DNA of 64,000 nucleotides from Oceanihabitans sediminis (GTDB lineage: Bacteria; Bacteroidota; Bacteroidia; Flavobacteriales; Flavobacteriaceae). The position numbers and the translations under genes were made by a program. The notes under the pieces are model-generated. The model saw only the letters and a list, made by a program, of their open reading frames with translations. It was not told the DNA's origin and ran no database searches. Below are positions 1 to 64,000 of this stretch, in pieces. The DNA lies in contig NZ_QPIG01000001.1 of NCBI RefSeq assembly GCF_003337215.1, positions 62,001-126,000 of the forward strand, read 5' to 3'. Positions within the stretch are counted from its first letter, which is position 1, and each line of letters starts with the position of its first letter.

Positions 1-221
1 AAATTTAAAAGCGTTTGGTTTGTAGTTGCTCCAAGATCTTGAAAAGAAAATACGTGAAACAGTATTAGGTAGAAAAGCATTATAACAGTTTGATTTTATG
101 AATACAAAATAACATTAATATTTTAGATGGAAAATATTTTTGTTTTGCAAATGGCAAATAAAAAAGCAGACTATAATTTTCTTATAATCTGCTTTACATA
201 TATTCTTTGGAAAAGAACTTC
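1..221. other. left edge, no intact gene
   Basis: No complete gene is visible here. The plus strand holds a possible degraded or cut-off tail: one frame reads LLQDLEKKIRETVLGRKAL and stops at about position 84, but it is interrupted by a TAG at 23-25, and the neighbouring frame stops at 40-42. It could be the end of a frameshifted gene starting outside the window. The rest is AT-rich 3' flank of the transaldolase gene and holds its terminator. Confidence 0.4.
160..196 (-). terminator. intrinsic terminator of the tkt-tal operon
   Basis: The arms 163-176 (AAAGCAGACTATAA) and 182-195 (TTATAATCTGCTTT) pair with a single mismatch around a five-base loop. Read on the minus strand, the stem is followed by a T-rich run. 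It lies 26 bases past the transaldolase stop codon. Confidence 0.8.
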
Positions 222-875
222 TTAGTTTCCTTTGTTATAATCTTCTAAGAATTTAGCTAATCCGATGTCGGTTAAAGGGTGATTTAATAACCCTTTAATT
301 GAAGATAAAGGTCCTGTCATTACATCTGCTCCTAATTTAGCGCAGTTAATAACGTGCATAGTATGACGTATAGAAGCCGCTAGAATTTCTGTTTGAAAAC
401 CGTAGTTATCATAAATCATTCTAATTTCATCAATTAAGTTTAAACCATCTGTAGAAACGTCATCTAATCTTCCTAAAAAAGGAGAAACATAAGTTGCTCC
501 AGCTTTAGCTGCTAACAAAGCTTGTCCTGCAGAAAAAACTAAAGTTACATTGGTTTTAATTCCTTTATCAGAGAAATATTTACATGCTTTTACACCATCT
601 GCAATCATAGGAAGTTTTACTACAATTTGTGGGTGTAGTGCTGCTAATGCTTCCCCTTCTTTCACCATTCCTTCAAAATCTGTTGAAATAACCTCAGCAG
701 AAACATCTCCGTCAACTAGTTCACAAATCTTTTTGTAGTGGTTTAAAATATTTTCTTGACCAGTAATACCCTCTTTAGCCATTAAAGATGGGTTTGTTGT
801 CACACCATCTAAAACGCCTAAATCTTGCGCTTCTTTAATTTGATCTAGATTTGCAGTGTCTATAAAAAATTTCAT
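222..875 (-). CDS. tal: transaldolase, short TalC/FSA-like type
   Basis: A 217-residue TIM-barrel aldolase of the small transaldolase/fructose-6-phosphate aldolase family. As a transaldolase it would move a dihydroxyacetone unit between sugar phosphates in the non-oxidative pentose phosphate pathway. The N-terminus [16 protein letters not shown], the GVTTNPSL strand and the Schiff-base lysine at about residue 87 (VVKLPM) are typical. Length matches the short family (about 215 residues) rather than the 320-residue E. coli TalB type. It lies 10 bp downstream of transketolase, the enzyme acting with it, so the two are almost certainly one operon. Sequence alone does not separate transaldolase from F6P aldolase activity; pairing with tkt favours transaldolase. 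Confidence 0.93.
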
Positions 876-885
876 ATCTATTGTT

Positions 886-2922
886 TTATACTGTTTTTAA
901 ATACTCTAATACTTGCTGACTTACCTTCTCACCAGTAAAGCCAAATTTATCATCTAATACTTTTGCTGGAGCAGAATACCCAAAGTGTTCTAAACCGAAT
1001 ACTTTTCCGTTTTCACCAACTAAACCTTCTAAGTTTACAGGTAATCCTGCTGTTAAACCGAATAATGGTTTATTTTTAGGAATCACGCTATTTTGATATT
1101 CTTTAGATTGTAATCTGAAAACTCCTTCTGAAATTACCGAAGCTATATTCACTTTTAGGTTGTTTTCTTTTTCTAAAATTTCTGCAGCAGCAACTAATGT
1201 TGAAACCTCTGAACCATTTGCAATTAAAACAACATCTGGATTCTCTACTTCTTTTACTAAGTAACCTCCTTTTTCTGCAGCTAAAGCTTCGTTATATCTA
1301 GAGTCTCCTTGCGCTTCAATATCTTTAATTCCTTGTCTAGATAAAATTAACCCTGTTGGTCTTTTCTTGTTTTCTAAAGCCATTTTCCAAGCTACAACTG
1401 TTTCAGCAGAATCTGCTGGACGTAAGGCTAAGAAACTTGGATCTCCGCTGTGGTTCTTTAATTTTTCTAATAAACGAATTTGTGCTTCTTGCTCTATAGG
1501 TTGGTGTGTTGGTCCGTCTTCCCCTACTCTAAACGCATCATGTGTCCAAACATATTTCACTCCTAACTCTTGAAGTGCACTTAAACGAATTGCTGGTTTC
1601 ATATAATCTGAAAACACAAAGAAAGTTGCTACTACAGGAATAACTCCACCATGTAAAGCAATACCGTTAGCAATACAAGCCATTGTTAACTCTGCAACCC
1701 CCGCTTGTAGGAAAGATCCTGTAAAGTCATTCTTTTGAATTGCATGTGTTTTCTTAAGGAAACCATCTGTTTTATCACTATTAGATAAATCTGCTGAAGA
1801 AACAATCATGTTTTCTACGTTCTCTGCTAAATAACCTAATACAGCAGAAGAAGCAGCTCTTGTAGCTAAACCTTCTTTAAAGGATACAGAAGAGAAATCT
1901 AATTCTGGTAATTCTCCTGAAAGGAAGAAATCTAATTTATCTGCTAATTCTTTATTCTCTGCTCTCCAAGCATTTATTTCTGCTTTCTTTTTTGCAGCGT
2001 TTGCTGTTTTTTCAGCTATTACATTTTTATAAAACTCTTGAACATCTTTATAGATATCAAAAGGTTTTTCTGGATTTGCTCCTAAGTTTAATAAGGTTTT
2101 TTCATAGTCTGCATCTGTATTACTAATTGGCTGACCATGTAATTCGCAGTACCCTTCAAAAGGTTTTCCTTCTGCAGTAACAGAACCTTTTCCTATTACG
2201 GTTTTACCAATAATAAGTGTAGGTTTTTCTGTTTCGTTATTTGCGTCTTTTAAAGCTTTTCTAATTTCGTCGTGGTTATGACCATCAATAGTTACTACTT
2301 TCCATCCCCAAGACTCATACTTCATTGCAGTATCTTCTGTAGTTACTTCGTCTGTAGAAGTTGATAATTGAATATCGTTAGAATCGAAGAACATGATAAA
2401 GTTACTTAACCCTAAGTGACCAGCAATTCTTCCTGCTCCTTGCGAAACTTCTTCTTGAATACCTCCATCTGAAATAAAACCATAAACTTTATGATTCATC
2501 CAATCACCAAAACGAGCTTTTAAATATTTTGCAGCAATTGCAGCTCCTACTCCCATAGTGTGACCTTGACCTAATGGTCCTGAAGTATTTTCTATTCCTC
2601 TTTCAAAATCTACTTCTGGGTGACCTGGAGTGATAGAACCCCATTGTCTGAAGTTTGCAATATCTTCTTTAGCATAGTTTCCTAAAAGGTAATATTGCGC
2701 ATACATTAAAGTAGACAAATGACCAGCATCCATAAAAAAGCGATCTCTAAAAGCCCAAGTCATATCTGTAGGGTCAAAATTGAAGAATTCTGAATACAGA
2801 ATATGCATAAAATCTGCTCCTCCCATAGGCCCACCTGGGTGCCCGGAATTTGCTTTTTCTACCATAGCTACTGCTAAAGCTCTAATGTTATCTGCTGCTT
2901 GTTGGTCAATTTGCTTGTTCAT
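886..2922 (-). CDS. tkt: transketolase
   Basis: A 678-residue thiamine-diphosphate enzyme that transfers two-carbon ketol units between sugar phosphates in the cytoplasm. The substrate-channel motif [11 protein letters not shown] lies near residues 27-37, and the ThDP/Mg site appears as [11 protein letters not shown] followed by the asparagine in [10 protein letters not shown]. The pyrimidine-binding domain ([18 protein letters not shown]) and the C-terminal domain are complete, and the length is normal for bacterial Tkt. It is the first gene of a two-gene operon with the transaldolase. About 190 bp separate it from the MBL gene upstream, so it probably has its own promoter. Confidence 0.97.
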
Positions 2923-3108
2923 TTTTTATATTTTAATACGTTTAATAAACTTGTTTTCAATTAGAATTTATTCTACAAAGATGCTGATTATTTCACAAAA
3001 TATATAGTTATTCAGTGATTAAATCGTGCTAAAATTTATAGTTTTTCATTCTTCTATAATTCCTTTTAAGCAGAAGAAAAATTTATATAAGTTTTTATTT
3101 AAATAAAG

Positions 3109-4482
3109 TTAAAGATTCACTTTTATTACATCTAAGAATTTTGGAATCGTAGCACTCCAATTATAAACGTCTTTTATTTTTACTCTAAAAGCATCTAAAG
3201 CATTAGGTTCGCCATGAATTAAAAATATTTTTTCTGGAACGTTTTTAATCTTAGCCATCCAGTCTATTAAATCTTGTTGATCGGCATGCGCAGAGAGACT
3301 CTCTATACTTTTTATAGTTGCATTAACCGGATAATATTTTCCGTAAAAATGAATTTCATGAGCGCCTTCCAACAGTTGTCTTCCTCGTGTTCCTTCGGCT
3401 TGGTAACCTACTAACAAAACAGTAGTAGATGATGCATCTATCATTTGCTGTAAATAGGTTAAAACCCTTCCACCGGTAACCATTCCGCTTCCTGCAATTA
3501 TAATTTTAGAGCGCTTATCGTCTATTGTTTCCCAAGTTTCTTTATATGACTGAATAATATTTATATGTTCGCACATGGCATTGTAATCTGCCGGTGATAA
3601 TTTATGCCATTTAGGAAAACGGTTAAAGACTTCGAGTACATTATTTCCCATTGGGCTATCTACGAAAATAGGGATATTAGTAATCTTATTTTGTTTGTAA
3701 AGCTTCCATAGAATATACATTAGTGTTTGTAGTCTTTCTACAGCAAAACTAGGTATGATAAGGTTTCCTTTTTTATGTAAGGTTTCTTTAATGATTTCTG
3801 AAAGAACTTCTTCAACATCTTCCTCTGGATGTAACTTATTTCCGTAAGTACTTTCAATAAAAAGAAAATCTGCCCATTCTGGTTTTTTAGGATCGTTAAG
3901 TAAGTAATCATCTACTCTACCAATGTCACCTGAAAACACAAATCGTTTTCCATCTATATCTAATTCAATAAAAGTTGCTCCGATGATATGTCCGTTATAC
4001 TGAAAGCGATAAGAAATATGCTCTGTATATGAAATCCATTTATCTTGAACTTCCACCTGAAAATGCTGCACGGTTCTTTCTGCTTCTTTTACCGTATAGA
4101 ACGGAAGGGCTGGATTATGCTTTGTGAGTTTTTCTTTGTTTGCTCTATCTGCTTCTTCCTCATGAATTTTTGCACTATCGCGTAAAATAACTTCGGCAAT
4201 TGCTAAAGTTGGAGCAGTCCCAACAATCTTACCTTTAAAACCTTGTTTTAAGAGCCTAGGAAGGTAACCAACATGATCTAAGTGACCATGCGTCAATAAA
4301 ACAATATCAATTTCTTCAGCATTAACAGATAAGTCCTCCCAATTTTGTTCACGCAGTTCTTTTAGACCTTGAAACATTCCACAATCTATAAGAATATTTT
4401 TGCCAACAGCTTCTAATAAAAACTTGGAACCAGTAACGGTTTCTGCGGCACCTAAAAACTTTATTTTGGCAAAATCTTTCAT
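3109..4482 (-). CDS. metallo-beta-lactamase/beta-CASP RNA-processing hydrolase
   Basis: A 457-residue member of the beta-CASP branch of metallo-beta-lactamase fold proteins, the group containing CPSF-73-like nucleases. The zinc motif HxHxDH is intact (THGHLDHVG, residues 65-70), followed by the SGDIGR aspartate, the beta-CASP segment GSGMVTGGRVLTYL, a late histidine in SLSAHADQQDL and the terminal HGEPNALD motif. The family cleaves RNA or DNA with two zinc ions; the substrate here cannot be read from sequence. It starts 11 bp downstream of the ATP-cone/nuclease-like gene, so the two are probably co-transcribed and may act together in nucleic-acid processing. Confidence 0.9.
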   Translation of the reverse strand: MKDFAKIKFLGAAETVTGSKFLLEAVGKNILIDCGMFQGLKELREQNWEDLSVNAEEIDIVLLTHGHLDHVGYLPRLLKQGFKGKIVGTAPTLAIAEVILRDSAKIHEEEADRANKEKLTKHNPALPFYTVKEAERTVQHFQVEVQDKWISYTEHISYRFQYNGHIIGATFIELDIDGKRFVFSGDIGRVDDYLLNDPKKPEWADFLFIESTYGNKLHPEEDVEEVLSEIIKETLHKKGNLIIPSFAVERLQTLMYILWKLYKQNKITNIPIFVDSPMGNNVLEVFNRFPKWHKLSPADYNAMCEHINIIQSYKETWETIDDKRSKIIIAGSGMVTGGRVLTYLQQMIDASSTTVLLVGYQAEGTRGRQLLEGAHEIHFYGKYYPVNATIKSIESLSAHADQQDLIDWMAKIKNVPEKIFLIHGEPNALDAFRVKIKDVYNWSATIPKFLDVIKVNL

Positions 4483-4493
4483 GAGTATTGGTT

Positions 4494-5336
4494 TTAACTG
4501 TTACAAAGCATTGTTATTTCTTTTAAAATTTTATGTTTTCTAGTTTCTGAAATTCCTAGATGATCTAAAAAGAAAGTATCGTTTAATAAATCCCGACAAA
4601 GCACCACATCTCTACTTAGCAAAAAGTGTTTTTCTCTTTTGGTTAATAAAGTTGAAACGGTAACAGGATACAAGCCTAATCTGTCAATTCTATCTTTTAA
4701 ACCTTCTCCTTTAGGATAATCCCAACTAAGTAGTTTCAAGCCTACACAATTACCAAATTGCTTAGCATCTTCTGTAAACCTAGTATTAGTTACTACCCAG
4801 CCGCTAGTTATTTTAGTTATATTGTTTGTACTGTTGTTCCAATGTTCTTTAACGTCTAAGTATCTTGAGTTGACATATAGCGGTACTTTTACATTACACT
4901 TTAAACCATCCTCACTATGATATTTACATTCTATAATGGCAGTTTCTCCCTCTTTATGTGCTATTACATCTATTTCATGCTTTACACAATCTCCTTGTAC
5001 AATATCTCCTGTATAAGTTTCATAGCCTGAAAATTGCAAAAGGGCACTAATAAATTTTTCAAATGGAAAACCTGTTGGCCCCAATTCGAAAACTGCTCTT
5101 TTAAGCTTATACTTAGAAGCAAAATGGCTATGGTCTTTTTTTAGTAAAGCAAAAGCTCTATTGTAAATTTCTTTTGTAGAAATACCTTGATATAGCTCAT
5201 CTCTCACTATATCTAAAATATGATTTACTGTTTTATCACTTGCTCCAGTACGTTTTAATGAACCATATAGCTTCTCTAGTGAAAATTTCTCTTTTTCCCC
5301 ACCAGACTTAATGATGTTTATATCTAAATTATTCAT
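4494..5336 (-). CDS. ATP-cone plus Mrr-like restriction endonuclease-fold protein
   Basis: A 280-residue two-domain protein. Residues 1-90 resemble an ATP-cone, the nucleotide-sensing regulatory domain of ribonucleotide reductases and NrdR (NIIKSGGEKEKFSLEKLYGS and a helical continuation). Residues 95-190 look like a PD-(D/E)xK nuclease of the Mrr type: a helix with FEKFISALLQ, then HEIDVI (D123) and the ECK triplet (E136, K138). The C-terminal 80 residues are helical and unrecognised. The likely role is a nucleotide-responsive DNA nuclease, but no activity can be inferred with confidence. It is the promoter-proximal gene of a pair with the beta-CASP hydrolase. Confidence 0.8.
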   Translation of the reverse strand: MNNLDINIIKSGGEKEKFSLEKLYGSLKRTGASDKTVNHILDIVRDELYQGISTKEIYNRAFALLKKDHSHFASKYKLKRAVFELGPTGFPFEKFISALLQFSGYETYTGDIVQGDCVKHEIDVIAHKEGETAIIECKYHSEDGLKCNVKVPLYVNSRYLDVKEHWNNSTNNITKITSGWVVTNTRFTEDAKQFGNCVGLKLLSWDYPKGEGLKDRIDRLGLYPVTVSTLLTKREKHFLLSRDVVLCRDLLNDTFFLDHLGISETRKHKILKEITMLCNS

Positions 5337-5481
5337 AGGTCGAATCTTTATTTATTCGTGTAACACTAAGAACGGAACGATTGTATGGGAGCCTAATTCT
5401 TAACCATTGGTTCTTTTATTATTTTATAATTTCTGGAGCATCAGAAGAAATCTTAGTAAACCAAGCATCCTCATTTTATAT

Positions 5482-6330
5482 TTATGATCGCCTTAAATTC
5501 TGCATTACTAGTAACGGAATAGCAATCTTTAGACTGATCTTATCAATGGTTGATTGAAAAAGAATGTTTTCTAGATAAGAATGCTGCGTGTTTACCATAA
5601 TTAAAAAATCCACTTCATTTTCTTCCACATATTTATTGATGGCTCCGTCTACTTTTCTACTATCTTCTGAAAAATAGTTTAGTTCGTTGTTGCAAACTGT
5701 TCCTTCTATAAATGCTTTATTATCTTCTTGTCTAAAAGATAATTTACTACTAGAGGACACATAAAGTAAATCGATTTTTGTTCTATATGGTGTAAGTAAA
5801 TCGCATAACAACTTTAGCTCTCTTCTCTTATACGGAATTAAAAAGTTGGTTGGAAACAGTGCGTGTCTTGGCTGAGAATACTTATAACCTTCTGGAATAG
5901 CTAATACCGGACATTTTACATATTTTAAAACTTGCAAGGTGTTACTTCCAAAAGTTAAGCTGCTTTTATTTGACTTTCCTTTTGTTCCCATTACAATAAG
6001 ATCAATGTTCTTATCGTCTGTTATTACTTCAGCTTCATCTAACAAAGTATTATTTGCAGACCTAGTAAAATAGGAAAACCTTGGGTTTGGAGATATTTCT
6101 TTTACTGCCGCTAATAGCTTTGCGAGATTTTCTTCGGATTCTTTCTTAACCCTTGCAACAATATCATCAAAAACGGTTCTACTTAATAATTCTTCATGAT
6201 TATAAACCTCTGCTTCATAGGCATGCATGAAATAAAATTCAGCGGTTTGGTACTTAAAAAACTCTAATGCATATTTAATTGCATTCATTGAGTTGTCTGA
6301 AAAATCGGTTGGCATTAAAATTTTAATCAT
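5482..6330 (-). CDS. universal stress protein, tandem Usp domains
   Basis: A 282-residue cytoplasmic protein with two Usp domains. The first runs from MIKILMPTDFSDNSMNAIKYA to about residue 145 and carries the ATP-binding signature region VMGTKGKSNKSSLTFGSNT. The second half is more diverged, ending near FQSTIDKISLKIAIPLLVM, and lacks an obvious nucleotide-binding glycine motif. Such tandem proteins are common in flavobacteria and are usually induced by stress or low oxygen. Transcription starts in the 350-bp region shared with the divergent gene to its right. An intrinsic terminator sits 160 bp upstream of its start codon, an odd position discussed separately. Confidence 0.9.
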   Translation of the reverse strand: MIKILMPTDFSDNSMNAIKYALEFFKYQTAEFYFMHAYEAEVYNHEELLSRTVFDDIVARVKKESEENLAKLLAAVKEISPNPRFSYFTRSANNTLLDEAEVITDDKNIDLIVMGTKGKSNKSSLTFGSNTLQVLKYVKCPVLAIPEGYKYSQPRHALFPTNFLIPYKRRELKLLCDLLTPYRTKIDLLYVSSSSKLSFRQEDNKAFIEGTVCNNELNYFSEDSRKVDGAINKYVEENEVDFLIMVNTQHSYLENILFQSTIDKISLKIAIPLLVMQNLRRS

Positions 6331-6492
6331 AGTTATTGTGTTTTATAAGTTAAATATAAACCATCCTCTTCATGTAAATTATGACATTTATCATACAACA
6401 CCTAAACATTTCATTACAAACACTTTAAAAACTAAAACATCAACAAACCCCCTTCTAATTATTGAGTGTTTTTCTTACAAAACAATAGCAGA

Positions 6493-6520
6493 AAAAAGCC
6501 AGACTTACATCTGGCTTTCA
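6493..6520 (-). terminator. orphan terminator-like hairpin between divergent genes
   Basis: AAAGCCAGA (6495-6503) and TCTGGCTTT (6510-6518) form a nine-pair stem with a six-base loop, followed on the minus strand by six T. No gene recognised on the minus strand ends here: to the right lies a plus-strand gene and to the left the start of the stress-protein gene. It may end a small RNA or act in the leader of the stress-protein mRNA. Confidence 0.6.
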
Positions 6521-6632
6521 TCGGTTAATAGCTCGTAGTTTAATTAAGTTAATCCCTAGACTATTTAAACTACATTATAAATGTAATTCATTATAAAACA
6601 AGAAACTATGACAATCATCATACTTCCCTAAC

Positions 6633-6640
6633 TAACTTTG
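6633..6640 (+). promoter_or_regulatory. Bacteroidota -7 element (TAACTTTG)
   Basis: TAACTTTG is an exact match to the TAnnTTTG -7 consensus of Bacteroidota promoters, 38 bases before the start codon at 6679. No clear TTG -33 element is seen at the usual distance. Confidence 0.5.
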
Positions 6641-6678
6641 ACTTATCTTTAGATAACCACAAGAAGTAGAACTATTTT

Positions 6679-7056
6679 ATGAGCACCTTATTCTTTAAAA
6701 ATTTAGGAAAGTTATTTTATGCAATTGCTGCAGCAGATAAAAATATTGACGATATGGAAATATTGGCTTTAAAAGAAGTTATTGAATCTGATTGGAAAGC
6801 TATGGATTTGGCCAACCATGATGATTTAAAACTGATTACCGCTACGTTTAACAACTTAAAAAACGAAGACAACCAAAACATTGACAAGCTATTTTCTGAC
6901 TTTATAAACTTTAAAAATGAAGAACATCACTTGTTTACTAAGTCTATTAACAGACTTATTCTGCATACTTGCAATGCTATTGCTAGTAGCTTTTCTAGCA
7001 GAAACAAATCGGAATTAATCCTACTAGCTAAGCTAGAAATAGAACTAAAGAAATAA
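6679..7056 (+). CDS. small TerB-like helical protein
   Basis: A 125-residue soluble, all-helical protein. The segment AIAAADKNIDDMEILALKEVI near residues 16-36 has the acidic spacing (D-x-x-I-D-x-x-E) of TerB/DUF533-like domains, which may bind metal. The rest shows no catalytic motif and no signal peptide. It is monocistronic or weakly coupled to the flavin-type gene 88 bp downstream, with a good -7 element in front. The function is unknown; the TerB resemblance is my reading of a short motif and should be treated as tentative. Confidence 0.65.
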   Translation: MSTLFFKNLGKLFYAIAAADKNIDDMEILALKEVIESDWKAMDLANHDDLKLITATFNNLKNEDNQNIDKLFSDFINFKNEEHHLFTKSINRLILHTCNAIASSFSSRNKSELILLAKLEIELKK

Positions 7057-7144
7057 TGGAACTAATAATTCAAACTGATTAATATCATAGAAACACATAT
7101 TTTTATTACTTATATTGAAAACGAAAACAACAAATTAGCATACC

Positions 7145-7600
7145 ATGATTACAAACTTAGAACAAAGGGAAATAGATTATATTTTAGAGAATAATTACAT
7201 AGGAAATTTAGGATACATCTCTCAAGACAAACCTTTTGTAGTTCCTATTACATATTACTTTGACAAAGAAAAAAACATTATTATTTGTTACTCTGGAGAC
7301 GGACACAAAATGAATGCAATGAGAAAAAACAATGCTGTTTCCTTACAAGTTGCAGATATAGATTCTGTAATCGATTGGAGATCTGTTCTTGTTCATGGGG
7401 ATTTTGAATTACATTTTGCAAGTGCAGCAAAATCTTATTTACATCAATTTTCCTTAGGTGTAAAAAATATTATTACTAAAAAAGAACATCACAAACCAGA
7501 TTTCATAAGTGAGTTTTCTAGTAAAATTTATAACGAAGAAGTTCCTATTGTGTTTACAATTAAAATAAAGGAAATTACAGGAAGGAAAAGGTTGAAGTAA
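7145..7600 (+). CDS. pyridoxamine 5'-phosphate oxidase-fold, FMN-binding protein
   Basis: A 151-residue split-barrel flavoprotein. The pattern IGNLGYISQDKPFVVPITYYFD followed by CYSGDGHKMNAMRKNNAVSLQV is characteristic of the NimA/PNPOx-like group, whose members bind FMN and reduce small molecules such as nitroimidazoles. The physiological substrate is not predictable. The length matches the family (150-160 residues) and the start codon is clear. It is convergent with the MlaD-like gene, with only 30 bp between stop codons and no obvious terminator in that gap. Confidence 0.85.
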   Translation: MITNLEQREIDYILENNYIGNLGYISQDKPFVVPITYYFDKEKNIIICYSGDGHKMNAMRKNNAVSLQVADIDSVIDWRSVLVHGDFELHFASAAKSYLHQFSLGVKNIITKKEHHKPDFISEFSSKIYNEEVPIVFTIKIKEITGRKRLK

Positions 7601-7630
7601 CTAATACCGTAAACATAAATAGATTATGAT

Positions 7631-8617
7631 TTAATCTTGCTTTTTAGCAGCTCTTTTTTCTTGTCGCTCTAGTTTTCTAAAATAACCTCGAGTTAAGAAG
7701 TTGTGTTTTAAAGCTTCCATATTTTGATTAAACTTATCTGTACCTTCATTAATATTCTCCATAGATGCTTTTAAACTTTCAACCAATTCTTTATCCGTTG
7801 TTATATAATTTAATGCACCATCTCCCTCCTTAAATTTGGTAATGGTTTCGTTTAAATTATCTATTACCAATTTTATATCCTGACTTGATTGATTTAAATT
7901 GGTGATCATATCCTTTACTTTTTGTGCTTCGGCTTCATTATTCAACATAACACCTGCAACACTATTTTCCATATCTACATTAGCAACAAGTGCGTTTATT
8001 TCTACAATAGTTTTATTGGCTTCCAAACTGGCCAGTTTAAGATAATTAATAGTTTGCTTTAAATCGTTGGAAGCTATTGTGTCGTTTATCAGCATTCCTA
8101 GAGTTCCTTTTCCGCTAGTAATTTCATTCGCAATATCTAATAATTTTGAGGTTAGTAAAGCGGCATTTTCATTGGTGGTATTTAAGGTGTTAAGCATTTC
8201 GTTAGTTCCAATTTTCGAATAAGACTTGATGGTATCTCCGTCTGAAATAATTTCTGCAGTTCCCGATCCAGGAATAATATTTACAATCATATTTCCTACC
8301 AAACCATCTGAACCAATTGTTGCAATGGCATTCTTTTTAATATGCGTTTGCATTCTTTCTTCTATAAACATGCTCACGTTAATTGTAGAATCATTAACCA
8401 TAGTTATATCCTTAACGGTCCCTACGTTAATTCCGGAATACCTTACGTTATTTCCTTTCATTAATCCGTTTACATTATTAAAATTGGAGCCTATGGTAAA
8501 TGTTTTTGCAAATATATTTTGGCGTTCGCCTATAAAGTAAATTGCAGTAATAAAAATAAGCGAACCAAGGATTACAAATACACCTAACTTTAGTTTCTGA
8601 TTGGTTGATTTTTTCAT
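7631..8617 (-). CDS. MlaD-like MCE-domain substrate-binding protein
   Basis: A 328-residue protein with one N-terminal membrane anchor (residues 10-30, LGVFVILGSLIFITAIYFIG) and an MCE domain at about 37-118 containing NNVNGLMKGNNVRYSGINVG and GLVGNMIVNI. A long helical region follows and should project into the periplasm. MCE proteins form the lipid-carrying ring of Mla-type transporters. It is the last gene of a three-gene operon, 16 bp after the ATPase. The highly charged C-terminus (RKLERQEKRAAKKQ) has no recognised role. Confidence 0.9.
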   Translation of the reverse strand: MKKSTNQKLKLGVFVILGSLIFITAIYFIGERQNIFAKTFTIGSNFNNVNGLMKGNNVRYSGINVGTVKDITMVNDSTINVSMFIEERMQTHIKKNAIATIGSDGLVGNMIVNIIPGSGTAEIISDGDTIKSYSKIGTNEMLNTLNTTNENAALLTSKLLDIANEITSGKGTLGMLINDTIASNDLKQTINYLKLASLEANKTIVEINALVANVDMENSVAGVMLNNEAEAQKVKDMITNLNQSSQDIKLVIDNLNETITKFKEGDGALNYITTDKELVESLKASMENINEGTDKFNQNMEALKHNFLTRGYFRKLERQEKRAAKKQD

Positions 8618-8633
8618 AATATGCTATATTTTT

Positions 8634-9413
8634 TTACTTAAAAAATGCTTTTACTTGTGGATCTTTGGAAGTAGATAATTCTGCGAAAGTACCTTCGACA
8701 TAATTGATACCATCTACCAGTAAAAGAATTCGTTCTGAAACTACACGTGCACAATCTATATCGTGAGTTATAATTAAAGAGGATGTTTTATACTGCCCCT
8801 GAATACGTCGCATTAACTCAATAATTTCTTTAGAAGTTATAGGATCTAAGCCACTGGTTGGCTCATCGTATAAAATTATTTTCGGTTTTAATATCAAGGT
8901 TCTTGCAAGTGCAACTCTACGTTTCATTCCTCCAGAAAGTTCTGCAGGCATGAGGTCTATAGTGTGCAATAATCCAACATCTTCTAGTGCGTTATTTACT
9001 AATTCTGAAATAGAAGTATCTGCATCCATTTTACTTTTATGACGTCTTAAAGGGAATTCTAAATTCTCTCTTACAGTCATGGAATCATACAAAGCGCTTC
9101 CTTGAAAGAGAAAACCAATCTCGGTTCGAAGTGTATCTAAATCTGATTGATTTAAGGTGTTTATTTCTTGATCCATGATTTTAATACTTCCGGAATCTGC
9201 TTGCAATAAACCAACCAAGCATTTTATCATCACCGATTTTCCAGAGCCAGATTTCCCCATAATAACCAAGTTTTCTCCTTTATATAATGCTAAATGGAAG
9301 CCGTTTAAAACATGGTTTTTTCCAAAACTTTTTCTTAAGTCTTTAATCTCTAACATGAGACGTCTAGGACTTTTTACTTCATGAGAATGTGATATGTTTA
9401 GATTCGTATTCAT
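8634..9413 (-). CDS. MlaF-like ABC transporter ATPase
   Basis: An ABC ATPase of the lipid-importer/exporter Mla type. It shows Walker A (GKSGSGKS), the Q-loop region FLFQGSALYDSM, signature LSGGM, Walker B (IILYDEPTSGLDP) and the H-loop ITHD. The reading frame is open to 9470, but that start lies inside the permease gene. I chose the ATG at 9411-9413, 4 bp after the permease stop codon, giving 259 residues. The ATG at 9354-9356 (MLEIKDLRKSFG) is a credible alternative because related ATPases begin there. It supplies energy for the MlaE/MlaD complex encoded on either side. Confidence 0.93.
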   Translation of the reverse strand: MNTNLNISHSHEVKSPRRLMLEIKDLRKSFGKNHVLNGFHLALYKGENLVIMGKSGSGKSVMIKCLVGLLQADSGSIKIMDQEINTLNQSDLDTLRTEIGFLFQGSALYDSMTVRENLEFPLRRHKSKMDADTSISELVNNALEDVGLLHTIDLMPAELSGGMKRRVALARTLILKPKIILYDEPTSGLDPITSKEIIELMRRIQGQYKTSSLIITHDIDCARVVSERILLLVDGINYVEGTFAELSTSKDPQVKAFFK

Positions 9414-9417
9414 AATA

Positions 9418-10194
9418 TTACAGTTCGAAAAATATATCGGTAACAAAAACAGCAACAAAATCGATAACAAATAAAAGCATTGATGAATATACTACTGCTG
9501 CATTTGCTGCTGCACCAACACCAACGGTTCCTTTTTCGCAATTATATCCTTTAAAGCAACCAACTAGCGCAATAGCAAATCCGAAAAAAAAAGTTTTAAT
9601 CGTTGCCGGAAGAATATCGCTAAACGACAATGCATCGAAGACCTTATTAAAATAAAGCACAAAGGAAACATCTCCTTTAAGGTTTTCTACAATATAAGAC
9701 CCGAAAAGCGCAATAGCATCTCCTAAAAGCACTAAAAGTGGCAACATTAAGGTAGCTGCAAGAATTCTAGTAACCACTAAAAATTTAAAGGGATTGGTTC
9801 CTGATACTTCCATAGCATCAATCTGCTCGGTTACTCGCATAGAACCTAACTCTGCTCCTATACCTGAAGCAATTCTGCCAGCAAAGGTTAAAGCTATAAT
9901 TACCGGACCTATCTCTCTAATAATAGATAAGCTTACCATAGAGGGCATCCAAGATTCTGCTCCAAAATCTTCTAATGTTGGTCTTGTTTGCATGGTTAGA
10001 ACCAAACCAATTATAAAACCCGTGACACTAACTAACAGCAGCGAACGGTAGCCTATATTAAAACATTGATTTAATAACTCTTTGGTTTCAAAAGGTCTTG
10101 AAAATAGCTCTTTAAAAAAACGTGTAGCAAATAAGCTTAGTTCGCCAATTTCAACAAAAAAAGACTTTATTCCACCTGACTCACTCATTTTCAA
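9418..10194 (-). CDS. MlaE-like ABC transporter permease
   Basis: A 258-residue inner-membrane permease with about five hydrophobic segments and the MlaE family core: SVTGFIIGLVLTMQ, IIREIGPVIIALTFAGRIASGIGAELGSMRVTEQIDAMEVSG, and the terminal VGVGAAANAAVVYSSM. It is the first gene of the permease-ATPase-MCE operon and probably moves phospholipids between the inner and outer membranes to keep outer-membrane asymmetry. The periplasmic carrier MlaC and outer-membrane MlaA are not encoded nearby, which is usual in Bacteroidota. Confidence 0.94.
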   Translation of the reverse strand: MKMSESGGIKSFFVEIGELSLFATRFFKELFSRPFETKELLNQCFNIGYRSLLLVSVTGFIIGLVLTMQTRPTLEDFGAESWMPSMVSLSIIREIGPVIIALTFAGRIASGIGAELGSMRVTEQIDAMEVSGTNPFKFLVVTRILAATLMLPLLVLLGDAIALFGSYIVENLKGDVSFVLYFNKVFDALSFSDILPATIKTFFFGFAIALVGCFKGYNCEKGTVGVGAAANAAVVYSSMLLFVIDFVAVFVTDIFFEL

Positions 10195-10336
10195 AAGTTT
10201 AAACTAAAATTATAATTAGTTAAGTTAACTATTAAATTGATACAAATGAGTATTTTAATCCTAAGTTTTTAGGAAAAAACAGCAAGAATCATCTATCTAT
10301 TCAGGAAAATAACCTTCAAAATGGAGCTTGTATAAA

Positions 10337-10364
10337 AAAAGACTTCTGAAAACAGAAGTCTTTT
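10337..10364 (-). terminator. intrinsic terminator of the lipoprotein gene
   Basis: AAAAGACTTCTG and CAGAAGTCTTTT (10337-10348, 10353-10364) form a perfect 12-pair stem with an AAAA loop and a T-run on the minus strand. It lies about 100 bp past the stop codon at 10466 and isolates the lipoprotein gene from the mla operon. Confidence 0.85.
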
Positions 10365-10465
10365 AAGGTTATAATATTCTATAGTTAACTTTTTATATAT
10401 AATTTTAGTTTTCTAGTAATTTAACTCAAACTAGTTCAACTATTTCATATCAGAAGAAAAAACCA

Positions 10466-11176
10466 CTATCTCTTAAGAACCAAAGTATTGTCATTATTAA
10501 CAACAACCATTAACTCCGTTTGTGTTATAGATAATATTTCCCATACTTCAACATATTCTCCAAAATCAATACTTAAATTACTATTATCTGTAAAATTATA
10601 AGTGCCTAGCATATAATATGAAACCTCACAATTTCCATTATCGACTAGATCATACACTGCTTCCTCATATAACATGCCCGAAGTGAACTCAACATTAGTT
10701 AATTGATTACATTCTGTTTCCACCTCACCATTTACTGAATACATAAACCATATATTTTGTAGCAATTCTTCTGTAGTAAAATCACGAGTAGTAAAGGAAC
10801 CTATATTACTATTTGTTGTATTTCCGCTAGAATCCTTAGCTACTACCATCCAGTAATAAGTTGTTTCAGGAATTAATTCCTCCTGAACGCCATAAGCATT
10901 TACTCCAAGATTATTCGTAATCGATGTTAATGGCGGATTTTGTGTATCTAAATAAACTTGATAGGTTACAGCATCTCCATCAGGATCTGTTGCACTTTGC
11001 CAAGTTAATTGAGGCTGTAAATCTACACCATCGGCCACTTGTTCTAAGACAAAGTCATTTGGTGCTTGATTAATTGCTACAGCGTCATCATCACTACTGC
11101 AGCTAGTAAAAATAAAGCCTATAAATATTAAGTAGAATAAAGTTTTAAAGTTAATGTTACATTTTGTTAAGTACAT
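10466..11176 (-). CDS. secreted lipoprotein with fibronectin-III-like domain
   Basis: A 236-residue lipoprotein. The signal peptide ends in FTSC (cysteine at about residue 26) followed by SSDDD, the acidic stretch that sends Bacteroidota lipoproteins to the cell surface. Residues 38-130 resemble a fibronectin III fold (PQLTWQSATDPDGDAVTYQVYLD, then TTYYWMVVAKDSSGN), and residues 134-236 look like a small lipocalin-like beta domain. The ligand is unknown. It has its own promoter and terminator, and three direct repeats sit just upstream of the promoter. The same repeats precede the neighbouring LytTR system genes, so it is probably a target of that system. Confidence 0.85.
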   Translation of the reverse strand: MYLTKCNINFKTLFYLIFIGFIFTSCSSDDDAVAINQAPNDFVLEQVADGVDLQPQLTWQSATDPDGDAVTYQVYLDTQNPPLTSITNNLGVNAYGVQEELIPETTYYWMVVAKDSSGNTTNSNIGSFTTRDFTTEELLQNIWFMYSVNGEVETECNQLTNVEFTSGMLYEEAVYDLVDNGNCEVSYYMLGTYNFTDNSNLSIDFGEYVEVWEILSITQTELMVVVNNDNTLVLKR

Positions 11177-11206
11177 TTTTTTGATTTTTTTAATTAATAA
11201 CTATTT

Positions 11207-11237
11207 CAAAACTAACACATTAACCCCATCACCAAAC
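11207..11237 (-). promoter_or_regulatory. promoter of the lipoprotein gene
   Basis: Read on the minus strand, TTTG (11234-11237) and TAGTTTTG (11207-11214) are separated by 19 bases, an exact Bacteroidota -33/-7 pair. The start codon lies about 30 bases downstream. The repeat array begins six bases upstream of the -33 element. Confidence 0.75.
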
Positions 11238-11243
11238 CCCAAT

Positions 11244-11295
11244 TTAGTATTTAGCATATACCATATAGTATTTGAGGGATATGAGTTAGTATTCA
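11244..11295. repeat. three decamer operators at 21-bp period
   Basis: TTTAGTATTT (11244-11253), TATAGTATTT (11265-11274) and GTTAGTATTC (11286-11295) are direct repeats with starts exactly 21 bp apart, so all lie on one face of the helix. LytTR-domain regulators bind direct repeats separated by about 12 bp, giving a similar period. The array ends 30 bp from the -7 element, a position suited to an activator. The regulator is probably the LytTR protein at 12644-13402. Confidence 0.7.
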
Positions 11296-11616
11296 TTTTC
11301 TTTATTAATAAAATGAATATCTAGACCTGAATACTTGAAAAACACATTCAAATCGCACGAACCTCACAACAAACTAATTTTCAAAGACATTAGCTACAAA
11401 TTAGAAATAAAAAAAGCACTTTGTAGTTGAATACAAAATGCTTTCTTGACTAATTTCAAATAAGATGGTTTTACTCAATGAGTATTTTAACATTGTTTAT
11501 ACTTTTGGTTTCTGTACTTGACTCAAATGCTATATGATTTGAAAACTTAATAACTTTACATATAACTGTATTCATAACTACAAGAATGTTTTGAAAGCAA
11601 AGAATAGCTTTGTTTG
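11296..11616. other. intergenic region upstream of the operator array
   Basis: This stretch holds the 3' untranslated part of the DUF4412-like gene and its terminator. I see no open frame with coding character on either strand and no RNA gene. Confidence 0.5.
11413..11444 (-). terminator. terminator of the DUF4412-like gene
   Basis: The arms 11413-11425 and 11432-11444 pair over 13 positions with one mismatch (C opposite A) and a six-base loop. On the minus strand the stem is followed by seven T. It lies 170 bp after the stop codon, leaving a long 3' untranslated region. Confidence 0.7.
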
Positions 11617-12480
11617 TTAAAGCTTACTCAAAACATCATGAATTTCATATCCACTAAGATCAAAATATTTTGGATCTGAGGTTTTATCTACAGTAATTAG
11701 GTCCATCTGTACACTTGGAGTATCATTGTTTTTCTCAAAATGAACACTTCTTACCATCAAGCCCTCTGGGAAATTTTCATCTATTTTTCGTGTAGTTGTT
11801 GCTGACGTACCACTTGAAAAATCCTGAATCTGTCCGCCAAAAAGATGATTTCCACTTAAATCAATGCTTATATCTTTAGTAACCCATGCATGCATTTTTG
11901 TTTTTTCTTTACTATTGAAGTAAATGTACTTTCTACAACTTTTACCATGAATTTGCTTCACCTCGTTTGTTCGCTCCCACTTTCCATTTTCATCTTCTAT
12001 ATAAAGTTGGTCTCCCGCCAATTTTTCTGCCATCTTCTGAAAGTTAATCATAGGCATTTTTGTAGCTATTTTATCTTGAGTATTTAGCATATAAAGCGCC
12101 GCAGCTTTATAATCGAATAGCATTCTTGACTCATCTTTACTTCCTTCATTATTAATTAAGCACTCACCGGTATCACCAAAAACCATTTTAGTGGTTGTTG
12201 TTTCTTTTAGTTTTCCATTTTTCTTGAAGGTTTTCATCTCCAGTGCCAAGGTTGCTTTTACAGGATTGTTTGGAACAGGGTAGCGAGTATCATTTTCATA
12301 AGTAATGTCTTCAAGAGCTTTTCGACCTTTCTCACGTTGCGGTTCGGCGTGCTTTTCTTTCATATCTTCACGCACTTTATTCTTTATTTGACGCTTAATT
12401 AATCCACGTTGCGCATGTAGTGGAGCGACAAAAACAAGGGACAAAAAAACTAACAATGGTAATAGATATATCTTTTTCAT
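11617..12480 (-). CDS. secreted DUF4412-like protein
   Basis: A 287-residue exported protein with a clear signal peptide (MKKIYLLPLLVFLSLVFVAP, cleavage after HAQ). A basic stretch follows at residues 25-50 (RGLIKRQIKNKVREDMKEKH). The mature part, with KMVFGDTGECLI, a tyrosine/leucine-rich region around AALYMLNTQDKIATKMPM and a disulfide-possible CRKYIYF, resembles DUF4412 beta proteins of the outer membrane or periplasm. Function is unknown. Two direct repeats of the LytTR-type motif lie upstream with the same geometry as at the lipoprotein gene, so both probably answer to the neighbouring two-component system. Confidence 0.8.
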   Translation of the reverse strand: MKKIYLLPLLVFLSLVFVAPLHAQRGLIKRQIKNKVREDMKEKHAEPQREKGRKALEDITYENDTRYPVPNNPVKATLALEMKTFKKNGKLKETTTTKMVFGDTGECLINNEGSKDESRMLFDYKAAALYMLNTQDKIATKMPMINFQKMAEKLAGDQLYIEDENGKWERTNEVKQIHGKSCRKYIYFNSKEKTKMHAWVTKDISIDLSGNHLFGGQIQDFSSGTSATTTRKIDENFPEGLMVRSVHFEKNNDTPSVQMDLITVDKTSDPKYFDLSGYEIHDVLSKL

Positions 12481-12509
12481 AATTGTTCTTTTTAATATTT
12501 AAACAATTA

Positions 12510-12540
12510 CAAACCTATCAATCAAATAGTTATACAACAA
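12510..12540 (-). promoter_or_regulatory. promoter of the DUF4412-like gene
   Basis: The minus strand carries TAGGTTTG (12510-12517) as -7 element with TTG at 12538-12540, spacer 20 (a second TTG at 12535-12537 would give 17). The start codon follows about 30 bases downstream. Confidence 0.65.
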
Positions 12541-12546
12541 CCCTTA

Positions 12547-12577
12547 GTTAGAATTTGGTTGTGATGAGTTAGAATTA
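12547..12577. repeat. two decamer operators at 21-bp period
   Basis: GTTAGAATTT (12547-12556) and GTTAGAATTA (12568-12577) start 21 bp apart and match the array at 11244-11295. The nearest copy ends 30 bp from the -7 element, the same distance as at the lipoprotein promoter. Confidence 0.7.
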
Positions 12578-12643
12578 GTATATAAACTGTGATAATTATT
12601 ATAGAAAGTATTTTAAGGAACTAGATATCAATTAAAAATTTAT

Positions 12644-13402
12644 TTACTTAAATCTTAGCATCGTTTCTAATATATCGTTAATCTGTTTGGTTTTTTGCCT
12701 AGACACTGGTATTTCGGCATTATCCTTCATTATTAAGCTCCCTCCATCTTGTTTAAGAATTCCTTTTACATATTTAGGGTTTATTAAATGAGATTGATGT
12801 ACCCGAATAAAATTATGTACAGATAAAAGTGCTTCGATTTCTTTTAATGTTCTACTAATTAAAACTCTCTTCTCCTGATTACAGAATATGTTTGTATAAT
12901 TATTATCTGATTGACATCTTACTATGTTTTCAACATCCACAATTTGATAACCGACTCCTGTTGGTAAAGCTATTTGCGAGGGTGCATTATCTGTTTTATT
13001 TAAATGCTCTTGTAGCAATCGCCATTGCTTATCACTAGTTTTATTACGTCTCTTTTCCCAAGATGAGATTGCTTTTACAATGTTTTTTTCGGTGATTGGT
13101 TTTAGAAGGTAATTAATGGCACTATATTGGAAAGCTTTAATAGCATATTGATCGTAAGCCGTTGTGAATATAATATCAAAGTCTATAGGAAGGATATGAT
13201 CCAATAATGCAAAACCATTAAGATTAGGCATTTCAATATCTAGAAATAATAAATCCGGTTTATTATTCTTAATAAATTCTAAGCCCAAGAGAGGGTTTGT
13301 AAAAGTACCTACCACCTTATAATTAGGGTTTATCTTACTTATTAAATTTTCAAGCACATTTATACAATGTGTTTCATCGTCTATTATAATAATTTTCGTC
13401 AT
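12644..13402 (-). CDS. LytTR-family response regulator
   Basis: A 252-residue regulator with a receiver domain (IIIIDDE at the N-terminus, phospho-acceptor D55 in LLFLDIEMPN, the TTAYDQYAIKAF switch region and the lysine in LLKPI). A C-terminal LytTR DNA-binding domain covers about 145-250 (VRCQSDNNYTNIFCNQEKRVLISRTLKEIE, then FIRVHQSHLINPKYVKGI). It starts 3 bp after the kinase stop codon, so the two form an operon and should be cognate partners. The 21-bp-spaced direct repeats upstream of three nearby promoters are the best candidates for its binding sites, including autoregulation through the kinase promoter. Confidence 0.94.
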   Translation of the reverse strand: MTKIIIIDDETHCINVLENLISKINPNYKVVGTFTNPLLGLEFIKNNKPDLLFLDIEMPNLNGFALLDHILPIDFDIIFTTAYDQYAIKAFQYSAINYLLKPITEKNIVKAISSWEKRRNKTSDKQWRLLQEHLNKTDNAPSQIALPTGVGYQIVDVENIVRCQSDNNYTNIFCNQEKRVLISRTLKEIEALLSVHNFIRVHQSHLINPKYVKGILKQDGGSLIMKDNAEIPVSRQKTKQINDILETMLRFK

Positions 13403-13405
13403 AGC

Positions 13406-15433
13406 TTAATGATCATATGTTAATGTTATTCTTGTTCCTAAAGAGCTTCCATCTACCTCAACTAGATCTGTAATTGTCAAATAAATTTTATAATCATTGA
13501 GGAAGTTGTACCATTTTAGTCGGTCATGAACTATGGATGTCCCCTTAGAAGTGTGTAATTTTTTCTTTTTAGCACTTGCTTCTCTACCTACACCATTGTC
13601 TTCAATAATTATTTTTAAATTTTCAGTTGTATCAAAAGTAATTGTTAGTTTTTTTAATGATTTTAAGCTAGGTTGAAGTCCGTGCCAAATAGCATTTTCA
13701 ACAATAGGTTGCAAAAGCAAAGGAGGAATACTGTATTGTGAAAGTGCTTCTTTAGAAGCTACTTCAATAAAATAAACAAACTCTTTTCCCATTCTACTTT
13801 GTTCTAAGGAAAGATATAGTTCTAAGATTTCAAGTTCTTCCTCCACTGTTATTTTTTTCAGATTACTATTGTATAAGATACTTCGTAATAAGCTTGAAAA
13901 ATCGTCTAGATACGTTATTGCATCCTCATTTCTAGAAGTCATAATCAAACTCTTAATAGCATTCATACTATTAAAAATGAAATGCGGATTCATTTGCGAG
14001 CGCAAAGCTATCATTTCTGTTTCCTTTAGTTTTTTATTAAAGTCATCTTTAGTTTTTTGCTCTCTTTCTTTCTCTATTTCTGAATAAAGCTGGAGTAATT
14101 CATAGCTTTTTTGACTAACTTTTTTATCAAGTTTACGATTCATACGTTCCTGAATCTCTTGATTTTCTTTTAGCTGTTTTATCAACTCTACATTGATTTC
14201 CTCCTTTTCTTTTTGAAGTAAAAAAACATTTTTCCCTAAGGCCAATGAAAAACAATACACTTCAGCTAACAGTCCTACTTGAAACACAATATTTAGTGAC
14301 TCGGTAAAATTAAAAATATGCCCAGGAATAAGATGTACATTATTAATAGACAGATATGTACTAAGTATTGCACCCACAAAAAAGAAGGTCTGCCCTACTA
14401 TAAAATATATTAGTAAAGGATGTTTTACTTTATAAATAATCCAGATAATTAAAATAAAATTAATAGGTAGAATTACAAACCGAACAAGCAAAAACATTTG
14501 CTCCATATACTTAGCATCTAATAGTAAATGGCTAAAAACAAAATTTGTTATGGCATACAAAAAACAGAATAACCCCAAGTAATAAAGTATTCTTTCTAGT
14601 AGTTTATCATACTTTTTTACTACAAGGAGTTGTTGAATAAAAAAGACATAAAACCCTATAAATATAAATTGCACAGGTTCCATTAGATTGTTTACAAGTA
14701 CAGGAGCTTCATTAATAAAATCACCAAACGGCGACATAGTTCCCTTAAGTACTAGAAAACCATAAACCAATTGAAAAAACAAATAACCTAAATAATAGAA
14801 ATAAAGTTTTTCACTTAAACGAATCCAAAAAACCAGTGTAAATACAAAAATGGTAATCAAAGAAACTATATATAAGTATAAAAACCCAATAGCAGATTCC
14901 TCTTCTTTATAGAGGTTTCTTGAGAATTCCCAATATCCTCTTTCAGAATAAATAACTGGTGAACCTATAGCCTTTCCGCTATTTGTTTCAAGTTTGATAT
15001 AGACTATAGATTTTTCTTGAGGCCCAATTCCTAAAGGTGTAAAAAAGTGTTCTGATTTATTTGCTCTCTCTGACAAGGGCACCAAAACACCATTCTTGAG
15101 TTCCTTAAAGCTTCGATCATTTTCAACATAAACCGTTATATAATCCTCTAAACTATACAAGTAAATTTCAGTAGGTTTTTGAGAAGTATTTTCTATTATA
15201 AACTGAAGCCAAATACTTGTATCTAGTTCTGGCTTGTACAAGGAATCGTATGACAACCATGAGGTTTTTTGTCTTATATTTTCAAAAGACGTTTCCTTGT
15301 CAGCACGTAGCACCTTAACATTTTCATTTGCAAGCAACTCTAGTTTATACGGTATAGAATCGGCCACAATCTGCCCATTAAGGCTAGTTAAGCCAAATAT
15401 GAACAAACAAAATATTAAAACATTGGTTTTCAT
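13406..15433 (-). CDS. 7TM-DISM sensor histidine kinase (LytS-type kinase domain)
   Basis: A 675-residue membrane sensor. A signal peptide (residues 1-20) leads into an extracytoplasmic 7TMR-DISMED2-like beta domain (to about 170). Seven membrane helices then span about 175-400 (7TMR-DISM_7TM), a coiled coil covers about 400-470, and a His_kinase/HATPase core begins at EMIALRSQMNPHFIFNSMNAIK, whose histidine is the phospho-acceptor. The N-box is PPLLLQPIVENAIWHGLQP and the G-box IIIEDNGVG. The DISMED2 domain often binds carbohydrate-like ligands, but the signal is unknown. It is the first gene of the operon with the LytTR regulator and carries the same operator repeats in front. Confidence 0.93.
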   Translation of the reverse strand: MKTNVLIFCLFIFGLTSLNGQIVADSIPYKLELLANENVKVLRADKETSFENIRQKTSWLSYDSLYKPELDTSIWLQFIIENTSQKPTEIYLYSLEDYITVYVENDRSFKELKNGVLVPLSERANKSEHFFTPLGIGPQEKSIVYIKLETNSGKAIGSPVIYSERGYWEFSRNLYKEEESAIGFLYLYIVSLITIFVFTLVFWIRLSEKLYFYYLGYLFFQLVYGFLVLKGTMSPFGDFINEAPVLVNNLMEPVQFIFIGFYVFFIQQLLVVKKYDKLLERILYYLGLFCFLYAITNFVFSHLLLDAKYMEQMFLLVRFVILPINFILIIWIIYKVKHPLLIYFIVGQTFFFVGAILSTYLSINNVHLIPGHIFNFTESLNIVFQVGLLAEVYCFSLALGKNVFLLQKEKEEINVELIKQLKENQEIQERMNRKLDKKVSQKSYELLQLYSEIEKEREQKTKDDFNKKLKETEMIALRSQMNPHFIFNSMNAIKSLIMTSRNEDAITYLDDFSSLLRSILYNSNLKKITVEEELEILELYLSLEQSRMGKEFVYFIEVASKEALSQYSIPPLLLQPIVENAIWHGLQPSLKSLKKLTITFDTTENLKIIIEDNGVGREASAKKKKLHTSKGTSIVHDRLKWYNFLNDYKIYLTITDLVEVDGSSLGTRITLTYDH

Positions 15434-15440
15434 GTTCTAA

Positions 15441-15448
15441 CAAAAATA
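15441..15448 (-). promoter_or_regulatory. -7 element of the histidine kinase gene
   Basis: TATTTTTG on the minus strand matches TAnnTTTG. No TTG is present at the -33 position, so the promoter would be weak without an activator. It lies only 8 bases from the start codon, implying a very short or absent leader. Confidence 0.45.
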
Positions 15449-15476
15449 CCAATCTTATTTGAAACCTTCTCTGTCT

Positions 15477-15507
15477 TTTAGAATTCAGTCACTTTCATTT
15501 AGTATTT
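15477..15507. repeat. two decamer operators at 21-bp period
   Basis: TTTAGAATTC (15477-15486) and TTTAGTATTT (15498-15507) start 21 bp apart. The inner copy ends 29 bp from the -7 element, within 1 bp of the other two promoters in this locus. A weaker match, AATAGGATTT, follows at 15517-15526. Confidence 0.65.
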
Positions 15508-15632
15508 GGTAGCTTTAATAGGATTTATAATTAAATTGATTACGTATTATTCCTAAAAAAACTGAAATAGCTTTATTCCTTTTAAAATATCATGTACTAA
15601 ACAAACTGTATCGAAACTGTATTTAAATGTAA

Positions 15633-15671
15633 AAAGCCTCTCCAAAAACAAATTCTAGAGAGGCTTTTTTA
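15633..15671 (-). terminator. terminator of the BCCT/stress-protein operon
   Basis: AAAAAGCCTCTC and GAGAGGCTTTTT pair perfectly around a 15-base loop. T-runs are present on both strands, but the only gene ending here is the minus-strand stress protein. Confidence 0.8.
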
Positions 15672-15691
15672 AGCTAAAAACAGAAACAAGA

Positions 15692-16576
15692 CTATTGCCT
15701 ACGCACAACTAACAAAGGCATATCTCTGTTTCTAATTAATAGATCATTGGTTACGCTTCCTATAAATAGTGATGTAATATTATTTCCTCCTCTTGCAGAA
15801 ACCACCACAATATCAAAATCACCTTTTTCTGCATGTAATTCAATAACCTCAACAACAGAAAGCTCTTCTCTATCGGTATATTTGAAAGGTATATTTTCTG
15901 GTAGTTTAAATTTCTTTCGGAATTGTTTTACCTTCTCCTGTAAATGGCGTTTTGTTTTATCAATAGCTTTTTCTGTATTGATATACGGGAAGAAAACCGA
16001 AGGAATATTATACACATGTAAACCTTCAATAACTCCTCCTGAACGTTCTACTAAGCTTTTCGCTACCGTGAAACACCTTGAAGATGCAGCACTAAAATCC
16101 GTAGGAACTAAAACTCTTTCAAATCTATGTTTCGCTTCTTCTGGAACTAATAAAACGTGTGCATCTAACATTCTAACTAACTTCTGACTCAAAGCTCCGG
16201 TTCCTTGTAATTCATCTTTATTACCCGTTACCACGATGTCAATCTTGTATTCTTTGGCAAGATGCGTTAAGATACTTTCGGTATAATCATCTGAAGTAAT
16301 TAGCACGGTATGCGGAACAGAAGCTGTATAATGTTTCTCTACAGTTCTTTCAATTTCTCTATCTACTATATCTTCAACAGTGATTCCTTCTTCTAAAAAC
16401 TCATCGTATAAGTCATAAAGTTTATATTGTTTGATATTATGGGTGAAATATAAGTGCTCAATATTCCACACTTCACAAAGAAAGCTAACGTACTTTAATA
16501 AAATAGCATCCATCTCGGTTAAGTCTAAAGCCACCATCAATTTTAACTCGTTATCTAAATTTATTTTCTTTGACAT
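15692..16576 (-). CDS. universal stress protein, tandem Usp domains
   Basis: A 294-residue protein with two Usp domains. The first (residues 8-148) ends with KDELQGTGALSQKLVRMLDAHVLLVPEE; the second (about 155-294) is better conserved, with VLVPTDFSAASSR and VVSARGGNNITSLFIGSVTNDLLIRN, a canonical ATP-binding loop. It lies 60 bp downstream of a betaine/choline-type transporter and shares its direction and terminator. The pairing suggests that it modulates or senses the state of the transporter during osmotic or energy stress; this is inference from neighbourhood. Confidence 0.92.
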   Translation of the reverse strand: MSKKINLDNELKLMVALDLTEMDAILLKYVSFLCEVWNIEHLYFTHNIKQYKLYDLYDEFLEEGITVEDIVDREIERTVEKHYTASVPHTVLITSDDYTESILTHLAKEYKIDIVVTGNKDELQGTGALSQKLVRMLDAHVLLVPEEAKHRFERVLVPTDFSAASSRCFTVAKSLVERSGGVIEGLHVYNIPSVFFPYINTEKAIDKTKRHLQEKVKQFRKKFKLPENIPFKYTDREELSVVEVIELHAEKGDFDIVVVSARGGNNITSLFIGSVTNDLLIRNRDMPLLVVRRQ

Positions 16577-16636
16577 GTCCTCTAAATTTGCTTTTTAAAT
16601 ATAATTCTAATCTTTGTATTTCCGGAACTTAAAGCT

Positions 16637-18310
16637 CTATAAGTCGGTTATATTTGGCTTTTTACCGGTATCGGATTCTCGATCAATCTTTTTAAGATTT
16701 TTTTCTTCTCTTTCTTTGTTTACAAGTTGAAGAATGTTTTTCCTATACGTTTCACGCTCTAAAAGTTTTTCTTTTCGTTCTGCTTTTTCGTGATCTTCCT
16801 TCACTCCTCTAAACAAAGAAAAGCACATCATGACGAGCAGAATTGCAAATGGCAATCCAGAAATAGTCACTACCGTTTGTAGGGCGTTTAATCCTCCTCC
16901 ATACATTAAAACCGAAGCAATAACACCAATGGCTACAGCCCAAATTACTCTTTGAAATTTAGGCGTTTTCATTTTACCTCCAGATGTAATACTATCGACT
17001 ACTAAAGCTCCAGAATCGGCCGAAGTAATAATAAAACTACAAATAAGCACCACTCCTAAAACTTTCAATAATATTGCTAGCGGGAACTTATCGAAGAACA
17101 CATAAAGTGCTGTAGAAATATTATCATTTACCGCAGCAATCATTGCTGTATCTCCACCAAGAATATCTCTCATGGTAATTCCTCCAAAAGCACTAAACCA
17201 CAAGAAAGTAACTAAAGCAGGTAGGATTAACACACAAAGAACAAACTCCTTAATGGTTCTACCCTTTGAAATACGAGCTATAAATGTCCCTACGAAAGGT
17301 GACCATGAAATCCACCATCCCCAATACATGATGGTTCTTGTTTTTTGCCAATCGGTTCCACGTAAAGCTTCCGTCCAAGTTGACATATCTACAAAATGCA
17401 CTAAGTAACTTCCAATGTTTTGAATATAAGATTTAAAAATAAAGGTAGTTGGCCCTAAAATAAGTACTAACAAGAAAATAGCTGAAGCCACTCTTACGTT
17501 CAATTTACTTAACATTTGCACCCCTTTATTTACACCACTAAATGCAGAAAGCGTTGCCGCTAATGTTACACAAATAATGATAACAACTTGATAAAAAAGC
17601 GAACTAGGAACCCCAAACACATGAGTAAATCCGGAGTTAATTTGTCCTACTCCAAAACCTATAGTTGTTGCTAGTCCGAACAAAGTAGTAATTACCGCCA
17701 TAATATCTATAAGGTCTCCCATCCAACCGTGAATTCTATTTCCTAAAATTGGATAAAAAACCGAACGCAAGGTCAGTGGCATCTTTCTATTAAAAGTAAA
17801 ATATGCTAAAGAAAGCCCTACTACCGAATAGATAGCCCAACCATGAATACCATGATGTAAAAAGGAAAAGTTAATAGCCTCTTGAGCAATAAGAGCAGGT
17901 TCTTCTCCTGCTAATCGTGGCGGATTTAAAAAATCTCTTACTGGATCTGCAATACTAAAAAGCACCAATCCGTTACCAATACCGGCACTAAACAACATGG
18001 CAAACCATGCCCACAAACTAAACTCGGGTTTAGCGCTACTTCCTCCTATTCGTATACCTCCATATTTACCAAAGGCCATATACAAACAAAAAACTATAAA
18101 TAAGTTTACAGACAAGGTGTAAATCCAACCTCCATGTGCAGACACTGCAGTTTGTGCAATTCCAAAATAATAATCTGCTTGTTCCTGAAAAATCAGGGTA
18201 AATCCAACGCTAAAAACAACAGCCGCAATAGCTGCAAAGAATACCGTTTTATTTACAACCAAGCCAAGAAACTTTGAAGCACTTTCTTTTCTAGTAACTT
18301 TAATCGACAT
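16637..18310 (-). CDS. BCCT-family osmolyte transporter
   Basis: A 557-residue inner-membrane transporter of the betaine/carnitine/choline family with twelve predicted helices. The family signature around TM8 is clear (MYWGWWISWSPFVGTFIARI), and an early GIGNGLVLFSIADPV segment corresponds to the substrate/sodium region. The C-terminal tail after residue 505 is long and strongly charged (KEDHEKAERKEKLLERETYR), as in osmosensing BetP-like members. It probably imports glycine betaine or a related solute with Na+. It heads a two-gene operon with a universal stress protein. Confidence 0.94.
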   Translation of the reverse strand: MSIKVTRKESASKFLGLVVNKTVFFAAIAAVVFSVGFTLIFQEQADYYFGIAQTAVSAHGGWIYTLSVNLFIVFCLYMAFGKYGGIRIGGSSAKPEFSLWAWFAMLFSAGIGNGLVLFSIADPVRDFLNPPRLAGEEPALIAQEAINFSFLHHGIHGWAIYSVVGLSLAYFTFNRKMPLTLRSVFYPILGNRIHGWMGDLIDIMAVITTLFGLATTIGFGVGQINSGFTHVFGVPSSLFYQVVIIICVTLAATLSAFSGVNKGVQMLSKLNVRVASAIFLLVLILGPTTFIFKSYIQNIGSYLVHFVDMSTWTEALRGTDWQKTRTIMYWGWWISWSPFVGTFIARISKGRTIKEFVLCVLILPALVTFLWFSAFGGITMRDILGGDTAMIAAVNDNISTALYVFFDKFPLAILLKVLGVVLICSFIITSADSGALVVDSITSGGKMKTPKFQRVIWAVAIGVIASVLMYGGGLNALQTVVTISGLPFAILLVMMCFSLFRGVKEDHEKAERKEKLLERETYRKNILQLVNKEREEKNLKKIDRESDTGKKPNITDL

Positions 18311-18670
18311 ATAATATTAGTTTATTTATTAAGTGAAAACTCCTGTTTTAAAAAACAGGAAGAAAATCTTATAGGGTGTTTGTATAAAAATGCTGAAATT
18401 AACAACAATAGCTTTTACACTTGTATTGCTGATTCACCTTAGCAAAAACAAACTTGCTATCTGCTTTTTTTTAAACCTATGCTGTAGACAATTCATATTT
18501 ATTATATTTATACAACATCGGAAAGGATAACACTTAATAAGCTATTTTGCAAATATTCACATTGAAATTCCCTAATAGCATATAGATAATAACTATATAA
18601 AGAGAAGCACTTGCTAGATTAATAATAAACTAGATTAACGTATCTTGCAGCTATATTTAACGAATAAACT
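18311..18670. other. divergent intergenic region
   Basis: The 360 bases between the BCCT gene and the PLP-enzyme gene must hold both promoters. I see no coding frame and no perfect TAnnTTTG element. The one clear structure is an inverted repeat, TCCTGTTTT/AAAACAGGA at 18341-18360, in the BCCT leader. Confidence 0.5.
18341..18360 (-). promoter_or_regulatory. hairpin in the BCCT 5' leader
   Basis: TCCTGTT and AACAGGA pair around a six-base AT loop, 30 bases before the BCCT start codon. On the minus strand GTTTTC follows, so it is a weak terminator-like or translation-modulating hairpin. Confidence 0.35.
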
Positions 18671-20518
18671 ATGGAACAAAACAAAATGCTGAATTTTATA
18701 AAAGATGTATTAAACAACATGCCAAACGGTTGGCTAAGCACGACAACACATCGTTTAGATATTTATAATGAAGAATTGGCCAAAACCCAATTTTTAGAGC
18801 AATTTGAAAACCTATATAACAATAGCAACACAGAAACTTCTGCCCTAGCAGAATTACCAACAGCCTACGATTATATTCGTTTAGGCCATCCTTTATCTTG
18901 TGTATTAGAATGGGTAATTGCAAAATCACTTAAGCTACACCCTAACAACGTAATTAGTTTTTCTTCTAAAACAATTCCTGTTATAGCGATTCTAAGAAAG
19001 AATTTATTTGAAAAGAAAAACACACAAATTCTGTACACTGGCGAATTACCAAATATTTTTGATGCTGAGGTACTTAAAAGCGTTTACGGTTATAATTTTG
19101 AACTGAAACAGATTGAAAGCACCGAAGATGTTTCAAAATACAACGGAAGCACGGTTTTAGTTTCAGAACAAAATGAAATTAATAAAACAAGTCTAAACCC
19201 TAATATTGATTTCTACGTAAACCTTCATTCCGATCTTGGAAGTGTTTTAATTATCAACGGAAAAGAGAATGCGCACTATGTTTCCGATATTCAACATGTA
19301 AGAAGAAGAGAAACTATTGCTATGACACCTGCTAATTGTCATATTGCACTTAAATCATTAGCTACAAATACTTCTATTGAAATACCAGCAAACAACAAAA
19401 AAACAAACAAAGCACTTGTTCTAGAATCTATAAATAAAATTACAGGAACCAATACAAAAGCTTTGGTTGCATCTAGCGGATTATCTATTCAATATGCCAT
19501 TATGATGGGACTTGTGCATGATGCTCTTGAAAATCATAAAGGAAAAGATATCAAGTTTATTGTACCACCAAACTGTTATGGTGGAACCAACGATCAAGCT
19601 AGACGTGTTACTGCCTGCATTGACAATGTAGAAATTGTAGATTTACCTGTAGATGGCGACAACGACATGGTTCAGAGTATTGAAAAGGTTTTAACAAAAG
19701 TTGCTGCAGAAAATGCAATTCCTTATATCATTGCAGAAATCCCTACAAACCCAAGAGTAGAAGTTCCAAATCTTATAGCTTTAAAAGAAGCTTTAAGCAA
19801 AGAAAGAAAAACAGCAAATGGAGAAACTGCTATAGATCCTGTTTTTATCTTAGACCAAACTTTTTGTCCGAATGTGCACTTTTTAGGGGAGGGAGAAATA
19901 CTTTCAACCATTAGAACTATTTCATTTGCTAGTGGATCCAAATTTCCAAGTGGTGGAAAATGTACCGCAGGATACTGTGTAGGAAATTCAAAAACAAATG
20001 CTTTAATAGATAAAATTGAACAACATCTAACTCTTTGTGATAACGAGGCTACAGCACTTCAATATGAAATATTAGCAGAGCAAACGCCTTCAATGAATCA
20101 AAGAATTATAGACGCATATAAAAACACCAGAGAGTATGTAAACTTTATTCAAGCTACATTACCAGAGGCGAAAATTAATTTTGTTTCCGAAGAACTAGCA
20201 GAACAAGGGTTTACTCCTTCGGTTTTTTCTTTAGACCTTCCTACAAAAGGAAATAGCCCAGAAGAAAGAGAAACCTACAAAAGAGCTTTAAATCATAAGT
20301 TAATCAACTTAATGATTACTGAAATTCCAAACGAAAGCAAATACTGTGTAAGTTACGGTCAGTTAAAAGGGTGTTATTGGACAATTCCAGCAACCTCAAC
20401 CCAAGGAACAACCAAAGAAGGAGATAAAGATTATATTGCAAGAGTATCCTTGTCCCCCGACTTAAATATGGAACTACACAAAAAAGTTTTTAAAGACTTT
20501 GTTGATACCATAAAATAA
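18671..20518 (+). CDS. PLP-dependent enzyme, Cys/Met-metabolism (cystathionine gamma-synthase-like) fold
   Basis: A 615-residue fold-type I PLP enzyme, longer than a usual cystathionine gamma-synthase (about 400). The N-terminal 180 residues are an extra region without recognised motifs. The catalytic part has ALVASSGLSIQYAIMMGLV and NCYGGTNDQARRV for cofactor binding, FILDQTFCPNVHFLG for the aspartate, and SFASGSKFPSGGKCTAGY, whose first lysine is the likely Schiff base. The exact substrate cannot be named. It is followed at 58 bp by a binding lipoprotein and then a two-component pair, all in one direction, so amino-acid sensing and metabolism may be linked. Confidence 0.8.
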   Translation: MEQNKMLNFIKDVLNNMPNGWLSTTTHRLDIYNEELAKTQFLEQFENLYNNSNTETSALAELPTAYDYIRLGHPLSCVLEWVIAKSLKLHPNNVISFSSKTIPVIAILRKNLFEKKNTQILYTGELPNIFDAEVLKSVYGYNFELKQIESTEDVSKYNGSTVLVSEQNEINKTSLNPNIDFYVNLHSDLGSVLIINGKENAHYVSDIQHVRRRETIAMTPANCHIALKSLATNTSIEIPANNKKTNKALVLESINKITGTNTKALVASSGLSIQYAIMMGLVHDALENHKGKDIKFIVPPNCYGGTNDQARRVTACIDNVEIVDLPVDGDNDMVQSIEKVLTKVAAENAIPYIIAEIPTNPRVEVPNLIALKEALSKERKTANGETAIDPVFILDQTFCPNVHFLGEGEILSTIRTISFASGSKFPSGGKCTAGYCVGNSKTNALIDKIEQHLTLCDNEATALQYEILAEQTPSMNQRIIDAYKNTREYVNFIQATLPEAKINFVSEELAEQGFTPSVFSLDLPTKGNSPEERETYKRALNHKLINLMITEIPNESKYCVSYGQLKGCYWTIPATSTQGTTKEGDKDYIARVSLSPDLNMELHKKVFKDFVDTIK

Positions 20519-20576
20519 AACAACTATTTTCAACCATCAAAACAAACAGTCTATAGAGGCTTAAGTATATAAAAGA

Positions 20577-21728
20577 ATGAATTTAACAAAATCAATTCCA
20601 ACTGCTTTAGTAACCTGCCTTTGTTTACTACTTAGCCTCTCTAGCTGTGGGCCTAAACAAGTTGAAGAAATAAACATTGGGTATATTGGTCCGCTTTCTG
20701 TAAGAGCTGTAGACTTAGGCGTAGATCCTTCCAACGCGATGCAGTTAGCTATTGATCAATACAACGCAAACCGCGCAGATGGTGAACCTAAAATAAACCT
20801 GTTTATAGAAGATGACCAATGGAATCCTAAGAATGCAATACCCGTTTACAACAAGCTACGCGAAGAACATAATGTTGAAATAGTTTTTGTAAGTAATACC
20901 AATAGCAATATTAGACTACAAGAGAAAATTTTAGAAGACGGAGTCATTTTAGTAAACCCTTTAAACAACGGAAAACAACTAAATGTTTTAAACAAAAACA
21001 CCTTTCAAGTTGCAAAAGACACCGAACAGGCAAACGGGCTAATTGCTATTAGAATTATTGAGCTAGGTTTAAAAAAAGTGGCTCTATTTCAGTTTCCAAA
21101 TGTTTATATGACTCGTGCTTCAGAAGAAGTTGAAAGACTTTTAGACAACGCGAATATAGAAATACATGTAGTACCTACAGAGGTTGGACAAACAACTTTC
21201 AAAAAACAGCTAGAACAATTAAAAAGCGAAGAGCACGATGCTTATGTGTTTTTTGGCTACAAAGAATTTGGCTTTGCAATGAAAGAGGCTAGAGACATGG
21301 GAATTACTGCGCCATTTTTTGGTTCCACCGTATTACTAGACCCGGAATTTTATAACAACTCTGAAGGAGCAATAATTGGCACCGAGTATCCTTTCTTTAC
21401 TCCTGCTGATGGGAATAGAATCTTAGTAAATGAATTTCTGGCAGATTTCGAAAAACAGTTTAACAAAAAACCTGTTTCTGTATGGCCTACTATGCAAGCC
21501 TATGACGCGACAAACTTAGTTTTAAGTAGAGTTAGAACAATAAACCAAAGTAAAGATGTAGACAGTTCTTTTGATGATTGGTTAAGAGAGTCTCTATTGA
21601 AGGTAAATTACTATCAAGGAATTTGTGGAAATATCGCAATAAAAAAAGAAGGGGGATCCAAAGGAATTTATTTTTCTTTATACAAATACGATTCAAAAGA
21701 AAACCCAATCGTTAAAGTTAAAAGATAA
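20577..21728 (+). CDS. type I periplasmic binding lipoprotein (branched-chain amino-acid-binding-like)
   Basis: A 383-residue lipoprotein with lipobox cysteine at residue 24 (LSLSSCGPK). The mature part is a Leu/Ile/Val-binding-like fold: NIGYIGPLSVRAVDLGVDPSNAMQLAIDQYN, a central EIVFVSNTNSN, and VWPTMQAYDATNLVLSRV near the C-terminus. In an ABC importer it would deliver amino acids or related ligands, but no permease or ATPase gene is near. It sits 12 bp before a membrane histidine kinase, so it more likely acts as the ligand-binding half of a sensor, comparable in principle to LuxP with LuxQ. Confidence 0.85.
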   Translation: MNLTKSIPTALVTCLCLLLSLSSCGPKQVEEINIGYIGPLSVRAVDLGVDPSNAMQLAIDQYNANRADGEPKINLFIEDDQWNPKNAIPVYNKLREEHNVEIVFVSNTNSNIRLQEKILEDGVILVNPLNNGKQLNVLNKNTFQVAKDTEQANGLIAIRIIELGLKKVALFQFPNVYMTRASEEVERLLDNANIEIHVVPTEVGQTTFKKQLEQLKSEEHDAYVFFGYKEFGFAMKEARDMGITAPFFGSTVLLDPEFYNNSEGAIIGTEYPFFTPADGNRILVNEFLADFEKQFNKKPVSVWPTMQAYDATNLVLSRVRTINQSKDVDSSFDDWLRESLLKVNYYQGICGNIAIKKEGGSKGIYFSLYKYDSKENPIVKVKR

Positions 21729-21740
21729 TACAGCCCCAAA

Positions 21741-23255
21741 ATGAAAATTAGCCATAAATTAATATTAGCCTTTAGTGTTTTAATTGTCATTTTAACAGCT
21801 GAGATAATACTTAACCAAGTTATTACTAACCGCGCAACCAAAACGTATGAAACGCTTCAATCTGAAATAAATCCCACTTTATCTGTTTTAAAACACTACG
21901 AATCTATTAATAAAGAATTCACCTTATTATTAAACAATAGAGTAAATGGAGATGACAGAATTAGCTCCATCAATAGAATTAGAGGAATTATTGATGTGGA
22001 ACTTGCTTACTTAGAAGCGGAACTAAAATCTATAAAAGAATCTATACCGATTGAAAATCCCGATAAATTATTAATTGAGGAACTTATTAAAGATACAGAA
22101 AAATTAATAAGTATATCTGAAAAATTAAAACTCTTATTTAAAAATAGTAAAAACCAACAAGATCTTTTAAATACGGCAAAAGGTATTTATCAGAGTGACA
22201 TTTTAGTTCTACATGCTTCCATAGACAAAAATATAAACCAGCTGAATGTTAATTACAAGCGCGAATTTGAAGCTTATAATAATGAATTAGCTAAAAATTT
22301 AAAAAATGTTTCAAATATCATTCTGCTTACCGGAACTTTTGGAATTATCCTGGCCCTAATCATTACATTTCAAATCACTTACTCCATTTCAGATCCTATT
22401 TTTAAATTAAAAAAGGCTGCCCTAAAAATGAGTAAAGGAAATTTAGACGAACGAGTTCAAATTACAGGGGATAACGAACTAGCAGAATTAGGAAAGCATT
22501 TCAACCACATGGCAAACGCTCTTAAAAAGAGTTTCAATGAACAAGAAAATCAAATTGAAGAAATAAAATCTGTTAATAAAGAATTAGAACAATTTGTTTA
22601 TGTTGCCTCGCATGATTTACAAGAACCACTTAGAACCATGTCTAGCTATGTTGGCTTAATAAGAGAATTGTACATAGACAAATTAGATGATAATGCATCT
22701 AAATATATGTCGCATGTAGAAGATGCTTCCTTAAGAATGAAAACCCTTATTAAGGATTTATTAGACTATTCTAAAATTGGAAAAGAAAAAACCGTTACTA
22801 CTGTAGACCTCAACCAAATAGTTAAAGATATTTTAACCGATCATGAGTTAATTATTAAAGACTCTAATGCTACAGTAGATTATGATGTACTTCCAACGGT
22901 AAACGGCTTAGAAGTAGAACTAAAACAATTGTTTCAGAATTTAATAAACAACGGTTTAAAATTTAGAAAAGAAGGCACCGACCCTCATGTACAAATCCAA
23001 GTGGAAGACCAAGGAGAATACTGGCAGTTTTCGGTAAAGGACAATGGTATTGGAATGGATAAGAAATTCCATGAAAGGGTATTTATTATTTTCCAAAGAC
23101 TACATAACAGAAACGATTACCAAGGAACAGGAATTGGCCTATCTATATGCAAAAAAATTGTAGATATGCACAAAGGGGAAATTTGGATAGAATCTGAAGT
23201 AAACCAAGGCAGTACTTTTTATTTTACTATATTTAAAGATTTAAATGAAATATGA
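21741..23255 (+). CDS. membrane histidine kinase with HAMP domain
   Basis: A 504-residue sensor kinase. TM1 lies at about 5-25, a helical periplasmic domain at 26-190, TM2 at about 192-212 and HAMP at about 213-265 (SDPIFKLKKAALKMSKGNLDERV). A phytochrome-type HisKA follows (ELEQFVYVASHDLQEPLRTM) and then HATPase_c with the N-box QLFQNLINNGLKFR and GTGIGLSICKKIVDMH. The periplasmic part is a four-helix-type bundle, the sort that can dock a binding protein. Its partner is probably the lipoprotein encoded 12 bp upstream. The response regulator gene overlaps it by 4 bp. Confidence 0.93.
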   Translation: MKISHKLILAFSVLIVILTAEIILNQVITNRATKTYETLQSEINPTLSVLKHYESINKEFTLLLNNRVNGDDRISSINRIRGIIDVELAYLEAELKSIKESIPIENPDKLLIEELIKDTEKLISISEKLKLLFKNSKNQQDLLNTAKGIYQSDILVLHASIDKNINQLNVNYKREFEAYNNELAKNLKNVSNIILLTGTFGIILALIITFQITYSISDPIFKLKKAALKMSKGNLDERVQITGDNELAELGKHFNHMANALKKSFNEQENQIEEIKSVNKELEQFVYVASHDLQEPLRTMSSYVGLIRELYIDKLDDNASKYMSHVEDASLRMKTLIKDLLDYSKIGKEKTVTTVDLNQIVKDILTDHELIIKDSNATVDYDVLPTVNGLEVELKQLFQNLINNGLKFRKEGTDPHVQIQVEDQGEYWQFSVKDNGIGMDKKFHERVFIIFQRLHNRNDYQGTGIGLSICKKIVDMHKGEIWIESEVNQGSTFYFTIFKDLNEI

Positions 23256-23671
23256 GAAAATTTAACACCATTTTACTGATTGATGATGATATTGCCACCA
23301 ACGAATATCATGAAATAATCATCAACATTGCTGGCGTGGCCAATAAAGTACATTCGGTAACTAGCGGACAAGAAGGTTTAGACTACCTAACTTCTAAAGG
23401 GAATTATAACGGAAAAGAAGATTCTTTCCCGCAGCCTGATTTAATTTTTCTAGACATAAATATGCCTGCTATGAATGGCTTTGAGTTTATGGAAGAATAT
23501 GAAAAGCTTGATGAGGGCCAAAAAGGAAAACACATTTTCGTGATGCTGACCTCTTCTCTTAATCCAGACGACAAGAAACGAGCTATAGAAAACAACTATA
23601 TTCAAGATTTTATGGATAAACCGTTAACTAAAGAATTAGTTTTAAAATTACATGCTAAATACCTTCTTTAA
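23252..23671 (+). CDS. single-domain response regulator
   Basis: A 139-residue receiver-only protein. The acidic pocket is IDDD at residues 10-13, the phospho-acceptor is D68 in LIFLDINMPAMNG, the switch threonine/serine region is MLTSS and the lysine is in MDKPL. It has no output domain, so it works by protein contact or as a phosphate shuttle. Its ATG overlaps the stop of the kinase gene, a sign of coupled translation and of a cognate pair. Stand-alone receivers of this sequence type frequently follow phytochrome-like kinases in flavobacteria. Confidence 0.93.
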   Translation: MRKFNTILLIDDDIATNEYHEIIINIAGVANKVHSVTSGQEGLDYLTSKGNYNGKEDSFPQPDLIFLDINMPAMNGFEFMEEYEKLDEGQKGKHIFVMLTSSLNPDDKKRAIENNYIQDFMDKPLTKELVLKLHAKYLL

Positions 23672-23693
23672 AAATTAAGAAGCATTAAACTTA

Positions 23694-23735
23694 AAGATAT
23701 TTCGAAATATATTAATTTAAATTTCGAAATATTTA
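23694..23735. terminator. bidirectional AT-rich terminator between convergent genes
   Basis: Two copies of the palindrome ATTTCGAAAT (around 23699-23708 and 23721-23730) form an extended inverted repeat between the stop codons of the response regulator and the YaiO barrel, which it overlaps slightly. It can end transcription from both sides. Confidence 0.55.
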
Positions 23736-24989
23736 TTTCCCTCTAAATTTCATATTCCACGACACAGAAATAGAATAGATCCAGAAATAAGCACCTGGGT
23801 CGAAACTAATTTCTTGATGAGTAATACCTGCCTGAATTCCCCAAGCATTCTTATTACTTTTTGAAGTGAAATTATATCCTAAATTTAGTTTTTGAGAATC
23901 TAAATTAATTACAGCTTCATCAATTCCTTCTACATAAAACCTATTTACTTCTGGCGAATACCCTAAACCTACTCCAACGCTATAGTAATTATCTGCATTT
24001 CGGCTATATTTTCTATAACTTAAAGTCCCCGAAACACTTGTTTTTGGTTCCCCTGGAGTTACATACGAACGTAAAGACCAGTAGCTATTACCTGTATACC
24101 AACCTACAGAACCCGTGTAAATAGTAGTACTTGCATTATATTTAAGAGTTCTAAAACCAAGGGAAGCTTCTAAACTTTTAGGTAAAGACTTATATAATTC
24201 TGCTCCATATCTTAACTTAGGAAATAAGAATGAATTTGAAAAACCTACATTCACATAAGCATATAAGCCTTTAGTGATTTTCGGATAAGCATCTATTTCA
24301 AATTGCGCTCCAGTAGACTCAAACCTATTATTAATATTCACTTTTGCATGAATACTTCCGTATTTGGTTTGTCGTGCATATTTCAATAAATAATACTGCA
24401 TCGGGTCAAAAACTTCAGAGTATAAATCCACCGAAGCACTTGCTCCTATGGTGTTTTTACTTAAATCATCTAATAAGCTATCTTTAAAGCTTTTTGCTTT
24501 TGCATGTCCTGGGTGTTTCTCTAAAAGTTGTTGAAGTGTTTCTAAGGCAGTCTCTTTTTTATCTAAATCTTCTAAAGCACTTGCTTTTAAATAAAGTAAA
24601 TCCGGGTTTTCCGGAAAGTGACTCAGCCCTTTATTCGTCATTTCTAAAGCACTATCAGGAGCGTCGCTTCTTAATTCGTTGGTAATAGCCAATTTCCAAT
24701 CATTTAATCTATCTGGGCGATCCTTTAGAATGTATTCGAATTCTTTTTTAGCTTTATCATAATCGCCATCCCAAGAGTAGGTGTTTGCCAAAAACGAACG
24801 AATATCATGGTAATTAGGATACTTTGTTAAAATGAACTTCAGGGAATCTTGCGCCTTGGCTCTTTGCTCATTAAAGGCTAATTCTCTAGCACGTTCAAAT
24901 GCAGTATCAGGATCTCCTGTAAATTCTTTTTCTTGGGAAAAAGAAAACATACTAGTTAATATTAAAATGATAAAAAGGTGCTTTTTCAT
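23733..24989 (-). CDS. YaiO-family outer-membrane beta-barrel with TPR region
   Basis: A 418-residue exported protein. The signal peptide is MKKHLFIILILTSMFSFSQ. Residues 25-175 are TPR-like helical repeats (AFERARELAFNEQRAKAQDSL and NPDLLYLKASALEDLDKKET). Residues 180-418 are alternating beta strands ending in an aromatic C-terminus (SISVSWNMKFRG), as expected of the YaiO barrel family. TPR plus barrel recalls outer-membrane exporters such as PgaA. It is the last gene of a six-gene operon with a processive glycosyltransferase, so it probably forms the outer-membrane exit for the polysaccharide. Confidence 0.88.
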   Translation of the reverse strand: MKKHLFIILILTSMFSFSQEKEFTGDPDTAFERARELAFNEQRAKAQDSLKFILTKYPNYHDIRSFLANTYSWDGDYDKAKKEFEYILKDRPDRLNDWKLAITNELRSDAPDSALEMTNKGLSHFPENPDLLYLKASALEDLDKKETALETLQQLLEKHPGHAKAKSFKDSLLDDLSKNTIGASASVDLYSEVFDPMQYYLLKYARQTKYGSIHAKVNINNRFESTGAQFEIDAYPKITKGLYAYVNVGFSNSFLFPKLRYGAELYKSLPKSLEASLGFRTLKYNASTTIYTGSVGWYTGNSYWSLRSYVTPGEPKTSVSGTLSYRKYSRNADNYYSVGVGLGYSPEVNRFYVEGIDEAVINLDSQKLNLGYNFTSKSNKNAWGIQAGITHQEISFDPGAYFWIYSISVSWNMKFRGK

Positions 24990-25004
24990 ACTTAAATTAT
25001 TTTA

Positions 25005-27425
25005 CTATAAGCCGGATTTAAAATTTTTATATTCAGCTGATTCTGGATAGACTTCAATTAAACTATCCATTATTTTTTGTGCATTTTCAAGCTTATTCTT
25101 TCGCTGATATGCCTTTGCCATTTTAAAGCTAATTTCGGGATCTTCCACTTCGTTTTTTATAGCCTGCTTAAAAATTTGTTCGGATTTATGCTCTTGATCA
25201 GACCACCAATATATATCTAAAATCGCAGCATAAGCATCGCTTGCAAAAGGAGATCTAGTAATAGATTCTAGTATTAGCTTTTCGGCAGTTTCATAATCTC
25301 CTTTCCAGGCATGAATACGCCCTTTTAAAACTCTTACTTCTGTATAGTTTGGCAATTCATTCAGAATATAATCACAGAGTAAGCTAGCGGTTTCATATTC
25401 TTTATCAAAAGCCAAATCTCTAGCTATTATAAGTAATTCATCAAAGTTTTTTCCTTCTGCATATTTATTTATAAACATTAATTCTTTGTCTGAAAACTTT
25501 CGTTTAGAAACAGAATATATATTCAAGCTCTCTGGAAATATTCTATTATGCTGTGTCACATAAGCATTCATTTTTTTGAACGCCATTAAAGAATCTGAAA
25601 TAGTTTTGGCTAAAGCCTCATCCTCTATTCTAGAGGTTTCAAAATCTTCGTTAATTTTATACAATTCTTTATTGGCAAATAAATACTCTTTGTATATCAT
25701 ATCATTAATATCGCCTTTATATCGCATTAACGGAATATGCTTCACATTTCTAAAATTTTTCACAGTGTCTAGGCCCTGCCCCAACCAAGAAGCTTCTTTT
25801 AAGGGTTTAAAAGTATAGTTGTGTTGCAAATAACTAAGTAGTGTTGGTGCCACATCCCAATGCGAAGAAACAGATTTAAACCTTTCTGCTTTTTTTAACA
25901 TCGGACTATAAACTAAAAGCGGCACATGATACCTGCAAAGCTTGTCTTTCATTGCAATAGGAATCAATCTATGATCTCCTGTGATAATAAAAATAGTGTT
26001 TTCATAATCTGGCCTTTTAGAATAAGCTTCCATATAATCCTTAAGACTTTCGTCGGAATACAACAGACTTCCATAAATATCTCTATGACTTAAAATTTGC
26101 TCTTTTAAAGCATCTGTTTTTTCTGAAACCCTAACGAAATCGTCTACCTGCTTCATATATTCCTCTTTATTTGGATATTCAAATGGCTCATGATTGGTAA
26201 GCGTCATAATAATATCTAATCGAGGTTGTTTCTCTATACTTTGAGATTGCAGTGCTTTTTTAAAAATCGCACTATCTGGATACCCCCAAGTAAAACCTCC
26301 TTCATTCGCTTTGGTTTTCTCAAAAGCAGAACCATAACTAGATTCATCAATCAAATTATCTATACCATTATACTCTAAAAAGTTAATTTTTCTGTCGAAG
26401 CTAGCAGCATCACCAGAATAGAAAGAAGTATTATATCCATTAGCTTTTAAAACATTGATTAAAGATAAATGAGATGGTGTGTCTTTAATTTCTAAAAACC
26501 CTTGATCGCCATAAGGCAAAGAACCAAATAATGATGGTAAAGCGCCAAAGGACCTACCGGTTGTACTAACAAAGTTTTCCCAATATAAAGATTCCTCAAT
26601 AAGACTATCCAAATACGGAGTAAAGCCACTATAATTATTCCCATCTACAAACTCACTTCCAAGACCTTCTACTACAATAAAAACTATGTTTGGTTTTTCT
26701 TCCTTTGTATTCAAAAACGAAGACAAAACATCTGGTGAATTAAAAGGTTTTAAAAGTGGATAATCTGATCTTTCGGAAAAATTATACGCACTTAATTTAT
26801 TTTTATCCTTTTGAAATTTAATGATATCCGTTACTAAAAAAGCCGTTTTATTTTGAAATTTCTCAGAAGTAGCTGCTGATAAAAAGAAAGTTATTCCTCC
26901 AAATATTAGAAGGGTTGCGAGTCCACTCCACAAAACTATAGAAGCTTTAGCATATTTTTTAAGTAGCAGATAAAGCAGCAGAAATACTGCAGAAAAAGCA
27001 ATAAATGGCAGAAAGTATACAAACGAAATAGCTTCTGAACTTGCAACCGTATTAAATGCATCGTCAAAAGAATAGCCTAAAACATCTGCGCCAAGATTGA
27101 TTAAAGTTGTTAAACTATATTTTACCAATGAAAAGTGAAGAATAACAAATACTACAAAAATCACAGCTATTAAAATGGAAGCTACTTTTCTACTCAAAAA
27201 ATTCGAGATAAGATATAGTGGAAAAAACAAAATCCCTACTATTAATCCGCTCCAAAAATCATTTATAAATTTATATAGAATGACTAAGCCTAAACTTAGT
27301 TCTGCTTCCACCTGTGGTTTTGACATGAAAATTTCATACAGCCCAATCAGCCAATAAGCTAGAATTAGAGCTATTATGAAATACATATAATTTAAAATAT
27401 CATTATTTTTTAAGCTAAGCTTCAT
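25005..27425 (-). CDS. LtaS-like sulfatase-fold membrane enzyme with C-terminal TPR
   Basis: An 806-residue protein. Five N-terminal membrane helices (to about 190) are followed by a sulfatase/alkaline-phosphatase-fold domain (about 240-540), starting NIVFIVVEGLGSEFVDG with the nucleophile threonine in FVSTTGRSFGALPS. Later come IIMTLTNHEPFEYP and FIITGDHRLIP, which supply metal ligands. The C-terminal 250 residues include two or three TPR repeats, which are not found in lipoteichoic-acid synthases. The family moves phosphoglycerol or phosphoethanolamine groups. In this operon it may decorate the exported glycan, which is inference. It lies 15 bp from the barrel gene. Confidence 0.87.
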   Translation of the reverse strand: MKLSLKNNDILNYMYFIIALILAYWLIGLYEIFMSKPQVEAELSLGLVILYKFINDFWSGLIVGILFFPLYLISNFLSRKVASILIAVIFVVFVILHFSLVKYSLTTLINLGADVLGYSFDDAFNTVASSEAISFVYFLPFIAFSAVFLLLYLLLKKYAKASIVLWSGLATLLIFGGITFFLSAATSEKFQNKTAFLVTDIIKFQKDKNKLSAYNFSERSDYPLLKPFNSPDVLSSFLNTKEEKPNIVFIVVEGLGSEFVDGNNYSGFTPYLDSLIEESLYWENFVSTTGRSFGALPSLFGSLPYGDQGFLEIKDTPSHLSLINVLKANGYNTSFYSGDAASFDRKINFLEYNGIDNLIDESSYGSAFEKTKANEGGFTWGYPDSAIFKKALQSQSIEKQPRLDIIMTLTNHEPFEYPNKEEYMKQVDDFVRVSEKTDALKEQILSHRDIYGSLLYSDESLKDYMEAYSKRPDYENTIFIITGDHRLIPIAMKDKLCRYHVPLLVYSPMLKKAERFKSVSSHWDVAPTLLSYLQHNYTFKPLKEASWLGQGLDTVKNFRNVKHIPLMRYKGDINDMIYKEYLFANKELYKINEDFETSRIEDEALAKTISDSLMAFKKMNAYVTQHNRIFPESLNIYSVSKRKFSDKELMFINKYAEGKNFDELLIIARDLAFDKEYETASLLCDYILNELPNYTEVRVLKGRIHAWKGDYETAEKLILESITRSPFASDAYAAILDIYWWSDQEHKSEQIFKQAIKNEVEDPEISFKMAKAYQRKNKLENAQKIMDSLIEVYPESAEYKNFKSGL

Positions 27426-27447
27426 TCAGTACGATCTATATTCAATT

Positions 27448-28887
27448 TTAACTTGTTTCTGCTGCAGTCATTCCTTTTCGCTCCATTGCTCCCCATTTCT
27501 TTTTCTTATTGAAGTAATAATCTATATTCCCTCTAATTGCTGCATATAAAACGATTGGGTGAAGTATTATTGGCTCGATAAAACAAAGGAGAATTAGTTT
27601 ATAGCCAGCTCCTTTTTTCTTGTATTGATTATAGGTTAATTCTTCGGAATATAACGCTACAATAGAAAAAAGCACAGAGAATAAATAAGCAAGTGCAATA
27701 AATAAAACAGCATATTGCCAGTGTACTAAATTGAAAGCTATTAAAATACCGAAATATATAATTCCTGTTACTTCTACAACTGGTGCTAAACGTTCAAAAA
27801 ACAACCAATACGGATAACTTAAAAGACCGAATTTTCCATAGTTTTTATTGAACGCAATTTTACGATGTTTTCTTAAAGTTTCAATGGTTCCGCGAGTCCA
27901 TCTATTTCGTTGTGAAATAAGTGTTTTATAATTATCTGGAGCTTCTGTCCAACATAATGGATCTGGAATATAGGCTACTTTATACTTTTTATTCTGTTCT
28001 TCCATATAGCGTCTCATTCTAACAATGATTTCCATATCTTCTCCAACAGTAGCTGTATCATACCCTCCAACTTTAATTGCTGTTTCTTTTTCAAAAATAC
28101 CAAAGGCCCCCGATATTACTAACAAACCATTTAACCTACTCCAAGCCATTCTTCCTAATAAGAAGGCTCTTAAATATTCTAGAATTTGTGCTTGAACTAT
28201 TAAGTTTTTTGGTAAGTTGACTTCAATTAATTTTCCTCCTTTTATAACGCAGGAGTTGGCAATTCTAATTACTCCACCTGCTGCAATTACCTTATGATCG
28301 GTAGCTTCCATAAATGGTTTAATCATTTTTTGAAGCGCGTCTTCCAATAATAAGCAGTCTACATCTATACAAGCAACATATTTACTTTCGCTAATGTTTA
28401 ACCCCATATTTAAAGCATCTGCTTTTCCACCATTTTCCTTGTCTACTACAATTAGTTTTTCAAAGGCAGGGTTTTTCGATTTAAAAACACCTTCTCTAAA
28501 TGGTTGGGTTTTTATTTTTTCATTTACAACATATTCTACATGCTCTAAATCGTAAGCTTCAATAAGTTTTTCAAGACTATCATCTGAACTTCCATCATTT
28601 ACAATAATTACATTGTAATTAGGGTAGTGATTAGACAAAAGGGAACGTACATTTTCTACAACATTAAGACTCTCATTATATGCCGGAGCGATAATGGTTA
28701 TAGAAGGCGATATAGGTGATGACAATATATGATTATAGTTTACAAAACTGTTTTTTTTAACATACTCTATTGTTTCAACTGCTGAAATTATGGACAATAC
28801 AACATATGACAGCACAGCCAAAAAGGAGCCTGTAAAAAACAGATAATGAAATATGTCTATTATTATTTTAATGATATCGTTATCCAT
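27448..28887 (-). CDS. processive family-2 glycosyltransferase (PgaC/IcaA-like)
   Basis: A 479-residue inner-membrane GT2. It has one N-terminal helix, a catalytic domain at about 50-330 and four C-terminal helices. Catalytic features are all visible: APAYNESLNVVENV, VIIVNDGSSDDS, DVDCLL (the DxD), VGEDMEIIVRM and SQRNRWTRGT, the QxxRW signature of processive synthases. It should polymerise a beta-linked sugar, poly-N-acetylglucosamine being the closest precedent, while passing it through the membrane. No PgaB-type deacetylase and no PilZ or GGDEF protein is encoded nearby. The HPt and receiver genes upstream may replace c-di-GMP in control. Confidence 0.92.
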   Translation of the reverse strand: MDNDIIKIIIDIFHYLFFTGSFLAVLSYVVLSIISAVETIEYVKKNSFVNYNHILSSPISPSITIIAPAYNESLNVVENVRSLLSNHYPNYNVIIVNDGSSDDSLEKLIEAYDLEHVEYVVNEKIKTQPFREGVFKSKNPAFEKLIVVDKENGGKADALNMGLNISESKYVACIDVDCLLLEDALQKMIKPFMEATDHKVIAAGGVIRIANSCVIKGGKLIEVNLPKNLIVQAQILEYLRAFLLGRMAWSRLNGLLVISGAFGIFEKETAIKVGGYDTATVGEDMEIIVRMRRYMEEQNKKYKVAYIPDPLCWTEAPDNYKTLISQRNRWTRGTIETLRKHRKIAFNKNYGKFGLLSYPYWLFFERLAPVVEVTGIIYFGILIAFNLVHWQYAVLFIALAYLFSVLFSIVALYSEELTYNQYKKKGAGYKLILLCFIEPIILHPIVLYAAIRGNIDYYFNKKKKWGAMERKGMTAAETS

Positions 28888-28896
28888 TTCTGTTTT

Positions 28897-29829
28897 CTAA
28901 TTTTTTACTAGATTCAATAAACTCATTTCGGCATCTATTCTCAGGTCACTAGTACTAGTATTTTCAATCAAAGATTCTTCAGCCTCATAGCCAAATAACT
29001 CCTTTAATACTTTTAATGTATATACTCTAACTTCTTTTTCAGGATGTGATAACAGTTCTATAAGAGTTTCTTTCGTTTCAAATTGCGTATAAATCTTAAC
29101 TAATTTTAATGCGAATAAAACTACACTTGTATTGGAAGATTTCAACCATGGTGTGATATCACAAATCTTTTGGTTCTCTAAGTTTAACAAAGCTTCAAGC
29201 AATAGAAGCTGATGCCATTCTGAAAGCGGAGTTTCTAAATCATCTAGAAAACTAAGTCCGTTAAACTTAAATAAGTGAACAGAATATAATTGTGCTTCTT
29301 TTCTAATTTCTTTTCTAGGGTGGTTTAAAAATGTTGCTACTTTATCTTGAGTTTCATAAACCTTGAATCGTCTTAACTCTACAATAGCTTTGGCAACTAT
29401 ATGCCATTTCTTACTTTCTAATCGTTGTGTAGCGTAAGTAATAAGACCTATTTTATGGTAGAGCGTTTTGATAGAATCTGACATTTCACCAGACACCTCA
29501 TTCATTAAATTACTAAGGATAGTGATAACACTTTTTCGCTTTGAAGTAGATATAATAGCGTCTTTTATTCTAGTAATTATAGCTAGTTGTTTCTCACTAA
29601 GTTCGTCGAATCCTGTCCCTGAGTACAGATACTCAACAACTAAAGCTTCAAATTCTTTTTTGTTTTTAATAATTTCTTTGCCCTTAATATTTAAATAAGA
29701 ACGAATGGCTCTAAGACTAATAATAAGTGTAATAATGCATATTATTAATGCTAAAACTATAAGAAATCCTATTTGTATTAATACAGGAGCTTGATTGAAA
29801 GCATCAATTAGGTATTCATATAAATTCAC
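28897..29829 (-). CDS. membrane-anchored HEAT-repeat protein
   Basis: A 310-residue protein with one N-terminal membrane helix (about 18-42, IGFLIVLALIICIITLIISL) and a cytoplasmic helical solenoid. HEAT-type pairs are seen at ATFLNHPRKEIRKEAQLYSVH, LLLLEALLNLENQK and ELLSHPEKEVRVYTLKVLKELF. Such domains are protein-interaction scaffolds. It lies between the receiver and the glycosyltransferase, 9 bp from the latter. It may link phosphorelay output to the synthase in the membrane; that role is inference. Confidence 0.85.
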   Translation of the reverse strand: MNLYEYLIDAFNQAPVLIQIGFLIVLALIICIITLIISLRAIRSYLNIKGKEIIKNKKEFEALVVEYLYSGTGFDELSEKQLAIITRIKDAIISTSKRKSVITILSNLMNEVSGEMSDSIKTLYHKIGLITYATQRLESKKWHIVAKAIVELRRFKVYETQDKVATFLNHPRKEIRKEAQLYSVHLFKFNGLSFLDDLETPLSEWHQLLLLEALLNLENQKICDITPWLKSSNTSVVLFALKLVKIYTQFETKETLIELLSHPEKEVRVYTLKVLKELFGYEAEESLIENTSTSDLRIDAEMSLLNLVKN

Positions 29830-29847
29830 GGTACTAGTAGGTTAATT

Positions 29848-30213
29848 TTAGCTAAAAAATCTTTTAAGTCTAATAACTAATTCATTTGGGCTAAACGGTT
29901 TTGTCATAAAATCATTGGCTCCTAAATTAAAAGCTTTAAGAACCATTTCCTCCTGACCTGCTGATGAAAAAATGATGATTGGGATATCTTTTTTCAACTT
30001 GTTTCTAATATAACTGACAACTTCAAGTCCACTGTAAAAAGGCATCATAATATCTGCTAAAACCATATCTGGTTTATGGCTTTCTACTAATTCTACAGCT
30101 TCTTTTCCATCAACGGCAACCAACACTTCATAACCCTCCTTTTCTAGTCTATATTTTAAAAGTAAGGAAAGTGTTGAGTTGTCTTCAGCTAAAACAATTT
30201 TACTTCGCTGCAT
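29848..30213 (-). CDS. single-domain response regulator
   Basis: A 121-residue receiver with the complete active site: ED at 10-11, D54 in MVLADIMMPF, serine in IIFSSAGQ and lysine in MTKPFSP. There is no output domain. It overlaps the HPt gene by 14 bp and precedes the HEAT protein by 18 bp. This places a small phosphorelay directly at the head of the polysaccharide operon. Confidence 0.93.
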   Translation of the reverse strand: MQRSKIVLAEDNSTLSLLLKYRLEKEGYEVLVAVDGKEAVELVESHKPDMVLADIMMPFYSGLEVVSYIRNKLKKDIPIIIFSSAGQEEMVLKAFNLGANDFMTKPFSPNELVIRLKRFFS

Positions 30214-30574
30214 TCTCTATTAATTTAAGCTCATTTTGCAGCTCCATTTTTACCTGATTAAAAATTTCTAGACTTGACTTTATATTTTTATTTATAAGAT
30301 CTAAATCCTTCTCTTTTTTTAGCTCAGATTCCAATTGTAGGATAATTGGTTCTAATTTTTTAATGCTAAAAATTCTAATACTAGGTATGATTTTATGGGC
30401 TACTTGGTAAATTTCGGGTAATTTATTATAATTTATTTCTGTACTTATAGCATTCATATACACATCAATATCTACCAAAAAAGTATCTATTAACATCTTG
30501 CATACTTTAAGATTTCCATCTATCTCATTCTTTAAGGGCTGCAAATCTACAAAGCTATAATTGGGGGTATTCAT
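30200..30574 (-). CDS. HPt-domain phosphotransfer protein
   Basis: A small four-helix-bundle protein of about 124 residues. The phospho-acceptor histidine lies in YQVAHKIIPSIRIF (residue 60 from the chosen start), preceded by the usual FLVDIDVYMNAI helix. I prefer the ATG at 30572-30574 (MNTPNYSFVDLQPL); an upstream ATG at 30608-30610 adds 12 residues. The usual HPt motif HxxKG is less exact here (HKIIPS, lacking the LKG), so phosphotransfer needs confirmation. It is the first gene of the polysaccharide operon and presumably exchanges phosphate with the overlapping receiver. Confidence 0.8.
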   Translation of the reverse strand: MNTPNYSFVDLQPLKNEIDGNLKVCKMLIDTFLVDIDVYMNAISTEINYNKLPEIYQVAHKIIPSIRIFSIKKLEPIILQLESELKKEKDLDLINKNIKSSLEIFNQVKMELQNELKLIENAAK

Positions 30575-30835
30575 CACTATTTTCACTTTTGTTTTAATAA
30601 TCGAAAACATCTAACTATTAAGATTATTTTACTTTGTTTTATTAAAACCACAAGCAATTACTTAAGATAGAAAAATTTATGTAAATGTACAAAATATTCT
30701 CAAAATTAAATGATTAACGACTGTAATTACAACAATGAAAGATCTCTCTTACAGCTTAAAAATCACTACATTTAACTTCTTATAATTCATAAAACGCTCG
30801 TTTTTATCTAATTTTTAAATTTTAAAGGCTGTAAA

Positions 30836-31325
30836 ATGAAAATCGAATTTAAAGAAGAACGAAAAATTCCATCAATGGTGGCTTTGGCTTATTTTAATTA
30901 GTATTGGTTTTTTACCAATCTTAGTAATCTACAAACAACTTATACTTGGGGAAGCTTTTGGAGACAAACCTATGCCAGATATAGGTGTTGTATTTTTTTC
31001 TCTATTTATTTTTAGCCTCATAGCCTTATTCTGGTTTCTAAAATTAAAAACAGAAATAAATCAAAAAGAAATAAAAATTAGCCTCTTTCCTTTTATCAAA
31101 CAAAAACAAATAAGCTGGGAGAAAATAAAAACTGCTGAAGTAATTAATTATGGTTTTGTTGGTGGTTGGGGAATTAGACTTGGAACTAAATACGGAACCG
31201 TTTACAATACACGAGGAAATATTGGTCTAAAAATAGAACTCTATAACGGCACAAAACTTCTTATAGGAACACAAAGAGAACAGGAATTAAAAGCTATTAT
31301 TGAAAAACTAAGAAAAGAAAATTAA
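30836..31325 (+). pseudogene. frameshifted membrane-anchored PH-like protein
   Basis: The ATG at 30836 opens a frame (MKIEFKEERKIPSM...) that stops at 30901. From about 30878 the frame one base later reads straight on (WLWLILISIGFLPILVIYKQ) into the open frame containing the ATG at 30972 and ending at 31325. Removing one G from ATGGTGG at 30875-30881 restores a 162-residue protein. That protein would have an N-terminal cytoplasmic tip, two membrane helices and a small beta domain (ISWEKIKTAEVINYGFVGGWGIR), like bacterial PH-type or DUF membrane proteins. It could be a real pseudogene or a sequence error. A shortened 117-residue product from 30972 remains possible. Confidence 0.75.
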
Positions 31326-31365
31326 TATCTTTAGTATCATTTCATTAACAAAAGACCTTTATATA

Positions 31366-31872
31366 TTGAGAAAAAGAAAGATAGTTTTAATTAGCCTAGT
31401 AACAATACTTGTCATTGGTTTTTTAATACCTCAAAATTTAAAAATGCCTGTTCAAGGAGCATCAAAATCTGATTATAATCAAAAGTCTTTTTGGTTTTAT
31501 CCTTGGGGAAAATCTGTAACCCACAAAGGTGTAGATATTTTCGCAAAAAAAGAAACTCCGATTAATTCATCTACATCTGGCCTTATATTATTTTCTGGCA
31601 CAATTCCTATAGGAGGAAATGTTGTTTTGGTTCTCGGTCCTAAATGGCGATTACATTACTATGCACATCTGCATGAAGCGAAAAAGCCTTCATTATCATT
31701 TGTTAGTAAAAACACTATTATCGGAACCGTGGGAGCAACGGGTAATGCAGCAGGAAAAACACCACACCTACATTATTCTATTATGACAGTAATACCATAC
31801 GTTTGGCAAATTGATTCCGACAGGCAAGGTTGGAAAAAGATGTTCTACCTAAACCCTATAAAATATTTTTAA
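31366..31872 (+). CDS. M23-family metallopeptidase, TTG start
   Basis: A 168-residue membrane-anchored or secreted peptidase. An N-terminal helix (RKIVLISLVTILVIGFLIP) is followed by the LytM/M23 core: the first zinc ligands in VTHKGVDIFAKK (H and D), and the HxH in GKTPHLHYSI near residue 142. The family cuts peptide crosslinks of peptidoglycan. No ATG lies in frame before the hydrophobic segment; TTG at 31366 is the best start. It stands between two frameshifted genes, so it may itself have lost its original start, although the catalytic domain is intact. It stops 1 bp before the next gene begins. Confidence 0.82.
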   Translation: MRKRKIVLISLVTILVIGFLIPQNLKMPVQGASKSDYNQKSFWFYPWGKSVTHKGVDIFAKKETPINSSTSGLILFSGTIPIGGNVVLVLGPKWRLHYYAHLHEAKKPSLSFVSKNTIIGTVGATGNAAGKTPHLHYSIMTVIPYVWQIDSDRQGWKKMFYLNPIKYF

Positions 31873-31873
31873 T

Positions 31874-32295
31874 ATGAAAACCTTTACTTTAATTCTATTC
31901 CTAATAAGCTCTCTAAGTATTATCGGCAAAAGCAATCAAATACCTGGAGATTATCTTTATAAAAGTGGAAACGCAAAACATAATATTGAATACAAACTTC
32001 AACTATTTAAAGACGGAACTTTTACTTTTCATTCCCTTACAAATATTGAAAATCCTCCACAAAAAAACTATCTATTCGGAAAAGGGACTTGGGCTAATGA
32101 AGCCAAAGTAATTACTTTCCATACCAATAAAGAGAACGATATTAACGAAAATACACTCTAAACCTTAACGATACCAAAGCTAGATTTATCACAAAATCAC
32201 CTCGTGATAAATCAAATAAAATAGTTCCTACAAGTCTTCAGTTTTTTAAATCAAAAATATTTTGGATAGAAAGATTAAAAATCAATAAATCCTAA
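31874..32295 (+). pseudogene. frameshifted small secreted protein
   Basis: The ATG at 31874 starts a signal peptide (MKTFTLILFLISSLSIIGKS) and a small beta-rich domain that stops at 32161. Immediately before that stop, the frame one base earlier continues for 44 codons with convincing coding character (NLNDTKARFITKSPRDKSNK, then FFKSKIFWIERLKINKS) to a stop at 32295. Restoring one base near 32158 (CTCTAAAC) gives a protein of about 140 residues. The corrected gene would overlap the end of the convergent MarC gene by 14 bp. No family recognised. Confidence 0.65.
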
Positions 32296-32908
32296 AAACA
32301 CTTACTACAGCAGAAATAATAAATTCTACTCCTATCGCAATTACTATAAAACCTATAATTCTTGACAATGCATTAATCCCAGATGCACCAAGCGATTTGG
32401 CTATAAAGAAAGAGCTTTTTAAAATCAAATAAATACAAATAGCAGCCGAAACGATTGCTCCAAGAATAATTAAAACACTCTGTAACTCTTGAAATTCTTG
32501 ATTATAAGCAATAAGTAAAGATATGGTTCCCGGACCAGCAATCATTGGAATTGCTAACGGAGTTAAGGATATTTCAGATCGGTTTTCTATATCCTTTTTC
32601 ACTTTTTCCTTTTTCATCCCCTTATGCTTATTAAAATCTCCCGTTAACAAAGCAAATCCAGAAGTAGCAATTATCAACCCTCCTGCAATTTTTAAAGAGT
32701 CTAATGTTATTCCGAAGAATGACAGAATAAACTTCCCTAGAAAAAAGGAAATAAGCAATATAATTAACACGTTAAACGAAGTCCAAAATGCTATTTTATT
32801 ACGTTCTAACCTACTATTTTCTTGGGTCAACCCTACAAAAACAGGTACGGTTCCAAAAGGGTTCATTACAGAGAATAAAGCTCCAAAAATCATTAAAAAT
32901 AATTCCAT
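32282..32908 (-). CDS. MarC-family integral membrane protein
   Basis: A protein of about 208 residues with six membrane helices and the MarC/UPF0056 signature GALFSVMNPFGTVPVFVGLT near the start, ALLTGDF in the middle and TPLAIPMIAGPGTISLLI in the second half. The family resembles transporters, but no substrate is established. I chose the ATG giving MELFLMIFG; another ATG at 32921-32923 adds five residues. It is single-gene, with 170 bp to the divergent SGNH-like gene. Confidence 0.9.
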   Translation of the reverse strand: MELFLMIFGALFSVMNPFGTVPVFVGLTQENSRLERNKIAFWTSFNVLIILLISFFLGKFILSFFGITLDSLKIAGGLIIATSGFALLTGDFNKHKGMKKEKVKKDIENRSEISLTPLAIPMIAGPGTISLLIAYNQEFQELQSVLIILGAIVSAAICIYLILKSSFFIAKSLGASGINALSRIIGFIVIAIGVEFIISAVVSVFRIY

Positions 32909-33096
32909 TTCTTTTTGCCACAAAATTTGTTCTATTTGTCCGCTTTTGAATGAATTTTATGCGAAGTTTAGGTTAAGTTAATGCTACCAAAACAAGGGGG
33001 TAATCAAGCTAACAAATGAAGAAGATGCAAAATAAATAGGAACACCTCATTTTGTTTCACTAATTTAGTTGTAAGCAAAGTATTTATAGTAATTAC

Positions 33097-33738
33097 ATGA
33101 GAAGTATCAACAAAAACATCTACTTAATCTGCATCGTTTTCATCTCATTCATCTGTGGTTTTAGTCAGCAAACGAGTCTTAAAGATACTACCAATAAAGA
33201 GGTTTCTATTTTATTTATAGGAAACAGCCTAACTTACACAAACAATCTTCCTCAATTAGTAAAAGACCTCGCTAAGAAACAAAAAATAGAGGTAGCGTAT
33301 AAAATGCTTGCTTTGCCAAATTACTCCCTTGAAGATCATTGGACAAACGGAACAGCCCAAGAATTAATCACTAAAAACCAATATGATTTTGTGATAGTTC
33401 AGCAAGGCCCATCTTCGCAAATTAAAGGCAGAGAAATGTTACTAGAATATGGTGAAAAATTTCAGAGTATCTGCAAACCAAACAATGCAAAACTATGTTT
33501 CCTAATGGTTTGGCCGTCTTTAACATATTACCATACTTTTGAAAATGTCATTAAAAACTACAGTCTTGCTTCGAAAATAAACAATGCCATACTACTCCCC
33601 GTAGGTCTAGAATGGAAAAACCACTTTGGTAGCACTAACGATTTTCAATATTATGGTGCAGATGGTTTTCACCCTTCATTAAAAGGCAGTAAAGAAACAG
33701 CCAAAATTATAGTGAAACATTTATTGCTAAAAAGTTGA
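33097..33738 (+). CDS. secreted SGNH-fold hydrolase
   Basis: A 213-residue exported protein with a signal peptide ending near FICGFSQQ. Catalytic blocks are visible: SILFIGNSLTYTN (nucleophile serine in GNS), FVIVQQGPSSQ (block III-like) and YGADGFHPSLKGS (catalytic Asp and His, DGFHPS). This places it with SGNH/GDSL esterases or acetyl-hydrolases acting on esters, often on carbohydrates. The block II glycine is not obvious. It is a single gene convergent with the symporter gene, only 32 bp away. Confidence 0.82.
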   Translation: MRSINKNIYLICIVFISFICGFSQQTSLKDTTNKEVSILFIGNSLTYTNNLPQLVKDLAKKQKIEVAYKMLALPNYSLEDHWTNGTAQELITKNQYDFVIVQQGPSSQIKGREMLLEYGEKFQSICKPNNAKLCFLMVWPSLTYYHTFENVIKNYSLASKINNAILLPVGLEWKNHFGSTNDFQYYGADGFHPSLKGSKETAKIIVKHLLLKS

Positions 33739-33770
33739 ATCTTATATTAAACTATATAGTTAGCAAACAA

Positions 33771-35864
33771 CTATTCCTTTGTTTTAATAAATTTCGGATT
33801 CACATACAATTTACCTTCTTTCAGCTTCTTCCAATAAGCCCTCATATCGGCATTAATTTCTGGAGCCATAATGTACAAGCCTATAATATTTGGAAAGGAC
33901 ATAGCAAGAATCATCATATCTGCAAAACTTAAAACAGCTCCTAAACTTACCGAAGCACCTAATACAACAAAAACCAAATACATGACTTTATAAACCATCT
34001 CTAGTTTTTTACTTCTTCCAAATAAATAAGTCCAAGAACGCATTCCGTAATAAGACCAAGAAACCATAGTTGAGAAAGCAAACAAAAATACAGCAATCGC
34101 TAAGACAGACGGGAACCAAGAAACAACACTTCCAAAGGCATCAGCTGTAAGCTCTACACCTCCTAGTCCGCTATTTGTTTCATGCATTCCAGTAAAAATT
34201 AAAACTAAAGCAGTCATGGTACAAACCAACATGGTATCAATAAATGGCTCTACCAAGGCAGTAAAACCATCTGCAATTGGGTTATTTGTTTTTGATGCAC
34301 TATGTGCAATTGCAGCAGAACCAACCCCTGCTTCACTAGAGAATGCCGCACGTTGTAGCCCTATAATTAACACACCAATAAATCCTCCTTTTAATGCGTC
34401 TGCAGAAAATGCTCCTTCAAAAATTGCAGTAATAGCACCTCCTATATATTCAATATGATATCCTATCACAATCAAACATCCTAAAACATAAAAAATCGCC
34501 ATTACCGGAACCACTTTCGCTGTTACTTTGGCAATACTTTTAATACCCCCTATAATCACCGCTCCAACTAATAAGGCAAATCCAATTCCGAACCAAAAAC
34601 CTTGTCCTTGTAAAAACGGAATTTGCTCTGAAACAATTTTAAAAGCCTGATTAGACTGTAACATATTTCCACCACCAAACGAAGCACCAACACCAAGCAC
34701 AGCAAATAAAATCGCTAAAAACTTTCCTAATTTTTTAAGGTTTTGTTTTTCTAAACCATAGCGCAAATAGTTCATTGGCCCACCAAAAATCCTACCTTCT
34801 TCATCTATAAAACGATATTTTACACCTAAAGTACATTCGGCAAACTTTAAAGACATACCAAAAAATCCTGCTAAAAACATCCAAAAAGTAGCACCTGCTC
34901 CTCCTAAAGAAATTGCCACAGCAACACCTGCTATATTCCCTAGACCAACAGTTGCAGAAACCGCGGTTGCCATTGCTTGAAAATGCGTAATCGTACCAGG
35001 TGCATTAGGGTCGTCATACTTCCCTTTTGCTAAATCCATAGAGTGTTTGAATCCGCGAATATTCACAAATTTTAATCGTAGAGTAAAAAACACCGATCCT
35101 AAAATAAGCCAAATCACAATAAACGGAATCGTATTGGTTTTCACATCTCCATTAGGATGTAAAAGAGCTTGTGGTTCTTGAAATTGTATTTCACCTAACG
35201 GAAGCGCTTTAAAAGTTCCAACTGCTGGTTTTCTAGAAATAACATCTCCCTGTTTAGATATATGTTGTAAAACCCCTGCTGCTGAAGCTGTAAAAGGTAT
35301 TTCTATTTTTTGTTCATTTTCTAGTATGGCAATTTTCTCTCCTTTTTTAACTTCTGCACCATCTTCAACAAGCCATTTTTTTAATAGAAATTTCTCACGA
35401 GCACCTACCTCCTCTTTGGATAGTAAAATACTTTTAGAAGAAGTATATACCACAGGATCATAAATTCCTAAAGTAGCAAAAGGATCCCAAAACAAAATAG
35501 CTCCAAGCACATCTACGGCCGGTTGCACTTTACTATTAAAAATCTCTGTAATAGATTCTGCTGGAATTTTAAATGTCTTTGAAGTATTATTTCCTTCAGC
35601 ATCACTAATAGTAACAGAATGGTTCATTCCCTCTATCAAGCCAACAGATTTCGAAGATTCTAAGTCGGTATTTACATTACTCCATTTATATTCATAAGGA
35701 GCTTCCCCCCCCTGAACCGAAACTTTCGCAATACCGTTATTTATTTCGGAAGAAGGGTTTTGAAGTTCTAGCTTTATCGTCATTTTGCCTCCTGACGAAA
35801 CCTGAGCATTTGAAATAAAATATATAAATAGCGTAAAAAGAACAAAAAGTCTTATTTTTATCAT
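33771..35864 (-). CDS. alanine/Na+ symporter with SprB-like and lipoyl-like N-terminal domains
   Basis: A 697-residue AGCS-family amino-acid:Na+ symporter with an unusual front end. A signal peptide (1-20) leads to a SprB/PKD-like beta repeat at about 30-98 (VQGGEAPYEYKWSN), then the first AGCS helix (SKVQPAVDVLGAILFWDPFA). A biotinyl/lipoyl-like fold follows at about 155-215 (WLVEDGAEVKKGEKIAILEN and AAGVLQHISKQGDVI), which lacks the MKM biotin site. From residue 247 the transporter core is normal, with GNIAGVAVAISLGGAGATFWM and AAFSSEAGVGSAAIAHSAS. It should import alanine or glycine. The insertion between the first helix and TM1 may sense or bind something extracytoplasmic. It stands alone on its strand. 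Confidence 0.88.
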   Translation of the reverse strand: MIKIRLFVLFTLFIYFISNAQVSSGGKMTIKLELQNPSSEINNGIAKVSVQGGEAPYEYKWSNVNTDLESSKSVGLIEGMNHSVTISDAEGNNTSKTFKIPAESITEIFNSKVQPAVDVLGAILFWDPFATLGIYDPVVYTSSKSILLSKEEVGAREKFLLKKWLVEDGAEVKKGEKIAILENEQKIEIPFTASAAGVLQHISKQGDVISRKPAVGTFKALPLGEIQFQEPQALLHPNGDVKTNTIPFIVIWLILGSVFFTLRLKFVNIRGFKHSMDLAKGKYDDPNAPGTITHFQAMATAVSATVGLGNIAGVAVAISLGGAGATFWMFLAGFFGMSLKFAECTLGVKYRFIDEEGRIFGGPMNYLRYGLEKQNLKKLGKFLAILFAVLGVGASFGGGNMLQSNQAFKIVSEQIPFLQGQGFWFGIGFALLVGAVIIGGIKSIAKVTAKVVPVMAIFYVLGCLIVIGYHIEYIGGAITAIFEGAFSADALKGGFIGVLIIGLQRAAFSSEAGVGSAAIAHSASKTNNPIADGFTALVEPFIDTMLVCTMTALVLIFTGMHETNSGLGGVELTADAFGSVVSWFPSVLAIAVFLFAFSTMVSWSYYGMRSWTYLFGRSKKLEMVYKVMYLVFVVLGASVSLGAVLSFADMMILAMSFPNIIGLYIMAPEINADMRAYWKKLKEGKLYVNPKFIKTKE

Positions 35865-36002
35865 GAAAACAGTAAATTTTTTATGGTTTTTTATGGAAAA
35901 TCACAATTTACGGATTAACAAAAGGTCTGACAAAACATTCAATATTTATTTTTATTTCAGAACAAGATTTTGCTGTTTTTTCCCAAAAAAAGAGAAAACA
36001 AG

Positions 36003-36032
36003 TTTGTTTTTTTAATAATTCCTCTATATTTG
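36003..36032 (+). promoter_or_regulatory. promoter of the ilv leader and operon
   Basis: TTTG (36003-36006), an 18-base spacer and TATATTTG (36025-36032) form an exact Bacteroidota -33/-7 promoter. The first leader-peptide ATG is 20 bases downstream, so transcription should start around 36039. Confidence 0.8.
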
Positions 36033-36051
36033 CCCTGAATTTAGAACCGAA

Positions 36052-36126
36052 ATGAGAAATTTATCTATTATTCCTGCTATTATTATTGCAATTGTGATTT
36101 TCACACCTGCAACAGGGATGCTATAG
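36052..36126 (+). CDS. ilv leader peptide 1
   Basis: A 24-residue reading frame, MRNLSIIPAIIIAIVIF then TPATGML, with seven Ile codons (all ATT) and one Val (GTG), directly behind the promoter and 21 bases before a terminator. High Ile content is what an attenuation leader needs: a ribosome slowed by scarce charged tRNA-Ile changes the RNA fold. GGGA near its end (36116-36119) can pair with TCCC in the first arm of the terminator, a weaker antiterminator than in the two later units. Confidence 0.8.
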   Translation: MRNLSIIPAIIIAIVIFTPATGML

Positions 36127-36146
36127 AAAAAATATAAAATATATTT

Positions 36147-36179
36147 AAAAGCCTCCCGAGAAATCAGGAGGCTTTTTTT
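36147..36179 (+). terminator. attenuator terminator 1
   Basis: AAAAGCCTCC (36147-36156) and GGAGGCTTTT (36167-36176) form a strong stem with a ten-base loop and a run of seven T. It lies inside the operon leader, before two further leader peptides, so it can only act as an attenuator or partial stop. Confidence 0.85.
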
Positions 36180-36194
36180 ATTAGTTAAAACAAA

Positions 36195-36251
36195 ATGACA
36201 ACACATACAAACATTATTATTATCAGCATTATTATTCGCTCCCGAGAGTGA
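36195..36251 (+). CDS. ilv leader peptide 2
   Basis: An 18-residue frame, MTTHTNIIIISIIIRSRE, with seven Ile codons and three Thr codons. Its stop codon lies within GAGTGAG (36246-36252), which is complementary to CTCACTC in the first arm of the next terminator. A ribosome finishing the peptide would cover GAGTGAG and let the terminator form; one stalled at the Ile codons leaves it free to block the terminator. Confidence 0.85.
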   Translation: MTTHTNIIIISIIIRSRE

Positions 36252-36274
36252 GGATTTCTGGTATCTATAATACT

Positions 36275-36309
36275 AAGCCTTTCTCACTCACCTGAGAAAG
36301 GCTTTTTTT
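36275..36309 (+). terminator. attenuator terminator 2
   Basis: AAGCCTTTCTCA (36275-36286) pairs perfectly with TGAGAAAGGCTT (36293-36304) around a six-base loop, followed by seven T. The competing pairing is GAGTGAG (36246-36252) with CTCACTC (36283-36289). Confidence 0.9.
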
Positions 36310-36381
36310 GTTTAAAGACTTAAAGAACACATAAAAAATCTATTGAAAACAACAACACCAAACATAGAACAAACACACATC

Positions 36382-36438
36382 ATGACAACTTTCACTAACA
36401 TTATTATCAGCATTATTAATATTCGCTCCCCCGAGTGA
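36382..36438 (+). CDS. ilv leader peptide 3
   Basis: An 18-residue frame, MTTFTNIIISIINIRSPE, clearly a copy of leader 2: same length, same start and the same RS-x-E end. It carries six Ile codons. Its stop again lies in GAGTGAG (36433-36439), which can pair with CTCATTC (36470-36476) of the third terminator. The duplication covers peptide, antiterminator and terminator as one unit. Confidence 0.85.
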   Translation: MTTFTNIIISIINIRSPE

Positions 36439-36461
36439 GAAATGCTGCTATACCTATACCT

Positions 36462-36498
36462 AAGCCTTTCTCATTCATTTGAGAAAGGCTTTTTTTTT
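36462..36498 (+). terminator. attenuator terminator 3
   Basis: AAGCCTTTCTCA (36462-36473) and TGAGAAAGGCTT (36480-36491) form the same 12-pair stem as terminator 2, with a six-base loop and a long T-run. It lies 33 bases before the ilvE start codon. Confidence 0.9.
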
Positions 36499-36530
36499 AA
36501 CCAAAAATCAAAATTTAATAATCACATACC

Positions 36531-37418
36531 ATGTACTACAACGACAACACAGTAATTTATCTAGACGGAAAATTTGTTAAAGCTAACCAAGCTTCCACAG
36601 ATTTATACAGTCAAACGCTTCACTACGGATACGGCGTTTTTGAAGGAATTCGCGCCTATGCTACAGAGAACGGAACTCAAGTTTTTAAATCTTATGAGCA
36701 CTTCGAACGCTTGAAAAGATCAGCAGAGCTTATTCAAATTCCATTCGCGTATGATGTGCAAGCCTTAGTAGATGCTACGGATGAATTGTTGCGTAGAAAT
36801 AAGCTAACAGATGCCTATGTTCGTCCTTTGGTGTTCTGTGATCCCAACATGACACTAGCGCGACCAAACAATGTTTCTATCATGATCTGCGCTTGGGAAT
36901 GGGGCGCATATTTGGGCGACAAACAATTGCGTTTAATGGTTTCTTCTTATTGCCGACCTCACCCCCGCTCTATAAAAATTGAAGCCAAAGTCTGCGGACA
37001 TTATGTGAATTCAATTCTTGCTACAAATGAAGCCAAAGATAAAGGCTATGACGAAGCCTTGCTTTTGGATAGCGATGGTTTCTTGGCAGAAGGTCCGGGT
37101 GCTAATTTATTCTTCGAAAAAGATGGTGTTTTATTCACGCCGCAATTGGGAAATATCCTTCCCGGAATTACGCGCGCAACAGTGTTAGAAATAGCCGAAG
37201 AACTTGAAATGGAGGTTCAGCAAGGCTTATTTAAGCCGAATGAATTATTTGAAGCAGATAGTGCTTTCTACTGTGGAACAGCCGCTGAAGTCATTGGAAT
37301 TGCTTCGGTTGATGAAACTGTATTTCCAAAAGCTTGGAAAGATTCATTAGGGAAAAAATTACAAGATGCTTACTCAAAAAGAGTGAGAGAAACTTCAAAC
37401 GTATTGAGCAAAAACTAA
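36531..37418 (+). CDS. ilvE: branched-chain amino-acid aminotransferase
   Basis: A 295-residue fold-type IV PLP enzyme that converts the branched-chain 2-keto acids to valine, leucine and isoleucine. It shows [14 protein letters not shown] near residue 31, the Schiff-base lysine in [15 protein letters not shown], and the late signature [21 protein letters not shown] with [13 protein letters not shown]. Length is normal for the short IlvE class. First structural gene after the triple attenuator. Codon use (many CGC, CGT, GCG) and base composition differ from the surrounding AGA-rich genes, as for the whole operon. Confidence 0.96.
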
Positions 37419-37420
37419 TC

Positions 37421-39097
37421 ATGAAAACTTTAAATAAATACAGTAAAACAATCACGCAAAACGAATCTCAACCTGCTGCACAAGCTATGCTTTACGGTAT
37501 AGGGTTGACGGAAGAAGATATGCAAAAAGCACAAATCGGGATTGTGAGTACAGGTTACGAAGGGAATACCTGCAATATGCATTTGAACGACTTGGCGAAA
37601 GAAGTCAAAACAGGGGTTCAAAACGAAAACCTTGTTGGATTGATTTTCAATACGATTGGCGTAAGTGATGGGATTTCCAACGGAACAGATGGAATGCGAT
37701 TTTCTTTAGTTTCCCGTGATGTTATTGCTGATTCAATCGAAACCGTGGTTAGCGCACAATGGTATGACGCAGTTTTAGCCGTAGTGGGTTGCGATAAAAA
37801 TATGCCTGGTTCTATCATCGCCATGGGCAGATTAAATCGTCCTGCGATCATGGTTTACGGTGGAAGTATTCATTCTGGAAAATGGAAAGGTGAATCTTTG
37901 AACATCGTTTCGGCTTTTGAAGCCTTGGGAAAGAAATTTAACAACACGATAAGTCCAGAGGATTTCAAAGGCGTCATCAAAAATGCTTGTCCAGGTGCAG
38001 GTGCTTGTGGCGGAATGTACACTGCCAACACGATGGCTTCTGCCATTGAAGCTCTGGGAATGAGTTTACCTTACAGTTCTTCAAATCCTGCTTTGAGCGC
38101 TGAGAAAAATCAAGAATGTTTAGCTGCTGGAAAGGCGATACGCGTATTACTTGAAAAAGACATCAAACCAAAAGATATCATGACCAAAAAGGCATTTAAA
38201 AATGCCATTACCATGGTTACCGTTTTGGGTGGTTCTACCAATGCGGTCTTACACTTAATCGCGATGGCGCATGCTGTAGAAATCGAGTTAACATTAGAAG
38301 ATTTCCAGAAAATCAGCGATAAAGTTCCTGTTTTAGCCGATTTAAAACCAAGCGGAAAATACCTGATGGAAGATTTACATGCTGTTGGTGGTGTTCCTGC
38401 AGTGATGAAATATTTACTGGCCAACAACTTGCTTCACGGGGATTGTTTAACCGTAACAGGAAAAACAGTTGCCGAGAATTTAGCTGAAGTTCCGAGTTTA
38501 ACGGCAGGTCAGGAAGTGTTTTTCTCATTGGATTCTCCTGTTAAAGAAACGGGGCATTTGCAAGTTCTGTTTGGGAATTTGGCACCGAATGGAAGTGTGG
38601 CGAAAATCAGCGGAAACGAAGGTGAATTTTTTGAAGGTTCTGCAAAAGTTTACAACGATGAATACGAAGCAATTGATGGAATAAAAAGCGGCGAAGTGAA
38701 ATCGGGAGATGTAGTGGTGATTCGCTACTGTGGACCGAAAGGAGGTCCTGGAATGCCAGAAATGCTCAAGCCAACTTCTGCTATCATGGGCGCTGGCCTT
38801 GGGAAAAGTGTTGCGCTTATTACCGATGGAAGATTCTCAGGTGGAACACACGGATTCGTGGTGGGACATATCACGCCCGAAGCTTATGAAGGAGGAACGA
38901 TTGCTCTTATTGAAAATGGTGACACCATTACCATTGATACGAAGAACAATACCATGAATTTAAAAGTGAGTGAAGAAGAATTGGCGCAACGAAAGTTGAA
39001 TTGGAAACAGCCTGAACTTAAAGCGAAAAAGGGAGTGTTGTATAAATATGCAAAGTGTGTTTCGTGTGCATCTACAGGTTGTATAACAGATAAATAA
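37421..39097 (+). CDS. ilvD: dihydroxy-acid dehydratase
   Basis: A 558-residue iron-sulfur enzyme of valine and isoleucine synthesis, dehydrating dihydroxy acids to keto acids. Cluster cysteines are in [11 protein letters not shown] and [19 protein letters not shown], with a third region near the C-terminus ([19 protein letters not shown]). I chose the ATG at 37421 ([13 protein letters not shown]), two bases after the ilvE stop. The frame is open further upstream, but that part overlaps ilvE and has no family similarity. The C-terminus [14 protein letters not shown] carries extra cysteines typical of the family. Confidence 0.97.
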
Positions 39098-40800
39098 TGA
39101 AAGAAATGACAACAACAAAAACAACAGGCGCTCAAGCGGTAATGAAATCTTTAGTCGCGGAGCAAGTCGATACAATATTTGGATATCCCGGAGGAGCAAT
39201 TATGCCGATTTATGATGCTTTATACGACTATGAAGATGCGGTAAAACACATTTTAGTTCGTCATGAACAAGGCGCAACACATGCTGCTCAGGGTTATGCG
39301 CGAACATCAGGGAAAACGGGAGTAGTTTTCGCCACTTCTGGACCGGGAGCAACGAATTTAATTACAGGTTTGGCGGATGCCATGATCGATTCAACGCCTT
39401 TAGTTTGCATCACAGGACAAGTTGATTCGAAATTACTGGGAACAGATGCTTTCCAGGAAACAGATGTGGTGGGGATTTCTATGCCGATTACAAAATGGAA
39501 TACCCAGGTAACCAAAGCAGAAGATATTCCAGCGGCGATTGCAAAGGCATTTTATATAGCGAAATCTGGTCGTCCAGGACCTGTTTTAATCGACATTACC
39601 AAAGATGCACAGTTTGGTGAAATGGAATTTCAGTACGAAAAATGTACGACGATCCGAAGTTATCGTCCGAAACCTAAATTGAATTCAGCCTTGGTAGAAG
39701 AGGCTGCAACTTTAATCAATGGAGCGAAAAAACCGTATTTATTGATCGGTCAAGGCATCATGCTATCGAATGCCGAACAGGAACTTTTGAATTTCGTTGA
39801 AAAATCTGGAATTCCTGTGGCTTCTACTCTTTTAGGATTGGGTGCTTTCCCAAATCATCATCTTTTATATGCTGGTTATTTAGGAATGCACGGAGATTAC
39901 GCGGCGAATGTCAAAACCAACGAATGTGATGTGCTGATTGCTATCGGAATGCGCTTCGACGATAGAGTGACTGGAGATGTTTCTCGTTATGCCAAACAAG
40001 CAAAAGTGATTCATGTGGATATTGACGCTTCGGAGTTGAATAAAATCATCAATGCTGATGTTGGAGTTCATTCCGATGCAAAAGAAGCACTGACTTTATT
40101 GACAGAGCTCGTTCAAGAGAAAAAGCATACGGCTTGGTTACAGGAATTCAGAGATCTTAAGAAAGTTGAGGTTGAAACTTTGCAAAAAAGTACAGACGAA
40201 TCATTCAGCGATGAGATAAAAATGGAAGAAGTGATTAAGATGCTTTCTGAAATTACCAAGGGAGAAGCTGTTGTTGTTACCGATGTTGGTCAGCACCAAA
40301 TGTTGACTGCGCGTTATTACGAATACAATAAAACGAAGAGCAACATTACATCTGGAGGACTAGGAACGATGGGATTCGCACTTCCAGCGGCGATTGGAGC
40401 GAAGTTCGGAGCACCAGAAAAAACAGTCGTTGCCATAATCGGAGATGGCGGATTCCAAATGACTTTACAGGAATTGGGAACGATTTTACAAAGTGAAGTA
40501 GATATAAAAATCATCATTCTCAACAATCGATTCCTTGGAATGGTGAGACAATGGCAACAAATGTTTTTCGAAAAACGCTATTCTTTTACCAATATGGTCA
40601 GTCCGAACTTCATTGCTTTGGCTCAGGCATATTCCATCAGCGCTAAAAAAGTTGAAGCTCGTGAGGAACTGAAAGAGAATTTATTAAAAATGTTGCATCA
40701 CAATGGTCCTTATTTACTTGAAGTCATGGTCGCAAAAGAGGAAAATGTTTTCCCAATGATTTGCACAGGCGCTTCGGTTTCAGAAGTACGATTAAACTAA
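39097..40800 (+). CDS. ilvB: acetolactate synthase, large (catalytic) subunit
   Basis: A 567-residue ThDP/FAD enzyme making acetolactate and acetohydroxybutyrate. The catalytic glutamate is in LVRHEQGATHAAQGYARTSG, FATSGPGATNLITGLADAMI marks the pyrimidine domain, and the ThDP-binding motif begins GDGGFQMTLQELGTI and ends at the asparagines of IIILNNRFLGM. The start ATG overlaps the ilvD stop by one base (TAATG), so translation is coupled. A second ATG four codons on (MTTTKTTG) is possible. It works with the small subunit encoded 7 bp downstream. Confidence 0.97.
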   Translation: MKEMTTTKTTGAQAVMKSLVAEQVDTIFGYPGGAIMPIYDALYDYEDAVKHILVRHEQGATHAAQGYARTSGKTGVVFATSGPGATNLITGLADAMIDSTPLVCITGQVDSKLLGTDAFQETDVVGISMPITKWNTQVTKAEDIPAAIAKAFYIAKSGRPGPVLIDITKDAQFGEMEFQYEKCTTIRSYRPKPKLNSALVEEAATLINGAKKPYLLIGQGIMLSNAEQELLNFVEKSGIPVASTLLGLGAFPNHHLLYAGYLGMHGDYAANVKTNECDVLIAIGMRFDDRVTGDVSRYAKQAKVIHVDIDASELNKIINADVGVHSDAKEALTLLTELVQEKKHTAWLQEFRDLKKVEVETLQKSTDESFSDEIKMEEVIKMLSEITKGEAVVVTDVGQHQMLTARYYEYNKTKSNITSGGLGTMGFALPAAIGAKFGAPEKTVVAIIGDGGFQMTLQELGTILQSEVDIKIIILNNRFLGMVRQWQQMFFEKRYSFTNMVSPNFIALAQAYSISAKKVEAREELKENLLKMLHHNGPYLLEVMVAKEENVFPMICTGASVSEVRLN

Positions 40801-40807
40801 TAAAAAA

Positions 40808-41320
40808 ATGGAAAAAACATATACCGTTTCGGTTTTTACAGAAAATAGCATTGGAATGATGAATCGTGTGACTATTGTTTTCACGCGTAGACATTTAAAC
40901 ATTGACAGTATTACGGCTTCTGAATCTGAAGTCCCTGGCGTATTTCGCTACACGATTGTTTTAAGAACAACTCGCCAACAGGTAGATAAGGTGGTAGGTC
41001 AACTGGAGAAAGTAATCGATGTAATCAAGGCTTTTGTTCATGAAGAAAATGACATCGTTCATCAAGAGGTTGCTTTGTATAAGATTAGGACAGAAACATT
41101 AACGAATGGCGATGTCGAAAAGGTAATTCGTGAACATCATGCACGAGTATTAACAGTTGACCCTCAATTTATGGTCATCGAAAAAACCGGACATGTTGAA
41201 GAAACACAATTGCTTTTCGAAAAGCTCAGACCGTATGGAGTGCTGGAATTCGCAAGATCTGGAAGGGTGGCAGTAACGAAACCGATGAAGGAGTTGAGTA
41301 CATACTTGGAGGAGATTTAG
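40808..41320 (+). CDS. ilvN: acetolactate synthase, small (regulatory) subunit
   Basis: A 170-residue ACT-domain protein that stimulates the catalytic subunit and gives valine feedback. The N-terminal ACT domain is clear (YTVSVFTENSIGMMNRVTIV, then FTRRHLNIDSITASESE), and the C-terminal domain resembles the IlvH/IlvN half that contacts the enzyme (ETLTNGDVEKVIREHHARVL). Length equals E. coli IlvH. It is the fourth gene of the operon, followed by a 128-bp AT-rich gap. Confidence 0.94.
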   Translation: MEKTYTVSVFTENSIGMMNRVTIVFTRRHLNIDSITASESEVPGVFRYTIVLRTTRQQVDKVVGQLEKVIDVIKAFVHEENDIVHQEVALYKIRTETLTNGDVEKVIREHHARVLTVDPQFMVIEKTGHVEETQLLFEKLRPYGVLEFARSGRVAVTKPMKELSTYLEEI

Positions 41321-41448
41321 ATAATTATGAATTGTTCAATTACGAATTAAAAAAAATATCACTCAACAGATTTACGAATAAACGATTTGCAGAAAAACAA
41401 ATTAACAACTTCACAAAAAAACGAATTAACAAATAAACAATAGAAAAA
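41321..41448. other. AT-rich gap inside the ilv operon
   Basis: The only gap above 10 bp in the operon. It holds degenerate repeats of ACGAATTAACAA-like words (near 41340, 41370 and 41422) and no hairpin with a T-run, so transcription probably continues through it. Confidence 0.45.
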
Positions 41449-42492
41449 ATGGCAACAATAAATTTTGGAGGCGTATTAGAAAACGTAGTAAAGCGCGATG
41501 AATTTCCGTTGGGGAAAGCGCAAGAAGTATTAAAAAATAAAACCGTAGCTGTAATCGGTTATGGAGTTCAAGGACCTGGGCAGGCGCTCAATTTAAGAGA
41601 CAATGGAGTAAATGTCATTGTGGGTCAACGCAAAGGAACTGGAAGTTGGAAAAAAGCTTTGGCAGATGGTTGGGAAGAAGGAAAAACACTTTTCGAAGTG
41701 GAAGAAGCTTGTGAAAAAGCAACTGTAGTGATGAATTTACTTTCTGATGCGGGTCAAATTCAAGCTTGGGAAGGAATGAAAAAACACTTAACCAAAGGGA
41801 AAACGCTTTATTTCTCTCATGGATTTGGCGTAACCTTCCACGAAAAAACAGGAATTGTTCCTCCTACGGATATCGATGTTGTTTTAGTTGCACCGAAAGG
41901 CTCGGGAACTTCGCTGAGAAGTTTATTCTTGAGTGGTCAAGGTTTGAATTCCAGTTATGCCGTTTTCCAAGACGCAACAGGAAAAGCAGAAGAACGTGCT
42001 CTGGCATTAGGAATCGCCATTGGTTCGGGATATTTATTCGAAACAACATTCCAAAAAGAAGTGTACAGTGATTTAACAGGAGAACGAGGTGTTTTAATGG
42101 GCGCTGTAGCAGGAATATTTGAAGCGCAATTCAATGTTTTACGTCAACGTGGACATTCGCCAAGTGAAGCATTTAACGAAACTGTGGAAGAATTCACACA
42201 AAGTTTAATGCCGCTGATTGCAGAAAACGGAATGGATTGGATGTTTGCTAATTGTTCAACCACTGCACAACGTGGAGCATTGGATTGGAAAGGAAAATTC
42301 CGAGACGCAACAGAACCTGTTTTGAATGAATTATACGACAGTGTTGTTTCAGGAAAAGAAGCAGAAATCTTAATCGAAGCGAATAGTAAAGCAGATTATC
42401 GTGAAAAATTAGAAGAAGAACTCAGCGTTATGCACAACAGTGAACTTTGGCAAACTGGATTAGAAGTGCGAAAATTAAGACCTACGAAATAA
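41449..42492 (+). CDS. ilvC: ketol-acid reductoisomerase, short (class I) form
   Basis: A 347-residue NAD(P)H-dependent enzyme that isomerises and reduces acetolactate-type compounds. The Rossmann motif is VAVIGYGVQGPGQALNLRDNG; later, metal and substrate residues are in SDLTGERGVLMGAVAGIFEA and the C-terminal EANSKADYREKLEEEL. The short knotted form (about 330-350 residues) contrasts with the 490-residue form found in many bacteria, including many flavobacteria as far as I recall. It shares the higher-GC codon use of the operon. Confidence 0.95.
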   Translation: MATINFGGVLENVVKRDEFPLGKAQEVLKNKTVAVIGYGVQGPGQALNLRDNGVNVIVGQRKGTGSWKKALADGWEEGKTLFEVEEACEKATVVMNLLSDAGQIQAWEGMKKHLTKGKTLYFSHGFGVTFHEKTGIVPPTDIDVVLVAPKGSGTSLRSLFLSGQGLNSSYAVFQDATGKAEERALALGIAIGSGYLFETTFQKEVYSDLTGERGVLMGAVAGIFEAQFNVLRQRGHSPSEAFNETVEEFTQSLMPLIAENGMDWMFANCSTTAQRGALDWKGKFRDATEPVLNELYDSVVSGKEAEILIEANSKADYREKLEEELSVMHNSELWQTGLEVRKLRPTK

Positions 42493-43736
42493 TGGAATTA
42501 TTAGACAAAGTTTATGAAGCTAGGGAACGAATAAAAAACGTTGCGCTGCATACACCTTTAATGAAAAATGAAAACTTGAGCGAGGAATTCTTCGCTCAAG
42601 TTTACTTGAAACGGGAAGATTTACAACCCGTTCGCTCTTATAAATTGAGAGGTGCGTACAACAAAATTGTTTCGCTGAAAGACGAAGAAAAAGCCAAAGG
42701 AGTAGTATGCGCAAGTGCTGGGAATCACGCTCAAGGAGTTGCTTTTGCTTGCCATAAATTGAATATTAAAGCGGCGATTTTCATGCCGGTGACCACTCCA
42801 CCACAAAAAACAAAACAAGTCAAGCTCTTCGGGAAAGACAAAGTTGAAGTGATTTTAAAAGGCGACACTTTTGATGAAGCTTATGAAGAAGCCATGCTAT
42901 TTTGCAAAGTATCCGAAGCAATTTTCATTCATCCCTTCGACGATGAAAAAGTCATGGCTGGACAAGGAACAATAGCTTTGGAATTGTTAGAAGACAGCAA
43001 AAATCCCATAGATTATTTGTTTGTTCCGATTGGGGGAGGTGGTTTAGCCGCTGGAGTAAGTTCGGTGTTTAAACAACTGAGTCCGCATACGAAAATCATT
43101 GGTATTGAACCTGAAGGTGCTCCATCCATGAAAAATTCAATTCAAAATGAAGTCAACACAACTTTGGAGGACATTGATAAATTTGTAGATGGTGCTTCTG
43201 TAAAACGTGTGGGAGAAAAAACTTTTGAAATCTGCAAGAACAACATTGAGGACATTATCCTTGTTCCCGAAGGAAAGATTTGCACCACGATTTTACGTTT
43301 GTACAATGAAGAAGCCATTGTCGTAGAACCTGCTGGAGCATTAACCATTTCTGCACTCGACTTTTACAAAGATCAAATCAAAGGAAAAAACGTAGTTTGT
43401 GTGGTAAGTGGCAGCAACAACGACATCATCCGTACGGAAGAAATCAAGGAACGGTCTTTATTGTATGAAGGATTGAAGCATTATTTCCTCTTGAAATTCC
43501 CACAACGTCCGGGTGCATTAAAGGAATTCGTTAACGACATTTTAGGTCCAAACGACGACATCGCCTATTTCCAATATTCAAAAAAGAACAACCGAGAAAC
43601 CGGTCCTGTGGTCGTTGGAATTGAGTTGCAAAACAAAGCCGATTTATCTGGAATTGAAGCAAATTTAAAAGCGCAAAAGTTTACCTATCAGTATTTGAAT
43701 GGAAATAGGGATTTGTTTACGCATTTGATTGGTTAA
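42492..43736 (+). CDS. ilvA: threonine dehydratase (biosynthetic)
   Basis: A PLP enzyme of about 414 residues deaminating threonine to 2-ketobutyrate, the entry to isoleucine. The Schiff-base lysine is in LQPVRSYKLRGAYNK, the phosphate-binding loop is VPIGGGGLAAGVS, and a single ACT-like regulatory domain ends the protein (YFLLKFPQRPGALKEFVND). That single domain matches the short IlvA form. I chose the ATG at 42492, overlapping the ilvC stop by one base. The open frame extends upstream into ilvC without support. Its presence explains why the leaders count Ile codons. Confidence 0.95.
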   Translation: MELLDKVYEARERIKNVALHTPLMKNENLSEEFFAQVYLKREDLQPVRSYKLRGAYNKIVSLKDEEKAKGVVCASAGNHAQGVAFACHKLNIKAAIFMPVTTPPQKTKQVKLFGKDKVEVILKGDTFDEAYEEAMLFCKVSEAIFIHPFDDEKVMAGQGTIALELLEDSKNPIDYLFVPIGGGGLAAGVSSVFKQLSPHTKIIGIEPEGAPSMKNSIQNEVNTTLEDIDKFVDGASVKRVGEKTFEICKNNIEDIILVPEGKICTTILRLYNEEAIVVEPAGALTISALDFYKDQIKGKNVVCVVSGSNNDIIRTEEIKERSLLYEGLKHYFLLKFPQRPGALKEFVNDILGPNDDIAYFQYSKKNNRETGPVVVGIELQNKADLSGIEANLKAQKFTYQYLNGNRDLFTHLIG

Positions 43737-43821
43737 ATATTAAAAAAACAAAAAGCCTAATTCATTCATCCTGAATTTTCCTTAGTTCATTCAATTTATT
43801 CCCGTATTCAATATTCTTTGA

Positions 43822-43852
43822 TTGTTATTTAATAGACTAGCTGATACATTTG
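43822..43852 (+). promoter_or_regulatory. promoter of the secreted-protein gene
   Basis: TTG (43822-43824) and TACATTTG (43845-43852) are separated by 20 bases, matching the Bacteroidota consensus. The start codon at 43882 is 29 bases downstream. Confidence 0.7.
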
Positions 43853-43881
43853 ACTTATATAATAATTAAAATCAAAAAAAG

Positions 43882-44628
43882 ATGAACAGAGAATTAGTTT
43901 TTTTAAGAGTGTTTGCTTCTATAGTAGCGATTGGTGTTGTATTCACTAGCACAACTGCGTTTAACCAAGGTGACAATCAAAGATTCAGTGAAATAGATGT
44001 AGAACGTATCAATATAAATGAAAAAGATGGTAGCGTAAAAATGATCATCACCAATGTAGACCGTTTTCCGAATGGGAATGAGAGAATCAATCAACGACCT
44101 ACTAATGAAGATAGGAAAAAACGTTCTGGAATGTTATTCTTTAATGAAGATGGTATAGAGTGTGGTGGGTTCATTTATGATGGAAAAAAGACAGAAAATG
44201 GACATACAGCTGGGCTTTCGTTAACTTATGATCAATACGATGGAGATCAGGTAATGCAATTACTTACCCAAGATTTTGGGCAAGGAGATAAAAGAAGTGT
44301 GAGTAGTTCTTTGGTTTTTAATGATCGTCCGAGCAAAGAATCTCAACTAAAGCTAATGGAAATAAACAAAGAACTAGATACATTACGCGCGACTGACCCT
44401 AAAAAAATGCAAGAAAAATACTTACAATACCAAGAAGAGGGCTTGATTGGTAGTGTTCCACGTGTTATGCTCGGGAAAACTAGAAGTGAAAATAATGGTT
44501 TATTTTTGTTTGATGACCAAGGAATGCCTAGAGCCATGTTTTATATTGACAAAGAAAATAATGCTAAACTAGATTTCTACGACGAAAATGGAAATATATT
44601 AGGGTCATTTCCTCAAAAATCAAACTAA
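43882..44628 (+). CDS. secreted protein of unknown function
   Basis: A 248-residue exported or anchored protein: a hydrophobic N-terminus (LVFLRVFASIVAIGVVFTST) precedes a beta-rich region. The phrases GMLFFNEDGIECGGFIYDG and NGLFLFDDQGMPRAMFYIDKE are two related strands-and-turn units, suggesting an internal repeat of a small beta domain, with a helical stretch between them (about 155-190). I do not recognise a named family. It has its own promoter and terminator and lies just before a LytS/LytTR pair; no operator link was visible. Confidence 0.75.
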   Translation: MNRELVFLRVFASIVAIGVVFTSTTAFNQGDNQRFSEIDVERININEKDGSVKMIITNVDRFPNGNERINQRPTNEDRKKRSGMLFFNEDGIECGGFIYDGKKTENGHTAGLSLTYDQYDGDQVMQLLTQDFGQGDKRSVSSSLVFNDRPSKESQLKLMEINKELDTLRATDPKKMQEKYLQYQEEGLIGSVPRVMLGKTRSENNGLFLFDDQGMPRAMFYIDKENNAKLDFYDENGNILGSFPQKSN

Positions 44629-44644
44629 AAAAATTTAATTTTTT

Positions 44645-44676
44645 AAATAGTCCTATCCAACAATAGGACTATTTTA
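44645..44676 (+). terminator. intrinsic terminator of the secreted-protein gene
   Basis: AAATAGTCCTAT (44645-44656) pairs perfectly with ATAGGACTATTT (44663-44674) around a six-base loop. The T-run is short. It separates the secreted-protein gene from the kinase gene starting at 44701. Confidence 0.75.
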
Positions 44677-44700
44677 GTATTTTGCTTCTTTAACTTTTAA

Positions 44701-45726
44701 ATGAAAGATATTCTTCAAAAAACTAGTCAGAACCGCTACTTTCTGTTGTTCATTTTAATCTTTGCTTATGTGCAATCCATCTACACACGTATCTCCGTTA
44801 GTAGACAGATAGACACCTATACCTTTACACCAGAGGCAGCCTTAGTTACATTATTGACTTCGGCCTATTTATTTTCTATTCTATACTTTTTCATCAGGAA
44901 GTGGCAGAAAAGAGAGCTACCTGATACTCGCCTTGTTTTAAAAATATTTGGAGCTTCTCTCCTCACCTATTTAGTTTCTTTGGAATTGATGAGTTTTTTA
45001 CTAGCTGCAGTATTGGGGAAAATTGAACAAAATTTCAACCAACACACCTTTAGCCTTGCTTTGTTTTCGCGTTTCTTAGACGGCATAATCTATGGGAGTT
45101 TTTTTCTAGCCTATTACTATTATCATAAAAACAAGCAGTACCAGCAAAAGCTTGTGTGTTACAACCAAGCGATTACAGAAAGTAAAATAAATCAGTTAAA
45201 GACACAATTAAATCCGCATTTTCTGTTTAATAATTTAAATGTTTTGGATCAATTAATTGAGGAAGACAAGCATAAAGCCTCTGACTTTTTAAATGAATTT
45301 TCGGAAATATATCGCTATGTTCTACAGTCCTCTGAATCGGAATTAGTTGATATCCACGAAGAAATAGCTTTTGCGAAACAATACTTTAAACTTATTGAAT
45401 ATAAATATGGGGGTGCTTATCAATTACATATAGAAGAAACTAAAAATAAGGCTTACGTTGTGCCTTTAAGTCTACAATTATTGATTGAAAACGCCATAAA
45501 ACACAATCTTGGAACGCAGGAAAACCCCATCATTATCCATATCTCTTTAACGGAAAACATCTTGGTTGAGAATAATGTAAATCTAAAACGAAATATAAAC
45601 AGATCGTCTGGAAAAGCTTTACAGAATCTTCAAGCCCAATACCAATTATTATCCCAAAAACCCATAAAAGTTAAGGCTACTAGCACCAGTTTTATCGTTT
45701 CAATTCCCTTAATTTATAAAGCATAA
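44701..45726 (+). CDS. LytS-type membrane histidine kinase
   Basis: A 341-residue kinase with four N-terminal membrane helices (to about 145) and no large extracytoplasmic domain. The kinase part has the phospho-acceptor region NQLKTQLNPHFLFNNLNVLDQ and the N-box LSLQLLIENAIKHNLG; the ATP lid is short, ending near SGKALQNLQAQYQ. It is followed at 2 bp by a LytTR regulator, its cognate partner. The signal is unknown; kinases without an outer domain often sense membrane state or small lipophilic ligands. Confidence 0.92.
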   Translation: MKDILQKTSQNRYFLLFILIFAYVQSIYTRISVSRQIDTYTFTPEAALVTLLTSAYLFSILYFFIRKWQKRELPDTRLVLKIFGASLLTYLVSLELMSFLLAAVLGKIEQNFNQHTFSLALFSRFLDGIIYGSFFLAYYYYHKNKQYQQKLVCYNQAITESKINQLKTQLNPHFLFNNLNVLDQLIEEDKHKASDFLNEFSEIYRYVLQSSESELVDIHEEIAFAKQYFKLIEYKYGGAYQLHIEETKNKAYVVPLSLQLLIENAIKHNLGTQENPIIIHISLTENILVENNVNLKRNINRSSGKALQNLQAQYQLLSQKPIKVKATSTSFIVSIPLIYKA

Positions 45727-45728
45727 AA

Positions 45729-46496
45729 ATGATTAAAATTCTAATTATTGAAGATGAGATTCCTGCAAGGAAAAAGCTTAAAAGATTTATTGAAGAAGTA
45801 AAAACTCCATATGAAATCATAGCCGAAATAGACACCATAGAAGCCGGTATCGATTTTTTACATAAGCATCAAGTAGATCTAATTTTCTCGGATATTGAAT
45901 TATTAGATGGAAATGCTTTTGAGATTTACCAAGAAGTTAAAATTACTTGCCCCATCATATTTACCACTGCTTATCATCAATTCTTGATGAACGCTTTTGA
46001 GAGCAATGGTATTGGCTATTTGCTAAAACCCTTTTCTAAAGACCGTTTTCAAAAAGCGTGGGATAAATTTATGTTATTAAATAACATGCCTACTTCTGAA
46101 AATCAAAGCTTATTACAACTTACTGAGCTTCTTAAATACAATTTATATACAAAGACGTACAAAAAACGTTTTATCATCAATTCACAAAAAGGAATTTACT
46201 TTTTAGAAGCAGAGAATATCGGTTTCTTTCAAGCTCAAGAAGGTGTTGTTTTTGCTTACGATTTTTTGGGTAATAAACACATGCTAACCGAGACTAGCTT
46301 AAAGGAAATAGAAGAACAACTTAATCCTATAGATTTCTTTCGCATCAATCGATCTGAGATGGTACAAAAATCACATATTGTCATGATAGAACGATATAAC
46401 AAAAACTCACTCGCTGTCAAATTAAAAGCTAAGGATAATTACTTAAAAACAAGTCAGTCTAACACGGCAAGATTTAGAGCATGGCTAGAAGAATAA
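45729..46496 (+). CDS. LytTR-family response regulator
   Basis: A 255-residue regulator. The receiver has IIEDE at 7-10, D55 in LIFSDIELLDGN, the FTTAYHQFLMNAF switch region and the lysine in YLLKPFSKD. The LytTR DNA-binding domain covers about 150-250 (RFIINSQKGIYFLEAENIGFFQAQ and FFRINRSEMVQKSHIVMIERY). It is the second gene of a kinase-regulator operon and the last gene before the tRNA-flanked island. The 21-bp repeat pattern of the other LytTR system is not seen upstream of this operon. Confidence 0.94.
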   Translation: MIKILIIEDEIPARKKLKRFIEEVKTPYEIIAEIDTIEAGIDFLHKHQVDLIFSDIELLDGNAFEIYQEVKITCPIIFTTAYHQFLMNAFESNGIGYLLKPFSKDRFQKAWDKFMLLNNMPTSENQSLLQLTELLKYNLYTKTYKKRFIINSQKGIYFLEAENIGFFQAQEGVVFAYDFLGNKHMLTETSLKEIEEQLNPIDFFRINRSEMVQKSHIVMIERYNKNSLAVKLKAKDNYLKTSQSNTARFRAWLEE

Positions 46497-46738
46497 TTGA
46501 TTGGACTACATTTATAGCAGACCGATCAAAAGAATTGAGTAGTTATTTACTAAGTCGATAGATTAAAGATTAATTAATTTTTAAAAAATTAAAGAATTCA
46601 TATAAAAAAATAAAATTGAAACCTCAATATATTGAAAGCTAACATAGCAGTGTTGCCTTTTCGTATTCAATTATAGCTGATTAAGATGTACTGAATCATG
46701 TACCTGCAATATAAAACTTAAAACTGAAGACATAAAAA
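46497..46738. other. intergenic, chromosome side of the island boundary
   Basis: About 240 bases with no coding frame. It contains one copy of the 13-bp repeat AATCATGTACCTG (46694-46706) that recurs 183 bp further right, past the tRNA fragment. Confidence 0.5.
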
Positions 46739-46764
46739 AAAGGGTTGTGAATACACAACCCTTT
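46739..46764 (-). terminator. terminator of the tRNA-Met gene
   Basis: AAAGGGTTGTG and CACAACCCTTT (46739-46749, 46754-46764) pair perfectly around AATA, with a T-run on the minus strand. It lies 24 bp after the tRNA 3' end and confirms that the original tRNA was transcribed leftward. Confidence 0.85.
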
Positions 46765-46787
46765 GAATTAATTAGCTTTAAGCTTCG

Positions 46788-46829
46788 TAGCGGGAACTGG
46801 ACTCGAACCAGTGACCTTCGGGTTATGAG
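46788..46829 (-). tRNA. 3' half of tRNA-Met (CAT), integration-site remnant
   Basis: Read on the minus strand, CTCATAACCCG is an anticodon loop and 3' anticodon stem with a CAT anticodon. It is followed by variable bases AAGGTC, a perfect T-arm (ACTGG, TTCGAGT, CCAGT) and the 3' acceptor strand TCCCGCT plus A. The 5' half (acceptor, D-arm, 5' anticodon stem) is missing: upstream sequence is unrelated and AT-rich. The CCC stem half hints at the initiator type. A 3' fragment at one end is the usual footprint of an element that inserted in the tRNA and restored it at its other end, here beyond the right edge of the window. Confidence 0.8.
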
Positions 46830-47144
46830 TTTAACTAAAACCCTTATTTTACGCTATTTACGCCTTATATAAATTAAATCATGTACCTGGTTATGTACTC
46901 TGATTTATAATAATTTTCTATTCAAATATAGTAATTATTATCTAAAATTGTATGTTAAAACTCACTCCACAAGTATATTAAATACAACTTCAATTTAAAC
47001 AATCTCAAATAAAAGTGATCAATCATAACAAAAAAACTCTTCTTAAAAAATATCTCAAAAAAATTTTATAAGAATTAAATTTATCATTATAATTATACTG
47101 AAAATCTTCCTTAGCACTACTCCTAAACTATACAAAAAGTGAAA
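46830..47144. other. AT-rich island edge
   Basis: About 315 bases with no coding frame. It starts with two tandem words, TTTTACGCTATTTACGCC, and the second copy of the 13-bp repeat. The remainder is very AT-rich and must hold the promoter of the HNH gene, but no consensus element stands out. Confidence 0.5.
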
Positions 47145-48170
47145 ATGACAAAATTTCAAATAAATGACCCTAGCTTAGAGTCCCAATGGAGAGCGTTAAT
47201 TTTATTTGGAAAAAATAGTGCCACCTATAAGTTTGCTTTTGCAAAAAGTCTATTAGAACTAATAGATAATGAAACAACAAAAATTTCTTTGTCCGATTTA
47301 TCAAAACCCTTTTCAAAAAATATTATTGAACATCTAAAACAAAATGACAAACAAGGTAACTCAAAATCAAGTAGTTTTTTAGATGTATGCAGAGATCATA
47401 TAAAAGGAGAAGTTACAGATGAAGAATTGTGGCATAAAACTGAGAAATTAGGTTTCAACAATGTAGTTGATGCTTTTCAAAATATAAACGGAGGCCAAAT
47501 ACCAGATTTGTTTTATGAGAAGAATTATAAAGGAGGAAACAAGGAGATTATAATAAAAGATAATCTCTTGAAGCTAAAGGAGTCTTTTCACTTTCAGAAC
47601 TTTGATCAGGAAGTAGAAGCTCGATGGAATTTAGTTGAAACAGCCTGGAACTTAAACCTTAACCCCAAACTTCTTGAGGTTAAATATGATGAAGAAAAAT
47701 CTTTATTCTTTTTAGAAAACAGTTTAATGAGAAGAACAGATATTACCTCTGTTAGAGATTCATTAAATGGTTATCAAAAAGGAAAATGTTTTTATAGTTT
47801 TCAAGACATATCTGTTGTAAGTGGTTCAGAAAATTTATGTGATGTGGATCATTTCCTTCCTCATTTAAATAAATCCTTTCATAATGAACTTGGAGCTAAC
47901 ATTGATGGGGTATGGAATCTTGTGTTGGCCGATAAGAATGTAAATAGAAATAAATCTGCCCGTATTCCAGAAAGAAGATTCTTAGAGAGACTATATAATA
48001 GAAATGAATTTTATATTGAAAGTAAACATCCTTTAGCTGAAACTATTATTAATCAAACAGGAAGCACAAAAAAGAAAAGAATAGATTTTTTAAATAAACA
48101 ATATCAAATTGCTCTAAATTCTGCTATTATAACGTGGAAGCCAGAGATAGAATTAAAAGGAAATTTTTAA
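47145..48170 (+). CDS. HNH endonuclease-domain protein
   Basis: A protein of about 341 residues. The N-terminal 200 residues are helical and unrecognised. The C-terminal part has an HNH nuclease: KCFYSF near residue 214, DVDHFLPH near 233-240 with the catalytic histidine, and WNLVLADKNVNRNKS supplying the asparagine. Only one clear zinc cysteine is present. The ATG at 47145 is preferred over a GTG six bases earlier. Its stop overlaps the start of a HIT-domain gene, so the pair is coupled. In an island of defence genes it is a good candidate nuclease effector; the trigger is unknown. Confidence 0.85.
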   Translation: MTKFQINDPSLESQWRALILFGKNSATYKFAFAKSLLELIDNETTKISLSDLSKPFSKNIIEHLKQNDKQGNSKSSSFLDVCRDHIKGEVTDEELWHKTEKLGFNNVVDAFQNINGGQIPDLFYEKNYKGGNKEIIIKDNLLKLKESFHFQNFDQEVEARWNLVETAWNLNLNPKLLEVKYDEEKSLFFLENSLMRRTDITSVRDSLNGYQKGKCFYSFQDISVVSGSENLCDVDHFLPHLNKSFHNELGANIDGVWNLVLADKNVNRNKSARIPERRFLERLYNRNEFYIESKHPLAETIINQTGSTKKKRIDFLNKQYQIALNSAIITWKPEIELKGNF

Positions 48171-48535
48171 TGAGTGTATTTAGCAATATCGAAAAAGAAA
48201 GAAAAATATATCAAGGAAAGTATTTTTTCTTAATTGAGGATGGTTTTCCTGTATCACCAGGCCATATTTTAATAATATCTAATCAGGAAAAATTAGATTA
48301 TTTTCAATTAGAAGATAATGAAAAAGCGGAACTAACAACTTTAATTGATAAGGCTAAGGAATTAATAGAAAACAAATATAGCCCTGATGGATATAATATA
48401 GGAATGAATTGCGGTGAAGCTGCTGGGCAATCTGTAATGCACTTTCATTGCCATGTCATTCCAAGATATATTGGCGACATGGAAAACCCAAGAGGAGGCG
48501 TTAGACATTGTGTTGAAGGTAAAGGAAATTATTAA
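48170..48535 (+). CDS. HIT-family nucleotide hydrolase/transferase
   Basis: A protein of about 121 residues with the histidine-triad motif QSVMHFHCHVIPRYIGD, FPVSPGHILIISNQE earlier and a C-terminal GGVRHCVEGKGNY. HIT proteins hydrolyse nucleotide conjugates such as AppppA or AMP-lysine. The chosen ATG overlaps the HNH stop codon (TAATG); the open frame extends 36 bases upstream inside the HNH gene without support. Strict coupling with a nuclease suggests the two act together, with the HIT enzyme perhaps making or destroying a nucleotide signal. Confidence 0.87.
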   Translation: MSVFSNIEKERKIYQGKYFFLIEDGFPVSPGHILIISNQEKLDYFQLEDNEKAELTTLIDKAKELIENKYSPDGYNIGMNCGEAAGQSVMHFHCHVIPRYIGDMENPRGGVRHCVEGKGNY

Positions 48536-48692
48536 AAACACATATTTCCTTATTTATTAATAAAGGACCATTGACTCGTTTACGCCAAAAAATTAATTGA
48601 GTGTACCTAAAAGGAAAGAATAGTTTTTGTTAAGTTTATGAAATTGAAAGAATATACTAACATAATTTTTAATAATTAAAAGACAACGAGTA

Positions 48693-48938
48693 ATGGCACA
48701 TAATTCAGAAGTAGAAGAGCTTTTAATGGAAACAGTATCCGGATTAATCCGCTCAAGAAGAAAAGAGCTAGGCATAAGTCAAGAGCAAGTTGAGTACATG
48801 GCCTTTGGAGTAAACTCTAAAAGTAAGTGGGTTTCTAGAATAGAGAACGGAAAACGCAAAGGAATGACGCTAAAAACTTTAGCGAAGGTTCTGCATACTT
48901 TAAAGGTTGACATTAAATTTGAGCCTCAAGAAATTTAA
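48693..48938 (+). CDS. XRE-family helix-turn-helix regulator
   Basis: An 81-residue DNA-binding protein made up of one HTH_XRE domain: GLIRSRRKELGISQEQVEYMAFGV, SKSKWVSRIENGKRKG and LKTLAKVLHTLKVDIKF. The start at 48693 is the first ATG of the frame and leaves a short N-terminal acidic helix. It is followed by a terminator and is convergent with another regulator-like gene. Likely a transcriptional repressor of the island. Confidence 0.88.
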   Translation: MAHNSEVEELLMETVSGLIRSRRKELGISQEQVEYMAFGVNSKSKWVSRIENGKRKGMTLKTLAKVLHTLKVDIKFEPQEI

Positions 48939-48956
48939 TGAGACCTATATCAAAAC

Positions 48957-48989
48957 AAAAAACGCCCCTAGAAATAGAAGGCGTTTTTT
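48957..48989 (+). terminator. bidirectional terminator between two regulator genes
   Basis: AAAAAACGCC (48957-48966) and GGCGTTTTTT (48980-48989) form a stem with a 13-base loop and T-runs on both strands, between the convergent regulator genes. Confidence 0.8.
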
Positions 48990-49015
48990 TGCTCAAAAAT
49001 CAAATCAAAAGACAA

Positions 49016-49408
49016 CTAATTAAAATCTTTTCCTTTATCCTCCATTAGCTCCTTAAGCATACGTTCGATTTTATCAAGTCTATTAGGAATATCGGCTATT
49101 CTTTTTATAAACTCTACTTCCGGATCCGACTGAACATTCAAAATATTGATTTGAGTTTTAAGGTCTTCTCCTGTAAGTAAAACCGGGCCTTCTCCTGAAC
49201 TCAAATAAGACATACTTACATTGGGGAACACTTGAACTATACGCTCCTTCATACCACTTGACAACGAGTTCACTCCATTGACTACATGATATACAGATGC
49301 CGGACTTTTATATCCAAGCTTTAAACTTAAAGAATGCTGCTTTAAACCAAGCGCATTAATAACATTCTTTAAGATTTTTGAATCATTTTCGTTTACTTCT
49401 TCTTTCAT
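49016..49408 (-). CDS. phage-repressor-like HTH protein
   Basis: A 130-residue protein whose first 70 residues resemble an HTH_XRE fold (SKILKNVINALGLKQHSLSL, KLGYKSPASVYHVVNG, LSSGMKERIVQVFPNVSMSYL). The C-terminal half is a leucine/isoleucine-rich helix (VEFIKRIADIPNRLDKIERM) that may dimerise as a coiled coil. Flavobacterial prophage and island regulators commonly have this layout. The region upstream of its start holds related GTAC-containing words that could be its own operators. Confidence 0.75.
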   Translation of the reverse strand: MKEEVNENDSKILKNVINALGLKQHSLSLKLGYKSPASVYHVVNGVNSLSSGMKERIVQVFPNVSMSYLSSGEGPVLLTGEDLKTQINILNVQSDPEVEFIKRIADIPNRLDKIERMLKELMEDKGKDFN

Positions 49409-49716
49409 TAGTTTCTTGAAATTTAATTATTTACTTTTTATCCCTAGTTTCGTTCAGTACAGAAAAATACTCAAACTTAACCTTCTTAATCTAATGTAGT
49501 ACAACACCTTCTTTTTTCCAACCACAAACAGACATTATAACCTCGTTTGGTACTGTTCCGTATATATTGGTAGTAAAAGAGTAACTCCCTGTATGCTCGG
49601 AAATTTAAATTGTTTTAGATATAAACAAACTTTAAATTTAGTCACTTTCTTTTCTAGGTAAACATACAAATTACTTATATGTAAGGTTTATTTGCAAATA
49701 AGACGATTAACACTGT
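49409..49716. other. regulatory intergenic region with possible operators
   Basis: No coding frame is seen. CGTTCAGTACAG (49451-49462) and CGTTTGGTACTG (49544-49555) agree at 9 of 12 positions, and GTAGTACAAC lies between them, suggesting operators of the adjacent HTH protein. The rest is AT-rich without clear promoter. Confidence 0.4.
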
Positions 49717-50199
49717 TTAAGAACCATATTTATTTAACTCATCACACTCTTCTTTAGTTAAAAAAGCATTACAGACACTAAGTTCTACTAAAACATTATT
49801 AATCACATTGAAATACACCCCAAATTCTTTAGCGTAAACAACATCATAATAAGCATCCTTTGACTCTTTTTCATAATAACGCTTACTATATTCATACCTA
49901 TAAGCACTGATAGAGCTACCAAATTCACACCCCATACATTTGCTTAATCTGGGTTTGGAACTACCTAATAAAACAACTCTAGCCTCATCATTTTTTAAAG
50001 AATTAAACTGATGTTTTAATTGTCCTATAAAATTTTGACATTCATCTAGATGATAAATTTGATATTCTCTGAATATGCTTTCGATTTTTATAAGATCCAA
50101 TGAACGTAATGCATCATCAACAACTTCAATAAACTTTTTTGAAGTTGAAGGAGTAAAATAGTCAACTAATGGTCCGGCATTTTCTAATTTTGTAATCAT
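49717..50199 (-). CDS. small island protein, unknown
   Basis: A 160-residue soluble protein I do not recognise. It is helical in the first half (SKKFIEVVDDALRSLDLIKI, ECQNFIGQLKHQFNSLKNDE), and then has a strand VVLLGSSKPRLSKCMGCEFG with a CxxC pair and a tyrosine-rich segment (AYRYEYSKRYYEKE). It lies 45 bp downstream of the SF2-like ATPase, same strand, so the two may form one module. The CxxC could bind metal or be a disulfide switch; neither is certain. Confidence 0.7.
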   Translation of the reverse strand: MITKLENAGPLVDYFTPSTSKKFIEVVDDALRSLDLIKIESIFREYQIYHLDECQNFIGQLKHQFNSLKNDEARVVLLGSSKPRLSKCMGCEFGSSISAYRYEYSKRYYEKESKDAYYDVVYAKEFGVYFNVINNVLVELSVCNAFLTKEECDELNKYGS

Positions 50200-50244
50200 A
50201 TAAAGTATATAATATTAAAAATAATAAATTTAAAAAACATTACA

Positions 50245-52008
50245 TTATGCTGCGTCGCTACTACCGTACATAGAGTTATTATGAACGTTAGTTATCTGAT
50301 TTCTCCACTCTTTCTTACCAGACTGAATAATCTTTACACCAGTAAATCCTAATGTATTACGCTCATCATCTACTGGATAATTGCTAATTAAGATTCCATA
50401 TTGATATGGATTCTTTTTGAAAAAAATATTACCAAAATCTGACTCTAGCGTACAATTCCAGTTTTTATATACACGATTGCTGGATTGATTATATCCGGAT
50501 GCAATACGTACTGTAACTCCTTTTTGATTAAAGCGTATTCCCTTGGTAGAAACATCATAAAAATGTGATTCAAAATAATCCAATAAACGAAGGTACGCCT
50601 CATCATCAATAAACGATAAAGTTTCCCGTCCTTCCTCTGTTAACATCTGTTCATAAGACAAGGTATCTATGTCCTTCACTGGTATAAATGAACCCTCCGC
50701 TTGCATTTTCACAAACTTGGTATGCGTGCTTAAGCCTTTCACATTCTGATTAAAGAGATTATTACGCCATTCTTCATCCGCAAAAATCTCCCAATCTTGT
50801 TCAAATTGCGCATAATGCTGTAATAGCCCGATGCTTGCCATTAACTTAAATTTTCGGTTTTTATGATATCCGCAAAATCGACCTGTGATTCCCTGAGCAC
50901 CATTAGCTAATTGTTTATCTCGTGGCTCTATACCAAAACGCACTTTCTCTTTAAGAATACCTAAATCTTTCCCTGCTGTAAGCGCTTGCACAATAATTAA
51001 GACAACTCTTTGACCTCTTTTCAGTATTAAATCTGAAAGCTCTTTTATCCCCTCATTTATACTAAAATCACAATCTGCATCAGAGCCAATCAATATTGTG
51101 GTACATTCTTTTGTATAACTCTCACGCAACAACCTTCTTAACTCTATTGCTCTGGACGTATTTGACTCTCTAATAATACCTAACCCACTGTCAAAAGTGT
51201 TTAAAAAATTCACATATTCTAACGTTTTAGGATGAATAGTATAGATCTTTTCGCCATCAACATCTTGAGCTTGTATTGGTCTAAACCCTTGAGGTATATC
51301 TTCAATTACATCATCCTCTAACATTTCAGAAATTCCGTAGTATTCTGGTGGTCGGACACCAACAATTACATCCACATCAGACGCACCTGTAAATTGAGCA
51401 TCCAAAATATCATATGGTGTTGCACTAACAGCTAAAAGTTTAATATCAGGAATGCGACATCTCAATTCTGAAAAAAAGGCTAACTCAAAAGAGGATTCTA
51501 TTCCAGAACCATACTGATCCTCATCGCGTACAATTAACTGCACGTCATATTCATTAACCACTTTATGTGGGTTAGGATGATTAAAGAAATCACTCATTTT
51601 CATAACCTTTAAAACCGAAGGCTTCATAGCCCCAGTGACGCAGTCATAAAATTCGCGTTCAAGTACGCGACAATTTTGGTCATACAAATCTGTATCTCGC
51701 ATACTAGTTACAAATAGAATCGACTCGTACTCCTTAATCATTCCTATTACAGGTAAAACATAATTACACAAAAAATAGATTGTTCCGGATTTACCACTTT
51801 GCATAGATGCAACAAAAGCCATATTCTGGTTGCCCTCTTTTACAGAAAGCCCAATACGAAGAGCATTAATAACTTGATTCGGGAAGATACCGGTTCTTTT
51901 CGCGTTATTTAATGTGTCTACAATATTCTCTTCTAGAGTTTGTGGTGCGTCTAATTGCTGAAGAAGAGTTTCTATCTCAGCGTCCCAAAAGTTTTGATAA
52001 GCAGTCAT
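50245..52008 (-). CDS. SF2-helicase-like ATPase of unknown family
   Basis: A 587-residue protein with recognisable but unusual helicase motifs: an early Q-like ALRIGLS region, Walker A-like ASMQSGKSGT (67-76), RDEDQYG as motif II (161-167), VSATPYD as motif III (194-200), TAGKDLG (344-350) as motif V, and QGITGRFCGY (372-381) as motif VI with a single arginine. The last 180 residues have no recognised domain. Order and spacing suit a DNA- or RNA-dependent ATPase. It is not a normal HsdR, RecQ or DEAD-box protein. It is transcribed after hsdR, with the 160-residue gene behind it. Confidence 0.75.
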   Translation of the reverse strand: MTAYQNFWDAEIETLLQQLDAPQTLEENIVDTLNNAKRTGIFPNQVINALRIGLSVKEGNQNMAFVASMQSGKSGTIYFLCNYVLPVIGMIKEYESILFVTSMRDTDLYDQNCRVLEREFYDCVTGAMKPSVLKVMKMSDFFNHPNPHKVVNEYDVQLIVRDEDQYGSGIESSFELAFFSELRCRIPDIKLLAVSATPYDILDAQFTGASDVDVIVGVRPPEYYGISEMLEDDVIEDIPQGFRPIQAQDVDGEKIYTIHPKTLEYVNFLNTFDSGLGIIRESNTSRAIELRRLLRESYTKECTTILIGSDADCDFSINEGIKELSDLILKRGQRVVLIIVQALTAGKDLGILKEKVRFGIEPRDKQLANGAQGITGRFCGYHKNRKFKLMASIGLLQHYAQFEQDWEIFADEEWRNNLFNQNVKGLSTHTKFVKMQAEGSFIPVKDIDTLSYEQMLTEEGRETLSFIDDEAYLRLLDYFESHFYDVSTKGIRFNQKGVTVRIASGYNQSSNRVYKNWNCTLESDFGNIFFKKNPYQYGILISNYPVDDERNTLGFTGVKIIQSGKKEWRNQITNVHNNSMYGSSDAA

Positions 52009-52095
52009 ATTAACAGAATTAAAGATTAATACTGCAATAATACAACAGGACTATGCAGTGTAATTGCACAATTTAATGACTGACAACGTTATTTA

Positions 52096-55000
52096 TTATT
52101 TAGCTTCTTTAAAGTCCTCTAATATTTTAAAAATTATATCGGCTTGCTGCTCGGTAAAGACTCCATCAATACCCAGACTATGATAGTTTTTAAATGGAGA
52201 ATCATATAACTTACTTGGCTCTATTTTACCATTTGTTGTTAAGAATTTCTTTATAGTGTCTAGAAATTCTATTTGCACAGCATTTAATTGATAGTCGTTT
52301 ATGAATTGTGCGAAAGATTGGTCTACTTTCTCTGAACTAAGCCCCATTAATGAGATAATAAATTTTACTAAATTGAATTGCGAACCTAATTCTTTCTCAA
52401 TAGTTTCCTTATCAATACCACCTTTAAAAAGCATGGCTTCTAAAGCTTGAAGTTCTTCTTTTGTAATGGTTTCTGCTTTTCTAATTCTAGCTATTGTTAT
52501 ATGATTTTCGTTTTCGCGAATTAATTGCTCGAGACGATATACATTGTTTTGAAACGGAGAAGGTGTATATGTATCTTCTTTAGGTTCACTAATAAAGTCA
52601 CTTATTTTTACTTGATCCTCTAGAATATGATCTTCAAAATCTGTTGTCACATAACGTTGATCTTCTGGGTCTATATATTTGACAAGTTCACGAACTGCTT
52701 TTCTTAATTTTTCTAAATGTACAATACCCTCTATCCCCCAAAACTCTTCCTCTAAAGGAGCTTTAATTATGTCCTCCTTTTCTTTTACTGCTGGAATAGT
52801 GGTTTTCTTTAAAAGTTTCTTTGAGGTGTTTGCGACTTTAGAAATAGGTAACATAAAACTATTAATATACTCCTCCTTATTTGGTGTTTCTAATCGCTTT
52901 GCAATTAATGTATATAAAAGCTTATCGTAATATCTCGCTAAATCTGAATCTCCTTTTTGAGGTTTTACTAATGGCGCTAATTTCTCTTCAATTCGCTTGA
53001 CATCTCGTTTAGATAAATGGTTCCAAAGCTCTCTATTTCCATTGCCAAATTCGTATACAATTTCCAGCTTCATTTTCACATCAAAACGTTCAAGATTTAA
53101 TCCATCTACATCTCTAAATAAACCATCTAACAACTCTATTTTAAAAGCTTGCAAAGACTCGTCCTCTTTAAATTGACTGCTTTTTAAATATTCAGCCAGA
53201 CGCAATCGGATGCCAAATAATATCTCGGTTAAACTTTTTTGTGTACTTGCTTCAATACCTTCCGGGTTTTCGCTAAAGAACTCAAAGTTTTGGCATAGGT
53301 CGAAAATCAAAAAATGTGTTTTATCCTTTCCAGGACCAAAAAGATCTGGGCGTAAACGGGAGCCACGACCAATCATCTGCCAGAATTTTGCATATGATTT
53401 CACGGGTTTATAGAATACCAGATTTACACAACTAGGAGCATCAATACCCGTATCCATCATATCAATAGAAATTGCAATTTGAGGTAAACGCTCTTTCTCT
53501 TCGTCGCAAAAGCGATTGATAAATTCTTTAGCTTTAGGTATATGATGGGCGATGACTTTTACATAATCATTGCCATATAACTCTTTGTCCAACTCCATAA
53601 AGATGTCTTTAAGAAACTGGGCATGTTTTCTGTTTTTAGCAAATATGATGGTCTTTCCTAATTCATCTCCCCCACGTTTTTTAATCCCATTTTTAATTAG
53701 GTATTGTAATGTTTTAATAGCTGTAGGTTTATTGAATAACCATGAGTTTAATTCTGAAGACGCAATCCACTCATTTCCTGTAGCTTCTTCCCCATCTAAT
53801 ATCTCTTCTTCAAATTCTTCTTTTTCTTCTTCTGAAAGCTCTTCGTATTTTATTCCCTCTCTTAAGAACTTGGTAGGAACTTCAATTGATTTGTATGGAC
53901 ATAAATGTTTATTCTCTACAGCTTCTTGAAAGGTGTAGGCATCTGTAGGCGTTTTATCTGCCAGGCCAAACATGTGATATGTGTTTTTATCTATACTGTT
54001 TTTAGGTGTTGCTGTTAGACCTAAAAACAAGGCGTCGAAATAGTCAAAAATAGCTTGGTATTTTTTATAAATCGAACGATGGGCCTCATCAATAATAATT
54101 AAATCGAAATGACCTACCCCATAAAAACGAGCTTCTTCATCTCGATTTCTATCGATTAAGCCCATCATAGTTGAATAGGTAGAAAAAGCGATTCTAGCAT
54201 CTGGGTTGTCTTTATCTTCTAATAGATTAACACTTGCGTGTTGCGGTAAGAATTTAACAAAGCTCCTTTTAGCTTGTTCTACTAAACTAATTCTATCGGC
54301 TAGAAATAGTATTCTTTTTGCCCAATTACATTCTAATATAACTTTAGAAAAAGCTATAGACACTCTAGTTTTACCTGTTCCTGTTGCTAAAACTAATAGC
54401 GCACCACGATTGGTTCCTATTAACTGACCATTAGTTTTGTCGTTACCGGAAAAATGCTCGGCTATACTTTTAATAGCGCGCATTTGATACGTACGCTCTA
54501 CAATTTCAGTATCGATTGGAGCTGTACGAATGTCTTTGCGATGTGTACGACGAAAAATAACTGTTTGTAATTCGGATTTTGTATAAAAGCCGTGTACTGG
54601 CCTTGCTTGTTTATAAAACTGATCGTCCCATAAGAATATTTCGTACCCGTTACTATAGTACATTACAGGTCTTTGGCCATGCATTTTCTCTAGGCAGTCT
54701 GCATACAATTGCGCTTGATTTTCCCCTTTTGTAGCACTCTCTAGTGTTTTTTTTGCCTCTACTAATGCTAATGGCAAGCCATTATCATCCCAAAGAACAT
54801 AATCTACATAACCTATTCCGGATTTGTTTGTGGACTTAGGCATGTGCTGCACCTTGTATTCTTTATCGTTGACTCCTCGTAAGTCCCAACCGGCTTCGCG
54901 TAAATTTACATCGATGATATATTTACGAGTTTCGTGCTCGTTACGTGGATGCTGTACCTGATCTTGTGTATTTGCCTCTACTTTATTGGCTTCAATTTGT

Positions 55001-55587
55001 GCCTGTAAGTCTTCAATTTGCTTTTTAAAGAGTTCGTTTTTCTCTGCTAACTGCTGCCTTTCTTCTTCTTTAGTTTTTAATTGCTCTTGAAAATTTGACA
55101 ACTCCTTGTCGAGTTCCTTTTCAAGCGCCTGAATTTGCATTTTAGACAATTCAGCATCTCCTTTCTTAGGAATGAAATCAAAATTAAAAATACCTAAATC
55201 TGAAAATGTTTCCTTTGCATAGGATTTTGCAAACCATTTAGCGAAATAAAATAGATACTCTATTGTATTATGGGAGTCTACATCGTTTACTGGTTTGTTA
55301 TGAGCCGCAAGATTTCCTATTTTTTTTATTAGGTGTAACTCTTTATAGAGCTTGTTATTGAATTGGGCTTTAAATTCTTGTTGAATTAATAAGTTGTGTA
55401 ATCCTTTATCATAAGGCAGCTCTAATTCTCTGTCGTTTGTGTACATCCAGTTCACTGCAACTTCTAGCGCCATACGGCTATAGAACAGCGAGGCTCTTGG
55501 ATCTGTAATGACCAATTGCTCTGCTTTTTTTGCTCTTTCGTAAAAGACTGCAAATTCTGATTCTAAAAACTGAAAATTTGTATTCAT
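52096..55587 (-). CDS. hsdR: type I restriction enzyme, R subunit
   Basis: A 1163-residue EcoEI-like restriction subunit. An N-terminal DUF4145-like helical domain (1-125) and a coiled coil (145-205) precede the nuclease domain, whose PD-ExK residues are D262, E277 and K279 (YVDYVLWDD...VEAKK). The motor follows: Walker A ATGTGKT (401-407), IIIDEAHR (497-504), GLTATPKN, and motif VI in WQMIGRGSRLRP. The C-terminal region (from about 870) should contact the methylase. It cuts unmodified DNA together with HsdM and HsdS. It is separated from hsdS by the RT, its RNA and a small gene, an uncommon order. Confidence 0.95.
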   Translation of the reverse strand: MNTNFQFLESEFAVFYERAKKAEQLVITDPRASLFYSRMALEVAVNWMYTNDRELELPYDKGLHNLLIQQEFKAQFNNKLYKELHLIKKIGNLAAHNKPVNDVDSHNTIEYLFYFAKWFAKSYAKETFSDLGIFNFDFIPKKGDAELSKMQIQALEKELDKELSNFQEQLKTKEEERQQLAEKNELFKKQIEDLQAQIEANKVEANTQDQVQHPRNEHETRKYIIDVNLREAGWDLRGVNDKEYKVQHMPKSTNKSGIGYVDYVLWDDNGLPLALVEAKKTLESATKGENQAQLYADCLEKMHGQRPVMYYSNGYEIFLWDDQFYKQARPVHGFYTKSELQTVIFRRTHRKDIRTAPIDTEIVERTYQMRAIKSIAEHFSGNDKTNGQLIGTNRGALLVLATGTGKTRVSIAFSKVILECNWAKRILFLADRISLVEQAKRSFVKFLPQHASVNLLEDKDNPDARIAFSTYSTMMGLIDRNRDEEARFYGVGHFDLIIIDEAHRSIYKKYQAIFDYFDALFLGLTATPKNSIDKNTYHMFGLADKTPTDAYTFQEAVENKHLCPYKSIEVPTKFLREGIKYEELSEEEKEEFEEEILDGEEATGNEWIASSELNSWLFNKPTAIKTLQYLIKNGIKKRGGDELGKTIIFAKNRKHAQFLKDIFMELDKELYGNDYVKVIAHHIPKAKEFINRFCDEEKERLPQIAISIDMMDTGIDAPSCVNLVFYKPVKSYAKFWQMIGRGSRLRPDLFGPGKDKTHFLIFDLCQNFEFFSENPEGIEASTQKSLTEILFGIRLRLAEYLKSSQFKEDESLQAFKIELLDGLFRDVDGLNLERFDVKMKLEIVYEFGNGNRELWNHLSKRDVKRIEEKLAPLVKPQKGDSDLARYYDKLLYTLIAKRLETPNKEEYINSFMLPISKVANTSKKLLKKTTIPAVKEKEDIIKAPLEEEFWGIEGIVHLEKLRKAVRELVKYIDPEDQRYVTTDFEDHILEDQVKISDFISEPKEDTYTPSPFQNNVYRLEQLIRENENHITIARIRKAETITKEELQALEAMLFKGGIDKETIEKELGSQFNLVKFIISLMGLSSEKVDQSFAQFINDYQLNAVQIEFLDTIKKFLTTNGKIEPSKLYDSPFKNYHSLGIDGVFTEQQADIIFKILEDFKEAK

Positions 55588-55667
55588 CTGACTAATATAC
55601 TAATGTGTACGTAAATATTTACATCTTGCTAAAAAGAATAACGTGATGATTTTCATTTAACTTTCTC

Positions 55668-57197
55668 CTATCTTTTTACTCTTGCTACTTTTTCTAATGC
55701 CCCAGACATTAACTCATTAAATCTTCCCCAACTTTTTCTTGATTGCCTTTTAATTTGATTACCATCATTAAACTCATTGAAAGATACATTAGCCTTTTCA
55801 ACATAACTTAGGTAGTTTCCCCAATCGTAACGCGTTGTTTTAGTCTTACCATTAAAAATTTGTCTTCTTTTAGCACCTTTGTAAGTGAAACGCTTGAATA
55901 ATGAATTTTTATGGATTTTGTCGTCGGTAGTATCAGCGTTAATAGTTAAAGAGATTGCTCTTTTAAAAGCTCGCTTCATTGAACGGTTAAATTTTGAATA
56001 ACCAGCTGTTTTAATTAAAGCCCGTTGTCCATTATACTCAAAACCTAAATACTCTAAAGTCTTATTTTTCTTTACCCCAGTTACTTCATCAATTTCATAA
56101 CCCTTAAATTTACCTTGTTCATGTTGAAAGTGATATACTTTTGTTTTATCTGCATGTATTTCTAATTTCGCTTTATCCTTGACTAAAGACCGTATTCGCT
56201 TAATAGCTTCTACTTGCTGTTCTCTTGGCACCACTATAATTAAGTCATCACTATAGCGTTGATAAAACCCTTTTACAGCATCACTATCTATATAATCTTG
56301 AACTTCTTTGTCAAAATCTAACATATAAATATTAGCCAATGTTGCACTAAGTGCTGTTCCTTGAGGTATCCCTTTTGTTTTAGTAGTTTTTGAAATTAAA
56401 TGCAAACTATTTTTTAAAAACTCCGTTTTATCACAGTATGCTATGGCATTATTATCTTTTAAAAACTGCTTACGTTTAATTGGCTTTTGTCTAATTCTTG
56501 CTTTTTTAGGGTTGTTTTCCGTTTTTGTTTTTATCCAAATACGGTCTTTATAATTCCGAAATAGTAAATTTTCATTTACATATCTCATATCTATAAGAGA
56601 TTTGTAAACTCTATAATGGTCTTTGGGTAGTGTTTTTGAACCATTCCAGACTTCTGCCCATTTTTGTTTGAGAATTTTATGATCTAAACTGTCAAAGAAT
56701 TTAGTAACATCTGCAACTATAACAGTTAGCTCTCTGTCATTATTATCCTTTATAAATTGAAAGGTTTCTAAAGCAAAATCTATATTGCATTTATGTTTGT
56801 TTTTTTTGCCTTCAATTTCAACTTTCCTGTAGGCTACTATAGATTTATCGAAACTCTTAGTTTTAAGTAAATCATTATATTTTTTAGAAAGCAGGTAACT
56901 ATAATAAGAATAAATTTGAGCATCAAAATGACTAGCGAAATATATTTCTCTTGCTTTTGGTCTAATAGCTTTGACTCTTGTACGCTTTTTGCTTTTATTT
57001 AATAGTCCTTCTGTATTGGCTCTAAATTTTCTTTGGAAGATAGTTCTATGCAAAAAAGGAAGAAAGCTATGTTTAGCTATTTTAGCATCATCCATAATAT
57101 AGCCTTCCAATTTAGAGATATCTTTACGCTCTAAAGGAAAACCTATATGTGGATATTTTTTAAATTTTATCCAAGGATGTTCTTCTACTTTCTTCAT
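55668..57197 (-). CDS. defence-associated reverse transcriptase (DRT-like)
   Basis: A 509-residue reverse transcriptase with all catalytic motifs: motif A ADVTKFFD (162-169), motif B KGIPQGTALSATLANIY (275-291) and motif C YSDD (315-318), followed by an EYLGFEYNG thumb-proximal motif. The N-terminus (HPWIKFKKYPHIGFPLER) and EIYFASHFDAQIYSYYSYLL are not those of group II intron RTs, and no maturase or HNH domain follows. This layout fits the unknown-group/DRT antiviral RTs; my best guess is DRT2-like, with DRT9 as alternative. It starts 11 bases after a structured RNA region, as those systems require. The last 120 residues are basic and could bind that RNA. Confidence 0.82.
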   Translation of the reverse strand: MKKVEEHPWIKFKKYPHIGFPLERKDISKLEGYIMDDAKIAKHSFLPFLHRTIFQRKFRANTEGLLNKSKKRTRVKAIRPKAREIYFASHFDAQIYSYYSYLLSKKYNDLLKTKSFDKSIVAYRKVEIEGKKNKHKCNIDFALETFQFIKDNNDRELTVIVADVTKFFDSLDHKILKQKWAEVWNGSKTLPKDHYRVYKSLIDMRYVNENLLFRNYKDRIWIKTKTENNPKKARIRQKPIKRKQFLKDNNAIAYCDKTEFLKNSLHLISKTTKTKGIPQGTALSATLANIYMLDFDKEVQDYIDSDAVKGFYQRYSDDLIIVVPREQQVEAIKRIRSLVKDKAKLEIHADKTKVYHFQHEQGKFKGYEIDEVTGVKKNKTLEYLGFEYNGQRALIKTAGYSKFNRSMKRAFKRAISLTINADTTDDKIHKNSLFKRFTYKGAKRRQIFNGKTKTTRYDWGNYLSYVEKANVSFNEFNDGNQIKRQSRKSWGRFNELMSGALEKVARVKR

Positions 57198-57208
57198 AAT
57201 AAAAATAA

Positions 57209-57516
57209 GGGTCGAGATTCGCTAGTAGCAGGCTTATGATTGAACAATGCTCTGTCGGCAATTGCACCATTACTGGTGGTTACCACTACACTTTTCAGGT
57301 ATAATAATTGCTTATATTGTGATAGAGGTCATTAATATAACATATCAACTTATGAACAACATTAAACTAAACAACTTAACAAGCACATTTCTGGCTGTTT
57401 TATCAATAGGAGCAGAAATTAATCAAACTTCTCTTGACATTGGTATTTAGCACTCACTTGACGTATATCTCAAGCAATAGTAATTGTGCGAAACGTTCTT
57501 CTCGGCCACTCGACCC
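57209..57516 (-). ncRNA. structured non-coding RNA upstream of the reverse transcriptase
   Basis: On the minus strand this 308-nt stretch begins GGGTCGAG (57516-57509) and ends CTCGACCC (57216-57209), a perfect 8-bp closing stem. Inside are more hairpins: CTTGA/TCAAG, ATTTCTG/CAGAAAT (7 bp), GTGG/CCAC, and CACCA-GTAA-TGGTG (5 bp with a tetraloop). There is no long frame in the sense direction, but the complementary strand has 68 stop-free codons. Position, size and structure match the RNAs that prime or template DRT reverse transcriptases. The exact ends and any template segment are not determined. Confidence 0.72.
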
Positions 57517-57541
57517 TGTTCTTTTATATTAATATTTCCTT

Positions 57542-57772
57542 TTATTCATTCTTTCCTTTTTTCTCTAAAAGCGCTTTTTGTTTTTGTAATATATAAATTG
57601 CTTTTAATCTTACTTTTTCTTCCTCTATAAGGTTTTCAAATTCTGAAATAACCTCCGCTCTATAGTCTTGATTAAAAGCAGTAAAATCTAACTGAAAAGC
57701 AGTTATAACTTCCTTGTAATCATTAATTTTCTTTGTGCTTTCAATTATCCTATTAACATATTTAGTATCCAT
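57542..57772 (-). CDS. small helical protein after hsdS
   Basis: A 76-residue, highly charged, all-helical protein (NRIIESTKKINDYKEVITAF, FENLIEEEKVRLKAIYIL). No family recognised and no cysteine or signal peptide. It starts 15 bp after the hsdS stop and ends 25 bp before the 5' end of the RT-associated RNA, so it is a co-transcribed part of either the restriction operon or the RT module. It could be a small regulator of either. Confidence 0.65.
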   Translation of the reverse strand: MDTKYVNRIIESTKKINDYKEVITAFQLDFTAFNQDYRAEVISEFENLIEEEKVRLKAIYILQKQKALLEKKGKNE

Positions 57773-57787
57773 GGTTTTCTTTTTTTT

Positions 57788-58918
57788 TTACACCAACTCT
57801 CCTTTAAACGCTTTTTGCAATAAGCAATTAAACAAATCTTCACTTTCTTGTAACTCTTGTTTCGCTAACTTTTTTTGTTTTTCGATTAAGTCTATTTTTT
57901 CAGCGAATTGATTTTGAAGTTCAATTGGTGGTGCAATGAATGGAAATTTTTTAAAGCTTGCCATTGGTGGAAAATTAGGTATTCCGGCTCCTCTATTGGC
58001 TCCAAAATGTTTATCTCTAAAATTCTGTTGCGTAAAATGAAAGACAAAAAAGTCTTTTCTCATTTTTTGTTCATCTAATGTGACCTTTAATAAAGCTTGA
58101 TTGATAATACCTTTTTTGGCATCTTTAGGTATAATTGCAAGTTTACCTAAATATACACCAGAACAGCTTATAATTATATCACCTGGTTTAACTTCGAATC
58201 CTTTTAATCTTTCAAAATTTTCATCATCAATAAAGTACCTCTCAAAATTGAAATCATTATTTAAGGCATGGTATTGCTCGTAAACTAAATAACCTTGTTC
58301 AACAAAAATTTCTTTTTTCAAAGCACCACCAAAAGGACCTCTTTTTATTGAACCTTTTTCATTTACTACCAATTGTTCTATTGTCTTCGTTTTCCAATTA
58401 TTTGGATTATTCACAACATCCCCAAACATCTCCAAAAAGATAGATTGCGCTAGCAAATCGTATTCTTTAAGTAGTTGTGCGGTTTTATCGCGTAAGGCTG
58501 CTGCATTGTCTAAAATGCTGGCTATTTGCTTTTGGGTTTTTAGTGGTGGATTTGGAACTCTTATATTTTTCAAACCCGTTCTAGTTATTTGAGGTTGTGC
58601 AGAACCAGATATTACATCATTCAAACCGCGCGAAATTAAAACATACTTAAGAAAATTTAAATCATATTCTTTACTTAGGTCATCTAAAGCCATTGCATTA
58701 CCGTTGATATAAGATTTTGGCTCACTAACGTTTATCTTACCACAAGTCGCACCCCTACATGTTATCAAAACAGTTGGTTCTTCGTGAGTATAATTCGAAT
58801 AATAGCCGATTATTCCATTAGCTCCGTAAACTGGATAACCTGAATCAAGTAATTTGCTACTAGAAATCGTTTTCCATTGCTTCGGATTACATATTTCTGT
58901 AAGAAGAATAGTTTCCAT
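57788..58918 (-). CDS. hsdS: type I restriction enzyme, S (specificity) subunit
   Basis: A 376-residue DNA-recognition subunit with two target-recognition domains. The first (about 1-125) has YGANGIIGYYSNYTHEEPTVLITCRGATCG, the second (about 165-330) GSIKRGPFGGALKKEIFVEQGYLVYEQ. Each is followed by a conserved helix (TQKQIASILDNAAALRDKTAQ and ELQNQFAEKIDLIEKQKKL) that sets the spacer. It overlaps hsdM by one base. It determines the sequence methylated and cut by the HsdM and HsdR subunits. Confidence 0.94.
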   Translation of the reverse strand: METILLTEICNPKQWKTISSSKLLDSGYPVYGANGIIGYYSNYTHEEPTVLITCRGATCGKINVSEPKSYINGNAMALDDLSKEYDLNFLKYVLISRGLNDVISGSAQPQITRTGLKNIRVPNPPLKTQKQIASILDNAAALRDKTAQLLKEYDLLAQSIFLEMFGDVVNNPNNWKTKTIEQLVVNEKGSIKRGPFGGALKKEIFVEQGYLVYEQYHALNNDFNFERYFIDDENFERLKGFEVKPGDIIISCSGVYLGKLAIIPKDAKKGIINQALLKVTLDEQKMRKDFFVFHFTQQNFRDKHFGANRGAGIPNFPPMASFKKFPFIAPPIELQNQFAEKIDLIEKQKKLAKQELQESEDLFNCLLQKAFKGELV

Positions 58919-60645
58919 TATAGACTTTTTTGTAGTTTTTCCAATAAAAGGTTTCTGACTGAATTTGTTTCTTTAATTCGTTCTAATATTTCAGAAGGCG
59001 CATCATATTCCACTTCTTCATATACAATTTCTTTGTATCGGTTAATGGATAAATCCCAGTCATTTTCTTTAATTTCTTTTAAAGGCACTAAGAAAGATTG
59101 GGAGGTACGGTCTGCATAGTCATGTGTACAAGTACCACTCATAAACTTATCTAAACCTAAATTTTCTGGTACATCTTGCACATGCAATAACTCGCCTTTA
59201 CTACTATGCATTTTACCCCAATACTCACTTTTTAAGTATCGGTAATGATCTAAAATCTGTGGCAGATTAAACTTCGCATGTATGGTGTCTTGTTTTTCTT
59301 TTTTATTAGGTAAAAAGTCATATCCGTCTTCTTTGTCATCACCTTCTTTTTTTGGCTCATCTGCACTTGCATCTGCATCTTTTATAAGCTCTTTTCTTTT
59401 CGCAAAGGCATCACCAAACGCAAAATCATTAAATAACTCTGCATCTACCAGTAAGTTTCGTTTTTGGTCTAAAGACTTTCCGTCTGCTTGCATATCGTAA
59501 AACCACACGTTATCTGTACCTCCATTATCGGTTTTTGTAAAAATGATAATAGCTGTACTTACACCAGAATAGGGTTGAAAGACACCAGAAGGTAAGGAGA
59601 TTACCGCTTCTAGTTTATGATTTTTTACAATTTCTGAACGGATACTTTTAAATGCTTTACCTGCACCAAAGAGCACACCATCTGGTACAATTACTGCTGC
59701 ACGACCACCTTTTTTTAATTGGCGTAGCATTAGGGCTAGGAATAGGAGTTCGGTTTTTGTGGTATCGGTTACGTTACGTAATCCGGGCGCAATACTTTCT
59801 TTGTCTATGGTTCCTTTAAAAGGTGGGTTTGCTAGAACTAAAGTATAAGCATCGCTAACTGTATTATCTTTACTTACTGCATCTACATCTACAATATTAG
59901 GTTCTTCAACTCCGTGCAAAAACAGATTCATAGACGCAATACGTAGCATGGTAGCATCAAACTCGGTACCATTGAACATGGTTTTGTTTATATGCTCTTT
60001 ATGTTTGTCTAAATCGGTAACGCTATTGTGTTTGTCTATATACTCTTTAGCTGCAACCAAAAAACCTGCAGTACCTACAGAAGGGTCACAAATGGTGTCT
60101 TCTAGCGTAGGCTGCATCATTTCTGTCATTAACTTAATAATGTGTCTTGGTGTACGGAATTGCCCAGATGTTCCTCCTCCTTCTAGTTTAGATAATAGAT
60201 ATTCGTAAATATCTCCTTTAATATCTTGTTTTGACATATCAACTCGCTCTAGTTTTTCAATTACTAGATCTAGTGTTGCTGCCTTATTGATACCGAAAGA
60301 TGCATCTTTCATGTAGGTACTAAACAAACTTTTTTCGCTTCCTAAACTACGTATAAAAGGGAAAATACCATCTACAGAGTTATTAAAAATTTCGTGACGT
60401 GCTTGCACGTCCATCTCTTTTAGGTTCTTCCATCTAAAATTTTGCTGGTCTTTACCAAAAATAGGACTAAAGTCTTTATTAAGTCGTTTTGCCATGCGCT
60501 CGTTGCGCGTTTCGGTTTCATCTAAATCTTTGATGAATATTAGGTATGTTAATTGCTCAACGATGGTGATGGTGTTGGATATTCCACCAGTCCAGAAGGT
60601 ATTCCAGATTTGGTCTATTTGTGATTTTAATTCTCCTGTAATCAT
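58918..60645 (-). CDS. hsdM: type I restriction enzyme, M (methylase) subunit
   Basis: A 575-residue adenine methyltransferase. The HsdM N-terminal helical domain (SQIDQIWNTFWTGGISNTIT) is followed by the AdoMet fold: GGTSGQFRTPRHIIKLM, motif I CDPSVGTAGFL (186-196) and motif IV ANPPFKG (272-278). N6-adenine methylation is expected. A charged insert at about 435-455 (DADASADEPKKEGDDKEDG) is seen near the C-terminal part. It is 20 bp from the DUF2130 gene upstream, so that gene may belong to the same transcript. Confidence 0.96.
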   Translation of the reverse strand: MITGELKSQIDQIWNTFWTGGISNTITIVEQLTYLIFIKDLDETETRNERMAKRLNKDFSPIFGKDQQNFRWKNLKEMDVQARHEIFNNSVDGIFPFIRSLGSEKSLFSTYMKDASFGINKAATLDLVIEKLERVDMSKQDIKGDIYEYLLSKLEGGGTSGQFRTPRHIIKLMTEMMQPTLEDTICDPSVGTAGFLVAAKEYIDKHNSVTDLDKHKEHINKTMFNGTEFDATMLRIASMNLFLHGVEEPNIVDVDAVSKDNTVSDAYTLVLANPPFKGTIDKESIAPGLRNVTDTTKTELLFLALMLRQLKKGGRAAVIVPDGVLFGAGKAFKSIRSEIVKNHKLEAVISLPSGVFQPYSGVSTAIIIFTKTDNGGTDNVWFYDMQADGKSLDQKRNLLVDAELFNDFAFGDAFAKRKELIKDADASADEPKKEGDDKEDGYDFLPNKKEKQDTIHAKFNLPQILDHYRYLKSEYWGKMHSSKGELLHVQDVPENLGLDKFMSGTCTHDYADRTSQSFLVPLKEIKENDWDLSINRYKEIVYEEVEYDAPSEILERIKETNSVRNLLLEKLQKSL

Positions 60646-60665
60646 GTTATTTAATATCTATACTT

Positions 60666-61940
60666 TTAAATTAAATTATCAAATTTTTGTTTCATGGTAG
60701 GATTACCATGGGTTAATTTCTTAATGGTTAAGTCGTCTGCTTTATTGTTTGCCAAACGTAAGTTATTTACCGATGCTAGTAAAGCATCTTTTGTTTTTTG
60801 TAAATGGGTCATTGTTTTATCAATTTCCTTTATAGCATCTCCAAACTGGCGACTTGCTAAATCGTAGTTTCTTGCAAATCCTTTTTTAAAATCATTTATC
60901 TTGTCTTCAAAATTGGTAATATCTATATTCTGATTCCTAACAATACTTAACTCTGCTTTATACTGCAAGGACTTCATTCCTGCATTTCTTAAAAGTGTAA
61001 TGATAGGAATAAAAAACTGAGGCCTTACCACATACATTTTCTCATATTTGTAAGATACATCTACAATTCCGGTATTATACAGTTCATTATCCGACTCTAA
61101 TAATGATACTAATATAGCATATTCACAACCTTTATCTCTGCGATCTTTATCTAGTTTTGCAAAAAAATCCTCATTTTTCTTTTTGGTTGCTGTATGGTCG
61201 TTTTCATTCTTCATTTCAAACATTATTGAAATGATCTCATTTCCGTTTTCGTCTAGTTCCCTATAGACATAATCGCCTTTAGTCCCTTGCGAAGTATCAT
61301 TATCTTTTTCGAAATAAGCGTTTTGGAATGCCGTTGCTCTTAACTTGTTAAACTCTGTCTCGCAATGCTGCTCTAGGGTTTCCCCTATCATTTTAGTTGA
61401 CAGCTTTTGTTTATAGTCTTTTAATCGCTCGATCTCCTCATCCTTCAACTTTATGTCTTTAGCTACGTGATCTAATTCTCGTCTGAAGTCTTCCTTTAAA
61501 GATTTTTCCAGGTTTATCTTTTCCGATTCCTTTAATTTTAAATCGTTAGCAAGTTGGTTCCTTTCATTTTTTAGTTCATTAACCGCTTTTTGAAGTTCCA
61601 ATTGCTTTTGTAATTCCGAGCTTTCAATCTTAGCTTGTAACTGTCTTATCACTTCTTGTTGCTTAGACAGCTCCTCTGCTAATTCTGATTTGCTTTTATG
61701 TTTTAAAGCTTCAATTTCACGCTGTTTATCTGCCAACTGTTGTTGGAAAGCTATTTTTAATTCAGATTCTTTTAACTGAAGTGCAGTTTGTTTTTCCTTA
61801 CTAGCAGACTCCAAACGATTATTTAATTCGTCTTGAAATTGCTGGTCGCGTACTTGCTTAACAATATCCGTGTAAACAGAATCATCTACCTTAAAAACTT
61901 CTTTACAATTTGGGCATTTTACGTTGGTGTTCTCACTCAT
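60666..61940 (-). CDS. DUF2130-like coiled-coil nuclease-fold protein
   Basis: A 424-residue protein: an N-terminal short zinc-ribbon-like CPNC motif (residues 9-12, only one pair), a long coiled coil (about 30-190, rich in E, K, Q and L), and a C-terminal alpha/beta domain (about 200-330) with [20 protein letters not shown], where E and K resemble a PD-(D/E)xK core. This is the DUF2130 layout. The family is poorly described; association with restriction loci and a nuclease-like core suggest DNA handling. It lies immediately before hsdM. Confidence 0.85.
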
Positions 61941-62006
61941 AGCTTTATTTATTATTGATTATAGCTCAAATTTAAGAATGAAGTGTGCGGGGTGACTGCA
62001 TAGTTA

Positions 62007-63155
62007 TTACGACACTTTGTATTTACTGGCAAAAAATGGATACAACTCTTTTAACAAAGCCACTCCATTCTCAGAAGATTCAATAATTATGATTTTATCA
62101 CCAATTTTATTATTACGTTCTACGTAACCTTTATTTAATAAATATTTATCACAAAAATAATTGCCATTATCATCTTGAGCTATTATGCCCTTATGAAGAA
62201 ATTCCTCTTCTTTCTTTAACTCCCATTTTGCTTTATTTCTTTCAATATTCGAATTATCATCGATAAACTCCTTCATATAGTCAACAATATCCAGTAGCAG
62301 ATAAATAGTGCTCTTATAAAGGTTATGATTTTTACTTAAAGATAGATATTCATCCGCTCGTAGTTTTTTTCCGTTATCATGAGATCCATCCTGAGTTATA
62401 TTTAATATTCTATAAATGTTTTCAGCTACCATGGGGTGAATCAATTCACTGTAATACTCGTAACTAGTATTTTGCCCTGATAGGAAGTAACTTGAACCAC
62501 TGATTCCTCCATGAACGTGACGAATTTCATCTGGGATCAATCCGATTTCATTTAATTTATCTAAAATAGCTTCCATAATCTTTCTTATCGGGTTCAGCAT
62601 ATCTTGAGCTAACTTAATTTTTTCTGGATTTTCTATATCTTTTATGAGGCCAATCATTCTTTCAAAATGATTTGCTCCAATATATTTATTTGTGCAAATT
62701 TCAAACTGATTTGGGTATTTATGTTTCAACTGTGTGATTTCTTGTTGATCAGCAGCCGCTATAACTTTTTCTATAAACCCCTTATTATCAACACCTTTAA
62801 TTACAATAGGCACATTAAATCTTTCAACCCATTTTATATCCCCTTTATATTCCAATTTGTTTAACTCACCAGTAAAAACAAAAACAGGAAACCATTTTAA
62901 TTGCCTTAACTCAGAAATTTTATTAAGAGAATTAATTAAGCCATCAATACTATGTTCTTCATTCTCACTTTCATTGTAAGCAAGACCATCCAATATCACT
63001 GCATCGAAATAGTTCGTTTTCATACCTGACTCTAATATAGCCATCCCTTCTTTTGATGTTTTGTAATGAACAAGCTCAATTCCATTTTGATAAGCAAGCC
63101 TATCAAAATCTTTGTTAAAATCATCATCAATCCACAGAACTTTATATTCTTTCAT
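62007..63155 (-). CDS. receiver-domain protein with a large unknown output region
   Basis: A 382-residue protein. The first 130 residues are a receiver domain: WIDDD at 8-12, phospho-acceptor D56 in AVILDGLAY, threonine in FVFTGE and lysine in VIKGVD. The remaining 250 residues have no DNA-binding fold I recognise; they include RHVHGGISGSSYFLSGQNTS and a helical ILNPIRKIMEAILDKLNEIG. It overlaps the upstream kinase gene by 14 bp, so the two are cognate. An unknown output domain in a defence island makes it a candidate phosphorylation-controlled effector. Confidence 0.82.
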   Translation of the reverse strand: MKEYKVLWIDDDFNKDFDRLAYQNGIELVHYKTSKEGMAILESGMKTNYFDAVILDGLAYNESENEEHSIDGLINSLNKISELRQLKWFPVFVFTGELNKLEYKGDIKWVERFNVPIVIKGVDNKGFIEKVIAAADQQEITQLKHKYPNQFEICTNKYIGANHFERMIGLIKDIENPEKIKLAQDMLNPIRKIMEAILDKLNEIGLIPDEIRHVHGGISGSSYFLSGQNTSYEYYSELIHPMVAENIYRILNITQDGSHDNGKKLRADEYLSLSKNHNLYKSTIYLLLDIVDYMKEFIDDNSNIERNKAKWELKKEEEFLHKGIIAQDDNGNYFCDKYLLNKGYVERNNKIGDKIIIIESSENGVALLKELYPFFASKYKVS

Positions 63156-64000
63156 GTTTTTCTAGTTTAAACATTACACCTACTTTAAATTCTTCGTTTT
63201 CATTATTAATTAAATCCCATTTCAAATTGTGAGATTTTGCAAATATGCCAACATGCCAGCCCCCGATACCAGTGTTACCGGTTTTACCAGCTTTCATAGA
63301 TTTTGTACTATAACTTTGTTTAGTTACTCCCTTTGGTAAAGGATCACCATTATTTTCCAAGAGTAAGTCAATGTATTCTCCGTTATCTTTCAATGTGATT
63401 TTAAAAACATTATTTTTTGAATTACCGCCAAACCCATGTCTTATTGCATTATTTAGAACACACTTAAAAGCATTTCTAAGCTGACTTTTATCTGCATATA
63501 TTTTAGTGTAAAATTCATCCTCATCATAAGACTCTACAATACTGAAGGACTTGCAGGATTCTCTTTTGGCTAATTGTTTTATGAATAATTTCACATCAAA
63601 TACTTCTTTTTTTATATCTTCTACAGTATTGGATAATGAGTTAACCTGTTCAGAGATAACCCTAACTGTATCTGTTAAAGAGTTTAATAGTATATCCATG
63701 GTAGTACCATCTCTTTTATCTAAGACAGTCCCTAATTGTATACCATTTGTACGAGAATTAAACTCTCCTTTAATATATTCAACAATAGAATTTAAGCTTG
63801 AAACATCTTGATTTAACATATGACGTTTAGAGCTTAGATCAGCTTCTTGTTCTTTCTTGAAATTATCGAGTTGTTTTTGATATCCCGATTCTAAAACTAA
63901 TTTTTGAAAACGTATTTTCTTTTCACGTTTTACAATATCACTTTGCTGACTCGTTAAACTAGGCACATCTATGATAAGTGATTTGATATCTTTTTTATTA
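63142..64000 (-). CDS. histidine kinase/GHKL ATPase, 5' end outside window
   Basis: A partial gene. The reading frame is open up to the window edge, so the GTG at 63964-63966 is internal and the true start lies further right. The visible 280 residues contain a coiled-coil dimerisation region (SDIVKREKKIRFQKLVLESG) and a HATPase_c domain with the N-box FKCVLNNAIRHGFGG, a DLLLENNGDPLP G1-like box and GNTGIGGWHV. The dimerisation histidine is not identified in the visible part (SSKRHMLNQ is a candidate). It is translationally linked to the receiver protein and therefore probably its kinase. Confidence 0.85.
   Translation of the reverse strand, partial: NKKDIKSLIIDVPSLTSQQSDIVKREKKIRFQKLVLESGYQKQLDNFKKEQEADLSSKRHMLNQDVSSLNSIVEYIKGEFNSRTNGIQLGTVLDKRDGTTMDILLNSLTDTVRVISEQVNSLSNTVEDIKKEVFDVKLFIKQLAKRESCKSFSIVESYDEDEFYTKIYADKSQLRNAFKCVLNNAIRHGFGGNSKNNVFKITLKDNGEYIDLLLENNGDPLPKGVTKQSYSTKSMKAGKTGNTGIGGWHVGIFAKSHNLKWDLINNENEEFKVGVMFKLEKHERI

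Follow-up and report, generated by a model that had tools for sequence, protein, structure and literature searches.

The ilvEDBNCA operon of Oceanihabitans sediminis very probably stands behind three complete ribosome-mediated transcription attenuators, which would read charged tRNA-Ile in series behind one promoter, with read-through being the product of the three stages. This reading came from a 64,000-nucleotide stretch of DNA (hereafter, the window) in the genome of this member of Bacteroidota (2.9 Mb, 20 contigs, 97.31% complete). We infer that the leader frames are translated, that termination depends on ribosome stalling, and that read-through multiplies across the stages. In the proposed mechanism, the run of Ile codons and the stop-codon region would pair in a protector hairpin when no ribosome is present, and the terminator would form. 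When Ile is scarce, a ribosome would stall on the Ile codons and melt the protector; the freed stop-codon region would then capture the first terminator arm, and RNA polymerase would pass. The polymerase would have to pass three times, each time with fresh ribosome loading and stalling. Three multiplied probabilities would keep leak low while Ile is ample and make read-through climb more sharply once it runs short.

Organization of the leader and operon

Positions 36052-36498 of the window carry three short Ile-rich frames, each followed by an intrinsic terminator, with a single promoter element on the 5' side and ilvE on the 3' side. All features of the leader are on the plus strand. The frames are MRNLSIIPAIIIAIVIFTPATGML (unit 1, 36052-36126), MTTHTNIIIISIIIRSRE (unit 2, 36195-36251), and MTTFTNIIISIINIRSPE (unit 3, 36382-36438); their lengths of 24, 18, and 18 residues and their seven, seven, and six Ile codons, as given in the original prediction, held on re-reading, as did the coordinates. 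The strong terminators claimed for each unit were also recovered, with stems at 36148-36175, 36275-36304, and 36462-36491, each followed by at least seven T; with their T runs, they extend over 36148-36179, 36275-36309, and 36462-36498. A simple terminator scan reported units 2 and 3 on the plus strand and the unit 1 hairpin on the minus strand only, because of its rule for the start of the T run. The three units had been assigned to one promoter, and we agree. This promoter (36003-36032) consists of TTTG at 36003-36006 and TATATTTG at 36025-36032, which is 27 nt upstream of unit 1; it was assigned from the sequence by TTTG/TAnnTTTG, which we take to be the Bacteroidota promoter consensus. No element of the TAnnTTTG type was found between the units of the window leader, and a strict TAnnTTTG is located within 80 nt upstream of unit 1 in 11 of 15 loci.

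This arrangement is not expected by chance. None of 2,000 dinucleotide-preserving shuffles of positions 35991-36530 gave even one unit, defined as a frame with at least five Ile plus a terminator. Three ATG frames with at least six Ile were observed; the shuffles gave one such frame in 85 of 3,000, two in 1 of 3,000, and never three. Similarly, three terminators were observed, and the shuffles gave one in 10 of 3,000 and never more. A looser detector applied to all 64 kb returned exactly the three leader units on the plus strand and two units on the minus strand, one of which is the opposite strand of the ilv leader. When a covariance model of units 2 and 3 (R1) was run on the O. sediminis genome, its two strong matches were units 2 and 3 themselves. 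The next matches were three at 33 bits (E 0.0076), all on one contig-end repeat, which probably broke the assembly. This repeat lies at G000:C1:5-111, C13:570663-570769, and C14:398188-398294, and 127 bases are identical between the L241 copy and each of the other two. The anatomy, the shuffles, and the conservation described below support the claimed series of three Ile attenuators preceding the ilv operon.

The operon (36531-43736, plus strand) follows the leader and consists of ilvE (branched-chain aminotransferase, TIGR01122; 36531-37418), ilvD (dihydroxy-acid dehydratase; 37421-39097), ilvB (acetolactate synthase large subunit; 39097-40800), ilvN (acetolactate synthase small subunit; 40808-41320), ilvC (ketol-acid reductoisomerase; 41449-42492), and ilvA (threonine ammonia-lyase; 42489-43736). 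The Ile/Val operon is complete, and neither leuA above the family cut-off nor hisG was found in the whole genome. Since no leuA exceeded the cut-off, the host probably lacks Leu synthesis, and its gene content suggests that O. sediminis probably needs Leu and His from outside. In the same genome, the detector found no terminator-plus-Trp leader upstream of either chorismate-binding gene. At 33771-35864 on the minus strand of the window, a sodium:alanine symporter (PF01235) is extended at its N terminus by a segment matching a biotin/lipoyl domain (PF00364); a match to the SprB repeat in this extension was below the cut-off.

Amino acid sensed

In 28 examples of units 2 and 3, 197 of 474 residues are Ile, with 2 Val and 4 Leu. 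Judged by these codons, units 2 and 3 are predicted to be almost pure Ile sensors, and the leader as a whole is predicted to sense Ile, though the operon serves Val too. Unit 1 is different: its frame is longer, its terminator, fold, and sequence are of another kind, and the 343 residues from 15 loci include 102 Ile, 24 Val, and 23 Leu. This difference, set beside the almost exclusive use of Ile in units 2 and 3, would suit a reading in which three real Ile attenuators are arranged in series mainly for low leak or graded thresholds rather than for a steep switch. We give that reading a smaller, though appreciable, chance. Three independent stages would provide both low leak and steepness, and the evidence does not separate the two; low leak is as likely a purpose as a steep response. 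The steep response, which we infer for the three multiplied stages, would hold only if they act independently.

Folding of the units

In folding models, every unit, unit 1 included, is predicted to be a classical four-segment attenuator with a protector, an antiterminator, and a terminator. The original prediction proposed that GAGTGAG, which contains the stop codon of units 2 and 3, pairs with the first arm of the terminator, and this pairing was supported. The simple switch between a stalled and a terminated state that was drawn from it was incomplete, because GAGTGAG also pairs on its 5' side with TTCGCTC and thereby forms a protector. Moreover, unit 1, for which no switch had been claimed, has in its folding an antiterminator of its own, GGGATGCT with AGCCTCCC. 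On the basis of the protector and antiterminator folds, a two-state switch for units 2 and 3 with none for unit 1 was rejected. The frames, the terminators, their conservation, and the three alternative folds are computational results.

RNAalifold, applied to 28 aligned units 2 and 3, found a two-part protector hairpin and the terminator unprompted. In the outer part of the protector, the frame codons ATC AGC (Ile-Ser) pair with the spacer GCTGGT, which accounts for the strong conservation of the Ser codon and the spacer; in the inner part, TTCGCTC pairs with GAGTGAG around the stop codon. Among the 28 units, 99.0% of the cells of the inner helix are paired, with five further pair types and one pair changed on both sides (seen as UA, UG, and CG). 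In the terminator, 99.1% of the cells are paired and two pairs are changed on both sides. The antiterminator, in which GAGTGAG and the spacer pair with the first terminator arm, has 94.0% of its cells paired; no double-sided change was observed in it among the same units, and 487 of 500 shuffles paired equally well. Therefore, the antiterminator rests on complementarity and not on covariation. Because the same bases also serve the protector, the terminator, and the stop codon, they may have little freedom to covary. The terminator arms of both units in Brumimicrobium (L040) are now CCTGAC, complementary to GTCAGG of the conserved spacer, and these sequences indicate that the antiterminator can still form in another register.

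The predicted folds were located as follows. In unit 1, the frame itself forms a long protector hairpin (36064-36127) that differs in fold and sequence from those of units 2 and 3, and the antiterminator (36115-36157) joins GGGATGCT at 36115-36122 to AGCCTCCC at 36150-36157, as supported by folding and ribosome occlusion. In unit 2, alignment, RNAalifold, and folding place the two-part protector at 36213-36271, and alignment and folding place the antiterminator at 36246-36289, with GAGTGAGGA (36246-36254) paired to TTCTCACTC (36281-36289). In unit 3, the antiterminator (36433-36476) joins GAGTGAGAAATGCT at 36433-36446 to AGCCTTTCTCATTC at 36463-36476 with 13 of 14 positions paired. The energies of the whole pre-terminator stretch, the antiterminator with a stalled ribosome, and the terminator are -20.7, -9.1, and -15.4 kcal/mol for unit 1, -13.6, -16.4, and -16.9 kcal/mol for unit 2, and -12.4, -15.5, and -17.9 kcal/mol for unit 3.

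Termination in this leader would yield three stable short RNAs, and the peptides of units 2 and 3 are conserved; hence the leader might instead act in trans through the small RNAs or peptides that it releases, as reported for peTrpL (PMC7298713). The conserved residues are regulatory codons and pairing bases, so no separate peptide function is needed, and we consider release of such products very unlikely. Less probable still is a riboswitch or a T-box, whether of an established class or a new one. The leader is long and structured, as such an RNA would be. However, a T-box covariance model gave no match in the O. sediminis genome (the same search was positive in 5 of 14 control genomes), and no Rfam family reached its gathering score in the 64-kb window. 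Unit 1 scored 37.4 bits against Phe_leader, which is below the gathering score of 55, and His_leader and Thr_leader were likewise below threshold. The riboswitch and T-box readings were rejected by the T-box search, the Rfam gathering scores, and these leader-family scores. In addition, gaps in the frame portion of the 28-unit alignment (columns 7-12, 18-20, and 34-36) span multiples of three, whereas those in the spacer are single bases. Attenuation by leader translation fits these gaps.

Ribosome occlusion

The switch itself was examined by a calculation in which bases under the ribosome footprint could not pair and the transcript included only the first 3 nt of the second terminator arm. 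It compared a ribosome on the Ile codons with one at the stop codon by how much of the first terminator arm was held by upstream sequence in each case. The set comprised 44 units, three from the window and 41 from relatives, with unit 3 of L051 taken with its displaced stop. In all 44, more antiterminator formed when the ribosome was on the Ile codons than when it was at the stop, by 0.47 on average; the mean difference was 0.11 (sd 0.18) when the region behind the last Ile codon was shuffled. Thirty-one of the 44 units exceeded all 12 of their own shuffles and the remaining 13 did not. For the window units, the observed difference was reached by 8 (unit 1), 13 (unit 2), and 0 (unit 3) of 300 shuffles each. 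The antiterminator of window unit 2 was still at 0.40 with the ribosome at the stop, and modeling support for a switch is weaker for this unit.

Equilibrium folding of the full unit gave a switch in three of the seven units tried (unit 2 of the window, of L039, and of L047) and none in window units 1 and 3. Therefore, the truncated-transcript form was used alongside it, and the switch must be kinetic, or weaker than drawn. For the model to work, the antiterminator has to be in place before the polymerase has made the second terminator arm. The switch in classical attenuators is kinetic.

Distribution among relatives

A scan with IlvE returned 80 loci, the best being those of Profundicola chukchiensis (96%), Brumimicrobium oceani (88%), and Winogradskyella and Bizionia (85%). 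Of the 80, 77 had 400 nt or more of upstream sequence; the detector placed three units at 12 of these ilvE loci, two at 11, one at 39, and none at 15. Seven of the 11 two-unit loci include a piece of a coding gene (L073, L079, L080, L084, L090, L098, and L101), and four remained after their removal (L041, L054, L059, and L091). The three-unit loci (L039, L040, and L042-L051) have the unit order of the window and belong to Profundicola, Brumimicrobium, Bizionia (now Algorimicrobium), Aequorivita (two), Xanthomarina, Marixanthomonas, Flavobacterium (three), and two MAGs; they span seven named genera and three NCBI families. The same three units are present in genome G109, in which ilvE behind the three-unit leader (L119, 1311-2189) has one in-frame stop codon. 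The three peptides of genome G346 equal those of L049, and the two may be the same species. In the three-unit leaders, unit 1 has 22-24 codons, unit 2 has 16-18, and unit 3 has 18-19 except in L051, in which the stop codon has changed and the frame extends to 27 codons.

Single units and pairs are more widespread. In 119 regions upstream of ilvD in the family (120 of 135 ilvD-bearing genomes were taken, and one region was too short), one unit was found in 54, two in 13, three in one, and none in 51. At E ≤0.001, the covariance model of units 2 and 3 matched 49 genomes in a search of 395 from the order and 35 in a search of 395 from the phylum; the two sets overlap. Twenty-nine loci from the order search were inspected: 21 had two units, one had three, four had one, and three had none, and ilv genes were nearby in 25. 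These matches, with two units at 21 of 29 loci, indicate that tandem pairs before ilv genes are common in Flavobacteriales; Chryseobacterium-like leaders such as L091 are examples. Ile-rich attenuator pairs were also observed near ilvN-like or ilvA genes of Flavobacterium-like genomes (L248, L252, L253, L255, L256, and L259).

Duplication and transfer

Units 2 and 3 are clearly duplicates, with a within-locus identity of 0.86. Copies also decay, as in L051, in which unit 3 has lost its stop, and in L041, which has two units. One unit may thus regulate, with the others being leftover duplicates that act as weak constitutive terminators. We regard this as unlikely since all three units have been kept in 12 of 77 ilvE loci from three families, and every unit tried folds into a protector, an antiterminator, and a terminator. 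Three working attenuators remain the preferred reading. Units 2 and 3 are mutual nearest kin in two of 13 loci (L046 and L119), a sequence pattern that hints at later homogenization. In the ilvD tree, the branch closest to the three-unit operons from outside is L054, a locus with two units. This suggests a plausible history in which one unit of the unit-1 type was joined to one of the unit-2/3 type, and the latter was then doubled.

The operon may have a history different from that of its host. The IlvD of the window shares 67-69% identity with those of all six same-genus genomes, compared with 96, 92, and 91% with those of Profundicola, Brumimicrobium, and Bizionia, respectively. In the ilvD tree, which had a midpoint root and did not include L041, L051, or L119, the window falls in a clade of 12 rows (98/96), all with three units, and the six same-genus rows are separate (100/99). 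The ilv leaders of the genus also differ, with one unit found in four of the six genomes. The simplest reading of these comparisons is that the operon and its leader came from outside the genus, and the triple appears to mark one operon clade that moved between families. In Winogradskyella epiphytica (L041), ilvE is 85% identical to that of the window and follows two units, and no ilvD, ilvB, ilvN, ilvC, or ilvA was found in the 4 kb downstream of it.

The leader of P. chukchiensis (L039) is interrupted. Its units 1 and 2 are 97% identical to those of the window over 286 nt and lie 1.6 kb upstream of unit 3. Between units 2 and 3 is a gene (L039:2223-3824), flanked on both sides by TTTAAAAACTTA, that encodes a protein of 533 residues carrying GEVED and type IX sorting domains; visual inspection from terminator 2 to the start codon of this gene showed no TAnnTTTG. 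The corresponding gap in the window, from terminator 2 to the ATG of unit 3 (36305-36381), is 77 nt, compared with 21-25 nt in 12 other three-unit leaders, and is the place where P. chukchiensis carries the GEVED gene. This longer gap suggests that something may have come or gone there too.

Known systems and implications

Classical enterobacterial attenuators (trp, his, thr, leu, ilvGMEDA, and pheA) have the same parts, namely, a frame of regulatory codons, a protector, an antiterminator, and an intrinsic terminator. The regulatory codons of the E. coli ilv leader are a mixture of Ile, Val, and Leu. In contrast to these systems, three attenuators precede one operon in the present leader, and units 2 and 3 contain near-pure Ile codons. 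A single switch of this sort is of the textbook kind; a same-signal triple kept across several bacterial families is unusual.

Salmonella mgtCBR (PMC3641672) has two independent leader frames that respond to ATP and charged tRNA-Pro; as proposed for the present case, more than one leader frame controls transcription past the leader. The authors of that study describe a two-attenuator leader as unusual and report nothing resembling intrinsic terminators. In contrast, the present leader has the same codon in all three stages, which predicts one signal, and three intrinsic terminators. Strong clues for leader-peptide attenuation before amino-acid operons, supported by transcript maps, were described in Flavobacterium psychrophilum; however, the main text of that study names neither an ilv leader nor tandem attenuators (PMC9723704). 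In tandem riboswitches and tandem glnA RNAs, one sensor is repeated, an arrangement reported to go with more digital control (PMC2864571); these are ligand-binding RNAs, whereas ribosome-stalling leaders are proposed here. A search of the open-licence literature turned up no paper describing serial leader-peptide attenuators for the same signal upstream of Bacteroidota ilv operons, a silence that is weak evidence of absence.

On a broader scale, we see an even chance that ilv genes in Flavobacteriales are commonly guarded by two or three serial attenuators for the same signal, with stages added by unit duplication, and that the three-stage form is a portable module that moved between families with its operon (once, in Winogradskyella, perhaps with ilvE alone) and is able to take up a foreign gene between stages. 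If so, a gene between stages would be under two Ile checkpoints and the ilv genes under three, and these leaders would provide a natural series for how the number of stages sets leak, gain, and threshold. According to a modeling study on attenuation, which treats single-stage examples, gain is set by how many regulatory codons there are and what share they make up (PMC1183508). Two antisense attenuators in series reportedly improved dynamic range in an engineered system (PMC3753616). The present results raise the question of whether stacked stages reduce leak, steepen the response, or do both, and how much maximal expression is given up in return. The natural one-, two-, and three-stage Ile attenuators in related operons may allow a direct test of the effect of stacking.
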